From Promicromonospora sukumoe 327MFSha3.1 (GTDB taxonomy: Bacteria; Actinomycetota; Actinomycetes; Actinomycetales; Cellulomonadaceae): DNA of 64,000 nt. The DNA lies in assembly GCF_000385135.1 (NCBI RefSeq), contig NZ_ARQM01000011.1, forward strand, positions 620,001-684,000. Direction: 5' to 3'. The notes under the pieces are model-generated. The model worked only from the letters and a program-made list of their open reading frames with translations. It did no database searches and had not been told where the DNA came from. How positions within the stretch are numbered: the first letter of the stretch is position 1; each line of letters begins with the position of its first letter. This document shows, in pieces, positions 1 to 64,000 of the stretch. A program made the translations under genes and the position numbers.

Positions 1-1854
1 GCCGGTCTCCGCACGGACCGCGCCATCGCCGAGTACTTTCGCTCCAGGTGCCTGCTGGCGCTGCGACGCTTCGACGAGGCGGCCGCGCTCGCCGTGCGAG
101 CCCGGAAGCACTTCCTGGCCGTCGGTTACGAGCAGTGGGCGGCGCTCGCTCGTGTCCTCGAGCTCGAGGCCGCACTCGCACCCGTCCGGAACGACGCGCA
201 GACGCTGCCCCAGGCCGTCGTCCGGCGCAGAGCGGCGCAGGCGCTCGCCGTCGCCGTCGAGGGTGATGCGGCAGGGCCCGTGCTCGGTCAGCATCCCGGT
301 CACGCGGCGAGGCTGGTCGCGGCGCAGTGGCTGCTCCTCGCCGGGGACCGGTCCGGGGCGCGGTCAACGCTCGCCGAGCTACCGCGAGGCCTGGTCAACG
401 CCCCGCTGACGATGCGGATCCAGCACTACACCGCTCGAGCGGAGCTGGCTTTCGCGACCGGGGACCGGGCGACCGGGCTGCGCGCCGTCCGGTCGGGCCT
501 GGGCCTGCTCGCCGACCACCGTAGCCGCCTCGGGTCCGTCGAGTCCGTCACGGCCGCCGCGGCGCACGGCGTCGACCTGACCCGCGTCGACGTCGTCGCG
601 GCGGTCCGCACCGGCAGGCCGGCCGCCCTGTTCGACGCCCTGGAGCGCGGTCGCACCACGTTCGCTGGGACCGGCCGCGTCACCCCGCCCGACGACCCGG
701 AGGCGGCCGCGCTGCTGACCGAGGCACGCGGCCTGCTGGCACGGGCCCGCGAGCTCGGCGCGGGCTACTCCAAGGAGCGCGAACGCCTCACCCGTCGCGC
801 GAGCCGCATCCAGGACGAAGTGCGGGAACGCTCCTGGCGGCACGCCGGCAACGCCGGCGCCGCGCAGCGCCCGGTCACCGCCCGCGAGGTGCGCGGCGTC
901 CTCGCCGGGACGCGCAAGGAGACCGTCGTGGCCAACTTCGTCGCGATGGACGGCATGCTCCGCTGCGTCCGCGTAGACGCCGCCGGCGTCACCACCGTCG
1001 ACATCGGCTCCGCCGACGAGGTCATCGAGCACGTCCGCCGCCTGAACGCCGACTTCGCGATGGCCGCCAACGACCTGATCCCGGCCCCCTTGCGCGCCGC
1101 GGCGTCTTCCTCGCTGGCCCGCAACCTCAAGGCGCTCGACGCCGTCCTGCTCGCGCCGCTGCGCGCCGACGGCGACCTCTACGTCGTCGGCCGCGAGCCC
1201 CTGCTCAGCGTGCCGTGGGCCGCCCTCCCGTCCCGCGGCGGCCTGCGCACCTCCGTCAACTCGTACGTCGCGCGCGGCCGTGCGCACGCCCGGCCCACCG
1301 GTGAGCACCGGCTGCTCGCCGCCTCCGGCCCCGGCGTCCGCCACGGCGCCGCCGAGGCGCGCGGCGTGGGGGAGCAGTGGCCCGGCGCGACCGTCCTGAC
1401 CGGCAAGGACGCCGTCACCGAGCAGGTCCGCACCGCCCTGGCCACCCACGACGTCGTCCACCTGGCCACCCACGGTCAGCACGACGCCGACAACCCGCTC
1501 TTCGCGAGCATCGAGCTCGCCGACGGCCCGCTGTTCGCCCACGAGCTCGACGGCACGCCGCTGCCCGGCTCGGTCGTGATCCTGTCGTCCTGCGAGGTCG
1601 GAGGTTCCACCCAGGTGCTCGGCGGCGAGCTTCTCGGCCTGACCTCGGTGCTCCTGCGCCTGGGCGCCCGCGCCGTCATCGCCTCGGTCGCCAAGCTCTC
1701 CGACGAGCTCGCCGCACGCGTCATGCCCCGCCTGCACGCCCACCTGCGCGAGACCGACGACCCCGAGGCGGCGCTCGCGGCCGCGCTCCGCGACGTCGCC
1801 GAGCCCGTGCCCCTGGTCTGCTTCAGCTCGGTCGAAGGCCTCGCCGCCGGGTGA
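1..1854 (+). CDS. TPR-CHAT caspase-like protein, N-terminus cut by window edge
   Basis: The frame is open from base 1, so the true start lies upstream; 617 residues are visible. The first visible residues (AEYFRSRC) match the middle of the downstream paralog, which also places the cut inside the helical-repeat region. The C-terminal third is a CHAT domain, a caspase-like peptidase fold. The catalytic-type His is in HLATHG (codon at 1471) and the Cys in LSSCEVGG (codon at 1591), so both dyad residues are kept. Known CHAT proteins are proteases or signalling platforms, often in programmed death or defence; the substrate here is unknown. It ends 141 bp before its paralog. A GTG at 94 is an internal valine, not the start. 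Family call is firm; function is inferred. Confidence 0.85.
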   Translation, partial: AGLRTDRAIAEYFRSRCLLALRRFDEAAALAVRARKHFLAVGYEQWAALARVLELEAALAPVRNDAQTLPQAVVRRRAAQALAVAVEGDAAGPVLGQHPGHAARLVAAQWLLLAGDRSGARSTLAELPRGLVNAPLTMRIQHYTARAELAFATGDRATGLRAVRSGLGLLADHRSRLGSVESVTAAAAHGVDLTRVDVVAAVRTGRPAALFDALERGRTTFAGTGRVTPPDDPEAAALLTEARGLLARARELGAGYSKERERLTRRASRIQDEVRERSWRHAGNAGAAQRPVTAREVRGVLAGTRKETVVANFVAMDGMLRCVRVDAAGVTTVDIGSADEVIEHVRRLNADFAMAANDLIPAPLRAAASSSLARNLKALDAVLLAPLRADGDLYVVGREPLLSVPWAALPSRGGLRTSVNSYVARGRAHARPTGEHRLLAASGPGVRHGAAEARGVGEQWPGATVLTGKDAVTEQVRTALATHDVVHLATHGQHDADNPLFASIELADGPLFAHELDGTPLPGSVVILSSCEVGGSTQVLGGELLGLTSVLLRLGARAVIASVAKLSDELAARVMPRLHAHLRETDDPEAALAAALRDVAEPVPLVCFSSVEGLAAG

Positions 1855-1995
1855 ATTCACGGGCGAGGCCCAATCCTTCACCTGGGCCAACGTCCTGACC
1901 TGCACCGTCGCGGCGCACGATGACAGGCCGCCCCGCGCCCCGCTATCGTTTCCCGCCCGGTGTCCCTCGGGCCACCGCGAGGCAAGGGGACAAGC

Positions 1996-4593
1996 ATGTG
2001 GCCGGAACTTGAGGCGGAGCTCCTGGCCGCCCGGGATCTGAACGCCCGGTCGCGGCCCGGCGACGCACTGCCACGGTTCCGGGACGTGCTCGACCGGCTC
2101 CGCGTCATGGACCTCGCCGGGCTCGGCACCACCGACCGCGAACGCTGGGCCGAGGGCATGGTGCGGTCGCTGGCGGGCCAGGCGGTCGCGGTCCACTCCG
2201 TCGAGGACACGCTGGACAAGCCCCTCGCCCTGCTCGACGACGCCGACGGCCGGGCCGATGCCGCACCGCGGCGGATCCGCCGGCGGCTCTCCGCCGTCGT
2301 CGACGGCACCCGGGGCCTGCTGCTGCAGCGCTCCGGCCGGCTCACCGACGCGCTCGCGGCCTTCGACCGGGTGCTCGCCGACGCGGACCAGCTCCCCGCG
2401 CGCGACTACGCGACCGCGCTGCTGAACCGCGGCGCGACCGCCATCGAGCTCGGCCGGCTCGACGCGGCGCTCGCCGACTTCGACGCCTGCCACGAGGCCG
2501 CCGGGCGCGCCGACCTGCCCGGCATCGCCTCGCTCGCCCTGCACAACACGGGCTTCGTCCGGTACGCGCTCGGCGACCTGCCGGGGGCGCTGCAGGCCAT
2601 GGCGGCGGCTCGCGCCGTCGACCCGGAGCGCGCCGACGGCGTGCTCGACATCGGCCGCGGTGCCGTCCTCTACGAGGCCGGCCTGCTCGAGGACGCCGAG
2701 CAGGTCCTCACCCAGGCGATCTCCCGCATGGTCGTCCCCGGCCGCGCCCAGCACCGCGCCGAGGCCGAGTACTTCCGCGCGCGCTGCCTCATGGCGCTGC
2801 ACCGCTGGGACGAGGCGCGCACCGCGGCCGCGTTCGCCCGGCGGTACTACGTCGGCGTCGGCCACCCGCAGCGCGCCGCCGTCGCGCGCGTGGCCGAGCT
2901 GGAGGCGATCCTCCTGCCGATCCGCCGCGGCGAGGCCCCCGTGCCCGGCGACGCGCGCCGGCGCGCCGAGCAGGCCCTCCAGGCCGCCGAGGCGGGCGAC
3001 GAGGTGGACCCGCTGCTCGGACAGCGCCCCGGCCTGACCGCGCGGTTCGTCGCCGCGCACTGGTACCTGCTGGCCGGCGACGTCGCCGCGGCCCGTGCCG
3101 TCCTCGACAGCCTGCCCGACGGGATGGCGGACGCCCCGCTGTCCACCCGCATCCAGCGGCAGACCGTCCTCGCGCAGCTCGCGTTCGCGGCGGGCGACCG
3201 GTCCGCCGGCATCGACGCCGTGCGCACCGGCCTCGGGCTGCTCGCCGACCAGCGCGTGGGCCTCGGCTCGGTCGAGTCCGTGACCGCCGCCGCGGCGCAC
3301 GGCGTCGACCTGCAACGGACCGACGTCGAGGCTGCGCTGCGCACCGGCCGGCCGGACTGGCTGTTCGAGGCGCTCGAACGCGGCCGGGCCACGTTCGCCG
3401 GGATGGGCGGTACCACCGCGCCCGACGAGCCCGCCGTCGGCGCGCTCGTCACCGAGGCCCGCGGGCTCGTCGTCCGGGCGCGCACCCTCACCGACCGGGA
3501 CAGCGCTGCCGAGCGCGCCCAGCTCTTCGAGCGGTCGCGCCGCCTCCTGGCCACGGCGCGCGAACGCGCCTGGCACCGCACCGGCGCGGACCCCGGCCCC
3601 GCCGAGGACCGGCCGGCCACCGCGGCGGAGGTCCGCGACCTGCTCGCCGCCCGCGACGACGGCGCCGTCGTCGCCAACTACCTGGTGCTCGACGGCGTCC
3701 TGCGCTGCGTCCGCGTCGACGCGCACGGCGCCCGCACCCTGGACCTCGGACCGCTGGCCGAGGTCACCGAGCGCGTGCTGCGCGTCCGCGCCGACTTCGG
3801 CGCGTGCGCCAACGAGCACGTGCCCCCGGCCCTGCGCGACTCCGCCCGCCGCTCCCTGGCGCGCAACCTCGGCGCGCTCGACCGCCTCCTGGCCGCGCCC
3901 ATGGGCGCCGACGGCCCGCTGTACGTCGTGGGCCGCGAGCCCCTGCTCGGCGTGCCGTGGACGGCGCTCCCGTCCCGGCGCGCCCGGCGCACGACCGTCC
4001 GGTCTTTCATGGCACGCGGCCGCGCGCACCCCCGCCCCGAAGGCAGGCACCGGCTGCTGGCCGCGTACGGCCCCGGCGTCACGCTCGGCGCGCGCGAGGT
4101 CCAGGCCGTCGGCGAGGTGTGGCCGGGCGCCACGGTCCTCACGGGGAGCGCGGCGACCACGGCCGCCGTGCGGTCCGTGCTCGCCACCCACGACATCGTG
4201 CACCTGGCCACCCACGGCAGGCACGACGCCGACAACCCGCTCTTCGCCTTCGTCGACCTCGCCGACGGGCCGCTGTTCGCCCACGAGCTCGACGGCACCC
4301 GGCTCCCCGGGTCGGTGCTCGTCCTGTCGGCCTGCGAGGTCGGCGGCTCGTCCCAGGTGGTCGGCGGAGAGGTGCTCGGCCTGTCGTCCGTGCTGCTGCG
4401 CCTGGGCGCCCGCGCCGTCGTCGCCGCCGTCGCCCCGCTCTCCGACGCCGTCGCCGCGCGCGTCATGCCCCGGTTCCACGCCCACCTGCGCGCCACCGAC
4501 GACCCCGAGGCCGCGCTCGCGGCGGCGCTCGCGGACGAGCCCGAGCCGGTACCGCTGGTGTGCTTCGCGTCCCTGGAGGGCCTGGACCACTGA
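1996..4593 (+). CDS. TPR-CHAT caspase-like protein, full-length paralog
   Basis: This is an 865-residue protein. The ATG at 1996 is preceded by AGGGGA at 5 nt spacing; an in-frame GTG at 1960 has no comparable site. Residues about 1-400 are alanine-rich helical repeats of TPR type, followed by a linker and a C-terminal CHAT domain. The dyad is intact: H740 in HLATHG and C780 in LSACEVGG. Long blocks are identical to the upstream gene (for example ADNPLF and DGPLFAHELDGT), so the pair arose by tandem duplication. Both probably act in the cytoplasm, since there is no signal peptide or membrane segment. CHAT proteins are usually activated by partner proteins through their repeats, but no obvious partner or substrate gene lies next to them here. 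Confidence 0.88.
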   Translation: MWPELEAELLAARDLNARSRPGDALPRFRDVLDRLRVMDLAGLGTTDRERWAEGMVRSLAGQAVAVHSVEDTLDKPLALLDDADGRADAAPRRIRRRLSAVVDGTRGLLLQRSGRLTDALAAFDRVLADADQLPARDYATALLNRGATAIELGRLDAALADFDACHEAAGRADLPGIASLALHNTGFVRYALGDLPGALQAMAAARAVDPERADGVLDIGRGAVLYEAGLLEDAEQVLTQAISRMVVPGRAQHRAEAEYFRARCLMALHRWDEARTAAAFARRYYVGVGHPQRAAVARVAELEAILLPIRRGEAPVPGDARRRAEQALQAAEAGDEVDPLLGQRPGLTARFVAAHWYLLAGDVAAARAVLDSLPDGMADAPLSTRIQRQTVLAQLAFAAGDRSAGIDAVRTGLGLLADQRVGLGSVESVTAAAAHGVDLQRTDVEAALRTGRPDWLFEALERGRATFAGMGGTTAPDEPAVGALVTEARGLVVRARTLTDRDSAAERAQLFERSRRLLATARERAWHRTGADPGPAEDRPATAAEVRDLLAARDDGAVVANYLVLDGVLRCVRVDAHGARTLDLGPLAEVTERVLRVRADFGACANEHVPPALRDSARRSLARNLGALDRLLAAPMGADGPLYVVGREPLLGVPWTALPSRRARRTTVRSFMARGRAHPRPEGRHRLLAAYGPGVTLGAREVQAVGEVWPGATVLTGSAATTAAVRSVLATHDIVHLATHGRHDADNPLFAFVDLADGPLFAHELDGTRLPGSVLVLSACEVGGSSQVVGGEVLGLSSVLLRLGARAVVAAVAPLSDAVAARVMPRFHAHLRATDDPEAALAAALADEPEPVPLVCFASLEGLDH

Positions 4594-4643
4594 TGTGGCC
4601 CACGCCACCGCCCGCCGCGTGCGGCTGCACGCGCGGAGCCATG

Positions 4644-4649
4644 TATAGT
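4644..4649 (+). promoter_or_regulatory. Candidate -10 box for the rplJL transcript
   Basis: TATAGT matches TATAAT at five of six positions and would start a transcript near 4655, just upstream of the L10 leader. No good -35 box is visible. Confidence 0.4.
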
Positions 4650-4655
4650 TCTCGG

Positions 4656-4820
4656 GTAACCCAAGACCGCCGGTCGTCCGACGCCGCCCGCTCGTCAAGA
4701 GCACAGGACGGAAGAAGACCGAAGTCCCGCTGAGAGCGGGGGCCTGCGCAGGTGACGAACTCGAGAGCGGCCCTGCCGCGCGAACCGAGCCCCGTGCATC
4801 TGCGCCGGGGCTCTTTTTCT
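4656..4820 (+). promoter_or_regulatory. Ribosomal protein L10 leader (autoregulatory)
   Basis: The 294-bp gap before rplJ holds a structured leader. AAGACCG occurs twice, followed by self-complementary CCTGCGCAGG and a terminator-like hairpin at its end. This layout fits known L10 leaders, where free L10-L12 complex binds the RNA and lowers rplJL expression. The leader identity is inferred from layout and location. Confidence 0.6.
4787..4818 (+). terminator. Attenuator hairpin in the rplJ leader
   Basis: The arms GAGCCCCG (4787-4794) and CGGGGCTC (4806-4813) pair perfectly and are followed directly by five T. This is one of the few hairpins in the window with a proper U tract, and it sits 69 bp before rplJ, as expected for an attenuator. 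Confidence 0.75.
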
Positions 4821-4887
4821 CGTTCCGGGGCGACGCCCGGGGCCCAGCGCCCCAGGGGACGGTGGTACCACCACCGGAAGGATTGCC

Positions 4888-5418
4888 ATGGCGAGGCCGG
4901 ACAAGGCAGCCGCTGTCGCAGAGCTCGCGGACAAGTTCCGCGACTCCAACGCGGCCGTGCTGACCGAGTACCGCGGGCTCACCGTCGCGCAGCTCAAGGA
5001 GCTGCGTCGGTCGCTCAGCGGCAACGCAACCTACGCCGTGGTGAAGAACACGCTGACGGGGATCGCGGCCAAGGAGGCCGGTGTCGAGGGTCTCGACGCC
5101 GACCTGAAGGGCCCGTCCGCCATCGCATTCGTGACCGGGGACCCGGTCGAGGCTGCGAAGGGTCTGCGTGACTTCGCCAAGGCGAACCCTGCTCTGGTCA
5201 TCAAGGGCGGCGTGCTCGACGGCGCCGCGATGTCCGCTGCAGAGATCACGAAGCTCGCGGACCTCGAGTCCCGCGAGGTTCTGCTGGCCAAGGTGGCCGG
5301 CGGTCTGAAGGCCACGCTGACGCGTGCTGCTTACGCCTTCACCGCCAAGCCCGCCCAGGTCGCCCGTGCCATCGATGCCCTGCGTCAGAAGCAGGAATCG
5401 GAGGGTGCTGCCGCCTGA
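4888..5418 (+). CDS. rplJ: 50S ribosomal protein L10
   Basis: A 176-residue protein starting [13 protein letters not shown] and containing the family block [11 protein letters not shown]10 forms the base of the ribosomal stalk: it binds 23S rRNA with L11 and carries L7/L12 dimers on its C-terminal helix. The ATG at 4888 follows GGAAGGA. It is co-transcribed with rplL 84 bp downstream and is probably autoregulated through the leader upstream. rplK and rplA, which usually precede rplJ, are not between it and the CHAT genes. Confidence 0.97.
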
Positions 5419-5502
5419 CCAGGTGGCAGTGCCAGTTCACACCCCCCTGCTTCTCGCGGACTCGAACCGGTCCGCGAAGCGCCAACTGAAAGGAACGCCA
5501 TC

Positions 5503-5889
5503 ATGGCGAAGCTCTCCACCGACGAGCTCCTGTCCGCCTTCGAGGAGCTCACGCTCATCGAGCTCTCCGACTTCGTGAAGGCCTTCGAGGAGAAGTTCGA
5601 CGTCACCGCCGCTGCTCCGGTCGCCGCTGTTGCTGCCGGCCCCGTGGGTGGCGCGCCGGCCGAGGCCGCCGAGGAGAAGTCGGAGTTCGACGTCATCCTC
5701 GAGGCCGCCGGTGACAAGAAGATCCAGGTCATCAAGGAGGTGCGCGCGCTCACGTCCCTCGGCCTGAAGGAGGCCAAGGACCTGGTCGACGGCGCGCCGA
5801 AGCCGGTTCTCGAGGGCGCCGACAAGGACGCCGCCGAGAAGGCGAAGGCCGCCCTGGAGGGCGCCGGCGCCACCGTCACCCTCAAGTGA
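5503..5889 (+). CDS. rplL: 50S ribosomal protein L7/L12
   Basis: A 128-residue acidic protein with the three standard parts. These are an N-terminal dimerisation domain (to about residue 33), an Ala/Gly/Pro-rich hinge (about 34-56), and a C-terminal domain with IQVIKEVR and [14 protein letters not shown] that contacts translation factors. A GAAAGGA Shine-Dalgarno site precedes the ATG. It is the last gene of the rplJL unit, closed by the hairpin at 5962-5993. Confidence 0.97.
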
Positions 5890-5961
5890 CCTCAGGCACC
5901 ACCGCCTTCGGGCTGGTGTGACGGCGGCCCGGGCTCGTCCCGGGCGCCGTCCGCCGAACGC

Positions 5962-5993
5962 AGAGGCCCGCACCCCTCGGGGTGCGGGCCTCT
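5962..5993 (+). terminator. Terminator hairpin after rplL
   Basis: A perfect 15-bp stem (arms 5962-5976 and 5979-5993) with a 2-nt centre. There is no T run after it, as is common in actinobacteria. It separates rplJL from rpoBC. Confidence 0.75.
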
Positions 5994-6108
5994 CGCGTGC
6001 TCTGGATCGTCCGTCCGGGCGCCTGGTTCCGCGGCACACGCCTCACCAGTGCGGATACGCAACGTTTCGAGGTTTACCACAGTCTCGAGGTGCGGGCCCT
6101 AGGGGGAC

Positions 6109-6137
6109 TGGACATACTAGAACCAGATAGGTATGCT
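6109..6137 (+). promoter_or_regulatory. Sigma70-type promoter of rpoBC
   Basis: TGGACA (6109-6114), a 17-nt spacer and TATGCT (6132-6137) form a near-consensus promoter. The predicted start near 6144 leaves a leader of about 163 nt. The rest of the 417-bp gap holds only the rplL terminator and a small leader hairpin (GCATCCC at 6197-6203 pairing with 6213-6219). Confidence 0.65.
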
Positions 6138-6306
6138 AGCGCTTTGCGCCCGCGTGTGCCCTCGACGCCTCCCCCTGCTTCCCGAAAGTCCTGGTCGCAT
6201 CCCCCTCGTGGTGGGATGCCCACCGGTGACCGGTGAAGTCCGGCAGAGCTTCCTGCAGCACCGCAGAGCGTACAGCGTTCACCCGAACTGCAGGGAAGGA
6301 CCCCTC

Positions 6307-9819
<3,513 letters not shown>

Positions 9820-9896
9820 TACCAGGCCGCGCCCGTGCACCGGGCGCGGACCTGGACACCCCGAGGATTTTCGAGAACTTCAGGAAGTAGGACACC

Positions 9897-13781
<3,885 letters not shown>

Positions 13782-13795
13782 TCCTGGTCCGCTGA

Positions 13796-13871
13796 CCGCG
13801 AGGTAGAGCGCCTGTCCTGCTCCGCACGGGTTCGTCCCGTGCGAGAGCCGGGCAGGCGCTCTACTTCGCGG
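13796..13871 (+). terminator. Branched terminator after rpoC
   Basis: The outer arms 13796-13814 and 13853-13871 pair (CCGCGA, one mismatch, then GTAGAGCGCCTG). An inner hairpin GCACGGG (13824-13830) with CCCGTGC (13836-13842) lies inside. It has no U tract. Confidence 0.7.
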
Positions 13872-13903
13872 TTCTACGGGGCGCACCTCACATCCGATTC
13901 GTT

Positions 13904-13932
13904 TTGACCCCCCGTAGACACGCAGGTATTCT
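13904..13932 (+). promoter_or_regulatory. Sigma70-type promoter of rpsL-rpsG-fusA-tuf
   Basis: TTGACC (13904-13909), a 17-nt spacer and TATTCT (13927-13932). The start near 13939 gives a leader of about 270 nt before rpsL. That leader contains an interrupted palindrome (arms CGGGGCACG and CGTGCCCCG, 14038-14056) but no gene I can support. The promoter resembles that of rplM at 38368-38397. Confidence 0.7.
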
Positions 13933-14211
13933 TAGAATTCGTGCCCGCGCCGTCGGGCCGCACCTCCTGAAGGCCGCCGCGAGGCAGCTTCGGAAAAGCG
14001 GCCGATGTGAGTGCGTGGGCATCCCGGCGAGATCCTCCGGGGCACGTCGTGCCCCGATGGTGGAGCCGGGCCATCGAGCCGGTGGTACGTGGCGTAGCAG
14101 TCCCTGTCTGGGGCCTGTGGGTGCCGCATGCGATCGGCACGCACAAGCCAGAACCATTGACGGGGACGCCGGCAGGGCGTCGCCGAAGCTCAAGAAGACG
14201 ACGGAGACGTA

Positions 14212-14586
14212 GTGCCTACGATCCAGCAGCTCGTCCGCAAGGGGCGGACCTCGAAGGCCGGGAAGTCGAAGACCCCGGCCCTCAAGGGCTCCCCCCAGCG
14301 GCGCGGCGTGTGCACCCGCGTGTACACCACCACCCCCAAGAAGCCGAACTCGGCCCTCCGCAAGGTCGCCCGCGTGAAGCTTTCCTCGCAGGTCGAGGTC
14401 ACCGCGTACATCCCCGGTGTCGGCCACAACCTCCAGGAGCACTCGATCGTGCTCGTGCGCGGCGGTCGTGTGAAGGACCTTCCCGGTGTCCGCTACAAGA
14501 TCGTCCGTGGCGCGCTCGACACGCAGGGCGTGAAGGGTCGCAAGCAGGCTCGGTCCCGTTACGGCGCCAAGAAGGAGAAGAGCTGA
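14212..14586 (+). CDS. rpsL: 30S ribosomal protein S12
   Basis: 124 residues beginning at GTG 14212 with GGAG upstream. The block [20 protein letters not shown] is the family core. Lys43 and Lys88 (in RVKDLPG), the residues whose change gives streptomycin resistance, are wild type. S12 sits at the decoding centre. The stop overlaps the rpsG start by one base (TGATG), indicating translational coupling. Confidence 0.98.
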
Positions 14587-15056
14587 TGCCCCGCAAGGGT
14601 CCGGCCCCGAAGCGGCCGCTCATCGTCGACCCCGTCTACGGGTCCCCGGTTGTCACGCAGCTGATCAACAAGGTCCTGCTCGACGGCAAGAAGTCGACCG
14701 CCGAGGCGATCGTCTACGGCGCCCTCGAGGGTGTCCGCGCCAAGACCGACGGCGACCCTGTCGTGGTCCTGAAGCGCGCGCTCGACAACGTCCGTCCCGC
14801 CCTCGAGGTGCGTTCCCGCCGTGTCGGTGGCGCCACCTACCAGGTGCCGGTCGACGTGCGCCCGACGCGTGCCACCACGCTCGCGCTCCGCTGGCTCACC
14901 GACTTCTCCCGCGCTCGCCGCGAGAAGACGATGACCGAGCGTCTGATGAACGAGATCCTCGACGCGTCGAACGGTCTCGGTGCCGCGGTCAAGCGCCGCG
15001 AGGACATGCACAAGATGGCCGACTCCAACAAGGCCTTCGCGCACTACCGCTGGTAG
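14586..15056 (+). CDS. rpsG: 30S ribosomal protein S7
   Basis: 156 residues, the standard length, starting [12 protein letters not shown] at the ATG that overlaps the rpsL stop. S7 nucleates assembly of the 30S head and lines the E site; the blocks [12 protein letters not shown] and [21 protein letters not shown] are conserved. The frame is open well upstream of 14586, but that stretch overlaps rpsL and is not coding. fusA follows after 96 bp. Confidence 0.98.
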
Positions 15057-15152
15057 TAGCTTCCGAGCGGCCCCGGGTCACCCCCGGGGCCGTCGGTGGA
15101 TGCAGTACCGCCGGCCACCCAAGCCCACCTTTAGACCAAGGGGTAAGACACC

Positions 15153-17255
<2,103 letters not shown>

Positions 17256-17377
17256 GTCCCCACAGGTCGACCCGCACAACCAACCTGTAGGAAAAACCGC
17301 ACGCCCCGCAGTTGTAGGCTTCTTGGCCGGACATCTGCAACGTTCGGAACATCTACCCAAGTCCCAGGAGGACCCCA

Positions 17378-18574
17378 GTGGCTAAGGCCAAGTTCGAGCG
17401 GACCAAGCCGCACGTCAACATCGGCACGATCGGTCACGTCGACCACGGTAAGACGACGCTGACCGCCGCGATCTCGAAGACGCTTGCGGACAAGTACCCG
17501 GAGCTCCCGGCGAACACGCAGCGCAACTTCGACGAGATCGACGCCGCGCCGGAGGAGAAGCAGCGCGGTATCACGATCAACATCGCGCACATCGAGTACG
17601 AGACGCCGAAGCGCCACTACGCGCACGTCGACGCTCCGGGTCACGCCGACTACATCAAGAACATGATCACCGGTGCCGCCCAGATGGACGGCGCGATCCT
17701 GGTGGTCGCCGCGACCGACGGCCCGATGGCCCAGACGCGTGAGCACGTGCTGCTCGCCCGTCAGGTCGGCGTGCCCTACCTGCTCGTCGCGCTCAACAAG
17801 TCCGACATGGTCGACGACGAGGAGATCCTCGAGCTCGTCGAGATGGAGGTCCGCGAGCTGCTGTCGTCGCAGGAGTTCGACGGCGACAACGCCCCGGTCG
17901 TTCGCGTCTCGGGCCTCAAGGCTCTCGAGGGCGACCCGGAGTGGGTCGAGAAGATCGTCGAGCTGATGGACGCCGTCGACGAGAACGTTCCGGAGCCGGA
18001 GCGCGACCTCGACAAGCCGTTCCTCATGCCGATCGAGGACGTCTTCACGATCACCGGTCGTGGCACCGTCGTCACCGGCAAGGTCGAGCGTGGAACCCTG
18101 GACATCAACTCCGATGTCGAGATCGTGGGTATCCGCGTCCCGCAGAAGACCACCGTCACGGGCATCGAGACGTTCCACAAGCAGATGGACCAGGCGCAGG
18201 CCGGCGACAACACCGGTCTCCTCCTGCGTGGCATCAAGCGCGAGGACGTCGAGCGTGGCCAGGTCGTCGTGAAGCCGGGTTCCATCACCCCGCACACGAA
18301 CTTCGAGGCTCAGGTCTACATCCTGGGCAAGGACGAGGGTGGCCGTCACAACCCGTTCTACTCGAACTACCGCCCGCAGTTCTACTTCCGCACCACGGAC
18401 GTCACCGGCGTCATCACGCTGCCCGAGGGCACCGAGATGGTCATGCCCGGCGACAACACCGAGATGACGGTCGAGCTGATCCAGCCGATCGCCATGGAGG
18501 AGGGCCTGGGCTTCGCCATCCGCGAGGGTGGCCGCACGGTCGGCTCCGGCCGTGTGACCAAGATCCTCAAGTGA
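17378..18574 (+). CDS. tuf: Elongation factor Tu
   Basis: 398 residues starting at GTG 17378 after CCCAGGAGG. It is the GTPase that delivers aminoacyl-tRNA. G1 GHVDHGKT is at residues 19-26, the DAPGHADY block starts at 85 and NKSD is at 140-143. Domains 2 and 3 follow, ending GRVTKILK. It is separated from fusA by 122 bp, where I see no clear second promoter. A strong hairpin follows the stop. Confidence 0.98.
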
Positions 18575-18617
18575 TCTTGGAGCACGAGCTCATCTGACGG
18601 AAGTCAGCTGAACAATG

Positions 18618-18650
18618 GGGCCCGGGCGCTTCGGCGTCCGGGCCCTGTTG
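18618..18650 (+). terminator. Terminator after tuf with UUCG tetraloop
   Basis: A 12-bp stem (18618-18629 with 18634-18645, one G-T pair) is capped by TTCG closed by a C-G pair, the very stable C(UUCG)G tetraloop. TGTTG follows. Confidence 0.85.
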
Positions 18651-19098
18651 CTTGAGTAGTGGGCATCACACCGCCTTGCGTTTGGCTCATGCCAAGTCGT
18701 ATGGCAAGATTGCATAGTTGCCTGTCACAGGCGCGCTCTTTCAAGTGTCGAACAGTGTGCAGAACCGCAGCCCAGGCCCCGGATCGTTGAGGGCCGGCAG
18801 AGGCTGGAGCGGTCACCCTCCCGGGGTAATCCGGACGAGGGGTCGCGGGGTTTATCGCCTGCTGTTTGATGCGTATGGGCGCCCCGCGGAGCACACGTTC
18901 TCCGGAATTCCGGAGGCACTGTTCCGAGCAGGCTCGGCAAACGTCGTGGTCGGTCCGGCTGTACAGCTGGGTCAGATCACTTCCCAACGGCCCTGACGCC
19001 AGCAATGGTGTTCTGCGCCCGGCTGTGCCGCTCTAAGCGACACGCCCGAGTGCGTGGGTCGGACAGTAGCGGTTCGAGAGAGAGAGTCAGACGACGCC
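18651..19098 (+). promoter_or_regulatory. S10 operon promoter region and long leader
   Basis: No supportable gene lies in the 524 bp between tuf and rpsJ. Two weak promoter candidates overlap: TTGCGT (18676) with TATGGC (18700), and ATGCCA (18689) with CATAGT (18713). An inverted repeat TTGGC-TCAT-GCCAA is at 18682-18695. The remaining 370 nt or so holds a perfect 16-bp palindrome CTCCGGAATTCCGGAG (18900-18915) and a possible long-range CCCCGG/CCGGGG pairing. The length suggests a regulatory leader. Confidence 0.4.
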
Positions 19099-19407
19099 AT
19101 GGCGGGACAGAAGATCCGCATCCGGCTCAAGTCCTACGACCACGAGGTGATCGACAGTTCGGCGCGCAAGATCGTCGACACGGTCACTCGCGCTGGTGCG
19201 ACGGTCGTGGGTCCGGTGCCGCTGCCGACGGAGAAGAACGTCTTCGTTGTGATCCGGTCGCCTCACAAGTACAAGGACAGCCGCGAGCACTTCGAGATGC
19301 GTACGCACAAGCGGCTCATCGACATCATCGATCCCACGCCCAAGGCCGTCGACTCGCTCATGCGACTCGACCTGCCGGCGGACGTGAACATCGAGATCAA
19401 GCTCTGA
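19099..19407 (+). CDS. rpsJ: 30S ribosomal protein S10 (NusE)
   Basis: 102 residues. The ATG at 19099 gives [19 protein letters not shown], the usual actinobacterial start; the frame opens 45 bp earlier without conservation. [19 protein letters not shown] is the family core. S10 is in the 30S head and doubles as NusE in antitermination with NusB. It is the first gene of the S10 operon. Confidence 0.97.
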
Positions 19408-19423
19408 GGCTGGAGGGGACATC

Positions 19424-20077
19424 ATGACCAACCAGCAGAAGAACGTGACCGCGTTGCTCGGCACGAAGCTTGGTATGACCCAGCTCTGGGACGAGGCCGG
19501 TCGCCTCGTGCCGGTGACCGTGGTCTCCGTGGGCACCAACGTGGTGACCCAGATCCGTACGGTGGACGCCGACGGCTACGCGGCTGTTCAGCTCGCGGCC
19601 GGCCAGGTCGACCCCCGCAAGGTCACCAAGCCCCTCAAGGGCCACTTCGAGAAGGCCGGCGTGACGCCGCGCCGTCACGTGGCCGAGGTTCGCACCGAGA
19701 ACGCGTCCGAGTTCACGCTCGGCCAGGAGATCACCGCCGAGGCCTTCGAGGCCGGCGCCCTGGTCGACGTGGTCGGTACCACCAAGGGCAAGGGCACCGC
19801 CGGTGTCATGAAGCGTCACGGCTTCTCCGGCGTGGGCGCCTCGCACGGTGCGCACCGCAACCACCGCAAGCCCGGCTCGATCGGTGGCGCCTCGACGCCG
19901 TCGCGAGTCTTCAAGGGCCTGCGGATGGCCGGTCGGATGGGTAACGCCCGTCAGACCACCCAGAACCTGACCGTTCACGCGGTCGACGCCGAGAAGGGTC
20001 TGCTGCTCGTCAAGGGCGCGGTTCCCGGCCCCAAGGGTGGCGTCGTCCTCGTGCGTAACGCCGCGAAGGGAGCGTGA
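19424..20077 (+). CDS. rplC: 50S ribosomal protein L3
   Basis: 217 residues starting [19 protein letters not shown], with GGAGGGGAC before the ATG. L3 is an early 23S rRNA binder whose central loop reaches the peptidyl transferase centre; the block [20 protein letters not shown] is that region. It lies 16 bp after rpsJ and 5 bp before the chosen start of rplD. Confidence 0.97.
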
Positions 20078-20082
20078 AACCG

Positions 20083-20775
20083 ATGACCGCTCTGACTGTC
20101 GACGTCCTGGACGCCCAGGGCAAGAAGTCCGGCACCGCCGAGCTCCCCTCTGAGGTGTTCGACGTCGCCGTGAACGTCCCGCTGATCCACCAGGTGGTCG
20201 TTGCGCAGCGCGCAGCCGCCCGCCAGGGCACGGCCTCCACGAAGACTCGTGGCGAGGTCCGTGGTGGTGGCCGCAAGCCGTACAAGCAGAAGGGCACCGG
20301 TCGCGCCCGCCAGGGTTCGACGCGCGCCCCGCAGTTCGCCGGTGGTGGCACCGTCCACGGCCCGCAGCCGCGCAAGTACGACCAGCGCACCCCGAAGAAG
20401 ATGAAGGCCGCCGCTCTCCGCGGTGCGCTCTCCGACCGCGCCCGCGCCGGTCGCGTTCACGTCGTCGCCGGCTTCGGCATCGAGGGCGTCCCGTCGACCA
20501 AGACGGCGCTCGCCACGATCAAGAAGTTCACGGAGCGCGAGAACGTGCTCGTCGTGACGCTGCGTGAGGACGAGACCACGGTCAAGTCGCTCCGCAACGT
20601 TCCCGAGGTGCACCTCCTGGTCGCTGACCAGCTGAACACCTACGACGTGCTCGTCTCCGACGACGTGATCTTCACCGAGGGCGCGCTCGCCGCGTTCCTC
20701 GAGGGCCCCGCCAAGGGCGCGAAGGCTGTCGCCACGGAGGCCGAGGCCGAGACCGCTGAGGAGACCGCCAAGTGA
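20083..20775 (+). CDS. rplD: 50S ribosomal protein L4
   Basis: 230 residues from the ATG at 20083, which has AAGGGAG upstream at workable spacing. A GTG at 20074 overlaps the rplC stop but leaves no room for a ribosome site. The loop that lines the exit tunnel ([20 protein letters not shown]) is typical. The C-terminus ends in an acidic Ala/Glu tail ([12 protein letters not shown]). In enterobacteria L4 represses its own operon; that is not shown here. Confidence 0.95.
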
Positions 20776-21074
20776 GCGTCACCGTGAAGGACCCGCGCGA
20801 CATCCTGCTCGCGCCGGTCGTCTCCGAGAAGAGCTACAACCTTCTCGACGAGGGCAAGTACACCTTCATCGTGGACCCGAGCGCCAACAAGACCGAGATC
20901 AAGATCGCGATCGAGAAGGTCTTCAGCGTCAAGGTCGCTTCGGTGAACACGATCAACCGCAAGGGCAAGACGCGTCGCACGCGTTTCGGCCTCGGCAAGC
21001 GCAAGGACACGAAGCGTGCGATCGTCACCCTCCGCGAGGGAACGATCGACATCTTCGGCGGTCCGGTCGGCTGA
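20772..21074 (+). CDS. rplW: 50S ribosomal protein L23
   Basis: 100 residues starting at GTG 20772, overlapping the rplD stop by 4 nt (GTGA), so the two are translationally coupled. [16 protein letters not shown] and [15 protein letters not shown] are typical. L23 lies at the tunnel exit and docks trigger factor and SRP. Confidence 0.96.
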
Positions 21075-21105
21075 GCTGACGAGAGACGATTGAGGACAGG
21101 TTTCC

Positions 21106-21942
<837 letters not shown>

Positions 21943-21956
21943 TAGGAGCCTGAAAC

Positions 21957-22238
21957 ATGCCTCGTAGCCTGAAGAAGGGCCCCTTCGTCGACGGCCACCT
22001 CCAGAAGAAGGTGGACGTCCAGAACGAGAAGGGGACCAAGAACGTCATCAAGACCTGGTCCCGTCGGTCGGTCGTCACGCCCGACTTTCTCGGTCACACC
22101 TTTGCCGTGCACGACGGTCGCAAGCACGTCCCGGTCTTCGTGACCGAGGCGATGGTCGGCCACAAGCTCGGCGAGTTCGCTCCCACGCGGACCTTCCGCG
22201 GCCACGTGAAGGACGACAGGAAGGGTCGTCGCCGCTGA
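21957..22238 (+). CDS. rpsS: 30S ribosomal protein S19
   Basis: 93 residues, standard length, starting [19 protein letters not shown]19 binds S13 in the 30S head near the A site; [19 protein letters not shown] is the core. A 68-bp gap with AGGAAG at its end leads to rplV. Confidence 0.97.
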
Positions 22239-22306
22239 GGCGTGGGGTCACCCCACCCAACAGCAGTGATGACCTGGACTGTCTGAGAAAAGGAAGCAGG
22301 ACAGCA

Positions 22307-22666
22307 ATGGAAGCCAAGGCGCAGGCGCGGTTCGTCCGTGTCACGCCCCAGAAGGCCCGGCGCGTCGTGGACCTCATCCGTGGCAAGCAGGCCTCTGAGG
22401 CCGTCGCGGTGCTGAAGTTCGCACCGCAGGCCGCCAGCGAGCCGATCCGCAAGGTTGTGGAGAGCGCGATCGCCAACGCTCGGGTGAAGGCCGACCGCGC
22501 CAGCGAGCGCTTCGACGAGAACGACCTGGTCGTCTCCGTCGCGTTCGTCGACGAGGGGCCGACGCTCAAGCGGTTCCGCCCGCGGGCTCAGGGACGTGCA
22601 ACGCGCATTCTCAAGCGCACCAGCCACATCACCGTGGTGCTCGCCGACAAGGAAGGGGCCCGATAG
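22307..22666 (+). CDS. rplV: 50S ribosomal protein L22
   Basis: 119 residues. [20 protein letters not shown] at the N-terminus and the C-terminal hairpin [15 protein letters not shown], which reaches into the exit tunnel near the macrolide site, are both present and uninterrupted. The stop overlaps the rpsC start by one base. Confidence 0.97.
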
Positions 22667-23502
22667 TGGGACAGAAGGTTCACCCGCACGGGTACCGCCT
22701 CGGTATCACCACCGACCACCGGTCGCGTTGGTTCGCCGACAGCACCAAGCCTGGTCAGCGGTACCGCGACTACGTCCGTGAGGACGTCCAGATCCGCAAG
22801 CTCATGGGCACCGGCCTCGAGCGTGCCGGCATCTCCAAGGTCGAGATCGAGCGCACCCGCGACCGCGTCCGCGTGGACATCCACACGGCGCGTCCGGGCA
22901 TCGTCATCGGCCGTCGTGGTGCTGAGGCCGACCGCATCCGCGGTGAGCTCGAGAAGCTCACGGGCAAGCAGGTTCAGCTCAACATCCTCGAGGTCAAGAA
23001 CGCGGAGATCGACGCGCAGCTGGTTGCCCAGGGCATCGCCGAGCAGCTCGCCAGCCGTGTCTCCTTCCGTCGTGCGATGCGCAAGGGCATGCAGTCCGCC
23101 CAGCGCGCCGGCGCGAAGGGTATCCGCGTGCAGGTCTCCGGCCGCCTCGGCGGCGCCGAGATGAGCCGTTCGGAGTTCTACCGCGAGGGCCGTGTGCCCC
23201 TGCACACGCTCCGTGCGTACATCGACTACGGCTTCTACGAGGCCCGCACCACCTTCGGCCGCATCGGCGTGAAGGTGTGGATCTACAAGGGCGAGACCAC
23301 CGAGAAGGAGTTCGCCGCTCAGCAGGCTGCAGCCGCGCCCCGTCAGGGCCGTGGCCGGGGCGACCGCCCTGAGCGTGGCGAGCGCGGCGGAGACCGTCGT
23401 GGCGGTCGTCGCAACGAGCGTCCGGCCGAGCGCAGCGCCGAGTCCGCCCCCGCGGACCAGGCTGCTGCCGCTCCGGCCGCAGAGACCGGAACGGAGGCCT
23501 GA
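22666..23502 (+). CDS. rpsC: 30S ribosomal protein S3 with RG-rich C-terminal tail
   Basis: 278 residues from GTG 22666 (TAGTG junction with rplV). The KH domain ([17 protein letters not shown]) and the C-terminal S3 domain ([17 protein letters not shown]) are complete by about residue 215. The last 60 or so residues are low complexity: [21 protein letters not shown], then an Ala/Pro/Glu stretch. S3 forms the mRNA entry pore with S4 and S5; the basic tail could contact mRNA, which is inference. Confidence 0.97.
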
Positions 23503-23504
23503 CC

Positions 23505-23921
23505 ATGCTGATCCCGCGCAGGGTCAAGCACCGCAAGCAGCACCACCCGTCGCGCTCCGGCGCGGCGAAGGGTGGCACCCAGATCGCGTTCGGCGACTTC
23601 GGCATCCAGGCTCTGGAGCCGGCGTACGTCACCAACCGCCAGATCGAGGCGGCGCGTATCGCAATGACCCGCCACATCAAGCGTGGCGGCAAGGTGTGGA
23701 TCAACATCTACCCCGACCGTCCGCTGACGAAGAAGCCTGCCGAGACCCGCATGGGTTCCGGTAAGGGTTCGCCGGAGTGGTGGGTCGCCAACGTCAAGCC
23801 GGGCCGCATCGTTTTCGAGCTGGCCGGCGTGGACGAGTCCCTTGCACGCGAGGCCATGCGCCGCGCGATGCACAAGCTCCCGATGAAGTGCCGTTTCGTG
23901 GTGCGCGAGGGTGGTGTCTGA
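23505..23921 (+). CDS. rplP: 50S ribosomal protein L16
   Basis: 138 residues starting [19 protein letters not shown], 2 bp after rpsC. L16 helps position tRNA at the A site and is a late assembly protein; [21 protein letters not shown] is its core. The stop shares one base with the rpmC start. Confidence 0.97.
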
Positions 23922-24160
23922 TGGCTATCGGTACCCAGGGGCTCGCCCCGATCGATCTGGACGGCATGGACGACGAGACTCTCGTCGGCAAGCTGAAGGA
24001 AGCCAAGGAGGAGCTGTTCAACCTCCGCTTCCAGTCGGCGACCGGCCAGCTCGAGAGCCACGGTCGTCTCAAGGCCGTGCGTCGCGACATCGCCCGGATC
24101 TACACGATCCTGCGCGAGCGCGAGCTCGGCATCCGTACGGCTCCGAGCGTGAGTGAGTGA
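23921..24160 (+). CDS. rpmC: 50S ribosomal protein L29
   Basis: 79 residues from the ATG overlapping the rplP stop (TGATG). The helical core [20 protein letters not shown] is clear. L29 sits at the tunnel exit beside L23. The frame is open upstream within rplP, but only the ATG at 23921 gives a protein of family length. Confidence 0.95.
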
Positions 24161-24164
24161 GGCA

Positions 24165-24455
24165 ATGAGCGACAACACGACTGCTGCTGAGGCCCCTGAG
24201 GCCCAGCGCGCGACGCGTAAGGTGCGCCGTGGCTACGTGGTGAGCGACAAGATGGACAAGACCATCGTGATCGAGGTCGAGGACCGGGTTAAGCACCCCC
24301 TCTACGCCAAGGTCATCCGTCGCACCACGAAGGTCAAGGCGCACGACGAGCAGAACAGCGCCGGCATCGGCGACCTGGTTCTGATCATGGAGACCCGCCC
24401 GCTGTCCGCCACCAAGCGGTTCCGGCTCGTGGAGATCCTCGAGAAGGCCAAGTAA
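24165..24455 (+). CDS. rpsQ: 30S ribosomal protein S17
   Basis: 96 residues from ATG 24165; an in-frame GTG at 24153 overlaps rpmC and lacks a ribosome site. The OB-fold core [19 protein letters not shown] and [12 protein letters not shown] is typical. S17 is a primary 16S rRNA binder. It is the last gene before the hairpin at 24469, so it probably ends the S10 unit in whole or part. Confidence 0.93.
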
Positions 24456-24468
24456 GACTTCTCTTCCC

Positions 24469-24511
24469 GCTGGGGGCGGTGCGTGACACACGTACGCGTG
24501 GCGCCCCCAGC
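24469..24511 (+). terminator. Hairpin at the S10/spc operon junction
   Basis: The arms GCTGGGGGCG (24469-24478) and CGCCCCCAGC (24502-24511) pair perfectly, with an inner GCGT/ACGC pair. No U tract follows. It lies in the 133-bp gap between rpsQ and rplN, where the S10 and spc operons are separate in many bacteria. It may be a partial terminator or an RNA-processing site. Confidence 0.55.
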
Positions 24512-24588
24512 ACAGCAACTATCCGTTCGGCCAGGCTCGCCGGAAGCAGTCCGCGCGAGAACCAGTTCGACGACAGGAGTTCACTCAA

Positions 24589-24957
24589 ATGATCCAGCAG
24601 GAGTCGCGACTTCGGGTCGCCGACAACACGGGTGCCAAGGAGATTCTCTGCATCCGCGTTCTCGGTGGCTCCGGCCGTCGCTACGCCGGAATCGGCGACA
24701 CCATCGTCGCCACCGTCAAGGACGCGATCCCGGGCGGCAACGTGAAGAAGGGCGACGTCATCAAGGCCGTCGTCGTCCGGACCGCCAAGGAGCGCCGTCG
24801 TCCCGACGGTTCCTACATCAAGTTCGACGAGAACGCCGCCGTCATCCTGAAGAACGACGGCGAGCCTCGCGGCACCCGCATCTTCGGCCCGGTGGGTCGT
24901 GAGCTGCGTGACAAGCGGTTCATGAAGATCATCTCGCTGGCTCCGGAGGTGCTCTGA
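24589..24957 (+). CDS. rplN: 50S ribosomal protein L14
   Basis: 122 residues, standard length, starting [18 protein letters not shown] with ACAGGAG upstream. L14 lies at the intersubunit face and binds the silencing factor RsfS. It is the first gene of the spc group and is followed by rplX after 2 bp. Confidence 0.98.
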
Positions 24958-24959
24958 CC

Positions 24960-25301
24960 ATGGCGAAGATCAAGAAGGGCGACCAGGTCATCGTGATCTC
25001 GGGTCGCGACAAGGGCAAGACCGGCCGCGTGCTCGAGGTCCTGAAGGACTCCGACCGCCTCGTGGTCGAGGGCGTGCAGCGCGTCACGAAGCACACCAAG
25101 GTGGGCCAGTCGCAGCGCGGCACCCGCACCGGTGGCATCGAGACGGTCGAGGCGCCGATCCACGTGAGCAACGTGATGATCGTCGACCCGGAGACCAAGA
25201 AGGGCACCCGCGTCGGGTACCGCCTCGAGCAGGTGGAGCGGGACGGTCGTACCAAGACCGTCCGGATCCGCGTCGCGAAGCGCTCCGGGAAGGACATCTG
25301 A
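24960..25301 (+). CDS. rplX: 50S ribosomal protein L24
   Basis: 113 residues with an N-terminal KOW motif ([20 protein letters not shown]). L24 starts 50S assembly. The stop overlaps the rplE ATG by one base. Confidence 0.97.
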
Positions 25302-25873
25302 TGACCGAGACGACCATCGAGGCCCCGGCCCAGCCGCGCCTCAAGCAGAAGTACCGCGAGGAGATCCTCTCGGCGCTGATCGAGGAGTTCGGCCACAAGA
25401 ACCTGCACCAGGCCGGCGGTCTCACGAAGATCGTCGTGAACATGGGTGTGGGCGACGCGGCCAAGGACTCGAAGCTCATCGAGGGCGCGATCCGCGACCT
25501 CTCGGCGATCACCGGTCAGAAGCCGCAGGTCACCAAGGCTCGCAAGTCCATCGCTCAGTTCAAGCTGCGCGAGGGCATGCCGATCGGCGCGCACGTCACG
25601 CTCCGCGGCGACCGCATGTGGGAGTTCCTCGACCGCCTGCTGTCCACCGCTCTGCCGCGTATCCGCGACTTCCGCGGCCTGTCGCCCAAGCAGTTCGACG
25701 GGCACGGCAACTACACCTTCGGTCTCACGGAGCAGTCGATGTTCCACGAGATCGACCAGGACAAGATCGACCGGGTCCGCGGTATGGACATCACGGTCGT
25801 GACGACGGCGACGACCGACGACGAGGGCCGCTCCCTGCTGCGCCGTCTCGGCTTCCCCTTCAAGGAGAACTGA
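25301..25873 (+). CDS. rplE: 50S ribosomal protein L5
   Basis: 190 residues. After a short variable N-terminus ([10 protein letters not shown]) comes [15 protein letters not shown], and later [17 protein letters not shown]5 binds 5S rRNA and contacts P-site tRNA. rpsZ follows after a single base. Confidence 0.97.
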
Positions 25874-25874
25874 C

Positions 25875-26060
25875 ATGGCGAAGAAGGCCCTGATCAACAA
25901 GGCGGCCGGCAAGCCGAAGTTCGCGGTTCGCGCCTACACCCGGTGCCAGAAGTGCGGTCGTCCGCACTCCGTCTACCGCAAGTTCGGCCTGTGCCGTATC
26001 TGCGTGCGGGAGATGGCCCACCGTGGCGAGCTTCCCGGCGTCACCAAGAGCAGCTGGTAA
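25875..26060 (+). CDS. rpsZ: 30S ribosomal protein S14, zinc-binding type Z
   Basis: 61 residues with four zinc ligands, C24-X2-C27 and C40-X2-C43 (RCQKCG and CRICV). This is the short zinc form, as opposed to the roughly 100-residue zinc-free S14 that many actinobacteria keep elsewhere for zinc starvation. No zinc-free copy is in this window. Confidence 0.96.
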
Positions 26061-26133
26061 CACAACTACGCCGTAGGTCTGTCCGGCCACACGAGGCCGT
26101 TCGGATACCCCGGCGAGGAAGGGCAAGAGCCCG

Positions 26134-26532
26134 ATGACTATGACCGACCCGATCGCAGACATGCTGACCCGTCTGCGTAACGCGAACTCGGCGCACCACG
26201 ACACGGTCACCATGCCGTCGTCGAAGCTGAAGACGCACATCGCTGAGATCCTGCAGGCCGAGGGCTACATCGCCGGCTGGTCCGTGGAGGACGCCCAGGT
26301 GGGCAAGTCCCTCACGCTCGAGCTGAAGTACGGCCAGAACCGGGAGCGCGCCCTGGCGGGCGTGCGCCGCATCTCGAAGCCCGGCCTGCGCGTCTACCGC
26401 AAGTCCACCGAACTGCCCAAGGTCCTCGGCGGCCTGGGCGTGGCGATCCTGTCCACGTCCTCCGGCCTGCTGACCGACCGCCAGGCACAGGCCAAGGGCG
26501 TCGGCGGCGAAGTCCTCGCCTACGTCTGGTAA
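26134..26532 (+). CDS. rpsH: 30S ribosomal protein S8
   Basis: 132 residues starting [20 protein letters not shown], the usual actinobacterial form; a second ATG lies two codons in. S8 is a primary 16S rRNA binder and, in E. coli, the spc operon repressor. It follows rpsZ after 73 bp and precedes rplF by 21 bp. Confidence 0.97.
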
Positions 26533-26553
26533 TCCGGAAAGGAGAAAACGCCA

Positions 26554-27090
26554 ATGTCTCGAATCGGCAAGCTTCCCGTTCCGGTCCCGGCCGGCGTGGA
26601 CATCACTGTCAGCGGCGCGCTCGTGACCGTGAAGGGCCCCAAGGGTTCTCTCGAGCACACCGTGCCCGCACCCATCAATGTCGCCCAGGAGGACGCCCAG
26701 CTCGTGGTGTCCCGTCCGGACGACGAGCGGAACTCCCGTGCGCTGCACGGCCTCACCCGCACCCTGATCGCCAACATGATCACGGGCGTGACCGAGGGCT
26801 ACGAGAAGAAGCTCGAGATCGTCGGTACTGGTTACCGTGTCGTGGCGAAGGGTTCGAACCTCGAGTTCGCGCTGGGCTTCAGCCACCCCGTTGTCATCGA
26901 GCCCCCCGCGGGTGTCACGTTCGCAGTCGAGAGCCCCACCAAGTTCTCGGTCTCGGGCATCGACAAGCAGCAGGTCGGCGAGGTCGCAGCGAACATTCGC
27001 AAGATCCGCAAGCCCGAGCCCTACAAGGGCAAGGGCGTGCGCTACGCCGGCGAGAACGTCCGCCGCAAGGTCGGAAAGGCTGGTAAGTGA
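26554..27090 (+). CDS. rplF: 50S ribosomal protein L6
   Basis: 178 residues, [17 protein letters not shown] at the start, with GGAAAGGAG upstream. Two repeated alpha/beta domains end with [14 protein letters not shown]6 lies at the factor-binding site near the sarcin-ricin loop. Confidence 0.97.
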
Positions 27091-27092
27091 CG

Positions 27093-27464
27093 ATGGCTAT
27101 CAAGATCCTGGGCAAGGGCAAGTCCGTCGCTCGCCAGCGTCGTCACCTGCGCCTGCGCAAGAAGATCACCGGCACCGCCGTTCGTCCCCGTCTGGTCGTC
27201 ACCCGCTCCGCGCGCCACATGGTCGCGCAGATCGTGGACGACAGCGTGGGCAAGACCGTCGCCTCGGCGTCGACCCTCGAGGCCGACCTGCGTGCGTTCG
27301 ACGGCGACAAGACGGCCAAGGCCCGCAAGGTCGGCGAGCTCGTCGCCGAGCGTGCCAAGGCTGTCGGCGTCGACACCGTCGTGTTCGACCGCGGCGGCAA
27401 CAAGTACCACGGTCGCGTCGCTGCTGTGGCTGACGGCGCCCGCGAGGGCGGTCTGGCCCTGTGA
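27093..27464 (+). CDS. rplR: 50S ribosomal protein L18
   Basis: 123 residues from ATG 27093 ([20 protein letters not shown]). A GTG two codons earlier overlaps the rplF stop and is less likely. L18 brings 5S rRNA to the 50[18 protein letters not shown] and [12 protein letters not shown] are typical. Confidence 0.95.
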
Positions 27465-27495
27465 TGACAAACGCACGGAAGAAGAGGACTCTCTG

Positions 27496-28149
27496 ATGGC
27501 TGCAGGGCAGCGCAGCGGCGCCCCCCAGGGTGCCGCCACCGAGAACAAGGACCGCAACGACCGCCGTGGTGGCGGGCGTCGCGACGACCGCCGCGGCGGT
27601 CGCGAGGAGAAGAGCGCCTTCGTCGAGAAGGTCGTCTCCATCAACCGCGTCGCCAAGGTCGTCAAGGGCGGCCGCCGCTTCAGCTTCACCGCGCTCGTCG
27701 TGGTGGGCGATGGTGACGGCACCGTCGGCGTCGGCTACGGCAAGGCCAAGGAGGTGCCCGCGGCGATCGCCAAGGGTGTTGAGGAGGCGAAGAAGAACTT
27801 CTTCCGCGTCCCCCGCATCCAGGGCACCATCCCGCACCCCATCCAGGGTGAGGCCGCTGCCGGTGTCGTGTTCCTGCGTCCGGCGTCCCCGGGTACCGGT
27901 GTTATCGCCGGTGGTCCGGTCCGCGCCGTGCTGGAGTGCGCCGGCATCCACGACGTGCTGAGCAAGTCGCTCGGTTCGTCCAACGCGATCAACATCGTGC
28001 ACGCCACGGTCGCGGCCCTGCAGGGCCTCGAGGAGCCGGCCGCAGTTGCCGCTCGTCGTGGGCTCCCGCTGGAGGACGTGGCCCCGGCCGCGCTGCTCCG
28101 CGCGCAGGCCGCCGGTCGTGCCGAGTCGACTGCAAAGGCGGGTGCGTGA
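27496..28149 (+). CDS. rpsE: 30S ribosomal protein S5 with RG-rich N-terminal extension
   Basis: 217 residues from ATG 27496. The S5 domain ([19 protein letters not shown]) begins near residue 45. The first 40 or so residues are a low-complexity basic stretch, including [20 protein letters not shown], unlike the short N-terminus of E. coli S5. S5 acts in decoding accuracy and the mRNA entry pore beside S3, which here has a similar RG-rich tail. The stop overlaps the rpmD start by one base. Confidence 0.97.
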
Positions 28150-28331
28150 TGGCTCGACTCAAGGTGACTCAGACCAAGTCCGCCATCGGCGGCAAGCAGA
28201 ACCAGCGTGACACGCTGCGGACGCTCGGCCTCAAGCGGATCGGCGACACCGCCGTGAAGGAGGACCGCGCGGAGATCCGTGGCATGGTCAAGACGGTGGC
28301 GCACCTCGTCGCCGTCGAGGAGGTCGAGTGA
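28149..28331 (+). CDS. rpmD: 50S ribosomal protein L30
   Basis: 60 residues ([20 protein letters not shown]), standard length, from the ATG overlapping the rpsE stop. Its last codons contain AGGAGG, which serves as the ribosome site for rplO. Confidence 0.96.
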
Positions 28332-28333
28332 TC

Positions 28334-28786
28334 ATGGCGGAGAACAAGCCGCTGAAGGTCCACCACCTCCGTCCGGCCCCCGGCGCCAAGACCGCGAAGA
28401 CCCGTGTGGGTCGCGGTGAGGGCTCGAAGGGTAAGACGGCGGGTCGTGGTACCAAGGGTACGAAGGCTCGTTACCAGGTCCCCGCGGGCTTCGAGGGTGG
28501 GCAGATGCCTCTGCACATGCGCCTCCCGAAGCTCCGTGGCTTCAAGAACCCGTTCCGGGTCGAGTTCCAGGTCGTGAACCTGGACAAGCTTTCCGAGCTG
28601 TTCCCCGAGGGTGGCTCCGTCACCGTCGAGGACCTGGTCGCGAAGGGCGCGGTCCGCAAGGGCCAGCCCGTGAAGGTGCTCGGCAACGGCGACGTCACCG
28701 TCAAGCTCGAGATCGCGGTCGACCGCGTCTCGGCTTCCGCCAAGGAGAAGATCCTGGCGGCCGGCGGTACGGTCTCGGAGGCCTGA
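28334..28786 (+). CDS. rplO: 50S ribosomal protein L15
   Basis: 150 residues from ATG 28334 ([20 protein letters not shown]). A perfect AGGAGG (28318-28323) inside rpmD is 10 nt away; a GTG at 28328 is also possible at 4 nt spacing. The glycine-rich RNA-binding stretch [20 protein letters not shown] is typical. A strong terminator follows, so this gene ends the spc unit. Confidence 0.95.
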
Positions 28787-28794
28787 GACAGCTG

Positions 28795-28830
28795 ACAGGG
28801 CCGGCGGCGCGTGAGCGCGGCCGGCCCTGT
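28795..28830 (+). terminator. Terminator after rplO
   Basis: An 11-bp stem (28795-28805 with 28820-28830) is extended by an inner GCGC-GTGA-GCGC hairpin. It separates the ribosomal genes from secY-adk-map. Confidence 0.8.
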
Positions 28831-28887
28831 GTGCTCTCTTGAGTATTTCCCGGAGCGAACGTGGTCCAACGGACCCCGTAAGCAACG

Positions 28888-28893
28888 TAGAAT
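28888..28893 (+). promoter_or_regulatory. Candidate -10 box for secY-adk-map
   Basis: TAGAAT differs from TATAAT at one position. The -35 region is poor, but a small inverted repeat GGTCC-AAC-GGACC (28863-28875) covers that place and could be an operator. A start near 28900 leaves about 100 nt before secY. Confidence 0.45.
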
Positions 28894-28999
28894 CCGACAC
28901 GGTCTGGCTGCACCGTTGTGGTCTGGCCCACGTTCGACTCACCTCGCCGGCGTCCCGCCGGCGACACTAGATCCCGCAACGGCGGGCCAGGAGGATAGG

Positions 29000-30295
29000 G
29001 TGCTCAGCGCTTTCGGCCGGGCTTTCCGGACGCCAGACCTGCGGCGCAAGCTGCTGTTCACGATCGCCATCATGACGATCTTCCGCCTCGGGTCGTTCAT
29101 CCCGACGCCGGGCGTGGACTACGCGAACGTGCAGCAATGTATCGCGCAGGCGGACAACGACAGCCTGCTCGGCCTGATCAACGTCTTCAGCGGCGGCGCG
29201 CTGCTGCAGCTGTCGATCTTCGCCCTCGGGATCATGCCGTACATCACGGCCAGCATCATCGTGCAGCTGCTTCGCGTGGTCATCCCGCGCTTCGAGGCGC
29301 TGCACAAGGAGGGCCAGTCGGGCCAGACCAAGCTGACCCAGTACACCCGCTACCTGACGATCGCCCTCGCGATCCTCCAGTCGACGACCGTCATCACGAC
29401 GGCGCGCCAGGGCCTGCTCTTCAGCGGCTGTGGCCTCGACGTCATCGCGGACGACAGCATCCTGACCTCCATCTTCATGGTCATCACCATGACCGCCGGT
29501 ACCGGCCTGGTCATGTGGCTCGGTGAGCTCATCACCGAGCGCGGCGTCGGCAACGGCATGTCGCTCCTGATCTTCACGTCGATCGCCGCCAGCTTCCCGA
29601 CCTCCCTCTGGTCGATCGCCGGTGGCGCCAACGGCGTCGTGAACTTCACGATCATGGTCCTCGTGATCATCCTGGTCATCGGCCTCGTGGTGTTCGTCGA
29701 GCAGTCGCAGCGCCGCATCCCGGTGCAGTACGCCAAGCGCATGGTGGGTCGCCGCATGTACGGCGGCACCAGCACGTACATCCCGATCAAGATCAACATG
29801 TCCGGCGTGATCCCCGTGATCTTCGCGGCGTCGATCCTGGCCATCCCGGGGCTTCTCGCCCAGTTCGGGGACCAGAGCTCCGAGTGGGTCGTCTGGATCT
29901 CCAACAACCTGGTCCAGCAGTCGTCGCCGCTGTACATCGCGATCTACACGCTGATGATCATCTTCTTCTGCTTCTTCTACACCTCGATCACGTTCAACCC
30001 GGACGAGGTCGCGGACAACATGAAGAAGTACGGCGGCTTCATCCCCGGCATCCGGGCCGGCCGCCCCACGGCGGAGTACCTCGACTTCGTGATCACCCGG
30101 ATCACCTCCGCCGGTTCCCTGTACCTCGCGCTGATCGCGCTGATCCCGACGCTGGTGCTCGTCTTCCTTGGCGTCAGCACCAACCTGCCCTTCGGCGGTA
30201 GCTCGATCCTCATCGTGGTCGGCGTCGGGCTGGAGACGGTCAAGCAGATCGACTCCCAGCTGCAGCAGCGCCACTACGAAGGATTCCTCCGTTGA
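29000..30295 (+). CDS. secY: Protein translocase subunit SecY
   Basis: 431 residues from GTG 29000 with AGGAGG at 5 nt spacing; the N-terminus LSAFGRAFRTPDLRRKLLF is the family norm. The frame is open upstream but overlaps the terminator and promoter. It has ten membrane segments and forms the Sec channel with SecE and SecG. NPDEVADNMKKYGGFIPGIR is the conserved C-terminal cytoplasmic loop. The stop overlaps the adk start. Confidence 0.98.
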   Translation: MLSAFGRAFRTPDLRRKLLFTIAIMTIFRLGSFIPTPGVDYANVQQCIAQADNDSLLGLINVFSGGALLQLSIFALGIMPYITASIIVQLLRVVIPRFEALHKEGQSGQTKLTQYTRYLTIALAILQSTTVITTARQGLLFSGCGLDVIADDSILTSIFMVITMTAGTGLVMWLGELITERGVGNGMSLLIFTSIAASFPTSLWSIAGGANGVVNFTIMVLVIILVIGLVVFVEQSQRRIPVQYAKRMVGRRMYGGTSTYIPIKINMSGVIPVIFAASILAIPGLLAQFGDQSSEWVVWISNNLVQQSSPLYIAIYTLMIIFFCFFYTSITFNPDEVADNMKKYGGFIPGIRAGRPTAEYLDFVITRITSAGSLYLALIALIPTLVLVFLGVSTNLPFGGSSILIVVGVGLETVKQIDSQLQQRHYEGFLR

Positions 30296-30933
30296 GCCAG
30301 ACTCCCACCACCGCCACTCGCCGCGAGCTGCACGCTCGTCCGGACCGGGAGGGCCAGGTCACTCGCCTGGTCATCATGGGTCCGCAGGGCGTCGGCAAGG
30401 GCACGCAGGCAGCGCGCCTTGCAGAGGTCTTCGGGATCGTGGCGATCTCCACCGGTGACATCTTCCGCGCCAACATCAAGGGCAACACGGAGCTCGGTGC
30501 GACGGCCAAGGCGTACATGGACAAGGGTGACCTCGTCCCGGACGAGGTCACCAACGCCATGGTCCGCGACCGTCTCGCCGAGGTCGACGTCAAGGCAGGG
30601 TTCCTGCTCGACGGCTACCCCCGCAACGCGGCCCAGGTCGCCGAGCTGGACACCGCGCTCGCCGGTCTCGGCTGGGAGCTCGACGGCGTGATCGAGCTGA
30701 CGGCCGAGCGGGACGTGCTCATGGAGCGCCTCACCAAGCGTGCGGAAGAAGAGGGCCGGGAGGACGACACCCCCGAGGGGATCGCCCGCCGCCTCGACAT
30801 CTACTACAGCGAGACGGCACCTCTCACCGCCGCCTACGCGGAGCGTGGCCTGCTGGCCAAGGTGGACGGCGTCGGCGAGATCGCCGAGGTCACCGACCGC
30901 ATCGTCGCCTCGCTCGCGACCCAGCTGGGCTGA
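30292..30933 (+). CDS. adk: Adenylate kinase
   Basis: 213 residues if translation begins at TTG 30292, which overlaps the secY stop by 4 nt and has GAAGGA 8 nt upstream. It interconverts AMP, ADP and ATP. The P-loop GPQGVGKGT is at residues 30-38 and the NMP-binding part is STGDIFRANI. The LID is the short zinc-free form. The family usually starts about 5 residues before VIMGPQ, so this N-terminus is some 24 residues longer. No ATG or GTG is available near the usual place. Confidence 0.95.
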   Translation: MSQTPTTATRRELHARPDREGQVTRLVIMGPQGVGKGTQAARLAEVFGIVAISTGDIFRANIKGNTELGATAKAYMDKGDLVPDEVTNAMVRDRLAEVDVKAGFLLDGYPRNAAQVAELDTALAGLGWELDGVIELTAERDVLMERLTKRAEEEGREDDTPEGIARRLDIYYSETAPLTAAYAERGLLAKVDGVGEIAEVTDRIVASLATQLG

Positions 30934-30936
30934 GCG

Positions 30937-31824
30937 GTGGTCTTCGGCCGGGAGCGGATCGAGTACAAGACGCCGGACCAGGTGCGCCTCATGCGGCGCG
31001 CCGGTCTGGTGGTCGCCGACACGCTCGCCGCGGTCCGGGCCGCCGCCCGGCCCGGCCTGACCACCGCCGACCTCGACGCGGTCGCCGCGCGGACGATCGA
31101 GGCGGCCGGCGCCAAGCCGTCGTTCCTGGGCTACCAGGGCTTCCCGGCGGTCATCTGCGCCTCGGTCAACGACGAGGTCATCCACGGCATCCCGGGCGGC
31201 CGGGTGCTCGCCGCGGGTGACCTCGTCTCGATCGACTGCGGCGCGATCGTCGAGGGCTGGCACGGCGACTCGGCGATCTCGTTCGTCCTGGGCCCCGAGG
31301 GCGCCCTGGACCACCGCCTGCCCGACGACGACCTGGTCGCCGCCGGAGCGGATCTCGCGGACATCGCGCTCGTCCGGGCCACCGAGACGGCCATGTGGGC
31401 CGGCATCGCGGCCCTGGCGTCGGCCAAGCGGCTCAACGCCGTGGGCGAGGCCGTCGAGACCGCCGTCGAGCTGGCCGGGGAGTTCACCGGCACCGAGTAC
31501 GGCATCGTCGAGGAGTACGTGGGGCACGGCATCGGCACCGCCATGCACCAGCCCCCGGACGTGCACAACTACCGGACCTCCGGGTCGGGCCCGCGCCTGC
31601 GGTCCGGTATGTGCCTCGCCATCGAGCCGATGATCAGCCGGGGCGGCGGCGAGACCAAGGTGCTCGCGGACGACTGGACCGTGGTCACGACCGACGGCTC
31701 GCGCGCGGCCCACTGGGAGCACTCGACGGCGATCATGGCGGACGGCATCGTCGTCCTGACGGCCGTCGACGGGGGAGCGGAGCGCCTCGCCGACTTCGGC
31801 GTGCAGCCCGTCGACCTCGGCTGA
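30937..31824 (+). CDS. map: Type I methionine aminopeptidase
   Basis: 295 residues from GTG 30937, 3 bp after adk. It removes the initiator Met from new proteins using two metal ions. The five ligands are in place: D100 (SIDCGA), D111 (WHGDSA), H197 (GHGIG), E230 (AIEPM) and E261 (HWEHS). An insertion of roughly 20 residues after WHGDSAISF makes it longer than the E. coli enzyme. Confidence 0.97.
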   Translation: MVFGRERIEYKTPDQVRLMRRAGLVVADTLAAVRAAARPGLTTADLDAVAARTIEAAGAKPSFLGYQGFPAVICASVNDEVIHGIPGGRVLAAGDLVSIDCGAIVEGWHGDSAISFVLGPEGALDHRLPDDDLVAAGADLADIALVRATETAMWAGIAALASAKRLNAVGEAVETAVELAGEFTGTEYGIVEEYVGHGIGTAMHQPPDVHNYRTSGSGPRLRSGMCLAIEPMISRGGGETKVLADDWTVVTTDGSRAAHWEHSTAIMADGIVVLTAVDGGAERLADFGVQPVDLG

Positions 31825-31866
31825 GAAAACTTCACCCCGGGTCTATTTAAGTACCAGTCAGTTGGC

Positions 31867-31872
31867 TACGAT
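31867..31872 (+). promoter_or_regulatory. -10 box for a leaderless gene
   Basis: TACGAT ends exactly 6 nt before the GTG at 31879, so transcription should begin at the start codon. Confidence 0.6.
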
Positions 31873-31878
31873 CGGCCT

Positions 31879-32292
31879 GTGACCGACGACGCGCACACCC
31901 TGCCCGACACCCGTACCCAGGCGCCGGCGCACGCCGTGCCGGGGCGGTCGCGCGGGCCGTGGTACGCGCGGGTCCTCCCGGCTCTCGGCCGGGGGCTGCG
32001 TCGCTTCGGGCGCTGGCTCGCCGCCTGGGCCCGCCGGCTCGCCCCGAGTCCCTTCCTGTGGGTCGGGATCGTGCTCGGCTTCGGCACCTCGCTCCTCGTG
32101 TGGGAGTCGGTCCTGCTGCTCGGCGTCGTGGTGTGGCTGTTCGGCATCTGGGTCTGGGTCACGCGCGGGCGGCCCGTGCTGGTGGCGCTCGGCCTGGGCA
32201 TCGTGCTCGGCTGGCTCCCGATGCTGTACTTCTTCGTGGGCAGCCTGCCCCACACGATGATCGGCCTGCCCGGGGTCGAGTACGACCTCTGA
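31879..32292 (+). CDS. Small membrane protein of unknown function
   Basis: 137 residues, probably leaderless. A soluble N-terminus with Arg-rich amphipathic stretches (RGLRRFGRWLAAWARRLA) is followed by two or three membrane segments (about residues 58-75, 77-93 and 97-122). It lies between map and infA, in its own transcription unit. I do not recognise a named family; no function is proposed. Confidence 0.75.
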   Translation: MTDDAHTLPDTRTQAPAHAVPGRSRGPWYARVLPALGRGLRRFGRWLAAWARRLAPSPFLWVGIVLGFGTSLLVWESVLLLGVVVWLFGIWVWVTRGRPVLVALGLGIVLGWLPMLYFFVGSLPHTMIGLPGVEYDL

Positions 32293-32348
32293 GCGGCTCC
32301 GCGTGGCGAGGCTCACGCGCCGGACGTGCGCCGTCGGCCGTCTTCGCT

Positions 32349-32376
32349 TTGAATGGTTTACGAACTGACGTAAGAT
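32349..32376 (+). promoter_or_regulatory. Sigma70-type promoter of infA-rpmJ-rpsM-rpsK
   Basis: TTGAAT (32349-32354), a 16-nt spacer and TAAGAT (32371-32376). The leader of about 200 nt contains a hairpin at 32433-32465 (CCCCGC-TCGT-GCGGGG inside GCCTG/CAGGC). Confidence 0.65.
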
Positions 32377-32586
32377 AGATCGCTGGGTGTAGTCCGTTCA
32401 ACGCCTCCAGATCTTGAAAGGGTGCCGACGGCGCCTGCCGGTCCCCGCTCGTGCGGGGCGCAGGCCGAGGCACACGAGGTAGGCGGTACACGGACACACG
32501 CGACATCCACACCCGACTGTCGGTCTCGCAGGTCTCCTGCGGTGCCGTGGGCGTGGAAGCAGTCACGACGAGAGTTAGCGGAGGAT

Positions 32587-32808
32587 ATGGCAAAGAAGGA
32601 CGGTGTCATCGAGATCGAGGGCAGTGTGATCGAGGCTCTGCCGAACGCGATGTTCCGCGTCGAGCTGTCGAACGGTCACAAGGTTCTCGCGCACATCTCG
32701 GGAAAGATGCGTCAGCACTACATCCGGATCCTCCCCGAGGACCGCGTGGTGGTGGAGCTCAGCCCGTACGACCTGTCCCGCGGCCGGATCGTCTACCGCT
32801 ACAAGTAG
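32587..32808 (+). CDS. infA: Translation initiation factor IF-1
   Basis: 73 residues starting [20 protein letters not shown] with GGAGG just before it; the frame opens earlier but only this ATG fits. It is a single S1-like OB fold ([20 protein letters not shown]) that blocks the A site during initiation. rpmJ follows after 127 bp. Confidence 0.98.
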
Positions 32809-32935
32809 TCAGTCCCCGATCCGGGGCTGCGTCACCCACGGCCTGGCCGAGGACGACGTCGCCGTACGATCGACCACCCACGACACTGCTGCGCGCGCAC
32901 CGGGAGACCGGACGTTCGTGGCGGAGGAAAACCCG

Positions 32936-33049
32936 ATGAAGGTCAAGCCGAGCGTCAAGAAGATCTGCGACAAGTGCAAGGTGATCCGCCGGCACGGTCG
33001 CGTCATGGTGATCTGCGACAACCTGCGCCACAAGCAGCGCCAGGGCTGA
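32936..33049 (+). CDS. rpmJ: 50S ribosomal protein L36, zinc form
   Basis: 37 residues ([20 protein letters not shown]...) from ATG 32936, with GGAGG at 32922-32926. The zinc ligands are C11, C14, C27 and H32. This is the zinc-containing version, paired in this window with the zinc form of S14. Confidence 0.97.
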
Positions 33050-33232
33050 TCACGCTCCGGGCACACGCCCGGGCCGGTGGCTGAGGCCACCACCAGCGCA
33101 CCACCTCGAACCAGCCCCGCGGGCAACCGCGCAGGGCAGGGGAACCCTCGGACCGGAGGCCGGGGCCCGCGAAGAATCGCGGGATGGCGGTGCGGCAGAC
33201 CTCCGACGAGCAGTACAGGAGCCGGAAGGCAC

Positions 33233-33607
<375 letters not shown>

Positions 33608-33682
33608 TAGCAGTCCGTGGAGCGGTCGGCTCATCGAGCTGAGACCGCCCCGGTCCGATCAGACCAGGAGATTACAGAACAG

Positions 33683-34087
33683 ATGCCTCCCAAGACTCGC
33701 GCCGCCGCCGGCCGCAAGCCGCGCCGCAAGGACAAGAAGAACGTCCCGCTCGGCCAGGCGCACATCAAGTCCACCTTCAACAACACGATCATCTCGATCA
33801 CCGACCCGTCCGGTGCCGTGGTGTCGTGGGCCTCTGCCGGCCACGTCGGCTTCAAGGGCTCCCGCAAGTCCACCCCGTACGCCGCGCAGATGGCCGCCGA
33901 GTCGGCCGCCCGCCGCGCGCAGGAGCACGGCGTCAAGAAGGTCGACGTCTTCGTGAAGGGCCCGGGTTCCGGTCGCGAGACCGCCATCCGCTCGCTCCAG
34001 GCGACCGGCCTCGAGGTCGGCTCGATCCAGGACGTGACGCCCCAGGCGCACAACGGCTGCCGCCCCCCGAAGCGTCGCCGCGTCTGA
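33683..34087 (+). CDS. rpsK: 30S ribosomal protein S11
   Basis: 134 residues from ATG 33683 ([20 protein letters not shown]). The blocks [22 protein letters not shown] and [14 protein letters not shown] are typical. S11 lies on the 30S platform near the Shine-Dalgarno helix. rpsD does not follow, unlike in mycobacteria; rpoA is next. Confidence 0.97.
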
Positions 34088-34103
34088 CGCTGTTCGTCGC
34101 GAC

Positions 34104-34143
34104 GCGGTGCGGCGCGCGGCCCCAGGGCCGCGGACCGCACCGC
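34104..34143 (+). terminator. Strong hairpin after rpsK
   Basis: The outer arms GCGGTGCGG (34104-34112) and CCGCACCGC (34135-34143) enclose an inner 7-bp stem capped by CCAG. It starts 17 bp after the rpsK stop and would limit read-through into rpoA. Confidence 0.7.
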
Positions 34144-34156
34144 GATCGCGGCGCCC

Positions 34157-34176
34157 GCTCACCTCATGAGGTGAGC
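34157..34176. repeat. Perfect 20-bp palindrome upstream of rpoA
   Basis: GCTCACCTCATGAGGTGAGC equals its own reverse complement. It lies 98 bp before rpoA and could be an operator or an RNA hairpin. Confidence 0.6.
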
Positions 34177-34242
34177 AACCCGCCCGGACGGTGACAGAGA
34201 TCCGCCCGGGCTGCGAGAGATCGCAGAGACCGTGATGCGTCA

Positions 34243-34248
34243 TATAGC
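34243..34248 (+). promoter_or_regulatory. Candidate -10 box for rpoA-rplQ
   Basis: TATAGC lies 26 bp before the rpoA start, with no clear -35 box. A start near 34255 would leave a 20-nt leader carrying GAAAGGA. Confidence 0.35.
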
Positions 34249-34274
34249 GGACGCACACCGAAAGGACACCCACA

Positions 34275-35291
34275 GTGCTTATCGCACAGCGCCCCACGCT
34301 GACCGAAGAGGTCATCTCGGAGAGCCGTTCCCGCTTCTCCATCGAGCCGCTCGAGCCTGGCTTCGGCTACACGCTCGGCAACTCGATGCGTCGCACGCTG
34401 CTGTCGTCCATCCCGGGCGCAGCCGTCACGTCCATCCGTATCGACAACGTGCTGCACGAGTTCAGCACCGTGTCGGGCGTGAAGGAGGACGTCACCGAGA
34501 TCATCCTCAACATCAAGAACCTCGTCGTCTCCTCGGAGAACGACGAGCCCGTCGTGATGTACCTGCGCAAGCAGGGCGCCGGCACCGTGACCGCCGCGGA
34601 CATCGTTCCGCCGGCGGGGGTCGAGGTCCACAACCCCGACCTGCACATCGCCACCCTCAACGACAAGGGCAAGCTCGAGATCGAGCTGACCGTCGAGCGG
34701 GGCCGTGGGTACGTGTCCGCCGCGCAGAACAAGCAGTTCGACGCGGAGATCGGGCGCATCCCGGTCGACTCGATCTACTCGCCGGTCCTCAAGGTCACGT
34801 ACAAGGTCGAGGCCACCCGAGTCGAGCAGCGCACCGACTTCGACAAGCTCATCGTCGACGTCGAGACCAAGCAGGCGATCACGCCTCGCGACGCGCTCGC
34901 TTCGGCTGGCAAGACCCTGGTCGAGCTGTTCGGCCTGGCACGTGAGCTGAACGTCGAGGCCGAGGGCATCGAGATCGGCCCGTCGCCGACGGACACCGCG
35001 CTGGCCGCGGACCTGGCGCTGCCGATCGAGGAGCTCAACCTCACCATCCGTTCGTACAACTGCCTCAAGCGCGAGGGCATCCACCAGGTGGGCGAGCTCG
35101 TGGCCCGCAGCGAGGCGGACCTGCTCGACATCCGCAACTTCGGTGCGAAGTCGATCACCGAGGTCAAGGAGAAGCTGGCCGAGCTCGGCCTCAGCCTCAA
35201 GGACTCGCCGCTGGACTTCGATCCGGCCGGCGCCTCGTACTTCGAGGGTGGCGACTCCGCGGCCTACGGCAGCGACGAGCAGTCGTACTGA
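34275..35291 (+). CDS. rpoA: DNA-directed RNA polymerase subunit alpha
   Basis: 338 residues from GTG 34275 after GAAAGGA. The N-terminal domain (to about residue 230; [21 protein letters not shown]) dimerises and nucleates the core enzyme. The C-terminal domain ([26 protein letters not shown]) binds UP elements and activators. A short acidic tail follows. rplQ lies 55 bp downstream. Confidence 0.98.
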
Positions 35292-35346
35292 CGTCCCGCA
35301 CCCGGCCTAGGCCGGGTGCGCGGAACCACATTCAAGGAGACAAGCA

Positions 35347-35883
35347 ATGCCTACCCCCACCAAGGGCGCACGGCTCGGCGGTAGCCCGGCTCACGAGCGT
35401 CTGATCCTCGCGAACCTGTCGACCTCGCTCTTCGAGCACGGCCGCATCACGACTACCGAGACCAAGGCCAAGCGCCTGCGTCCGCTGGCCGAGCGTCTGA
35501 TCACGTTCGCGAAGAAGGGCGACCTGTCCGCCCGCCGCCGCGTGCTCACCGTCGTGCGCGACAAGGGCGTGGTCCACACGCTGTTCACCGAGATCGCCCC
35601 GGCCATGGCCGAGCGCAACGGTGGCTACACGCGTATCACCAAGATCGGCACCCGCAAGGGCGACAACGCGCCGATGGCGGTCATCGAGCTCGTCACCGAG
35701 CCCGTGAGCCCCAAGCAGGCCGTCGTCAAGGAGGCCACCAAGGCCACCGAGAAGGCTGCTCCGGTCGAGGACGCGCCCGTCGAGGACGCTCCCGTGGAGG
35801 AGACCCCCGCCGAGGACGTCAAGGACGCCCCCGCGGAGGACGCTCCCGCCGAGGAGACCACGGAGGAGAAGAAGGAGGCCTGA
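35347..35883 (+). CDS. rplQ: 50S ribosomal protein L17 with acidic C-terminal extension
   Basis: 178 residues. The L17 domain ends near residue 125 ([21 protein letters not shown] to VIELVTEP). The last 50 or so residues are an acidic Pro/Ala/Glu tail with repeated PVEDA and PAED units. Such tails occur in actinobacterial L17; their role is unknown to me. A strong terminator follows. Confidence 0.97.
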
Positions 35884-35900
35884 GCCCCCTTCCTCCCTGC

Positions 35901-35948
35901 ACGACGCCGGGCCGCACCTTCCGTACGGAGGGTGCGGCCCGGCGTCGT
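35901..35948 (+). terminator. Terminator after rplQ
   Basis: A perfect 18-bp stem (35901-35918 with 35931-35948) around a 12-nt centre that is itself palindromic (CCGTACGG). Confidence 0.85.
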
Positions 35949-35953
35949 CGTAC

Positions 35954-36003
35954 GACGTGTCAGACGTACAGATCACCAGAGTGACCTGTACGTCTGACAC
36001 GTC
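35954..36003. terminator. Bidirectional hairpin between rplQ and ppgK (repeat copy A)
   Basis: The 23-nt arms 35954-35976 and 35981-36003 pair with one mismatch around CAGA. It overlaps the ppgK stop codon, so it can terminate both convergent genes. A related copy lies at 47007-47052. Confidence 0.75.
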
Positions 36004-36760
36004 AGGACGGCGGGAGGTCCCAGGCGCGCGCGCCGCCCACGAGGGCGGCCGAGTTGGGCACGATGACGACGTCGTCGCCCAGCCTGGCCAGTGCCGACGG
36101 CGTGATGCAGCGGGCGTTGCCGCCGCCGATGTACAGCCGGTCCCAGTGGAAGACCGGCCGCAGCCCGTCGACGACGGTGACCACGCGCCGCGACCACAGC
36201 CCGTCGCCGAGCCGGCGCCGCTCGGGCTCGCCGATGTACTGGTCGTACGTGAGGCTGCGGCGCACCGGGGCGTGCGACCACTCCAGGTGCGGCGCGATGC
36301 GCCCGCCGTGGAACATCGCCGTGCCCAGGCCCGTGCCGAGCGTGATCACGAGCTCCAGGCCCGACGCCGCGACCACACCGGCGCCGTGCACCTCCGCGTC
36401 GTTCAGGACGAGGGCGGGCAGCCCGAGGCGCGCGGCCACCGCCGCCTGCATGTCGAAGCTGCTCCACGCGTCCTGGAGCGCGGGGACCACCCGGGACCGG
36501 GGTCCGGACCTGGTGATGTAGTGCGGCGTGTGCACCACGACGCCGCTGCGGATCATGCCCGGCATGCCGACCGTGACCCGTGCCGCGGCGGGCAGGTCGG
36601 TGGCGATCTTGGCGATCGTGTCGACGAGCAGCTCCGGCGGCAGCGGGTAGGGGGTCGGCACCCGGACGGGGGTCGCGTGGGCCGTGCCCGACGTGTCGAG
36701 GACGGCCGCCTTGATGCCGCCGCCGCCGCAGTCGACCGCGAGCGTGAGGGTGTCTGCCAT
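36002..36760 (-). CDS. ppgK: Polyphosphate glucokinase (ROK family)
   Basis: 252 residues from the ATG at 36760. It phosphorylates glucose using polyphosphate (or ATP) and is characteristic of actinobacteria. The N-terminal phosphate-binding stretch LAVDCGGGGIKAAVLD, the catalytic region LVLNDAEVHGAG and the second phosphate loop ITLGTGLGTA are all visible. The frame continues far upstream antisense to truA, but the start is fixed by a TACAGT box 6 nt before this ATG (leaderless). It is divergent from truA with only 39 bp between them. Confidence 0.9.
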   Translation of the reverse strand: MADTLTLAVDCGGGGIKAAVLDTSGTAHATPVRVPTPYPLPPELLVDTIAKIATDLPAAARVTVGMPGMIRSGVVVHTPHYITRSGPRSRVVPALQDAWSSFDMQAAVAARLGLPALVLNDAEVHGAGVVAASGLELVITLGTGLGTAMFHGGRIAPHLEWSHAPVRRSLTYDQYIGEPERRRLGDGLWSRRVVTVVDGLRPVFHWDRLYIGGGNARCITPSALARLGDDVVIVPNSAALVGGARAWDLPPS

Positions 36761-36766
36761 GACGTC

Positions 36767-36772
36767 ACTGTA
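36767..36772 (-). promoter_or_regulatory. -10 box for leaderless ppgK
   Basis: On the minus strand TACAGT is followed by exactly 6 nt and then the ATG. Confidence 0.6.
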
Positions 36773-36799
36773 CGAACCCCGGCGGGGGCATCGGGGAAG

Positions 36800-37708
36800 A
36801 TGGCTGACGTGAACGACTTCATCCGGGTCCGTCTCGACCTCGCCTACGACGGCACCGACTTCGCGGGCTGGGCTCGTCAGCCGGGCCTGCGCACCGTCGA
36901 GGGGACCCTCCAGGACGGCCTCGCCCAGGTGCTGCGGACCGAGCCGCGCGGCCTCCCGGCGCCCCGGCTCACGGTCGCCGGCCGCACCGACTCCGGCGTC
37001 CACGCCCGGGGCCAGGTGGCGCACGTCGACGTCGACCAGGAGGCCTGGGCCGCGCTGCCGGGCCGGTCCGACCGCTCGCCCGGGGCGTCGCTCGTGACCC
37101 GCCTGGGGGGCGTGCTCCCCGGCGACCTGGTCGTGCGGCGGGCCGCGCCCCCGCCCGCGGGCTTCGACGCGCGCTTCTCCGCGCTGCGCCGCCGCTACAC
37201 CTACCGGATCGCCGACGACGTCGCGCTGCGCGACCCGCTGCGCCGCAGCCACGTGCTGTGGTCCCGCAAGGCGCTGGACGCCGACGCCATGGACGCCGCC
37301 GTCCGCCCGCTGACCGGGGTGCGCGACTTCGCCGCCTACTGCAAGCCGCGGCCCGGGGCGACGACCATCCGGGAGCTGCAGCGCATGGCCTGGGAGCGGC
37401 CCGCCGACGGGCCCGACGCCGGCCTCGTGGTCGCGCACGTCGTGGCCGACGCGTTCTGCCACAACATGGTGCGCGCGCTCGTCGGGGCCTCGATCGCGGT
37501 GGGGGAGGGGCGGCGTCCGGTGAGCTGGCCGGCCGACCTGCTGGCGAGCCGGCGGCGGGAGGCCGGCGTCTTCGTGGTGCCGCCCGAGGGGCTGTGCCTG
37601 GAGGAGATCGCCTACCCGGCGGACGCCGAGCTCGCGGCGCGGGCCGATGCGGTCAAGGCGAAGCGGATGGACGAGGACGTCTGGGACGACCAGGTGGCGG
37701 CGAAGTAG
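36800..37708 (+). CDS. truA: tRNA pseudouridine(38-40) synthase
   Basis: 302 residues from ATG 36800; a GTG at 36809 is an alternative with better-spaced GGGGA. It isomerises U38-U40 in tRNA anticodon arms. The catalytic Asp is D64 in GRTDSGVHARGQ, and RVRLDLAYDGTDFAGWARQ is the N-terminal core. It commonly follows rplQ in actinobacteria; here ppgK is inserted between them on the opposite strand. Confidence 0.95.
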   Translation: MADVNDFIRVRLDLAYDGTDFAGWARQPGLRTVEGTLQDGLAQVLRTEPRGLPAPRLTVAGRTDSGVHARGQVAHVDVDQEAWAALPGRSDRSPGASLVTRLGGVLPGDLVVRRAAPPPAGFDARFSALRRRYTYRIADDVALRDPLRRSHVLWSRKALDADAMDAAVRPLTGVRDFAAYCKPRPGATTIRELQRMAWERPADGPDAGLVVAHVVADAFCHNMVRALVGASIAVGEGRRPVSWPADLLASRRREAGVFVVPPEGLCLEEIAYPADAELAARADAVKAKRMDEDVWDDQVAAK

Positions 37709-37726
37709 AACGCTGGCGAGACAGAA

Positions 37727-37781
37727 CCGCTGGTCGAGCTCGTCGAGACCGCAGCAGGGTCTCGACGAGCTCGACCAGCGG
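37727..37781. repeat. Perfect 24-bp inverted repeat between convergent genes
   Basis: The arms 37727-37750 and 37758-37781 are exact complements around 7 nt, with the core GGTCGAGCTCGTCGAGACC. It lies between the ends of truA and the DUF5709 gene and could terminate both. Its core resembles a short palindrome that recurs in many high-GC genomes. Confidence 0.75.
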
Positions 37782-37836
37782 GTGGTGGCTCTCGACAGCG
37801 GATGTGCTCGCCGGAGCGTTACGTAGGCGAAGGGCC

Positions 37837-38262
37837 TCAGGGCTCCTCGACCCAGTGGACCGCGGCCTCCTCGGCGCTCGCCCCCGCGCCGTCGATGCCC
37901 GCGTCCGTGCCGTACAGGTCGTTCTGCCGGTCGCCGTCCTCGGCGGCATAGCTGCCGGGGTCCGCGTCGGGGTCGGACACGAGCCGGCCGGCACGCGACG
38001 TGTCGGCACGGTCCAGCGGGTCCTCCTGCCAGACGTCCGGCTCCTCCTCGCTGAGGCGCTGGTCCATCGACTCGCCCTGCCGCTCCTCCCACGAGGTCTC
38101 GCCCCAGTGGTTCGAGCGCGGACGGTCCGGCGGGGAGTAGCCCTCGTCGAGGAAGTCCTTGGGACCACGGCTGTACAGGGTGTCCTCGGTCGGGAGCTGG
38201 TCGGTGTCGCCCTCGGCGATACCGTCCGGTCCAGGCATGGTGGCTGGGGTTTCCTCGGTCAT
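37837..38262 (-). CDS. DUF5709 family protein
   Basis: 141 residues, very acidic, no membrane segment. Family features are DTLYSRGPKDFLDEGYSPPDRP, then MDQRLSEEEPDVW and the C-terminal ASAEEAAVHWVEE. The minus-strand start is preceded by TAGGACC, a close Shine-Dalgarno site. The function of this actinobacterial family is unknown. It is divergent from rplM. Confidence 0.8.
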   Translation of the reverse strand: MTEETPATMPGPDGIAEGDTDQLPTEDTLYSRGPKDFLDEGYSPPDRPRSNHWGETSWEERQGESMDQRLSEEEPDVWQEDPLDRADTSRAGRLVSDPDADPGSYAAEDGDRQNDLYGTDAGIDGAGASAEEAAVHWVEEP

Positions 38263-38367
38263 GGTCCTACCGTGACACCAGTTCGGCGCAGACGCCAGAG
38301 TGCCGGGGTCGGAGTGCCGCAGTGGCGAACCTCATGCCCGGGAACGGCACGGTGGTGCGCCTACGCT

Positions 38368-38397
38368 TTGACCCCCGGGGAAACTGCCAGGTACTCT
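38368..38397 (+). promoter_or_regulatory. Sigma70-type promoter of rplM-rpsI
   Basis: TTGACC (38368-38373), an 18-nt spacer and TACTCT (38392-38397). The flanking bases TTTGACCCCC and CAGGTA-TCT match the rpsL promoter. The leader is about 155 nt. Confidence 0.65.
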
Positions 38398-38558
38398 AAT
38401 GAGTCGTTGTGCTTTGTCACGACGTCCTGCGACGGCACCGAGCCCACTCGAGTGCCGACGACCGGCCCGGACGTCATTCTGACCCCCGCGCACAACGACC
38501 TGACTCATCGGGCGCCGCTTCTCGCCCGACGACACCGCAAACGAAAAGGTTACGAACC

Positions 38559-39008
38559 GTGCGTACGTACACCCCCAAGCCCGGCGACGTCCAGCGCGAC
38601 TGGTACGTCGTCGACGCGACCGACGTCGTCCTGGGCCGCCTGGCAAGCCAGGTCGCAACCCTGCTGCGCGGGAAGCACAAGCCGACCTTCGCCCCGCACG
38701 TCGACGGCGGTGACTTCGTCATCGTCATCAACGCGGACAAGGTCGCGCTGAGCGGCAACAAGCGCGAGACCAAGCTGGCTTACCGCCACTCGGGCTACCC
38801 GGGCGGTCTCACGGCCACCCCGTACGGCGAGCTCCTGGACACCAAGCCGGAGCGCGCCATCGAGAAGGCCGTGCGCGGCATGATCCCCAAGACCTCGCTC
38901 GGTCGGACGCAGATGACCCACCTGAAGGTCTACGCAGGCTCTGAGCACCCGCACACGGCGCAGCAGGCCAAGCCGTTCGAGATCACCCAGGTTTCGCAGC
39001 AGGCCTGA
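38559..39008 (+). CDS. rplM: 50S ribosomal protein L13
   Basis: 149 residues from GTG 38559 ([19 protein letters not shown]) with AAAAGG upstream; the longer open frame lies in the leader. L13 is an early 50S assembly protein. The blocks [19 protein letters not shown] and HSGYPGGL are typical. It forms an operon with rpsI 43 bp downstream. Confidence 0.97.
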
Positions 39009-39051
39009 GGCCGCTGCCGGATCGCAACGCGAAGGACGCGAGGACATCACA

Positions 39052-39537
39052 GTGGCCGAGACCACCGTCGAATTCGAGCAGGGCGCCGAGGCGCCCAGCA
39101 ACTACACCACCGAGACTTCCGCGCCGGCGACGCGCGGTTCGTCCATCACCGCCCCGGGCCAGGCCCTCGGGCGCCGCAAGGAGGCCGTGGCGCGCGTGCG
39201 CCTCGTCCCCGGCACCGGCACCTGGAAGATCAACGGCCGCACCCTCGAGGACTACTTCCCGAACAAGGTGCACCAGCAGCTGGTCAACTCGCCGCTGAAC
39301 CTGGTCGAGGTCGAGGGCCGCTTCGACGTCATCGCCCGCATCACGGGTGGCGGCACGTCGGGTCAGGCCGGTGCGCTGCGCCTGGGCATCGCCCGTGCGC
39401 TGAACGCCATCGACGAGGACGCGAACCGCGCCGAGCTCAAGAAGGCCGGCTTCCTCACGCGTGACGACCGCAAGGTCGAGCGCAAGAAGGCCGGTCTCAA
39501 GAAGGCCCGCAAGGCTCCGCAGTACTCCAAGCGCTGA
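39052..39537 (+). CDS. rpsI: 30S ribosomal protein S9
   Basis: 161 residues from GTG 39052. The first 35 residues are a variable Ala/Thr/Glu-rich extension, then comes [17 protein letters not shown]. The C-terminus ends in the conserved YSKR, whose last arginine contacts P-site tRNA. A terminator follows. Confidence 0.97.
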
Positions 39538-39553
39538 TCAGAGCGCTTGGCCG

Positions 39554-39596
39554 GGTGGCCCCGCCGGACAGTGTCGAACTGTTCAGCGGGGCCACC
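39554..39596 (+). terminator. Terminator after rpsI
   Basis: The 11-bp outer arms GGTGGCCCCGC (39554-39564) and GCGGGGCCACC (39586-39596) enclose a GGACAGT/ACTGTTC hairpin. A short T run follows at 39600. Confidence 0.8.
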
Positions 39597-39680
39597 TGCA
39601 TTTGCAGGGGCCAGAGAGCGGAACCGGCACCCGCCGGCGCCCACTACGGTGGGATCGGGAACGAGCTGAGGAGAACGTGC

Positions 39681-41045
39681 ATGGGCAGGCTGTTCGGCAC
39701 CGACGGAGTTCGGGGCCTCGCCAACAAGGACATCACCGCGGAGCTGGCGCTGGAGCTGGGCGCCGCCGCGGCCCGGGTCCTGACCGCGCAGGGTGAGCTG
39801 CTGGGCCCGCGACCGCGGGCCGTCGTCGGGCGGGACACGCGGGCGTCCGGGGAGTTCCTGGCCGGGGCGGTCGCCGCCGGTCTGGCCTCCGCGGGCGTGG
39901 ACGTGGTGATGCTGAACGTGCTGCCGACGCCGGCGCTGGCGTACCTGGTGACGGAGCTGGAGGCCGACCTCGGCGTCATGGTCTCCGCCTCGCACAACCC
40001 GATGCCGGACAACGGCATCAAGTTCTTCGCCCGGGGCGGGCTCAAGCTCGACGACGCCGTCGAGGACGCGATCCAGGCGACGCTCGGGGACGACTGGGAG
40101 CGCCCGACGGGCGCCGACGTCGGCCGCATCCGCACCGACGGCCAGGCGGCCGCCGAGCGCTACGTGCGGCACCTGACCGACAGCGTCGGCACCACCCCGG
40201 ACCACCGGCCGCTCGAGGGCCTGCGCATCGCGCTGGACTGCGCGAACGGCGCGGCGAGCGAGGTCGGCCCGGAGGCGCTGCGCGCCGCGGGCGCGGACGT
40301 CGTGGTGATGAACGCCAGCCCCGACGGCCGGAACATCAACGAGAAGTGCGGCTCGACGCACCCGGAGCAGCTCCAGGCCGTCGTCGTGGCCTCGGAGGCC
40401 GACTTCGGCGTCGCGTTCGACGGCGACGCCGACCGCTGCCTCGCCGTCGACCACACCGGCAAGATCGTGGACGGCGACCAGATCCTCGGCATCCTGGCCA
40501 CCGCGCTCAAGGAGGAGGGCCGCCTGCCGGGCGACACCCTCGTGGTCACGGTGATGAGCAACCTCGGACTCATCCTGGCGATGCGGGAGCGGGGCATCAC
40601 GACGGTGCAGACCGCCGTCGGCGACCGGTACGTGCTGGAGGAGATGCGCGCCAAGGGCTACGGCCTGGGCGGCGAGCAGTCCGGCCACATCATCCTGGCC
40701 GAGCACGCCACCACCGGCGACGGCGTCCTGTCGGCGCTCCACCTCGCTGCCCGGGTCAAGGCCTCGGGCAAGCGCCTGGGTGATCTTGCGGGTGAGATCG
40801 AGCGCCTGCCGCAGACGCTCGTCAACGTCCGCGGCGTGGACAAGTCGCGTGCCGGTACGGACGAGGGCGTGCAGTCCGCGGTGGCCGACGCGACCGCGCG
40901 GCTCGGCGACACCGGCCGGGTGCTCCTGCGGCAGTCCGGTACGGAACCGCTGGTCCGCGTCATGGTCGAGGCCCCGGCGCAGGACGAGGCGGACAAGGTG
41001 GCCGAGGACCTCGCCGCCGTCGTGCGGGAGCGGCTCGCGCTCTGA
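39681..41045 (+). CDS. glmM: Phosphoglucosamine mutase
   Basis: 454 residues from ATG 39681, GAGGAGA 6 nt upstream. It converts glucosamine-6-phosphate to glucosamine-1-phosphate for UDP-GlcNAc and peptidoglycan. The phosphoserine is S104 ([12 protein letters not shown]), the magnesium loop is D247-D249-D251 (DGDADR), and the phosphate-binding C-terminus is [17 protein letters not shown] box at 39645 may give it its own promoter after the rpsI terminator. glmS, the preceding step of the pathway, lies 2 kb downstream. Confidence 0.97.
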
Positions 41046-41085
41046 CGTGAACGGCCCGTGAAACCTTGGGAAGCGGGGTTGTCCC

Positions 41086-41119
41086 AGGGGGTCCCCTGAT
41101 GCGTTTCAGGGGGCCCCCT
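41086..41119 (+). terminator. Terminator after glmM
   Basis: A 13-bp stem (41086-41098 with 41107-41119, one T-G pair) and an 8-nt loop. A TACTCT -10 candidate for the next gene follows at 41124-41129. Confidence 0.7.
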
Positions 41120-41174
41120 TGCGTACTCTGGCAGTAGGCACTATGAGGTGCCCCTCTACGCCCCCTGGGCGCCG

Positions 41175-41193
41175 CCCTGAGCTTGTCGAAGGG
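41175..41193. repeat. Short palindromic repeat CCCTGAGCTTGTCGAAGGG
   Basis: A 19-bp imperfect palindrome in the leader of the DedA gene. From general familiarity this sequence recurs in many unrelated high-GC genomes. Its centre resembles the core of the repeat at 37727. Confidence 0.6.
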
Positions 41194-41223
41194 TGGTGCC
41201 CGGCCGAGACTTCCCGAGGTCCC

Positions 41224-41973
41224 GTGCTCGAACTCATCTCCACCGTCCTGAGCGCCACCGAGGCCTGGATCCTCGCGATGGCCGCCTCACCGTGGATCTA
41301 CCCGGCCATGTTCGCCTTCGCGACGATCGACGGGTTCTTCCCGCCGCTGCCGAGCGAGTCCGTGGTCATCACGCTCACCGTGTCGGCGCACAGCACCGGC
41401 ACGCCCTGGATGTGGCTGGTGCTGATCGCGGCGGCGGCCGGTGCCTGGGTGGGGGACCAGATCGCCTACCAGATCGGCAAGATGATCGGCACGGACCGCG
41501 TTCCGTTCCTGCGCTCGGCCCGGGGCCGCCGGGCCGTGGACTGGGCGGAGCGGGCGCTGACCCGCCGCGGCGCGTCCTTCATCCTCGCGGCGCGCTACGT
41601 GCCGATCGGCCGCGTGGCCGTGAACATGACGGCGGGCGCCGTCGGCTACCCGCGGCGCCGGTTCATGTTCATCGCCGCGATCGCGGCGGTCATGTGGGCC
41701 CTGTACTCCGCGGGCATCGGCCTGGTCGCGGCCCAGTGGCTCGGGCACGAGCCGCTGCTGGCGATCGTGATCGGCGTCGTCCTGGGCGTCGCGATGGGCT
41801 TCATCGTGGACAAGGTCGTGGGCTGGTTCTCCCACCGGCACCTCGACGAGGACGCGGACGGCGAGGCCGGCCCGGACGGCGAGAAGGTCGCCGTCCCGGC
41901 GGGCGCCACGGAGATGGTCCGCGAGTACGTCCACCGGGTCGACGACGCGGACAGGTCCGCGAACGAGCGCTGA
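41224..41973 (+). CDS. DedA family membrane protein
   Basis: 249 residues from GTG 41224, with GAGG just upstream. An upstream ATG at 41143 would add 27 residues encoded across the palindromic repeat and is unlikely. It has four or five membrane segments. The family signatures are FFPPLPSESVVI near the N-terminus and GRVAVNMTAGAVGYPRRRF later. DedA proteins act in membrane homeostasis and lipid-carrier flipping; the substrate here is unknown. The C-terminus is an acidic tail. Confidence 0.88.
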   Translation: MLELISTVLSATEAWILAMAASPWIYPAMFAFATIDGFFPPLPSESVVITLTVSAHSTGTPWMWLVLIAAAAGAWVGDQIAYQIGKMIGTDRVPFLRSARGRRAVDWAERALTRRGASFILAARYVPIGRVAVNMTAGAVGYPRRRFMFIAAIAAVMWALYSAGIGLVAAQWLGHEPLLAIVIGVVLGVAMGFIVDKVVGWFSHRHLDEDADGEAGPDGEKVAVPAGATEMVREYVHRVDDADRSANER

Positions 41974-41977
41974 CCCG

Positions 41978-42973
41978 CTAGAGCTTGCGCAGCCGGACCC
42001 GCTGCACCGCGTGGTCCGAGCCCTTGGTCAGCACCAGCGTGGCGCGGCCGCGCGTCGGCAGGATGTTCTTCTCCAGGTTCGGCGCGTTGATGGACTCCCA
42101 GATCGAGAGCGCCTTGTCCGTGGCCTCCTGGTCGGAGAGCGACGCGTACCGCTTGAAGTAGGAGTCCGGCTTGGTGAACGCCGTGCGGCGCAGCTCCAGG
42201 AACCGTTCCACGTACCACTGCCGGATGTTCCGGGTGCGGGCGTCCACGTAGATCGAGAAGTCGAAGAAGTCGCTCACCGCGACGGTCGACTCGTCGACGG
42301 AGGACGGCCGCGCCGGCTGCAGCACGTTCAGGCCCTCGACGATGAGCACGTCGGGCTTGCGGACGACGACCTCCAGCTCGGGCACGATGTCGTAGATCAC
42401 GTGCGAGTACACCGGCGCGCGCACCTCGGTCTGCCCCGCCTTGATGCGGGACAGGAACCGGATGAGGGCCCGCCGGTCGTACGACTCCGGGAAGCCCTTG
42501 CGCTCCATCAGGCCGCGCCGTTCGAGCTCCGCGTTCGGGTACAGGAACCCGTCGGTCGTGATGAGCTCGACGCGCGGCGTCTCGGGCCAGCGGGCGAGCA
42601 TCTCGCGCAGCACGCGCGCCGTCGTCGACTTGCCGACGGCCACCGAGCCGGCCACGCCGATCACGTAGGGGGTGCGGGGCGGGTCCTCGTGCAGAAAGGT
42701 CGAGGTCGCGTCGTGCAGGCCGCCGGTGGCCTGCACGTAGAGGTTGAGCAGTCGCGACAGAGGGCGGTAGATCGCGTCGACCTCGGCGAGGTCGATCGGG
42801 TCACCGAGTCCGCGCAGGCGCTCGACGTCGTCGTCGGTCAGCGGCAGCGGGGTGGACGCCGACAGGCGGCTCCAGGCCGCCCTGTCGAGATCCACGTAGG
42901 GCGAGGACGGGGCGAGGGCGAGCAGGTGCTCCCCGAGGTCCGTCGTCGAGAACTGTGAAACCACCTGCAGCAT
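41978..42973 (-). CDS. coaA: Type I pantothenate kinase
   Basis: 331 residues. It phosphorylates pantothenate, the first step to coenzyme A. The P-loop GSVAVGKS is at residues 109-116, followed by [10 protein letters not shown] and [19 protein letters not shown] and [11 protein letters not shown] are also family features. It is convergent with the DedA gene (4 bp apart) and divergent from glmS. Confidence 0.96.
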
Positions 42974-43092
42974 TGTGCCCCACCCGCGGCACGGATCGGC
43001 GTCGTCCGAGGCCGGAGGGGTCCTGGAGGTGATGCCGAGGGTGAGATACGGGCCCTGTGAGCCCAGTCATGGGGGCGCACCCGAACGCTCGT

Positions 43093-43098
43093 TAGACT
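43093..43098 (+). promoter_or_regulatory. -10 box for leaderless glmS
   Basis: TAGACT lies 7 nt before the ATG, predicting a transcript that begins at or next to the start codon. Confidence 0.6.
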
Positions 43099-43105
43099 CG
43101 CCCGC

Positions 43106-45007
43106 ATGTGTGGGATCGTCGGTTACACCGGAACTGCTGCGTCTATCGCGGACGGCATCGCCTCGGGCGCCGCCTCGCCGTCTGGCACGCCCCTTGACGT
43201 GGCCATCGAGGGGCTGCGCCGCCTCGAGTACCGCGGCTACGACTCGGCGGGCGTGGCGCTCGTCGCGCCCGGCCTGGACGGGGTCGCGTGGGCCAAGAAG
43301 TCGGGCAAGCTCGCCAACCTGATCGAGGTGCTCGACCAGGACCCGCTCCCGGAGGCGACCGCCGCGATCGGCCACACCCGCTGGGCGACGCACGGCGGCC
43401 CCACCGACGCGAACGCCCACCCGCACCTGGCCGACGGCGACCGCCTTGCCGTCATCCACAACGGCATCGTCGAGAACTTCGCGCAGCTCAAGGCCGAGCT
43501 GCTGGCCGACGGCGTGGTGTTCCGCTCCGAGACCGACACCGAGGTGGCCGCCCACCTCGTGGCCAAGGCGTACCGCGAGACGGGCGACCTGACCGCCGCC
43601 ATGACCGCCGCCGCCGGCCGCCTGGAAGGCACCTTCACGCTGCTCGCCGTGCACGCCGACGCCCCCGAGACCGTGGTGGGCGCCCGCCACGACTCCCCGC
43701 TGGTGGTGGGGCTCGGCGAGGGCGAGAACTTCCTGGGCTCCGACGTCGCCGCGTTCATCGCGCACACCAAGGAGGCCCTGGAGCTCGGCCAGGACCAGGT
43801 CGTCACCATCACGCCCACGTCGGTCTCGGTGACGGACTTCGACGGCAAGCCCGCCGAGGCCAAGCGCTACACCGTGGACTGGGACGCCGCTGCCGCCGAG
43901 AAGGGCGGCTTCGACTCCTTCATGGACAAGGAGATCCACGACCAGCCGCAGGCCGTGGCCGACACGCTGCTCGGCCGGACCGACGCCGCGGGCGCGCTCG
44001 TGCTGGACGACCTGCGCATCGACGAGTCGATCCTGCGCGCGGTGAACAAGATCATCGTGATCGCGTGCGGTACCGCCGCCTACTCCGGGCACGTGGCGAA
44101 GTACGCGATCGAGCACTGGTGCCGCATCCCCGTCGAGGTCGAGCTGGCGCACGAGTTCCGGTACCGCGACCCGATCGTCGACGAGCGCACCCTGGTGGTC
44201 GCCGTGACGCAGTCCGGCGAGACCATGGACACCCTGATGGCCGTGCGGCACGCGCGCGAGCAGGGCGCCAAGGTGATCTCGATCGTGAACACCCACGGCT
44301 CCACGATCCCGCGCGAGTCCGACGCCGTGCTCTACACGCACGCCGGCCCCGAGATCGCCGTCGCCTCCACCAAGGCGTTCCTGGCGCAGATCACCGCCGC
44401 CTACGTGCTGGGCCTGTACCTCGCCCAGCTCCGCGGCAACAAGTTCCCCGACGAGATCGCAACGCTGCTCGACGAGCTGCGGGCCATGCCGCGCAAGATC
44501 CAGACCGTCATCGAGCGCGGCGAGTACGTGCGCGCGACCGCCCGGTCCATGGAGAAGTCGGACAAGGTGCTGTTCCTGGGGCGGCACGTCGGCTTCCCGG
44601 TGGCCCTGGAGGGTGCGCTCAAGCTCAAGGAGCTCGCGTACATCCACGCCGAGGGCTTCGCCGCCGGCGAGCTCAAGCACGGCCCGATCGCGCTGATCGA
44701 CGAGGGCCAGCCCGTGTTCGTCGTGGTGCCCTCGCCGCGCGGGCGCGACTCCCTGCACTCGAAGGTCATCTCCAACATCCAGGAGATCCGGGCGCGCGGC
44801 GCCCGCACCCTCGTGATCGCGGAGGACGGCGACGACGAGGTGCGCAAGTACGCCGACGAGATCTTCTGGATCCCGCAGGCGCCCACGCTGCTCCAGCCGC
44901 TGCTGGCCGTGGTGCCGCTGCAGATCTTCGCGATGGCGCTCGCCACCGCGAAGGGCCTGGACGTGGACCAGCCGCGCAACCTCGCCAAGTCGGTCACGGT
45001 CGAGTAA
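43106..45007 (+). CDS. glmS: Glutamine-fructose-6-phosphate aminotransferase
   Basis: 633 residues starting MCGIVGYTG; the Cys after Met is the glutaminase nucleophile. The order is class II glutaminase domain (about 2-230), then two SIS sugar-isomerase domains (CGTAAYSGHVAKYAIE, TQSGETMDTLM; second from about 480), ending AKSVTVE. It makes glucosamine-6-phosphate. An insertion of about 15 residues (IADGIASGAASPSGT) follows the nucleophile loop. There is no leader, so the glmS ribozyme of Bacillus is absent. Confidence 0.97.
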   Translation: MCGIVGYTGTAASIADGIASGAASPSGTPLDVAIEGLRRLEYRGYDSAGVALVAPGLDGVAWAKKSGKLANLIEVLDQDPLPEATAAIGHTRWATHGGPTDANAHPHLADGDRLAVIHNGIVENFAQLKAELLADGVVFRSETDTEVAAHLVAKAYRETGDLTAAMTAAAGRLEGTFTLLAVHADAPETVVGARHDSPLVVGLGEGENFLGSDVAAFIAHTKEALELGQDQVVTITPTSVSVTDFDGKPAEAKRYTVDWDAAAAEKGGFDSFMDKEIHDQPQAVADTLLGRTDAAGALVLDDLRIDESILRAVNKIIVIACGTAAYSGHVAKYAIEHWCRIPVEVELAHEFRYRDPIVDERTLVVAVTQSGETMDTLMAVRHAREQGAKVISIVNTHGSTIPRESDAVLYTHAGPEIAVASTKAFLAQITAAYVLGLYLAQLRGNKFPDEIATLLDELRAMPRKIQTVIERGEYVRATARSMEKSDKVLFLGRHVGFPVALEGALKLKELAYIHAEGFAAGELKHGPIALIDEGQPVFVVVPSPRGRDSLHSKVISNIQEIRARGARTLVIAEDGDDEVRKYADEIFWIPQAPTLLQPLLAVVPLQIFAMALATAKGLDVDQPRNLAKSVTVE

Positions 45008-45040
45008 GGACGCCGGCCCGGCTGTGGCACGCTCGTCGGC

Positions 45041-45439
45041 GTGGAACTTCAGAAGCTCTCCGACGAGGTCGAGATCATCAGCCGGGCCTACGCCCGCATC
45101 CACGGGCTGGAACGCACCGACGACTGGCTCCTGCTCAAGCTCCACGAGGAGATCGGGGAGCTCACCCAGGCGTTCCTCAACCTTTCCGGCCGCTCGCGCG
45201 ACCGGGGCCTGACCGACGACGAGGTGCGGGACGCGTTCCGGGGCGAGGTCGCGGACGCCCTGGGGCAGCTGCTGCTCGTGGCCCGGCGGTTCGACGTGGA
45301 CCTGGCCGAGGAGCTGGACCGCAAGTGGTTCCGCTGGCAGCACCTGGTCCGGCCGGAGGACACGGCGGGGATCCGGGACGCTGGTACTGATGCCGGGGGT
45401 GCCGGTGTCGCTGGTCCCGGTGTCGGTGGTCCCGTCTAG
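45041..45439 (+). CDS. MazG-like nucleotide pyrophosphohydrolase
   Basis: 132 residues from GTG 45041. The all-alpha NTP-PPase metal motif is present: EEIGE, followed by EVADALGQLL. Such enzymes hydrolyse non-canonical or excess NTPs. The last 30 residues are a Gly/Ala/Val repeat-like tail. A CACGCT box 7 nt before the GTG (A2 and T6 conserved) suggests another leaderless gene. Substrate unknown. Confidence 0.8.
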   Translation: MELQKLSDEVEIISRAYARIHGLERTDDWLLLKLHEEIGELTQAFLNLSGRSRDRGLTDDEVRDAFRGEVADALGQLLLVARRFDVDLAEELDRKWFRWQHLVRPEDTAGIRDAGTDAGGAGVAGPGVGGPV

Positions 45440-45486
45440 GGTCTGATCCGGGCGGGCCGCCGTGGCCTCCCAGGAGAGGAGCGCCG

Positions 45487-46317
45487 GTGGCGTACGTAGA
45501 GGTCGACGGGGTCCAGGTGCACTACGTGGAGCACGGGCCGCCGTCCGGCGGCGGGGTGCGTACGGCGGTGCTGGTCCACGGGTTCCCGGTGGACCACCGG
45601 CTCATGACCGGCGCGTTCGAGCCGGTCTTCGCGGGGCGTGCGGGCTGGCGTCGCGTGTACGTGGACCTGCCGGGAATGGGCCGCACGACGGCGCCCGCCG
45701 TGGCGAGCACCGACGACGTCTTCCGGATCCTGCGCGGCGCCGTCCGGGCCCTGGTGCCCGACGGCGGCTACGTGGTGGTCGGGCAGTCGTACGGCGGGTA
45801 TCTCGCGCGGGGGCTGGCCGCCGCCGACCCCGACCGCGTGGCCGGAATGGCCGCCGTCGTGACGGTGGTCGACCCGCGCCACGAGCTGCGGCACGTCCCG
45901 GAGCGCCAGGTGCTGGTGCGGGAGCCCGCGCTGCTGACCCGGGTGGGCGCCGAGGCGCTCGACGCGGAGGAGGTGCTGGTGGTGCAGACCGAGGAGACCT
46001 GGGAGCGGGCGCGCCGGGACGTCGACCCGGGGCTCGCCGCCGCCGACCCCGAGGCGGTCGCGCGGATCCAGGCGAGCTACTCCGGGACGTTCCCCGTGGA
46101 ACCGGCGTCGTTCGACAAGCCGGTCCTGATCCTCGTGGGCCGCCAGGACTCGACGACGGGCTACCGCGACGCATGGGACCTGGTGGAGCGTTACCCGCGG
46201 GCGACCTTCGCCGTGCTGGACCGCGCGGGACACGCCCTGGACATCGAGCAGCGCGGACTGTTCGAGGCGCTCGTGGGGGAGTGGCTGGACCGCGTCGAGG
46301 AGGCGACCCCGGCCTGA
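45487..46317 (+). CDS. Alpha/beta hydrolase
   Basis: 276 residues from GTG 45487 with GGAGAGGAG upstream. The oxyanion region HGFPVDHR, nucleophile elbow GQSYGG (Ser), acid near VGRQDSTTG and the catalytic His in AGHALDIEQ give a complete triad. It is cytoplasmic (no signal peptide). The substrate cannot be read from the sequence. Confidence 0.88.
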   Translation: MAYVEVDGVQVHYVEHGPPSGGGVRTAVLVHGFPVDHRLMTGAFEPVFAGRAGWRRVYVDLPGMGRTTAPAVASTDDVFRILRGAVRALVPDGGYVVVGQSYGGYLARGLAAADPDRVAGMAAVVTVVDPRHELRHVPERQVLVREPALLTRVGAEALDAEEVLVVQTEETWERARRDVDPGLAAADPEAVARIQASYSGTFPVEPASFDKPVLILVGRQDSTTGYRDAWDLVERYPRATFAVLDRAGHALDIEQRGLFEALVGEWLDRVEEATPA

Positions 46318-46342
46318 GCCGGGGCGCCTCGGGCGACGGCGA

Positions 46343-46453
46343 TCAGCTCGACACCGCGACGAACACCAGCAGCGTGACGATCGCGGCGATCACGACGCCG
46401 AAGACGGCGACCATGATCACGGGGAAGGGGAGCTTGTCGTCGTCCTCCGGCAT
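46343..46453 (-). CDS. 36-residue single-pass membrane peptide
   Basis: The minus-strand ATG at 46453 opens a 36-codon frame, MPEDDDKLPFPVIMVAVFG followed by a hydrophobic run ending FVAVSS. An AGGAGG site stands 5 nt before the ATG. One membrane helix (about residues 11-33) follows an acidic N-terminus. It is antisense to nothing and fills the gap between the hydrolase and acpS. No family recognised; coding potential rests on the strong ribosome site and clean topology. Confidence 0.7.
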   Translation of the reverse strand: MPEDDDKLPFPVIMVAVFGVVIAAIVTLLVFVAVSS

Positions 46454-46471
46454 GGCAACCTCCTACGCGCG

Positions 46472-46511
46472 AAAGGTGGCGACCTGCCGGTACGGAGCAG
46501 GTGCCACCTTT
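46472..46511. repeat. Long inverted repeat between the membrane peptide gene and acpS
   Basis: The arms AAAGGTGGC-G-ACCTGC (46472-46487) and GCAGGT-GCCACCTTT (46497-46511) pair with one bulged base. It could be a leader hairpin of the minus-strand peptide gene or a terminator for the plus strand (TTTACCTTT follows). Confidence 0.55.
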
Positions 46512-46639
46512 ACCTTTGCATTACGAGGGTATGGTGCCTCAAAACGGGCATCCCTCGCAAGACCCCGGTGTGAAGCGGCTGACCTGCGGTTTTGTCCGCA
46601 CGGAGCGCTCCGGGGCCGGGGCGCGGCGGGCGCGGGATC

Positions 46640-46645
46640 TAGGCT
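46640..46645 (+). promoter_or_regulatory. -10 box for leaderless acpS
   Basis: TAGGCT is followed by exactly 6 nt and then the ATG at 46652. Confidence 0.6.
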
Positions 46646-46651
46646 GTGCCC

Positions 46652-47002
46652 ATGATCATCGGCACCGGCATCGACGTGGTCGACGTGGACCGGTTCATGG
46701 AGACCCTCGACCGCACGCCCCGGCTGCGGGAAAAGCTGTTCACCGAGGCCGAGCGGGAGCTGCCGGCGGCGTCCCTGGCCGCCCGGTTCGCCGCGAAGGA
46801 GGCCATCGCCAAGTCGCTCGGCGCCCCGGGCAACCTGCGGTGGCACGACGTCACGGTGCACCGCACGGTGGGCGGCCCGCCCCGGATCGACGCGAGCGGC
46901 ACCGTCGCCGCCCGCGCCGCCGAGCTCGGGGTGCGCACGTGGCACATCACGATCTCGCACGACGCCGGGATCGCGTCGGCGATGGTCATCGCTGAGGGCT
47001 GA
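46652..47002 (+). CDS. acpS: Holo-[acyl-carrier-protein] synthase
   Basis: 116 residues starting [15 protein letters not shown]. It transfers 4'-phosphopantetheine from CoA to acyl carrier proteins. The metal ligands are D8 (GIDVV) and E50 ([11 protein letters not shown]), and [15 protein letters not shown] is the C-terminal block. A GTG two codons earlier touches the -10 box and is excluded. It is convergent with the LLM gene. Confidence 0.95.
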
Positions 47003-47006
47003 TCCT

Positions 47007-47052
47007 GCTGTCAGACCCACAGTTCACCCGGGTGATCCGTGGGTCTGACAGC
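47007..47052. terminator. Bidirectional hairpin between acpS and the LLM gene (repeat copy B)
   Basis: The outer arms GCTGTCAGACCCAC (47007-47020) and its complement (47039-47052) pair perfectly, with a short inner stem. It matches copy A at 35954 in sequence, structure and convergent setting. Confidence 0.75.
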
Positions 47053-47057
47053 TTGGG

Positions 47058-48107
47058 TTACTGGAGCTCCGGGATGACCTGCTTCTCGAAGAGCTCCAGG
47101 CCGCTGGTGTCGTAGGCCGCCTCCTGGAAGTACGTGATCGCGTACTCCAGGCCGCGCGCGCCCATGCCCTGCAGCCGCTCGACGATCTGCTCCGGCGTGC
47201 CGACCAGGAGCCCGCCCCGCCAGTTCGTGATCTCCCGGTCCGCCTTGCCGGGCACCGACTTGCGCAGGTGCGCCTCGATCCAGTCCAGCCGCTCGGCGAC
47301 CTCGGCGTCGTTCTCGCCGATCACCACGTTGTAGTTCGTGGACCGCGTGATCTCGCCGAAGTCCCGCCCCACGTCCTTGCAGTGCGCCTCGAGCACGCCC
47401 GACTTGTGGGTGAAGCCCTCGGGCGACCCGTCGAAGTTGGTGTACTGCGCGTGCTGCGCGGCGATGCGCAGCGTCTTCTGCTCGCCGCCGCCCGCGATCC
47501 ACAGGGGGATGGACGGGACCTCGGCGCCGCCGTCGCCCACCGGGAGCTGCTGCAGCGGCTGCGGGTAGCAGAGCGCGCCGTCGACCTGGTAGCGCTTGCC
47601 CTCGAAGGTGCCCGAGGAACCGGTGCGCCACATGCTCGACATGATCTGCACGCCCTCGTCGAGCGCGCGCAGGCGCTCGCCCGCCGTGGGGAAGCCGTAG
47701 CCGTAGGCCCGCCACTCGTGCTCGTACCAGCCGGCCCCGATGCCCATCTCGATGCGCCCGCCGGAGATCGTGTCGATCGTCGAGGCGACCTTCGCCAGGT
47801 AGGTCGGCTCCCGGTAGGCCATGCAGGTGCACATCTGGCCCAGGCGGATGCGCTGGGTCGCCGCCGCGAACGCGGCCATCAGGGACCACGCCTCGTGCGT
47901 GGCCTCGGTCGAGGGCTCTGGCGTGGTGTGGAAGTGGTCGTACACCCAGGCCGACTCCCAGGCGAACTCGCCGCCGGGGACGGCCTCGCCCGCGGCCTGG
48001 TTCTCGGCGCGGTGGACGAGGGAGAGCATGGTGGCCCACTGGTCGGCGGGCGCGACGTCGACCAGGTCGAAGCGCCAGCCCTGCGGGATGAAGAGTCCGA
48101 ATCGCAT
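47058..48107 (-). CDS. LLM class flavin/F420-dependent oxidoreductase
   Basis: 349 residues, a luciferase-like TIM barrel. It begins MRFGLFIPQGWRFDLV. RIRLGQMCTCMAYREP, GRIEMGIGAGWYEHEW and IPLWIAGGGEQKTLRIAA are family blocks that form the cofactor site. The actinobacterial members of this group mostly use F420; cofactor and substrate here are inferred only to family level. Confidence 0.9.
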   Translation of the reverse strand: MRFGLFIPQGWRFDLVDVAPADQWATMLSLVHRAENQAAGEAVPGGEFAWESAWVYDHFHTTPEPSTEATHEAWSLMAAFAAATQRIRLGQMCTCMAYREPTYLAKVASTIDTISGGRIEMGIGAGWYEHEWRAYGYGFPTAGERLRALDEGVQIMSSMWRTGSSGTFEGKRYQVDGALCYPQPLQQLPVGDGGAEVPSIPLWIAGGGEQKTLRIAAQHAQYTNFDGSPEGFTHKSGVLEAHCKDVGRDFGEITRSTNYNVVIGENDAEVAERLDWIEAHLRKSVPGKADREITNWRGGLLVGTPEQIVERLQGMGARGLEYAITYFQEAAYDTSGLELFEKQVIPELQ

Positions 48108-48113
48108 GGCCCG

Positions 48114-48119
48114 ACCCTA
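48114..48119 (-). promoter_or_regulatory. -10 box for the leaderless LLM gene
   Basis: On the minus strand TAGGGT is followed by 6 nt and then the ATG at 48107. Confidence 0.6.
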
Positions 48120-48206
48120 TGCCGACGACGTTCGACCAGGGGAGGGGTGGTCGAAATTGTCGGGTTTCGGTACCTCCGGTGCTGGTCGAGGCGGCAGGAT
48201 GGGGCT

Positions 48207-49964
48207 GTGAAAGACGCGTGGAGTTCCGACGAGGTACGAAAGGCCGAGGAGCCGCTGATCGCCGCCGGCGTGCCGCTCATGGCCAGGGCCGCGTACGCGC
48301 TGGCCCGGACGGTCCTGCGGGAGGTGGCGGCCCGTCCTGCCGGGAACCGTACGACCCGCCCGGCCGGTCGCCCTGCCGCCCGCCCGAGCGGCGTCCGCCT
48401 GCGGGGGAGCCTCGGCTCCGACGGCCTGCCCGGTACGGCCCGGGTGCGGCCCGCCCGCTCGGCAGAGACCCGCGGCGACGTGCGCGGCGCGCGCGCCCTG
48501 CTCCTCGTCGGCCCCGGCAACAACGGCGGCGACACCCTGTACGCCGGTGCGCACCTGGCGCGCCGGGGGATGTCGGTCACCGCGGTCCTCGTGTCCGCCC
48601 GCGCCCACGAGGAGGGCCTCGCGGCGTTCGAGGCCGCCGGCGGGCACGTGCAGCGGCTCGCCGACGTCCGGGTCCCGACCGTGGTCCAGTGGGCCCGCGC
48701 GTCCGACGTCGTGCTGGACGGCCTGGTCGGCGTCGGCGCCCGCGGCGCCCTGCGGCCGCCCGCCGGCGGCCTGGTCCGCGCCCTCGTCGAGGCCCGCGAG
48801 GCGGCCGGCCGCCGCTGGCCGTACACGGTCGCCGTGGACATCCCCAGTGGCATCGGCGTGGACGACGGCGTGGTGCCCGGCCCGGTGCTGCCCGCGGACC
48901 GCACGGTCACGTTCGGCGCGCTCAAGGCCGGGCTGCTGCTGCCCCCGGCGGCCCAGCTCGCCGGCACGGTCGAGCTGGTCGACATCGGCTTCCCCGACGT
49001 CTCGGTCACCGACCACTGGGCCGGCGCGGCCCAGCGCGTCACCCTCGGCCGGCACGCGATGCCCGGCACCGACACCGGCTCCGGCCGCGTGCGGCGCCTG
49101 GAGCCCGCCGACGTCGCCGCCCTCTGGCCCGCGCCCACCGCGCGCGACCACAAGTACACGCGCGGCGTCGTCGGGGTGGTCGCGGGCACGAGCACCTACC
49201 CGGGCGCGGCCGTGCTGGCCACGTCCGGCGCCGTGCGCGCCGGGGCCGGCATGGTGCGCTACCTCGGCCCCGAGGACGTCGGCACCCGCGTGCTGCTGGC
49301 CCGGCCCGAGGTGGTCGTGGCGGGCGGCCGCGTCCAGGCGTGGGTGCTGGGTCCCGGGCTCCCTGCCTTCGACCCGGAGGAGGGGCCCGACGACGACGGC
49401 CAGGCGCGTCGCGTCTTCGGGGCGCTCGCGGCGGTGACCGGCGTGCTGTCCGAGGACGTGACCGGCGGCCGGATGCCCGCCGTGATCGACGCGGGCGCGC
49501 TCACCATGCTGGAGCACCGGCTCCCGGCCTGGGCGGTGCTGACGCCCCACGCCGGCGAGCTGGCGGAGCTGCTGCAGGGCCTCGGGCACGAGGCCGACCG
49601 CGCGGCGGTCGAGGCGCGGCCTCTGCACTGGGCCCGCACCGCGCACCAGGCGACCGGCGCGACCGTGCTGCTCAAGGGTGCGGTCACGGTCGTGGCCGGC
49701 CCCGGCGGCGCCTACGCGCAGGCGGACGCCCCGCCGTGGACGGCGACCGCGGGCGCGGGCGACGTCCTGGCCGGGATCCTCGGCACGCTCCTGGCCGGCC
49801 GCTCCGCCGACGTGGTCGCGGACGAGACCCTCGCGGCCCGCCTTGCGGCGGCCGCCGTGCTGGTGCACGGCCGGGCCGCGGCGCGCGCGTCGGCGGGCGG
49901 GCCGGTCGCCGCGCTGGAGATCGCCCGCGCGGTGCCCGCGGTGATCGCCGAGCTCCTGGGCTGA
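48207..49964 (+). CDS. nnrD: Bifunctional NAD(P)H-hydrate epimerase / ADP-dependent dehydratase
   Basis: 585 residues from GTG 48207. It repairs hydrated NADH and NADPH. The N-terminal YjeF epimerase domain has GPGNNGGD at 102-109 and AVDIPSGIGVDDG; the C-terminal dehydratase domain (from about residue 300) has GVVAGTSTYPGAAVLA and AGAGDVLAG with D519. A stretch of about 50 Arg/Pro-rich residues (near 40-95) is inserted before the epimerase core. A CAGGAT box 6 nt before the GTG suggests a leaderless transcript. The longer open frame upstream is antisense to the LLM gene. A GC-rich hairpin closes the gene. Confidence 0.93.
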   Translation: MKDAWSSDEVRKAEEPLIAAGVPLMARAAYALARTVLREVAARPAGNRTTRPAGRPAARPSGVRLRGSLGSDGLPGTARVRPARSAETRGDVRGARALLLVGPGNNGGDTLYAGAHLARRGMSVTAVLVSARAHEEGLAAFEAAGGHVQRLADVRVPTVVQWARASDVVLDGLVGVGARGALRPPAGGLVRALVEAREAAGRRWPYTVAVDIPSGIGVDDGVVPGPVLPADRTVTFGALKAGLLLPPAAQLAGTVELVDIGFPDVSVTDHWAGAAQRVTLGRHAMPGTDTGSGRVRRLEPADVAALWPAPTARDHKYTRGVVGVVAGTSTYPGAAVLATSGAVRAGAGMVRYLGPEDVGTRVLLARPEVVVAGGRVQAWVLGPGLPAFDPEEGPDDDGQARRVFGALAAVTGVLSEDVTGGRMPAVIDAGALTMLEHRLPAWAVLTPHAGELAELLQGLGHEADRAAVEARPLHWARTAHQATGATVLLKGAVTVVAGPGGAYAQADAPPWTATAGAGDVLAGILGTLLAGRSADVVADETLAARLAAAAVLVHGRAAARASAGGPVAALEIARAVPAVIAELLG

Positions 49965-49976
49965 GGGCGCCCACGA

Positions 49977-50008
49977 CGGCGGGGCGGGCCGGGCGGCCCG
50001 CCCCGCCG
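49977..50008 (+). terminator. Terminator after the NAD(P)HX repair gene
   Basis: A 14-bp all-GC stem (49977-49990 with 49995-50008) and a GGGC loop. Confidence 0.7.
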
Positions 50009-50061
50009 CGGCTCCCGCCGTCGGCCCGGCTCGCCGCGCCCCCGCCGGCGGCCGGCCCCGC

Positions 50062-50067
50062 TAGGCT
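50062..50067 (+). promoter_or_regulatory. -10 box for the hemerythrin-like gene
   Basis: TAGGCT lies 5 nt before GTG 50073 and 8 nt before ATG 50076, so the transcript should have no or almost no leader. Confidence 0.5.
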
Positions 50068-50075
50068 GGCCCGTG

Positions 50076-50540
50076 ATGAGTCAACGTGTCGTCGCCTGGG
50101 GGCAGGAGCTCCGCGAGATCCACCGGCGGCTGCGCGACGCCCTCGGCGTCGCACGAGCCGCCGTCGAGGACGGCGCGTCCGGCCCTGCGGCGACCCGCGA
50201 CCTCCAGCTCTACTGCGTCGGGTTCTGCGCCGCCCTGACGGGGCACCACCGCGCCGAGGACGCCACGCTGTTCGACGTCGTGCTGACCGCCCGGCCGGAC
50301 CTCGCGCCCGTGGTCGCCGACCTCAAGCGGGACCACTCCATGCTCGACCACCTCCTGGGCGAGCTGGAGCGCGCCGCGCTGTCCGGCGAGGACCGGGACG
50401 TGCTGCTGCGGCACCTGGACGGCATCGACGCCGTCATGGAGACGCACTTCCGGTACGAGGAGAAGAAGCTCGTCCCCGTGCTCGACGACGCCGACCGGCC
50501 GGCGTCCGACGCGCAGGCGCTGCTCGGCCCGCTGGCCTGA
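50076..50540 (+). CDS. Hemerythrin-like domain protein
   Basis: 154 residues (ATG 50076; GTG 50073 is equally near the -10 box). The four-helix bundle histidines and carboxylates are at EIHRRL, GHHRAED, KRDHSMLDHLL and ETHFRYEEKKL, consistent with a di-iron site. Such proteins sense or bind oxygen, nitric oxide or iron. There is no signal peptide. An AT-richer gap follows. Confidence 0.82.
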   Translation: MSQRVVAWGQELREIHRRLRDALGVARAAVEDGASGPAATRDLQLYCVGFCAALTGHHRAEDATLFDVVLTARPDLAPVVADLKRDHSMLDHLLGELERAALSGEDRDVLLRHLDGIDAVMETHFRYEEKKLVPVLDDADRPASDAQALLGPLA

Positions 50541-50560
50541 CGCCACCCTCTGCCGAATTG

Positions 50561-50580
50561 GGCATTCCGGATTTATTTCC
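50561..50580 (+). promoter_or_regulatory. Motif shared by the LuxR and surface-protein genes (copy 1)
   Basis: GGCATTCCGGATTTATTTCC lies about 170 bp before the LuxR gene. It matches 17 of 20 bases at 53224-53243, upstream of the surface protein. Here TTCCGG and CCGGAA also form a weak hairpin. Confidence 0.45.
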
Positions 50581-50728
50581 GGAAGGCAGGCCTTTATCCC
50601 GGCTGCCCGAGTTGTGCCAGGTAGGAGGGTAATTTCCTCGTATCACAGGCACGAACTGCACGATTTATCTCTTGTCATAGACTCTCGACGCGCTCCGATC
50701 AATATTCATGCAATTCAGGGGAATTGGG

Positions 50729-53176
50729 GTGTGCGTGCTATCTAGCTACGGGCCTTCCGCGGCCATGTCGCCGACGACTTCGGAGGCAGGACAGAGCCAG
50801 GCGGGCGGCAGGGGGAGGGGCCACGTGGTCCACGGGCGGGACAGAGAACTGCGGGTCATCGGGCATTTCGCGACCGACCTGGACCCGACGGTCCTGGTCG
50901 TGCGCGGCCTGAGCGGCATCGGCAAGACGGCGACGGTCATCCGCGCGCTCAAGCAGGTCGGCGCGGGGTCGTCGGCGGTGCGCGTGGTCCGGCCGTGCTC
51001 GCCACGGCCCTCGGCGCACGACCTGGAGAACAGCAGGCGCATCGACCTGTCGGCCTGGTCCGTGCCCGACCACCTGGAGCACGACTCCGACTTCGACGCC
51101 GCGGGCTTCCTGCGCGCCGTCTCGGCCTGGGCGGGCGACGCCGGCACCGGGCCGCGTGTGCTCTTCGTCGACGACGTGGGCGTGCTCACCGCCGAGCGCG
51201 CACGCTGGCTGCAGCACCTGGCCGACGAGGCGTACGGGCAGGACTGGCGGGTGATCGCCGCCGTACGGAGCATCTCCGCCGAACCGCTCTCGGACGACGT
51301 CGAGGTGCTGGAGCTGGGCCCGCTGGACCGCGGCTCCCTGCGCCGCGTGCTCGACATGGAGCTGAGCGTCCCGGTCGCCGCCGACGTCGTGGAGCAGCTG
51401 CGCTGGTGGAGCGCGGGCAACCCTCGGATCGCCCTGGAGCTCGCCGGTGCGCTGAGCTCGGGCGAGCTGCGCGGGGACGCCGCCTGGTCCGGTCCCGAGG
51501 TCGTGGGCTCCGCTGCCCGGCGCGTCTACCGCGCGATGCTGGCGGGCCTCGACCCGGCCACCATGACCGCGCTCGCCGGCGCGCCGCTGGGCGCCGCGCC
51601 GCTCGGCGGGGCCGCCCTGGAGCGCCGGGACGCACGGTCCGCCGTGCGGCACCCGCTGCTGGCGCTGCTGTGCCGTGAGGCGCGCGGCGCGGAGGGGCAC
51701 GCCGACGTGCGGGACGCACAGGTCGCCGAGCGCGACGTGACCGGCGCGCACGCGGCGGAGCACATCCTCGACGGGCTGCACCTCGACGAGCTGCCGGCCC
51801 GCGCCTGGGCCGTCGTGGCCGCGGCCCCCGAGCCGCGCCTCGCGGCGCGCGCCGTCGGCGTCTCGCTGCTGACCGGGCGCACCTGGATGGACCACCGCGA
51901 CGGACCGCTGGTGCCCGACGGCGTCGGGCCGGAGTGGACCGACCACCTCTGGTGGCGCGACGCCGCCGAGATCCCCGCCGACGTGCGCGCCGCGGGCGCG
52001 CGCGTGGCGCTGACGCTGCTGCGGCTGGAGGGCACCGGCGAGCTGCCGGACCCCGGCGCGCTCCGCGCGGACCTTCGGCTGCTGGGGCCGACGCCCGGCC
52101 AGGACTGGGTGGGTGTCGAGATCCAGGTGCGTGCCCTGCTGATGCTGGGCGACGTCGTGGGCGCCCGCAGCCTGCTCGCCGACCACTCGGGCGCGGCGGC
52201 CCGGAGCACGGTCGCGGAGATCGTGGCCCGGGACCTCGCCGCGGCGCGGGTCGCGGCGTTCGACGGCCGCGCCGTCGATGTCCGGACCCACCTCGCGCAC
52301 GCGGCCGAGCTGCGGCCCTCGGTGGACGAGTGGCTGCCCGCGCGCGGGCTGCGTGCGGCGGCCGACGCCGTCGTCGACGGCACCGCCCCGGCCAGCACGA
52401 TGCCCGCCCAGGCGGGGAGCTGGTCGCCGCGGGCGCTGGGGGAGTACGCGGCCGACCTCGGCGCGGCCCACCTCGTGGTCGGACAGGCGGAGGGCGCGGT
52501 CGCGCTGCTGACCATCGCCCTGGAGCACTGTGCCTGGCCCTACCGCGGCCGCGTGCAGGTGCGCTGCGACCTGGTCGAAGCCGTCATGGCGTCCACGCCG
52601 CCCGGCCGGGTGGGACCCCGCGTCGAGCGGCTCCTCGAGGCGCCCGTGGCCCCCGAGGAGCGGTCGGCGGTCGACGTCGCCGCGGCCTGGTCCCGGCTGA
52701 GTGCCCTGCTGGCCGACGACGGCACGCCGTCACCCACCTTCGAGGCGGCGCTGCACGCGGCGCCCGTGCCCATGTCCCCCTGGCAGCGCGTGCGCATGCT
52801 GGTGGCCTACGGCCGGTACGCCGTGACACGCGGGGGCCGCGCGACGGGCACCGCGATGCTCGACGAGGCCCGGACGCTGGTCCGGCTCGCGGGTATGGCG
52901 GGCTGGCTGCGCGGGATCGACGTGTTCCTCGCCGAGACGGACGAGAGCGGCGCGGCCGGCCCCGAGTGGGAGGTGCTGGGCAGGCACGAGCGGGAGATGG
53001 TCCGGCTCGCGGTGCACGGCGCGACCAACTCCCAGATCGCCCAGGCCACGTTCGTGTCCGAGCGGACCGTCGTGAACCGGCTGCGGCAGGCCTACACGAC
53101 CCTCGGCATCCGCGACCGGCGCGATCTGGTCCGGCTCGCGGAGACCCGGCCGCCCGCCTGGCTCGCCGGCGGGTAA
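50729..53176 (+). CDS. Large ATP-binding LuxR-family transcriptional regulator
   Basis: 815 residues from GTG 50729 (CAGGGG at 7 nt); ATG 50708 and ATG 50765 are alternatives. The order is an AAA/NACHT-like ATPase with P-loop GLSGIGKT (60-67) and Walker B VLFVDD, a long Ala-rich helical repeat region, and a C-terminal LuxR helix-turn-helix in the last 65 residues (ATNSQIAQATFVSERTVVNRLR). This is the LAL/MalT-like layout, in which a ligand and ATP drive DNA binding. The upstream gap is AT-rich with TTGTCA and TAGACT boxes. It is followed by the surface-protein gene, a likely target. Confidence 0.85.
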   Translation: MCVLSSYGPSAAMSPTTSEAGQSQAGGRGRGHVVHGRDRELRVIGHFATDLDPTVLVVRGLSGIGKTATVIRALKQVGAGSSAVRVVRPCSPRPSAHDLENSRRIDLSAWSVPDHLEHDSDFDAAGFLRAVSAWAGDAGTGPRVLFVDDVGVLTAERARWLQHLADEAYGQDWRVIAAVRSISAEPLSDDVEVLELGPLDRGSLRRVLDMELSVPVAADVVEQLRWWSAGNPRIALELAGALSSGELRGDAAWSGPEVVGSAARRVYRAMLAGLDPATMTALAGAPLGAAPLGGAALERRDARSAVRHPLLALLCREARGAEGHADVRDAQVAERDVTGAHAAEHILDGLHLDELPARAWAVVAAAPEPRLAARAVGVSLLTGRTWMDHRDGPLVPDGVGPEWTDHLWWRDAAEIPADVRAAGARVALTLLRLEGTGELPDPGALRADLRLLGPTPGQDWVGVEIQVRALLMLGDVVGARSLLADHSGAAARSTVAEIVARDLAAARVAAFDGRAVDVRTHLAHAAELRPSVDEWLPARGLRAAADAVVDGTAPASTMPAQAGSWSPRALGEYAADLGAAHLVVGQAEGAVALLTIALEHCAWPYRGRVQVRCDLVEAVMASTPPGRVGPRVERLLEAPVAPEERSAVDVAAAWSRLSALLADDGTPSPTFEAALHAAPVPMSPWQRVRMLVAYGRYAVTRGGRATGTAMLDEARTLVRLAGMAGWLRGIDVFLAETDESGAAGPEWEVLGRHEREMVRLAVHGATNSQIAQATFVSERTVVNRLRQAYTTLGIRDRRDLVRLAETRPPAWLAGG

Positions 53177-53487
53177 CTTCCGAGCGCAGATTTTTCACCC
53201 GCTCGCGCGGCTGTTTTTCACCCGGCATTCCGGACTTCTTTCGCTTCTCTCCGGCATTGTGCGTACGCCTGCTTTTGGCGCGCCTCGAATCGTCTCGAAC
53301 GCAGTTGCGGTTGCGTTCGATTGCGTCAGCGCACGATTACCGCTCTGCCTGGCAGGCGGCTGAGAACCACTGTTCCCTGAGGGCCGGGAGCCGGTGCGCC
53401 TCATGCGACCGCCCCGAAGATCCGGACGTGATCACGTACCGATCCGGACGCTTTTTCTTAAGCGCGAATGTGGAGGAGTGAGTTCCG
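53177..53487 (+). promoter_or_regulatory. Intergenic control region of the surface-protein gene
   Basis: This 311-bp gap is lower in GC than its neighbours and holds no gene. It contains two TTTTTCACCCG direct repeats (53191 and 53214), the 20-bp motif shared with the LuxR gene (53224-53243), two GATCCGGACG direct repeats 22 bp apart (53419 and 53441), and between them the 12-bp palindrome ACGTGATCACGT (53426-53437). The strong GGAGGAG site at 53472-53478 serves the TTG start. Confidence 0.55.
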
Positions 53488-56448
53488 TTGAACCCAACGC
53501 AAGTACCGTCACGCCGTCGAAGGGGTGGCCTCGTACTGCGCCGATCTCTGGTGACGGTCGCGGCTTCGGCCCTTGTGGTTACCGCCACGGGTCTGCCGGC
53601 AGTCGCCGCCGTTGACAGCTACCCGGACGAGCCGTCGGAGGCCGCTGCGAGCGTCCTCGACTCGACGCTCTTCAAGAAGGCGCTGGCAGCAGCCGCCTAC
53701 TCCGAGGCCGGCTCGGTCTCGAACGCAGGCCCGAACGAGGGCAACCTGAACGTCGAGCTGCTCGGCTCGGAGCTCGTTCACCTCGGTGACGTCGAGGTCC
53801 GCCTCGACGAGATCCTGGACTTCGGTCAGCTCGGTGCGCTCGCCAGCCGCAGCGAGGCCTCGGGTCCGCTCGACGCCCACGCGATCTCCGGCCTGGCCGG
53901 CGCCGACGGCGGCGTGACCCTGGACGGCGAGACCGACGACTTCGGCAAGGCGACCGTGGACGTCCTGTCCGTCGCGCGCCTGCTGGGCGTCGACGGCCTC
54001 ACGGACCAGATCGTCGACCAGCTCCTGCTCGAGGCAGGCGCCGGCGCGGCCGAGGTCAAGGCCGAGGACGGCGTCATCCTGGACCAGGACGGCGTGGGTG
54101 GCCCCGGCCAGTACCGCGTCGCCGACCTGGACCTGACGCTGCACTCCCCGGTCATCGAGGACGCTGCCTCGTCGATCTACGACATCGGTGGCACCATCGA
54201 CACCACCGTCGAGGACCTCGTCAACGAGAACCTGGACGAGAGCGCCCTGACCGGCCTCTTCGACGCGATCCCTGGCGTTCCGACGCCGTCGATCACCGTC
54301 GACAGCAACATGCAGGAGAACCTGTTCCAGTCCGTCGTGGGCGAGCCGATCACCTCGAAGAACCAGCTCATCACGATCGACCTGTCGACCGGCCAGCTCG
54401 AGGTGCACCTCGACAAGCTCGTGGACGGCCCGAACGAGGGTGGCATCAACGCGCTCGACCCGAACACCGAGCTCATCGACGACACGACCTACCCGCTGAT
54501 CGCGGAGACCGTGCACGAGCTGATGGAGGACATCACCAACATCCTCATCGGCGCGATCGAGGACTCGCTGAACTCGGTGACGATCAACATCGCCTTCACC
54601 GACGAGAGCCCGCTGGGCAACCTCGACGTCTCGTGGTCGCTGCCGCTGGCAGACGCCGTGAACGGCAACTTCCCCGAGGCCGTGAACAACAGCACGGGCA
54701 CGATGGCCCCGGTCGCCGAGCTCCTGGTCGGCACCATCAACACGGTGGGCCCGGCCCTGGCGCCGATCCTGGCCCCGGTCTACGACCTGCTGATCAGCGA
54801 CGAGGGTGACAACATCTTCGACCTGCTGATCAACGACCTGAAGACCGACGCCATCACGAAGCCGCTCCGCGAGCTGCTCTCGCCGGTGTTCGACGTCCTG
54901 TCGCAGGTGCTGTCGATCACGATCAACCGCCAGGTCATGACCGAGGGCGTTGCCCCGACGTCGACCAAGGCCGCTGCTGCCGAGACCTCCTTCGAGCTGT
55001 CGGCGCTGAGCATCGCCCTGCTGCCGGCCAACGAGGTCGCACGCATCAACCTGGGCAACGCCGCCGTCCGCATCGGCGGCGACGACGGTGGCTCGGGCGA
55101 GATCGACCCGACCCTGACCGCCGTGCCGGCCTCGGTCGCGCCCGGTCAGTCGACCGTCGCGACCGGTGAGGGCTACACGCCGGACTCGACCGCGACCGTC
55201 CAGCTCACCGACCCCGAGGGCAACCCCGTGGGTGACGCGATCGCCGTCGACACCGACTCCGAGGGCGGCTTCAGCACCCCGGTGCCGGTCCCGTCCGACG
55301 CCGAGCTCGGTGACTACACGGTCGTCGGCACCGACGACACCACCGGTGAGGCCGCCGAGGCCCCGCTGGCAGTCGTCGCCGGTTCCGACATCTGCGCCAT
55401 GGACCCGACCCTGACGGTCGAGCCCAACGCCGCCTACCCGGGCGACACCGTCTCCGTCGTGGGTCAGGGCTTCCCGGCCGGCGTGCCGGTCACGGTCCAG
55501 CTGCGCGACGCCGAGGGCAACCCGGTCGGCGACCCGATCACGGTCACCCCGGACGAGGCCTGCGGCTTCATCACCGACCTCACGGTTCCCGAGGACGCCG
55601 AGCCCGGCGACCACGTCGTGGGCGCGGAGCCGGAGGACGGCAGCGAGGGTGCCGAGGCACCCCTGGAGATCCTCGACCCGGGCACCAACAACCCGGGCGA
55701 GTGCACGGACCCGGCCATCACGGCCGACCCGACCATGGTCCGCGCGGGCGAAGAGGTGACCATCACCGGTACCGGCTTCCCGGCCGGCGCCAACGTCACC
55801 GTGCAGCTCCAGACCACCGACGGTGAGAAGATCGGCAAGCCGGTCACCGTGAAGGTGGACGAGGACTGCGGCTTCACCACCCCGATCACCGTCCCCGAGG
55901 ACACCCCGCCGGGCGTCATCATCGTGGACGCGCAGCCGGACGACGGCAGCGAGGGCGCGCAGACGCCGATCGCCGTCATCGAGACGGTCGGTGGCGACGG
56001 GCGCGACCTGACGGCGCGCTTCGAGAACCCGACCGCCCAGCGGGGCGACGAGCAGACCTTCTACGCCTCGGGCTTCGAGCCCGGTGAGGTCGTCGTGGGC
56101 CTGATCAACTCGGAGAGCTTCGCGCTCCAGGCCCAGGAGGCCGACGCCGAGGGCAACGTCCAGTGGACGTTCACCGTCGACGAGCGGCTCGACCTGGGTG
56201 AGCACCAGGGCATCGCGGTCAGCACCGAGCAGGGCGACTCCGCGTCGGCCACGTTCGAGGTCGTCGCCGGCGCTGGTGGCAACGGTGACGGCGGTCTCGC
56301 CTCCACCGGTGCGAACGTCGGCATCCTGATCGGTGCGACGGTGCTGCTCCTCGGCGCCGGTGCGGTCATGATCAAGCGTCGCCGCGAGATCAGCCAGGCC
56401 TTCGCCACCGCGATGGGCCGCCTGTCCGACGACTCGCGTTCCGCCTGA
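53488..56448 (+). CDS. LAXTG-anchored surface protein, choice-of-anchor G type
   Basis: 986 residues from TTG 53488 (GGAGGAG at 9 nt). A signal peptide (1-41, cut after AVAA) precedes an anchor-G-type domain to about residue 530 (NLNVELLGSELVHLGDV, YRVADLDLTLHSP, LITIDLSTG). Four Ig-like repeats follow, starting near 540, 639, 741 and 840; the second and third have a Cys pair. LASTG at 937-941 with a hydrophobic helix and KRRR fits class E sortase anchoring. The cytoplasmic tail (about 22 residues) is unusually long. Composition is strongly acidic. A likely role is cell-surface adhesion or S-layer-like structure; no sortase gene is in the window. Confidence 0.88.
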   Translation: MNPTQVPSRRRRGGLVLRRSLVTVAASALVVTATGLPAVAAVDSYPDEPSEAAASVLDSTLFKKALAAAAYSEAGSVSNAGPNEGNLNVELLGSELVHLGDVEVRLDEILDFGQLGALASRSEASGPLDAHAISGLAGADGGVTLDGETDDFGKATVDVLSVARLLGVDGLTDQIVDQLLLEAGAGAAEVKAEDGVILDQDGVGGPGQYRVADLDLTLHSPVIEDAASSIYDIGGTIDTTVEDLVNENLDESALTGLFDAIPGVPTPSITVDSNMQENLFQSVVGEPITSKNQLITIDLSTGQLEVHLDKLVDGPNEGGINALDPNTELIDDTTYPLIAETVHELMEDITNILIGAIEDSLNSVTINIAFTDESPLGNLDVSWSLPLADAVNGNFPEAVNNSTGTMAPVAELLVGTINTVGPALAPILAPVYDLLISDEGDNIFDLLINDLKTDAITKPLRELLSPVFDVLSQVLSITINRQVMTEGVAPTSTKAAAAETSFELSALSIALLPANEVARINLGNAAVRIGGDDGGSGEIDPTLTAVPASVAPGQSTVATGEGYTPDSTATVQLTDPEGNPVGDAIAVDTDSEGGFSTPVPVPSDAELGDYTVVGTDDTTGEAAEAPLAVVAGSDICAMDPTLTVEPNAAYPGDTVSVVGQGFPAGVPVTVQLRDAEGNPVGDPITVTPDEACGFITDLTVPEDAEPGDHVVGAEPEDGSEGAEAPLEILDPGTNNPGECTDPAITADPTMVRAGEEVTITGTGFPAGANVTVQLQTTDGEKIGKPVTVKVDEDCGFTTPITVPEDTPPGVIIVDAQPDDGSEGAQTPIAVIETVGGDGRDLTARFENPTAQRGDEQTFYASGFEPGEVVVGLINSESFALQAQEADAEGNVQWTFTVDERLDLGEHQGIAVSTEQGDSASATFEVVAGAGGNGDGGLASTGANVGILIGATVLLLGAGAVMIKRRREISQAFATAMGRLSDDSRSA

Positions 56449-56504
56449 CGGACTGAGTCTCTGACGAAGCAGTAGACGGACGCAGCGGTCAGGCGTCCGA
56501 AGCA

Positions 56505-56541
56505 GACCGGCCCGGTGCGACCTCGTCGCACCGGGCCGGTC
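56505..56541 (+). terminator. Terminator after the surface-protein gene
   Basis: A perfect 17-bp stem (56505-56521 with 56525-56541) with a 3-nt loop. It separates this gene from the amine oxidase-like gene 54 bp later. Confidence 0.85.
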
Positions 56542-56594
56542 CTGTCAGGAAAGGGTCCGCAGGGGGCCGAGAGCTGAGCGAAGGAGAAGGAACC

Positions 56595-57977
56595 GTGCGC
56601 GAGGTGTCGTCGAAACGGAGGCTGGTCCCGACGATCGTCGCGGCGGCCGCCATCGTCTCGCTCGTCGTGGCCGCGATCATGGTGGTGGAGCAGGCCCTGC
56701 CCGCCGCGCCGAGCCCCCGCGACGAGGACTCGCGGGTGCAGGGCAGCGCGCACGTGAACTGCGCCGAGAACGAACCGCTCGCGCAGGAGCTGCTCAGCGG
56801 CTCCGTGTGGACCATGTGCTGGCGCGTCGACGCGAGCCGCGGCCTGGTCCTCGAGGACGTGCACTTCACGCCCGCCGGCGAAGAGCCGGTGCTGGTGCTC
56901 GCGGAGCTGTCCATCGGGCAGCTCGAGGTGCCGTACGACACCGGCCTGCGCAACACCGAGGACATCACCACCCAGGGCTTCGGCGGCAGCCACATCATGA
57001 CCCTCACCGAGCCGGAGTGCCTCGGGGAGCGGCTCGAGACCTACGTGCCGAAGATCGGGGACGGCTCGATGGGCGGCGGCGGCCAGGACCGCGCCGTGCT
57101 CTGCCAGGAGGTGGTCGACGGCGGCATCGCCTACCGCAGCGGCGACACCACGGGGACCGAGGTGGCCCGGCGCACGGACCTGCGGCTCTCCACGATCTCG
57201 AAGGTGGGCTGGTACGAGTACGTGAGCCAGTACACGTTCGGCGGCGACGGCAGCATCCGGTCCGACCTGGGCGCGACCGGCGACCTGTCGCCCGAGGACT
57301 ACGGGGACGACCCGGCCCACGGCTGGCCCGTCGGCCCCGGCGACACCGACTACGCCACCAGCCACTCGCACAATGCCGTCTGGCGGGTGCACTGGGCCCT
57401 CGGCGGCCGGGGCGGCCAGGTGGTCGAGCAGTACGACGCCGCGCCGACCGGCGAGGTGGGCCCGCGCGCGCCGCTCGTCGAGGGCGGCCTGACGCGCATC
57501 CCGCGCGAGGGCACCGCCAAGGCGGCGGACCGGCGCTGGTGGCGCGTGGTGAACCCAGAGGTCCTCAACGCGGACCAGCACCCGATCTCGTACCAGATCG
57601 AGCTGGGGGCGACGACGCCCTTCCAGCTCACGCAGGACCACAAGCACACGGGCGGCGCCGACGGCGGTGGCGACAGCGACGACGGCTACGCGCTCGCGTT
57701 CACCGAGGCCGACGACTGCCAGCTCTACGCCACGGCCAACAAGGACGGCTCCTGCGGCGCGGGCGTGCTCGACTTCGCGCAGGACGGGGCGGAGCTGTCC
57801 GACGTCGTCACATGGGTCGCCGTCGGCTTCCACCACGTGGCGCGCGACGAGGACCAGAGCCCCATGGAGATGCACTGGCAGGGCTTCACGCTCACGCCGC
57901 GGGACCTCACCGCGCAGCGCGTCGACCCGCCGCCGGCCCGCGAGGACGTCAACGGGAAGCCGGCCGACACCCACTGA
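56595..57977 (+). CDS. Divergent copper amine oxidase-like protein, membrane-anchored or secreted
   Basis: 460 residues from GTG 56595 after AAGGAGAAGG. An N-terminal hydrophobic segment (about 10-32) exports or anchors it. The rest resembles the catalytic domain of copper amine oxidases: SIGQLEVPYDTG, WYEYVSQYTFGGDGSI, an H-X-H pair (H257, H259) and a third His (H413 or H414) in FHHVARDEDQSPMEMHW. The copper ligands and the Tyr at the TPQ site (Y207) are present. The Asn before it is Trp (W206), and the catalytic Asp of the DTG motif is not evident. It may not oxidise amines. It lacks the N-terminal domains of typical enzymes. Confidence 0.72.
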   Translation: MREVSSKRRLVPTIVAAAAIVSLVVAAIMVVEQALPAAPSPRDEDSRVQGSAHVNCAENEPLAQELLSGSVWTMCWRVDASRGLVLEDVHFTPAGEEPVLVLAELSIGQLEVPYDTGLRNTEDITTQGFGGSHIMTLTEPECLGERLETYVPKIGDGSMGGGGQDRAVLCQEVVDGGIAYRSGDTTGTEVARRTDLRLSTISKVGWYEYVSQYTFGGDGSIRSDLGATGDLSPEDYGDDPAHGWPVGPGDTDYATSHSHNAVWRVHWALGGRGGQVVEQYDAAPTGEVGPRAPLVEGGLTRIPREGTAKAADRRWWRVVNPEVLNADQHPISYQIELGATTPFQLTQDHKHTGGADGGGDSDDGYALAFTEADDCQLYATANKDGSCGAGVLDFAQDGAELSDVVTWVAVGFHHVARDEDQSPMEMHWQGFTLTPRDLTAQRVDPPPAREDVNGKPADTH

Positions 57978-57998
57978 GCAGTACGCGGCCGGGGGTGG

Positions 57999-59018
57999 CT
58001 ACCTCAGGGCGGCGAGGAACGCGTCCTCGGCCGGGTAGTCGAACGAGCCGTCGAAGTACTCGTGCTGCAGGGTGCGCTGCTCCTGGGCTGTGCGGAGCAG
58101 CCAGTCGATGGCCTCGCCGACCGTCTCGGCGTAGCCGCCTGCCGGCCGATAGCCCAGAGCCTCGGCCGCTGACGTGTCCAGCACGATGGGGGACGCCGTG
58201 CTCCAGGGCGTGCGTCCGAGGCCCGTCGGTGCTGAACCGTCGAGCGGGACCTCGTCCCAGGAGTGCCCCAGGTGGTCGGCGACGGCTCGGGCGATGGCTC
58301 GGGCGCTCGGCGCATCCGGGTCGGCGCTGTTCAGGACTCGCGTCCCAGGTCGGTCCGCCACGGTCTCCACGAGTGCCGCCAGGTTGATCGCGGCCGTGGG
58401 GTGATCGACGCCGCGTCCGCCGTCGGCCAGGAGGACGACGCGACGGCCGTCGAGCACGCGCCGGACGAAGTACCACTCCCGTGCCGGCACGGCGCCCTCG
58501 CCGTGCACCTTGGACGCGCGGACCACCGTGACCGGATGGCCGGAGTCGAGGAGGACCCCCTCGGCCGCCACCTTGTTCGCCCCGTACCCGGCGGCCGAGT
58601 CGTAGGCCCCGCTCTCGTCCGGCGGTACGGTCGGCTGGTCCTCGCGCACAGGCCCTGTGAACCTCGGCTTCACCGGCGAGTTGACGTGGTTGCCGTCGGC
58701 GTCGACGTACACCGCCTTGCTGGAGATCATCACCGTCGACCCGACGTCGGCGAGCGTCGGGAGCAGGCCGCGCGCGTCCGCCGCCGTGAAGCAGAGACAG
58801 TCCACGAGCAGGTCGACGCCGTCCCCGACGAGCCCGGCGGTCGCGGCCGCGTCGGACCGGTCGGCGACGTGGTGCCGCGCGCCGGCCGAGGCAAGGTCCG
58901 CGGGAAGGCGTGCCGGGTCCCGTCCTGTCAGGTCGACCTGCCAGCCCGCTGCGACGAGCCGGCGTGCGACCGCCCGTCCGAGCACACCGGTACCACCGAG
59001 GACTACCGCTCTGCGCAT
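57999..59018 (-). CDS. NAD-dependent epimerase/dehydratase (SDR family)
   Basis: 339 residues, starting MRRAVVLGGTGVLGRAVARR with the extended-SDR cofactor motif GGTGVLG. D-rich TGRDPARLP follows, then VMISSKAVY and YGANKVAAE in place of the classic YxxxK. The frame continues upstream into the methyltransferase region but the start is fixed by a TACGAT box 6 nt before this ATG. Substrate unknown; resemblance to nucleoside-sugar or reductase-type SDRs only. The end is 21 bp from the convergent amine oxidase-like gene. Confidence 0.85.
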   Translation of the reverse strand: MRRAVVLGGTGVLGRAVARRLVAAGWQVDLTGRDPARLPADLASAGARHHVADRSDAAATAGLVGDGVDLLVDCLCFTAADARGLLPTLADVGSTVMISSKAVYVDADGNHVNSPVKPRFTGPVREDQPTVPPDESGAYDSAAGYGANKVAAEGVLLDSGHPVTVVRASKVHGEGAVPAREWYFVRRVLDGRRVVLLADGGRGVDHPTAAINLAALVETVADRPGTRVLNSADPDAPSARAIARAVADHLGHSWDEVPLDGSAPTGLGRTPWSTASPIVLDTSAAEALGYRPAGGYAETVGEAIDWLLRTAQEQRTLQHEYFDGSFDYPAEDAFLAALR

Positions 59019-59024
59019 CACCCG

Positions 59025-59030
59025 ATCGTA
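59025..59030 (-). promoter_or_regulatory. -10 box for the leaderless epimerase gene
   Basis: On the minus strand TACGAT is followed by 6 nt and the ATG at 59018. Confidence 0.6.
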
Positions 59031-59047
59031 GGTGCTGACCAGGCAGC

Positions 59048-59809
59048 TCAGGCCTTCCGGGCCTCCACGAGCGTGCGGCGGCTGTGGCAGACGAAGGACC
59101 CGTGCTCCGCGATGTGGTCGTACAGCGCACGCAGCTGGTCGCGGTACCTGTCCACCGTGAAGTCGGGGACCGTCCACAGGACCTTGCGCAGGAAGTGCAC
59201 CACCGCGGCCAGGTCGAAGAATTCCACCCGGGTCCGCGCGTCCCGCAGGTCCACCACGTCCAGCCCGGCGTCGGTCACCCGGGCGCGCAGCCGGCCGGTG
59301 TACGCGTCGTCGTCGTTCGCCTGCGGGCCCATGAGGAACTCGTACAGCTCGCGGTTCGAGCCCCCGCCCACCTCCTGGACCAGGAGCGTGCCGCCGGGCG
59401 CCAGCACCCGCGCGGCCTCGCGGTACGGGAACGCGACCGGGTGGCGGCCCGTGACCAGATCGAACGTGTCGTCGTCGAACGGCAGCGCGCCGTCGCCGCC
59501 GTCGACCAGGCGCACCACGCCCCCGTAGGGGCGCAGCGCGGCCGAGGCGAGCGAGTGGTTCGGCGCCCACGCCTCCGTGGCGCGCACGACGTCCGGTACC
59601 CGCGCCGCCAGCCCCAGCGCCTCGGCGAAGACCTCGCCGCCGCCCGTGTCGACGTCGAGCACCGCGCCGGCGCGGCCCAGCCGCTCGCCGCACAGCCGGA
59701 CGTAGCCCCACCCGGGGCGCTCCTCGGTGGCGCGGCCCGCGAACCAGGAGAAGTCCCAGCCGTCGGTGGGGACGGCCAGCGCCTCGGCCACCTGCTCGTC
59801 GAACGTCAT
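59048..59809 (-). CDS. Class I SAM-dependent methyltransferase
   Basis: 253 residues from the ATG at 59809 (MTFDEQVAEALAVPTDGWDF). Motif I is AVLDVDTGGGEVFAEA; later DGALPFDDDTFDLVTGRHPV and EAARVLAPGGTLLVQEVG match the usual motifs II and III. Motif I reads DTGGG instead of the common GxGxG, with three glycines kept. The target is unknown. It is divergent from the membrane protein gene. Confidence 0.86.
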   Translation of the reverse strand: MTFDEQVAEALAVPTDGWDFSWFAGRATEERPGWGYVRLCGERLGRAGAVLDVDTGGGEVFAEALGLAARVPDVVRATEAWAPNHSLASAALRPYGGVVRLVDGGDGALPFDDDTFDLVTGRHPVAFPYREAARVLAPGGTLLVQEVGGGSNRELYEFLMGPQANDDDAYTGRLRARVTDAGLDVVDLRDARTRVEFFDLAAVVHFLRKVLWTVPDFTVDRYRDQLRALYDHIAEHGSFVCHSRRTLVEARKA

Positions 59810-59816
59810 GCCGCCG

Positions 59817-59822
59817 ACGCTA
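59817..59822 (-). promoter_or_regulatory. -10 box for the leaderless methyltransferase gene
   Basis: On the minus strand TAGCGT lies 7 nt before the ATG at 59809. Confidence 0.5.
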
Positions 59823-59934
59823 ACCGCGGACATCCCCCGGTCACCAGGAGATATCCCCCGACCGGGGGAGGGGCGGCGCACCCCGCGGACGGGAGCGTGG
59901 AGGCATACCGCACGACCGACCGAAGGGAACCGTC

Positions 59935-61107
59935 ATGCCCCGCCTCACCCGCGCCACCCTGATCGGCGCCACCGTGGCCAGCGGCGTCACCGCGCTGCTC
60001 GGCCTCACCTGGCTGCTCGGGCTCTGGCCCAGCCCCTACACCGTCCCGGGCGCCGCGCTCCTGGCGGGCCTCGCCGGGCCCGACGCCGCCGTCGTCACGC
60101 ATGTGGTCACGGCGCTGACCGCCGTCGCGGCCGGTATCGCGGCCCTCGCCGGAGCCCTTGGCACCCGGGGGCGGGTCGCGGCCGCCGTGCTCCAGCTCGT
60201 GGTGTTCGGCGTGGTGCTGCAGGGCACCGGGCCGCTGTCCACCATGGGCTACCTGGTCGCCATGGCGATGCCTCTCGCCGTGGTGGTCCTGCTGGTCCAG
60301 GTGGTGCGCCGGTACCCGGTGGCGCGCTGGACCGTCGGGGTGCCCGGCCTGGTGGTGCTCCTCGTGGGTGGCTTCCTGGCGCGCGACGCCCTGGGCGGCA
60401 TCCTGCGCATGCTCGGTTCCGGGCTCGCGGAGCAGCGTGCCGGCCTGCTGCTGACCCTCCTCGTGCTCGTCACCGGCACCCTCTGGGCCGCGGTCGGCGT
60501 GCAGGCGCTGGCCGGCACGCCCGCCGTCGACCGCGCCACCGACTGGGTGGTGCGGCACCGGAAGGCCATCACGATCGTGGCTGCCACCGGACCGCTCCCG
60601 TACGCGCTGATCCGTCTCACCTGGCTCACGCCGTGGCCGCAGCTCGGGTTCGACCTGGACCTCTCCACCCGGATCTGGGGCCTGACCCTGTCCAGCGGCG
60701 CGTGGCTCGGGTTCTTCCTCACGCTCGGCCTGATCCGGCCGTGGGGCGAGATGTTCCCCCGCTGGATGCCCGGCCTCGCCGGACGCCGCGTACCGATCGC
60801 AGCGGCCGCCGTGCCCGGCGGGCTCATCGCCGTCACCCTGATCTTCTCGACGGTCCCCATGCTCGTGCTGTTCAGCGGGCAGGGCCTGGTCGAGGGAATC
60901 GTCGGCGCCATCGCCTTCCCGTGCTGGTACTGGGGCCCGGCCCTGGCGCTCGCCGTCTGGGGGTACGTGGCGCACCGGCTCCGGTCCGACGGCGGCAGCG
61001 GCGACGACGGCGACGGCGACGGCGGCGCGGACATCGCCCACCGGGCCGGCGCCGGTCGTCCCGCCGAGGCGCTCGCGGGCCGGTGGCTCCGCGACGACCT
61101 GCCCTGA
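59935..61107 (+). CDS. Polytopic membrane protein
   Basis: 390 residues from ATG 59935 with GAAGGGAA upstream. Nine or ten hydrophobic helices span most of the chain; the C-terminal 45 residues are a soluble Gly/Asp-rich tail. No transporter signature is visible. It begins an apparent operon with the histidine kinase (38 bp later) and response regulator, so it may be the sensor partner or the target. No family recognised. Confidence 0.8.
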   Translation: MPRLTRATLIGATVASGVTALLGLTWLLGLWPSPYTVPGAALLAGLAGPDAAVVTHVVTALTAVAAGIAALAGALGTRGRVAAAVLQLVVFGVVLQGTGPLSTMGYLVAMAMPLAVVVLLVQVVRRYPVARWTVGVPGLVVLLVGGFLARDALGGILRMLGSGLAEQRAGLLLTLLVLVTGTLWAAVGVQALAGTPAVDRATDWVVRHRKAITIVAATGPLPYALIRLTWLTPWPQLGFDLDLSTRIWGLTLSSGAWLGFFLTLGLIRPWGEMFPRWMPGLAGRRVPIAAAAVPGGLIAVTLIFSTVPMLVLFSGQGLVEGIVGAIAFPCWYWGPALALAVWGYVAHRLRSDGGSGDDGDGDGGADIAHRAGAGRPAEALAGRWLRDDLP

Positions 61108-61145
61108 CCTGGCGAGCAGCCCCGACGACCGGAGAGGATGGCGGC

Positions 61146-62390
61146 ATGCAGGCGACGACGCGGTACCTCGCCCGGCGCTTCGCCTGGCACATGCTGGGCG
61201 CCGCGATCGGGCTGGCGCTGGTGCTGCTCGTGTACGGCCTGCTGAACACCGCCACCGGCGGAGTCCCGGGCTGGGTGGTCGCGGCCACCGCCGTCGCGGC
61301 GGCGGTGGCCCTCGGCCTCGTCCCGGGCGCCCGGGAGCTCGAGGTCACGGCGGCCCGCGCGCTGCTCGACGTCGACGACGAGCTGGTGGTCCCCGCCGAA
61401 CCCCGCCTCGCCCACCGGGCCCGGACCGCCGCCTGGGTGATGCTGCACCTGCTCACCGGCCTGGTCGTGGCGTCCTGCCTGTTCGCCCTGCTCCCGGCGG
61501 TCGTGCTGGTCGGCTTCGAGGCCGTCACCGGACGGTCGCTGAGCTCCGGGCTGGCGGTCCCGTCGGGCCCGGTCGAGGTGGCTCTCCGGCTGGCGGCGTG
61601 CGCCGCCGTCGGGCTGCTGGCGGTGACGGCGACCTGGCCGCTCGGCGTGGCGGCGTCCGCCCTCGCGGGGCGCGTGCTCGGGCCCACGCCGCACGACCGG
61701 CTGGAGACCGCCCTGGCCCGCGCCCGGCGCGAGGCCGAGCACACGCGTCTCGCCCGGGAGCTGCACGACGGCATCGGCCACGCCCTGACCGTGGTCAGCG
61801 TGCAGGCGGCGGCCGGACGGCGCGTCGTGGCGGCGAACCCGGAGGCGGCCGCGGACGCGCTCGCGGCCATCGAGGACACGGCCCGCTCGGCGCTCGCCGA
61901 GCTGGACCAGCTCCTGGCCGTCCTGCGGGACGACGCCGCCGACGCCGCACCCGCCGCGCTGGCCCCGGCCCTGGACGACGTCGTCGCGGCGCACCGCCGG
62001 GCCGGCCTCGACCTGGGCGCGCGGATCGACCTGCCGGCCGGGCTGCCCGCCCTGCTGAGCGGTACGGTGCAGCGCATCGTCACCGAGGCCCTGACCAACG
62101 CGCACCGGCACGGCGCGCCCGGCCCCGTGCGGCTCACCGTGGGCCTCTCCGGGGCCGACGACGACCGGGTGCTGATCGAGGTGGTCAACCCGGTCCGGAG
62201 CGGCACCCGGACCGGCCGGCGCCCGTCGGGCGGCCGCCCGTCCGGCGGGCGCGGCCTGGCCGGGATCCGGGAGCGGGTCGCGCTGTTCGGCGGCACCGCC
62301 GAGGCGGGGCCCGACGGCGACCGCTGGGTGCTCCGCGCGACCCTGCCCTGGACGCCCGCACCGACCGACCGGAAGGAACCCGATGCCTGA
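61146..62390 (+). CDS. Two-component sensor histidine kinase, NarL-partner type
   Basis: 414 residues from ATG 61146, GGAGAGGA upstream. Four membrane segments in the first 190 residues are followed by a HisKA_3 domain with phospho-acceptor H207 (RELHDGIGHALTVVSVQAAA). The ATPase domain has N-box TEALTNAHRHG and G-box GGRGLAGIRERV. A short Arg/Ser/Gly insertion (TGRRPSGGRPSGG) precedes the G-box. It overlaps the response regulator gene by 8 nt. Confidence 0.95.
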   Translation: MQATTRYLARRFAWHMLGAAIGLALVLLVYGLLNTATGGVPGWVVAATAVAAAVALGLVPGARELEVTAARALLDVDDELVVPAEPRLAHRARTAAWVMLHLLTGLVVASCLFALLPAVVLVGFEAVTGRSLSSGLAVPSGPVEVALRLAACAAVGLLAVTATWPLGVAASALAGRVLGPTPHDRLETALARARREAEHTRLARELHDGIGHALTVVSVQAAAGRRVVAANPEAAADALAAIEDTARSALAELDQLLAVLRDDAADAAPAALAPALDDVVAAHRRAGLDLGARIDLPAGLPALLSGTVQRIVTEALTNAHRHGAPGPVRLTVGLSGADDDRVLIEVVNPVRSGTRTGRRPSGGRPSGGRGLAGIRERVALFGGTAEAGPDGDRWVLRATLPWTPAPTDRKEPDA

Positions 62391-63024
62391 CGCCCCCGTG
62401 CGGGTGCTCCTCGCCGACGACGAGCCCCTGGTCCGCAGCGGCCTGCGCCTCATCCTGGACGCCGAGCCCGACCTGGAGGTGGTGGGCGAGGCCGGCGACG
62501 GCGCGCGGGCGGTGGAGCTGGCCCGCAGCCTGCGGCCCGACGTCGTCTGCATGGACGTGCGGATGCCCGGCGTGGACGGCCTGCGCGCGACCGAGCTGGT
62601 GCTGCGGCTGCCGGAGCCACCCCGTGTGCTCGTGGTGACCACGTTCGAGCACGACGGCTACGTGCTCGACGCGCTCACCGCCGGGGCCTCGGGGTTCCTG
62701 CTCAAGCGCGCCGGGGCCGACGAGATGGTGCAGGCCGTGCGCACCGTCGCCGTCGGGCAGAGCCTGCTGTACCCACAGGCGCTGCGCGACCTGGTGCGCA
62801 CGCGGCCGCGCGCGGCGTCGGGGGCTCCGGCCCTGACGCCGCGCGAGCGGGAGGTGCTGGCCCTGGTGGCGCAGGGCATGACCAACGCCGAGATCGCGAC
62901 GGCGCTCGTGGTCGGCGTCGAGACGGTGCGCACGCACGTGGCGTCCGTGCTGGGCAAGCTGCGGGCGCGCGACCGGACGCAGGCCGTGGTGCTGGGCTAC
63001 CGGGCGGGGCTGGTGGAGCTGTAG
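62383..63024 (+). CDS. NarL/FixJ-family response regulator
   Basis: 213 residues. The receiver domain has the acidic pocket D12-D13, phospho-acceptor D58 (CMDVRMPG) and conserved Lys in FLLKRA. The C-terminal LuxR helix-turn-helix is LTPREREVLALVAQGMTNAEIA. It forms a pair with the overlapping kinase gene. Target genes are not evident beyond the operon itself. Confidence 0.96.
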   Translation: MPDAPVRVLLADDEPLVRSGLRLILDAEPDLEVVGEAGDGARAVELARSLRPDVVCMDVRMPGVDGLRATELVLRLPEPPRVLVVTTFEHDGYVLDALTAGASGFLLKRAGADEMVQAVRTVAVGQSLLYPQALRDLVRTRPRAASGAPALTPREREVLALVAQGMTNAEIATALVVGVETVRTHVASVLGKLRARDRTQAVVLGYRAGLVEL

Positions 63025-63057
63025 CCGGTCCGGCGCCGGATCCGGGTCGGTCCTGCT

Positions 63058-63531
63058 TCAGTCGCGGGGGAGGACCATCTCGATCTCGTCCGGGAACGGC
63101 GAGTAGTCCGAGGTCTTGCGGCGGCCCGTGCGGTGCCAGCCCAGGTGCTCGTAGAAGCCGATCGCCTGGTCGTTGTCGGCGAGGCACCACAGGCGCGGGT
63201 CGGCCATCTCGGCGACCGCCATGTCCATCGCGGCCCGGGCCAGGCCGCTGCCCCAGTGGGCGGGGTGCACCGCGAGGTGCCGCAGCAGCCGCTCGTCGTG
63301 GGCCACGAAGCAGGCCAGCCGGGGGTGGTCGGCGTCGTCGTCCAGGACGAGGACGCGGACCCCCGGCTCGGCGAGCGCGGCCTGCCACTTGGCCAGCACC
63401 TCGTCGGACGGGAACGGGTACATGCCCGGCGGGAAGATGTGGCCGAGCGCCGCGATCCCAGCGGCGCGCTCCACGTCCAGGAGCGCCTGCGCGTCCTCGG
63501 GCGTGGCCTGCCGGAACCGGTTGACGACCAT
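63058..63531 (-). CDS. GNAT family N-acetyltransferase
   Basis: 157 residues from the ATG at 63531. The acetyl-CoA site is HLAVHPAHWGSGLARAAMD, and DNDQAIGFYEHLGWHRTG is the usual C-terminal block. The frame extends 65 codons further upstream without conservation; the TACGCT box 6 nt before this ATG fixes the start. Substrate unknown. Confidence 0.9.
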   Translation of the reverse strand: MVVNRFRQATPEDAQALLDVERAAGIAALGHIFPPGMYPFPSDEVLAKWQAALAEPGVRVLVLDDDADHPRLACFVAHDERLLRHLAVHPAHWGSGLARAAMDMAVAEMADPRLWCLADNDQAIGFYEHLGWHRTGRRKTSDYSPFPDEIEMVLPRD

Positions 63532-63537
63532 TGCCCC

Positions 63538-63543
63538 AGCGTA
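63538..63543 (-). promoter_or_regulatory. -10 box for the leaderless GNAT gene
   Basis: On the minus strand TACGCT is followed by 6 nt and the ATG at 63531. Confidence 0.6.
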
Positions 63544-63673
63544 CGGCCCAGCCTCACCCGTGGCACCACCGCTGAGATTTGCGTCCGCGACCTGCGCCGG
63601 AGCGGGCGAAAACTGGTCTGCAACATTTTCCCGAAGTGCTGTGACCTCGGCGCGGTTCGCGCGTCTAGGGTGC

Positions 63674-63979
63674 ATGACGGATACAGCATTCAGCGCGGTG
63701 ATGTCCCGCCTCTCGGCGCTCGACACGCTCTCGCTGCGGGTGAGTCAGGACTGGCTGGCGTTCGGCCTCGACAGGGTGGACGTGCTGGTCATCGAGATAC
63801 TGACGGTCAGCGAGGTCACGGCCATGCCGCTCGTGGCCAGGCACCGGCTGTCGCCGGAGGTACCGGACCCGGGACGGGAGCTGGGTCTGACCCGGGTCTG
63901 GACCGGTTGGCTCGGCGACGCCTCGGACGTCGTGCCCGTCGCGATGCGGCTCACGCTCGCGCCGAGCGACGACGGGTGA
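63674..63979 (+). CDS. Short protein of unknown function
   Basis: 101 residues if begun at ATG 63674; ATG 63701 is an alternative. The protein looks soluble, with alternating hydrophobic strands (DVLVIEILTVSEVTAMPLVARH) and no motif I recognise. TAGGGT at 63666-63671 could be its -10 box, which would put the transcription start slightly inside the first ATG and favour the second. The last 21 bp of the window hold nothing. Confidence 0.5.
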   Translation: MTDTAFSAVMSRLSALDTLSLRVSQDWLAFGLDRVDVLVIEILTVSEVTAMPLVARHRLSPEVPDPGRELGLTRVWTGWLGDASDVVPVAMRLTLAPSDDG

Positions 63980-64000
63980 CCGGGGCGCCGGGCCCTCAGC

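Follow-up and report, generated by a model that had tools for sequence, protein, structure and literature searches.

Two related hairpins lie in convergent gaps of the window

The window, a 64,000-nucleotide stretch of DNA, contains two copies of a palindromic element to which no strand is assigned. Copy 1 (42 nt, positions 35958-35999, with a stem reaching 35954-36003) is located between the gene for ribosomal protein L17 (35347-35883, + strand, PF01196) and a convergent ROK-family gene (36002-36760, - strand, PF00480), whose stop codon begins 2 nt past the element. Copy 2 (42 nt, positions 47009-47050, with a stem reaching 47007-47052) is located between a holo-ACP synthase (acpS)-type gene (46646-47002, + strand, PF01648), which has its stop 6 nt before the copy, and a luciferase-like monooxygenase gene (47058-48107, - strand, PF00296), which ends 7 nt from it. 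Genes were called with an ad hoc codon model rather than a standard gene finder. A separate GC-rich hairpin of -52 kcal/mol (35901-35948, no strand assigned), unrelated to the 42-nt family, is present 3' of the L17 gene; by eye, a matching inverted repeat was found at this site in 10 of 13 species.

A sequence-only reading of this DNA had described the two cores as alike, with paired changes in their stems, and had placed both in convergent gaps. All of this was borne out. The cores share 33 of their 42 bases, and the pairs G35966-C35991 and T35967-A35990 of copy 1 correspond to C47017-G47042 and C47018-G47041 of copy 2. The computed folds of copy 1 (-39.4 kcal/mol, z -10.2) and copy 2 (-34.6 kcal/mol, z -6.5) were each better than those of 200 out of 200 shuffles, and the paired motif occurs twice in the window against 0.00 occurrences expected. 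A search of the window against Rfam gave no match at or above a family's gathering score; around copy 2 the matches were all below it.

In Neisseria, DNA-uptake sequences pair up as terminators. Inverted pairs located at gene ends would fit such a motif here as well, but we regard the probability of this explanation as negligible, because single sites are lacking. The window contains four exact TGTCAGAC octamers, all of them paired within the two hairpins, and octamers with at most one mismatch (24) are fewer than in shuffles (49.9). In 474,707 bases of the same genome (G000), mostly fetched around copies, just three half-sites were not recognized as paired, and all three have a decayed second arm.

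The hairpins belong to a high-copy family with constant ends

Whether the genome holds further copies had been set beforehand as the point on which the proposed repeat family would stand or fall. In this Promicromonospora genome the search yielded 103 copies of TGTCAGAC-N-GTCTGACA, two of which are the window pair, while a reversed control pattern gave none; the copies are dispersed and not scattered within genes. Positions were analyzed for 89 of them, being the first places listed plus the best-scoring among the best 150 matches; the remaining 14, some lying less than 450 bases from the end of their locus, fall outside the position count.

The core is 42 nt long in 88 of the 89 copies, with 15 to 21 of its 21 positions paired per copy. 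Between the constant 8-bp ends (TGTCAGAC...GTCTGACA) the inner stem of the palindrome is lineage-specific. The flanks of the core are symmetric (ACG/CGT), and the two core-adjacent positions each pair in 32 of 37 copies. GACN is not a constant tag: in the 103 copies it stands before the core at 19 of the forward ends and 27 of the reverse ends. Triplets at positions 9-11 are drawn from a small set, and they are unequal between the two arms in 16 of the 89 copies. Copies that were read in this genome are mostly single, not dimers.

Most copies are located just downstream of stop codons

Tandem gaps contain 47 of the 89 copies, convergent gaps 38 and divergent gaps 2, and another 2 lie inside called genes. 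The background, 144 kb from three genomes and rich in one ribosomal cluster, is different: convergent gaps account for 23 of its 148 gene pairs and ~3% of the usable intergenic positions, and divergent gaps for 21% of these positions. The distance to a stop codon is at most 30 nt in 81 of the 87 copies for which it was measured (median 11), compared with 15% of random intergenic positions; one tandem copy is 622 nt away. These results show that the copies are mostly positioned just after stop codons. The proposed clustering at convergent ends holds for gene ends in general, tandem and convergent gaps together accounting for 85 of 89 copies, but is not fully borne out for convergent gaps, which contain fewer copies than tandem ones.

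Purely selfish palindromes might also become concentrated at such places. They would land anywhere, insertions into genes and promoters would be purged, spots 3' of genes would simply be safe, and the paired changes would be produced by template switching that corrects near-palindromes rather than by functional selection. The small triplet set at positions 9-11, with its unequal arms, is what conversion intermediates would look like. The strong excess in convergent gaps argues against this explanation, which, together with the orthologue data described below, leads us to consider it unlikely.

Copies persist at orthologous sites

Orthologous positions in relatives were inspected for 36 of 38 sites in G000, whose copies were picked by their exact ends; two sites without a neighboring gene end were left out. 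In relative G006 an exact-end copy is kept at 29 of the 36 sites, three are not exact and four are without orthologue. Exact ends thus survive in 29 of 32 orthologues, despite a stop-to-hairpin spacer that is hardly alignable by eye; in another orthologue an arm has lost 2 bases, and the remaining two are without a copy. The retention argues against purely selfish elements. In relative G007, 11 of the 36 sites have exact ends, 22 are not exact (several of these are diverged hairpins by eye) and three are without orthologue. The reverse test, based on 12 G006 sites of which three are shared with the forward test, gave six sites with the family in G000. Five of these are exact and one is nearly exact, the latter beside an orthologue of only 57% identity; the other six sites are without the family, and one of them has a hairpin of a second family.

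Gene ends without the family contain another strong inverted repeat (score of at least 12, the highest single-base shuffle having scored 12) at 10 of 34 site-species places, belonging to five sites; site B, with its resident L17 hairpin, was excluded from this count. A hairpin is therefore not obligatory at every such gene end, and the 24 places that have no strong hairpin at all are in line with selfish palindromes. At site F the ends of the family are themselves altered in other species, as seen in an alignment of 10 of 13 species that left out G001 and G003, which have no such hairpin, and G008, which is too diverged.

The stems have changed in a paired manner. Among 37 copies, 45 stem cells are double-changed versus 18.4 in shuffles, and none of 500 shuffles reached 45; weaker covariation measures were matched by 14 and 19 of the 500. 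Likewise, one orthologous site displays 12 double changes versus 4.2 in shuffles (0/500 reached 12), with weaker measures reached by 33 and 159 of 500. The sequence-only reading had taken covariation to imply selection. The paired changes do exceed those of shuffles, but covariation alone is no proof of selection because template switching can also perfect palindromes. In addition, the primary sequence is constrained beyond what a mere hairpin requires: of the 26 inner bases, orthologous copies agree at 22.31 and non-orthologous ones at 19.65, and inner positions 12, 14, 17 and 19 are fixed or nearly so while neighboring positions vary.

The sequence-specific constraint on old orthologous copies, as well as the bias toward gene ends, would also be expected of terminators or processing sites made by the host that have never been mobile, with a sequence set by a sequence-specific termination or RNA-processing protein. 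We consider this explanation quite improbable in view of the copies inside genes, the close pairs and the patchy spread presented below.

Copies within protein genes look inserted

All 12 copies found to overlap called genes are read in one and the same frame, an agreement less remarkable than it may seem, because a TGA within the arm closes one of the three frames. Eight of the 12 were compared with aligned solved homologues, and all eight, which belong to two Cellulomonas genomes (ClpB, HrpA of both genomes, and Mfd), lie in in-frame extra segments that those homologues lack. To judge from these alignments, the copies in ClpB, HrpA and Mfd look inserted, contrary to what host-made sites would give; intragenic copies are compatible with selfish palindromes. 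The view that the hairpins are gene-end structures consequently needs qualification: they do cluster at gene ends, but, with some copies intragenic, they are not simply terminators.

The family is patchily distributed and has sister families

The exact-end family is present in 15 of 98 relatives besides G000 and in 5 of 54 genera, its own included; a stricter pattern, applied to 395 other genomes sampled from the phylum, had no match. Thirteen genomes of the genus contain 198, 103, 82, 38, 30, 20, 7, 5, 5, 4, 1, 0 and 0 copies. No polarized insertion was seen, and differences in presence between species could reflect loss. Reading of 61 out of 99 stretches revealed sister families, in Cellulomonas, Microlunatus and others, with the same ends and length but different inner stems. 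Dimers occur as well: of 10 loci fetched from G054, 7 contain pairs with a spacing of 60-61 nt, and close pairs are also present in some G017 loci.

The fixed length and ends might indicate a chromosomal binding site, recognized by a nucleoid or segregation protein for which dispersed palindromes are required. We consider this highly improbable, since copies follow stop codons, one genome may have no copy and another of the same genus 198, and the ends change at site F.

Descent from a longer parent whose ends are unpaired was also considered and rejected. Half-sites were listed for six low-copy species, and among 25 half-site readings in 20 stretches there were 20 hairpins, intact or decayed; in the other five (L424, L428 at 685, L429, L430 and L433) the second arm was not clear by eye.

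Candidate movers and known repeat systems

RAYT (Y1 transposase, PF01797) was rejected as the mover, as it was detected in 0 of 14 genomes, with control matches in 5 of 14 named genomes; this failure of the RAYT search to find a mobilizing enzyme would be compatible with host-made sites. DUF222/HNH genes were rejected too, with matches in all 16 genomes searched. G004 has 31 DUF222/HNH matches yet no exact-end copy, and TGTCAGAC/GTCTGACA octamers, single ones only, occur in 2 of 30 fetched DUF222 loci.

As described in the main text of Di Nocera et al. (2013, PMC3733652), REP elements form GTAG and CGTC super-families, CGTC families are without dedicated transposase, and tagged elements are found chiefly in gamma- and alpha-Proteobacteria; that text does not mention Actinobacteria. 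The present family resembles those elements in being a short, high-copy, mostly extragenic palindrome 3' of genes, mainly in tandem or convergent gaps near stop codons, in forming dimers (G054, some G017 loci), and in having occasional copies within repair and helicase genes. The absence of any RAYT-type gene from the genomes searched parallels the CGTC families. Unlike REP elements with their unpaired GTAG/CGTC tag, it consists of a 42-nt core with mostly pairing flanks, its hosts are Actinobacteria, and its constant 8-bp ends enclose inner stems that vary by lineage. According to the same text, Rickettsia palindromic elements lie in frame inside proteins and are apparently tolerated. Compared by description only, the in-frame residues added to conserved proteins (8/8 compared copies) are similar, whereas most copies of the present family are extragenic and in another phylum. 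Among the matches listed in a search that covered little of the subscription literature we found no published account of this actinobacterial family and nothing relevant on a TGTCAGAC-type octamer, and the parts of PMC4681348 and PMC1590033 considered contain nothing on it.

A possible role at transcript 3' ends

The family does not have the GC-rich hairpin plus U-tract of classical intrinsic terminators: TTTT is present within 20 nt on either side in 0 of 89 copies, and the region 35000-48200 contains 0 consensus terminators versus 3.0 in shuffles. The TRIT motif of RNIE is reportedly a mycobacterial terminator, and by this description the family is similar, as a repeated actinobacterial 3'-end hairpin. 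TRIT is mentioned in PMC3526491. For Streptomyces clavuligerus, PMC8269248 reports structured, U-less and two-way 3' ends mapped by experiment. Strong stem, short loop, lack of a U-tract and (predicted) two-way use are common to both; theirs is an experimentally mapped class, ours one repeated sequence.

The explanation we favor, with a probability of about 0.6, is that of a REP-like dispersed actinobacterial palindrome, spread by a putative mover and retained mostly in the role of a 3'-end hairpin that is U-less and works both ways. A putative trans-acting enzyme, for which the 14 genomes searched gave no RAYT-type candidate, would read the constant ends and spread the elements. Copies landing just 3' of genes would be tolerated and then retained, probably because the transcript of either strand folds into a strong hairpin that would serve as a two-way 3' end. 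The hairpin may act either as a polymerase stop that needs no U-tract or as a block to 3'-to-5' exonucleases.

More tentatively, and at less than even odds, the family may be part of an undescribed actinobacterial superfamily of mobile palindromes, (often GACN)TGTCAGAC-N26-GTCTGACA, with ends read by a non-RAYT enzyme and a drifting inner stem. Such a superfamily would provide genomes with two-way transcript ends, ready-made and U-less, and would now and then add an in-frame SD...SD peptide insert to a core protein. The fixed ends, found in several actinobacterial lineages without a RAYT-type gene, provide a 16-base signature for tracing the mover. Finally, the same gene ends occur with this hairpin, with another hairpin or with none, a natural experiment that bears on how transcripts end in GC-rich bacteria without U-tracts.

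Copies of the hairpin family in the genome

The two hairpins described in the sequence-only reading were recovered as 42-nt palindromic cores at positions 35958-35999 (copy 1, between an L17 gene and a ROK-family gene; folding z-score -10.2) and 47009-47050 (copy 2, between an acpS-type gene and a luciferase-like gene; z-score -6.5). The cores are identical at 33 of 42 positions, and at both stem pairs singled out in that reading the two partners differ between the copies. A GC-rich hairpin separate from the family is located at 35901-35948 behind the L17 gene, so that copy 1 is the second hairpin in that gap.

The view that these hairpins belong to a repeated family agrees with a pattern search of the 6.25-Mb P. 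sukumoe genome, in which TGTCAGAC-N(10-40)-GTCTGACA, built on the constant 8-bp ends, gave 103 matches and the reversed control none. The core was 42 nt long in 88 of 89 copies examined and 43 nt in the other, with at least 15 and up to all 21 core positions paired per copy. Compensatory change in the stem, claimed from two copies, was also evident in an alignment of 37: paired cells amounted to 93.1% versus 88.4 in shuffles and cells changed on both sides to 45 versus 18.4, values reached by none of 500 shuffles, while pairs changed on both sides numbered 8 versus 5.6 (reached by 14 of 500). Some copies are nested (loci L004 and L027, with orthologues L149 and L133): an outer TGTCAGAC/GTCTGACA-like pair starts ∼19 nt outside the core and lengthens the stem to ∼80 nt, and this nesting is preserved in the relative G006.

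Position relative to genes

Gene context was determined for the 89 of 103 copies with usable flanks. The expected clustering at convergent gene ends held for 38 of these, but 47 were located between tandem genes; two were between divergent genes. The background of 148 gene pairs comprised 23 convergent, 23 divergent and 102 tandem pairs. Scattering within genes, which had been named as contrary evidence, was not observed (two of 89 inside called genes). Distances to the nearest stop codon, measured for 87 copies, had a median of 11 nt, and 81 of these copies were within 30 nt, compared with 15% of random intergenic positions. No TTTT was present in the 20 nt flanking any of the 89 copies at either end, and a terminator scan of 35000-48200 found none, versus 3.0 in shuffles.

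Orthologous sites

Of 36 P. sukumoe sites traced to the corresponding gene ends in two relatives, 29 have an exact-end copy (both ends unaltered) in G006 (three lack one and four have no orthologue), and 11 have one in P. sp. MEB111 (22 and three, respectively). By eye, several of the latter 22 are diverged hairpins altered in both arms, e.g. TGTCGGAC with GTCCGAC. In the reverse direction, P. sukumoe carries the family at six of 12 G006 sites. Changes between P. sukumoe and G006 affect core positions 9-11, 13, 15, 18, 20 and 21, rarely 12 and 16, and never 14, 17 and 19; inner-base identity was 22.31 of 26 at orthologous pairs versus 19.65 at other pairs.

At site F, one of six gene ends compared across 13 species (10 aligned), the helix is preserved, with 12 doubly changed cells versus 4.2 in shuffles (0 of 500); weaker measures, counting pairs and types, were reached by 33 and 159 of 500 shuffles. 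Both species that have no exact copy genome-wide possess a hairpin here: that of G004 is a diverged family relative (30/42 to consensus strings), and that of G008 (21/42) is too divergent for assignment. At five sites the family was absent from 34 site-species places, of which 10 had another strong inverted repeat and 24 had none.

Distribution across genomes

Pattern matches occurred in 16 of 99 genomes (P. sukumoe included) and five of 54 genera, with 0 to 198 copies within Promicromonospora. Cellulomonas fimi strain SB carries a copy identical to one in G017, which is probably that strain. In other lineages the 8-bp ends and 42-nt length, which are the search pattern itself, are unchanged, and each lineage has its own inner stem. 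The Cellulomonas genome G054 has pairs of copies 60-61 nt apart in seven of 10 fetched loci.

At least 99 stretches matched in a scan of named genomes, and 61 of 99 were read. Those from Actinobacteria include Microlunatus speluncae, Isoptericola, Quadrisphaera and MAGs of Nocardioidaceae, Frankiaceae and Propionibacteriales. Twenty were from outside Actinobacteria; 17 of these, which pair at no more than 7 of 13 inner positions, probably match by chance. A phylum sample gave 0 matches in 395 other genomes with a stricter pattern, which recovers only part of P. sukumoe's own copies (19 forward, 27 reverse).

Copies inside genes

All 12 copies overlapping called genes read in one frame, V/L/M-SD...SD. 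Eight are in ClpB (G054), HrpA (one in G054, five in G017) and Mfd (G017), and all eight fall in stretches absent from aligned solved homologues. In G054 these are residues 530-544 of ClpB, where 6oax_C has a gap of 25 residues in the alignment, and HrpA residues 209-223 (extra stretch 196-230). In G017 they are HrpA residues 235-249 (217-260), 488-502 and 512-526 (483-530), and 683-697 and 707-721 (674-801), and Mfd residues 402-416 (389-451). Paired copies in the G017 HrpA gene are spaced 72 nt, a multiple of three; intergenic pairs are mostly 60-61 nt apart, with spacings of 95 and 72 at L062. These extra in-frame stretches are the clearest sign that the unit is an insert, the alignments revealing extra residues, not an insertion event, in linkers that vary for other reasons too.

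At site E (L023 2409-2450 and orthologues), the hairpin lies behind a gene that is, to judge from its sequence, of cysteine-desulfurase type. It runs in the SD frame directly into a protein whose RGLRCPLP motif suggests the TusA type, so that one arm is probably coding or overlaps the start of the gene for that protein.

A probable REP-like palindrome with a possible role at 3' ends

Judged from sequence, the family is most likely a REP-like mobile palindrome. The scatter of copies over the genome, the close pairs, the in-frame segments and the patchy occurrence among genomes suggest that the palindromes would spread as mobile units; position, orthologous retention and stem compensation suggest that copies behind genes would be kept as two-way 3'-end hairpins. 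In S. clavuligerus, structured 3' ends commonly lack a U-tract (353 of the 535 that are highly structured), and stems are longer at two-way ends (PMC8269248), which would give such a role a precedent. Two points speak against this role: in sister species many gene ends lack a hairpin, and the inner bases that stay fixed demand more than a helix.

PF01797, the RAYT transposase family, gave no match in 14 genomes searched, although a control did. The palindromes lack the tag of the GTAG/CGTC REP super-families, and no RAYT-type gene was found in those genomes; we therefore do not class them there, the likeness to REPs being one of apparent way of working. Among the half-sites examined, no longer element bearing the family's ends was recognised. 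DUF222/HNH genes were rejected as the mover because they are present whatever the hairpin copy number (DUF222-type matches: 25 in P. sukumoe, 2 to 31 in 15 other genomes searched, independent of hairpins).

Other hairpin families at gene ends

A second dispersed family, GTCGAGCNNGTCGAGACC...GGTCTCGACNNGCTCGAC, is represented at 37727-37781, between converging tRNA-pseudouridine-synthase and DUF5709 genes. It has 45 copies in the genome (control 0), and its three core strings were not found in the literature searched. At one gene end (L044), P. sukumoe has a hairpin of this second family where G006 has the TGTCAGAC hairpin. P. panici (L194, L206, L321) has another family, GTTGTGAGCGTGATC / GTTGTGGGCGTGATCGTTGC with complements, at sites B, C and D, three of the six gene ends compared. 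In P. sp. MEB111 (L157, L179), a further type, CCGTTGAGTGC / CACCGTTGAGTGC with complement, lies behind two genes whose P. sukumoe counterparts carry the TGTCAGAC hairpin. Finally, a longer repeat, GCGCAGCGCAGGGTGAGGGCCGAGGAACGAGGCA, and its variants are found behind several genes in P. sukumoe, G006 and P. sp. MEB111 (L135, L144, L145, L363).
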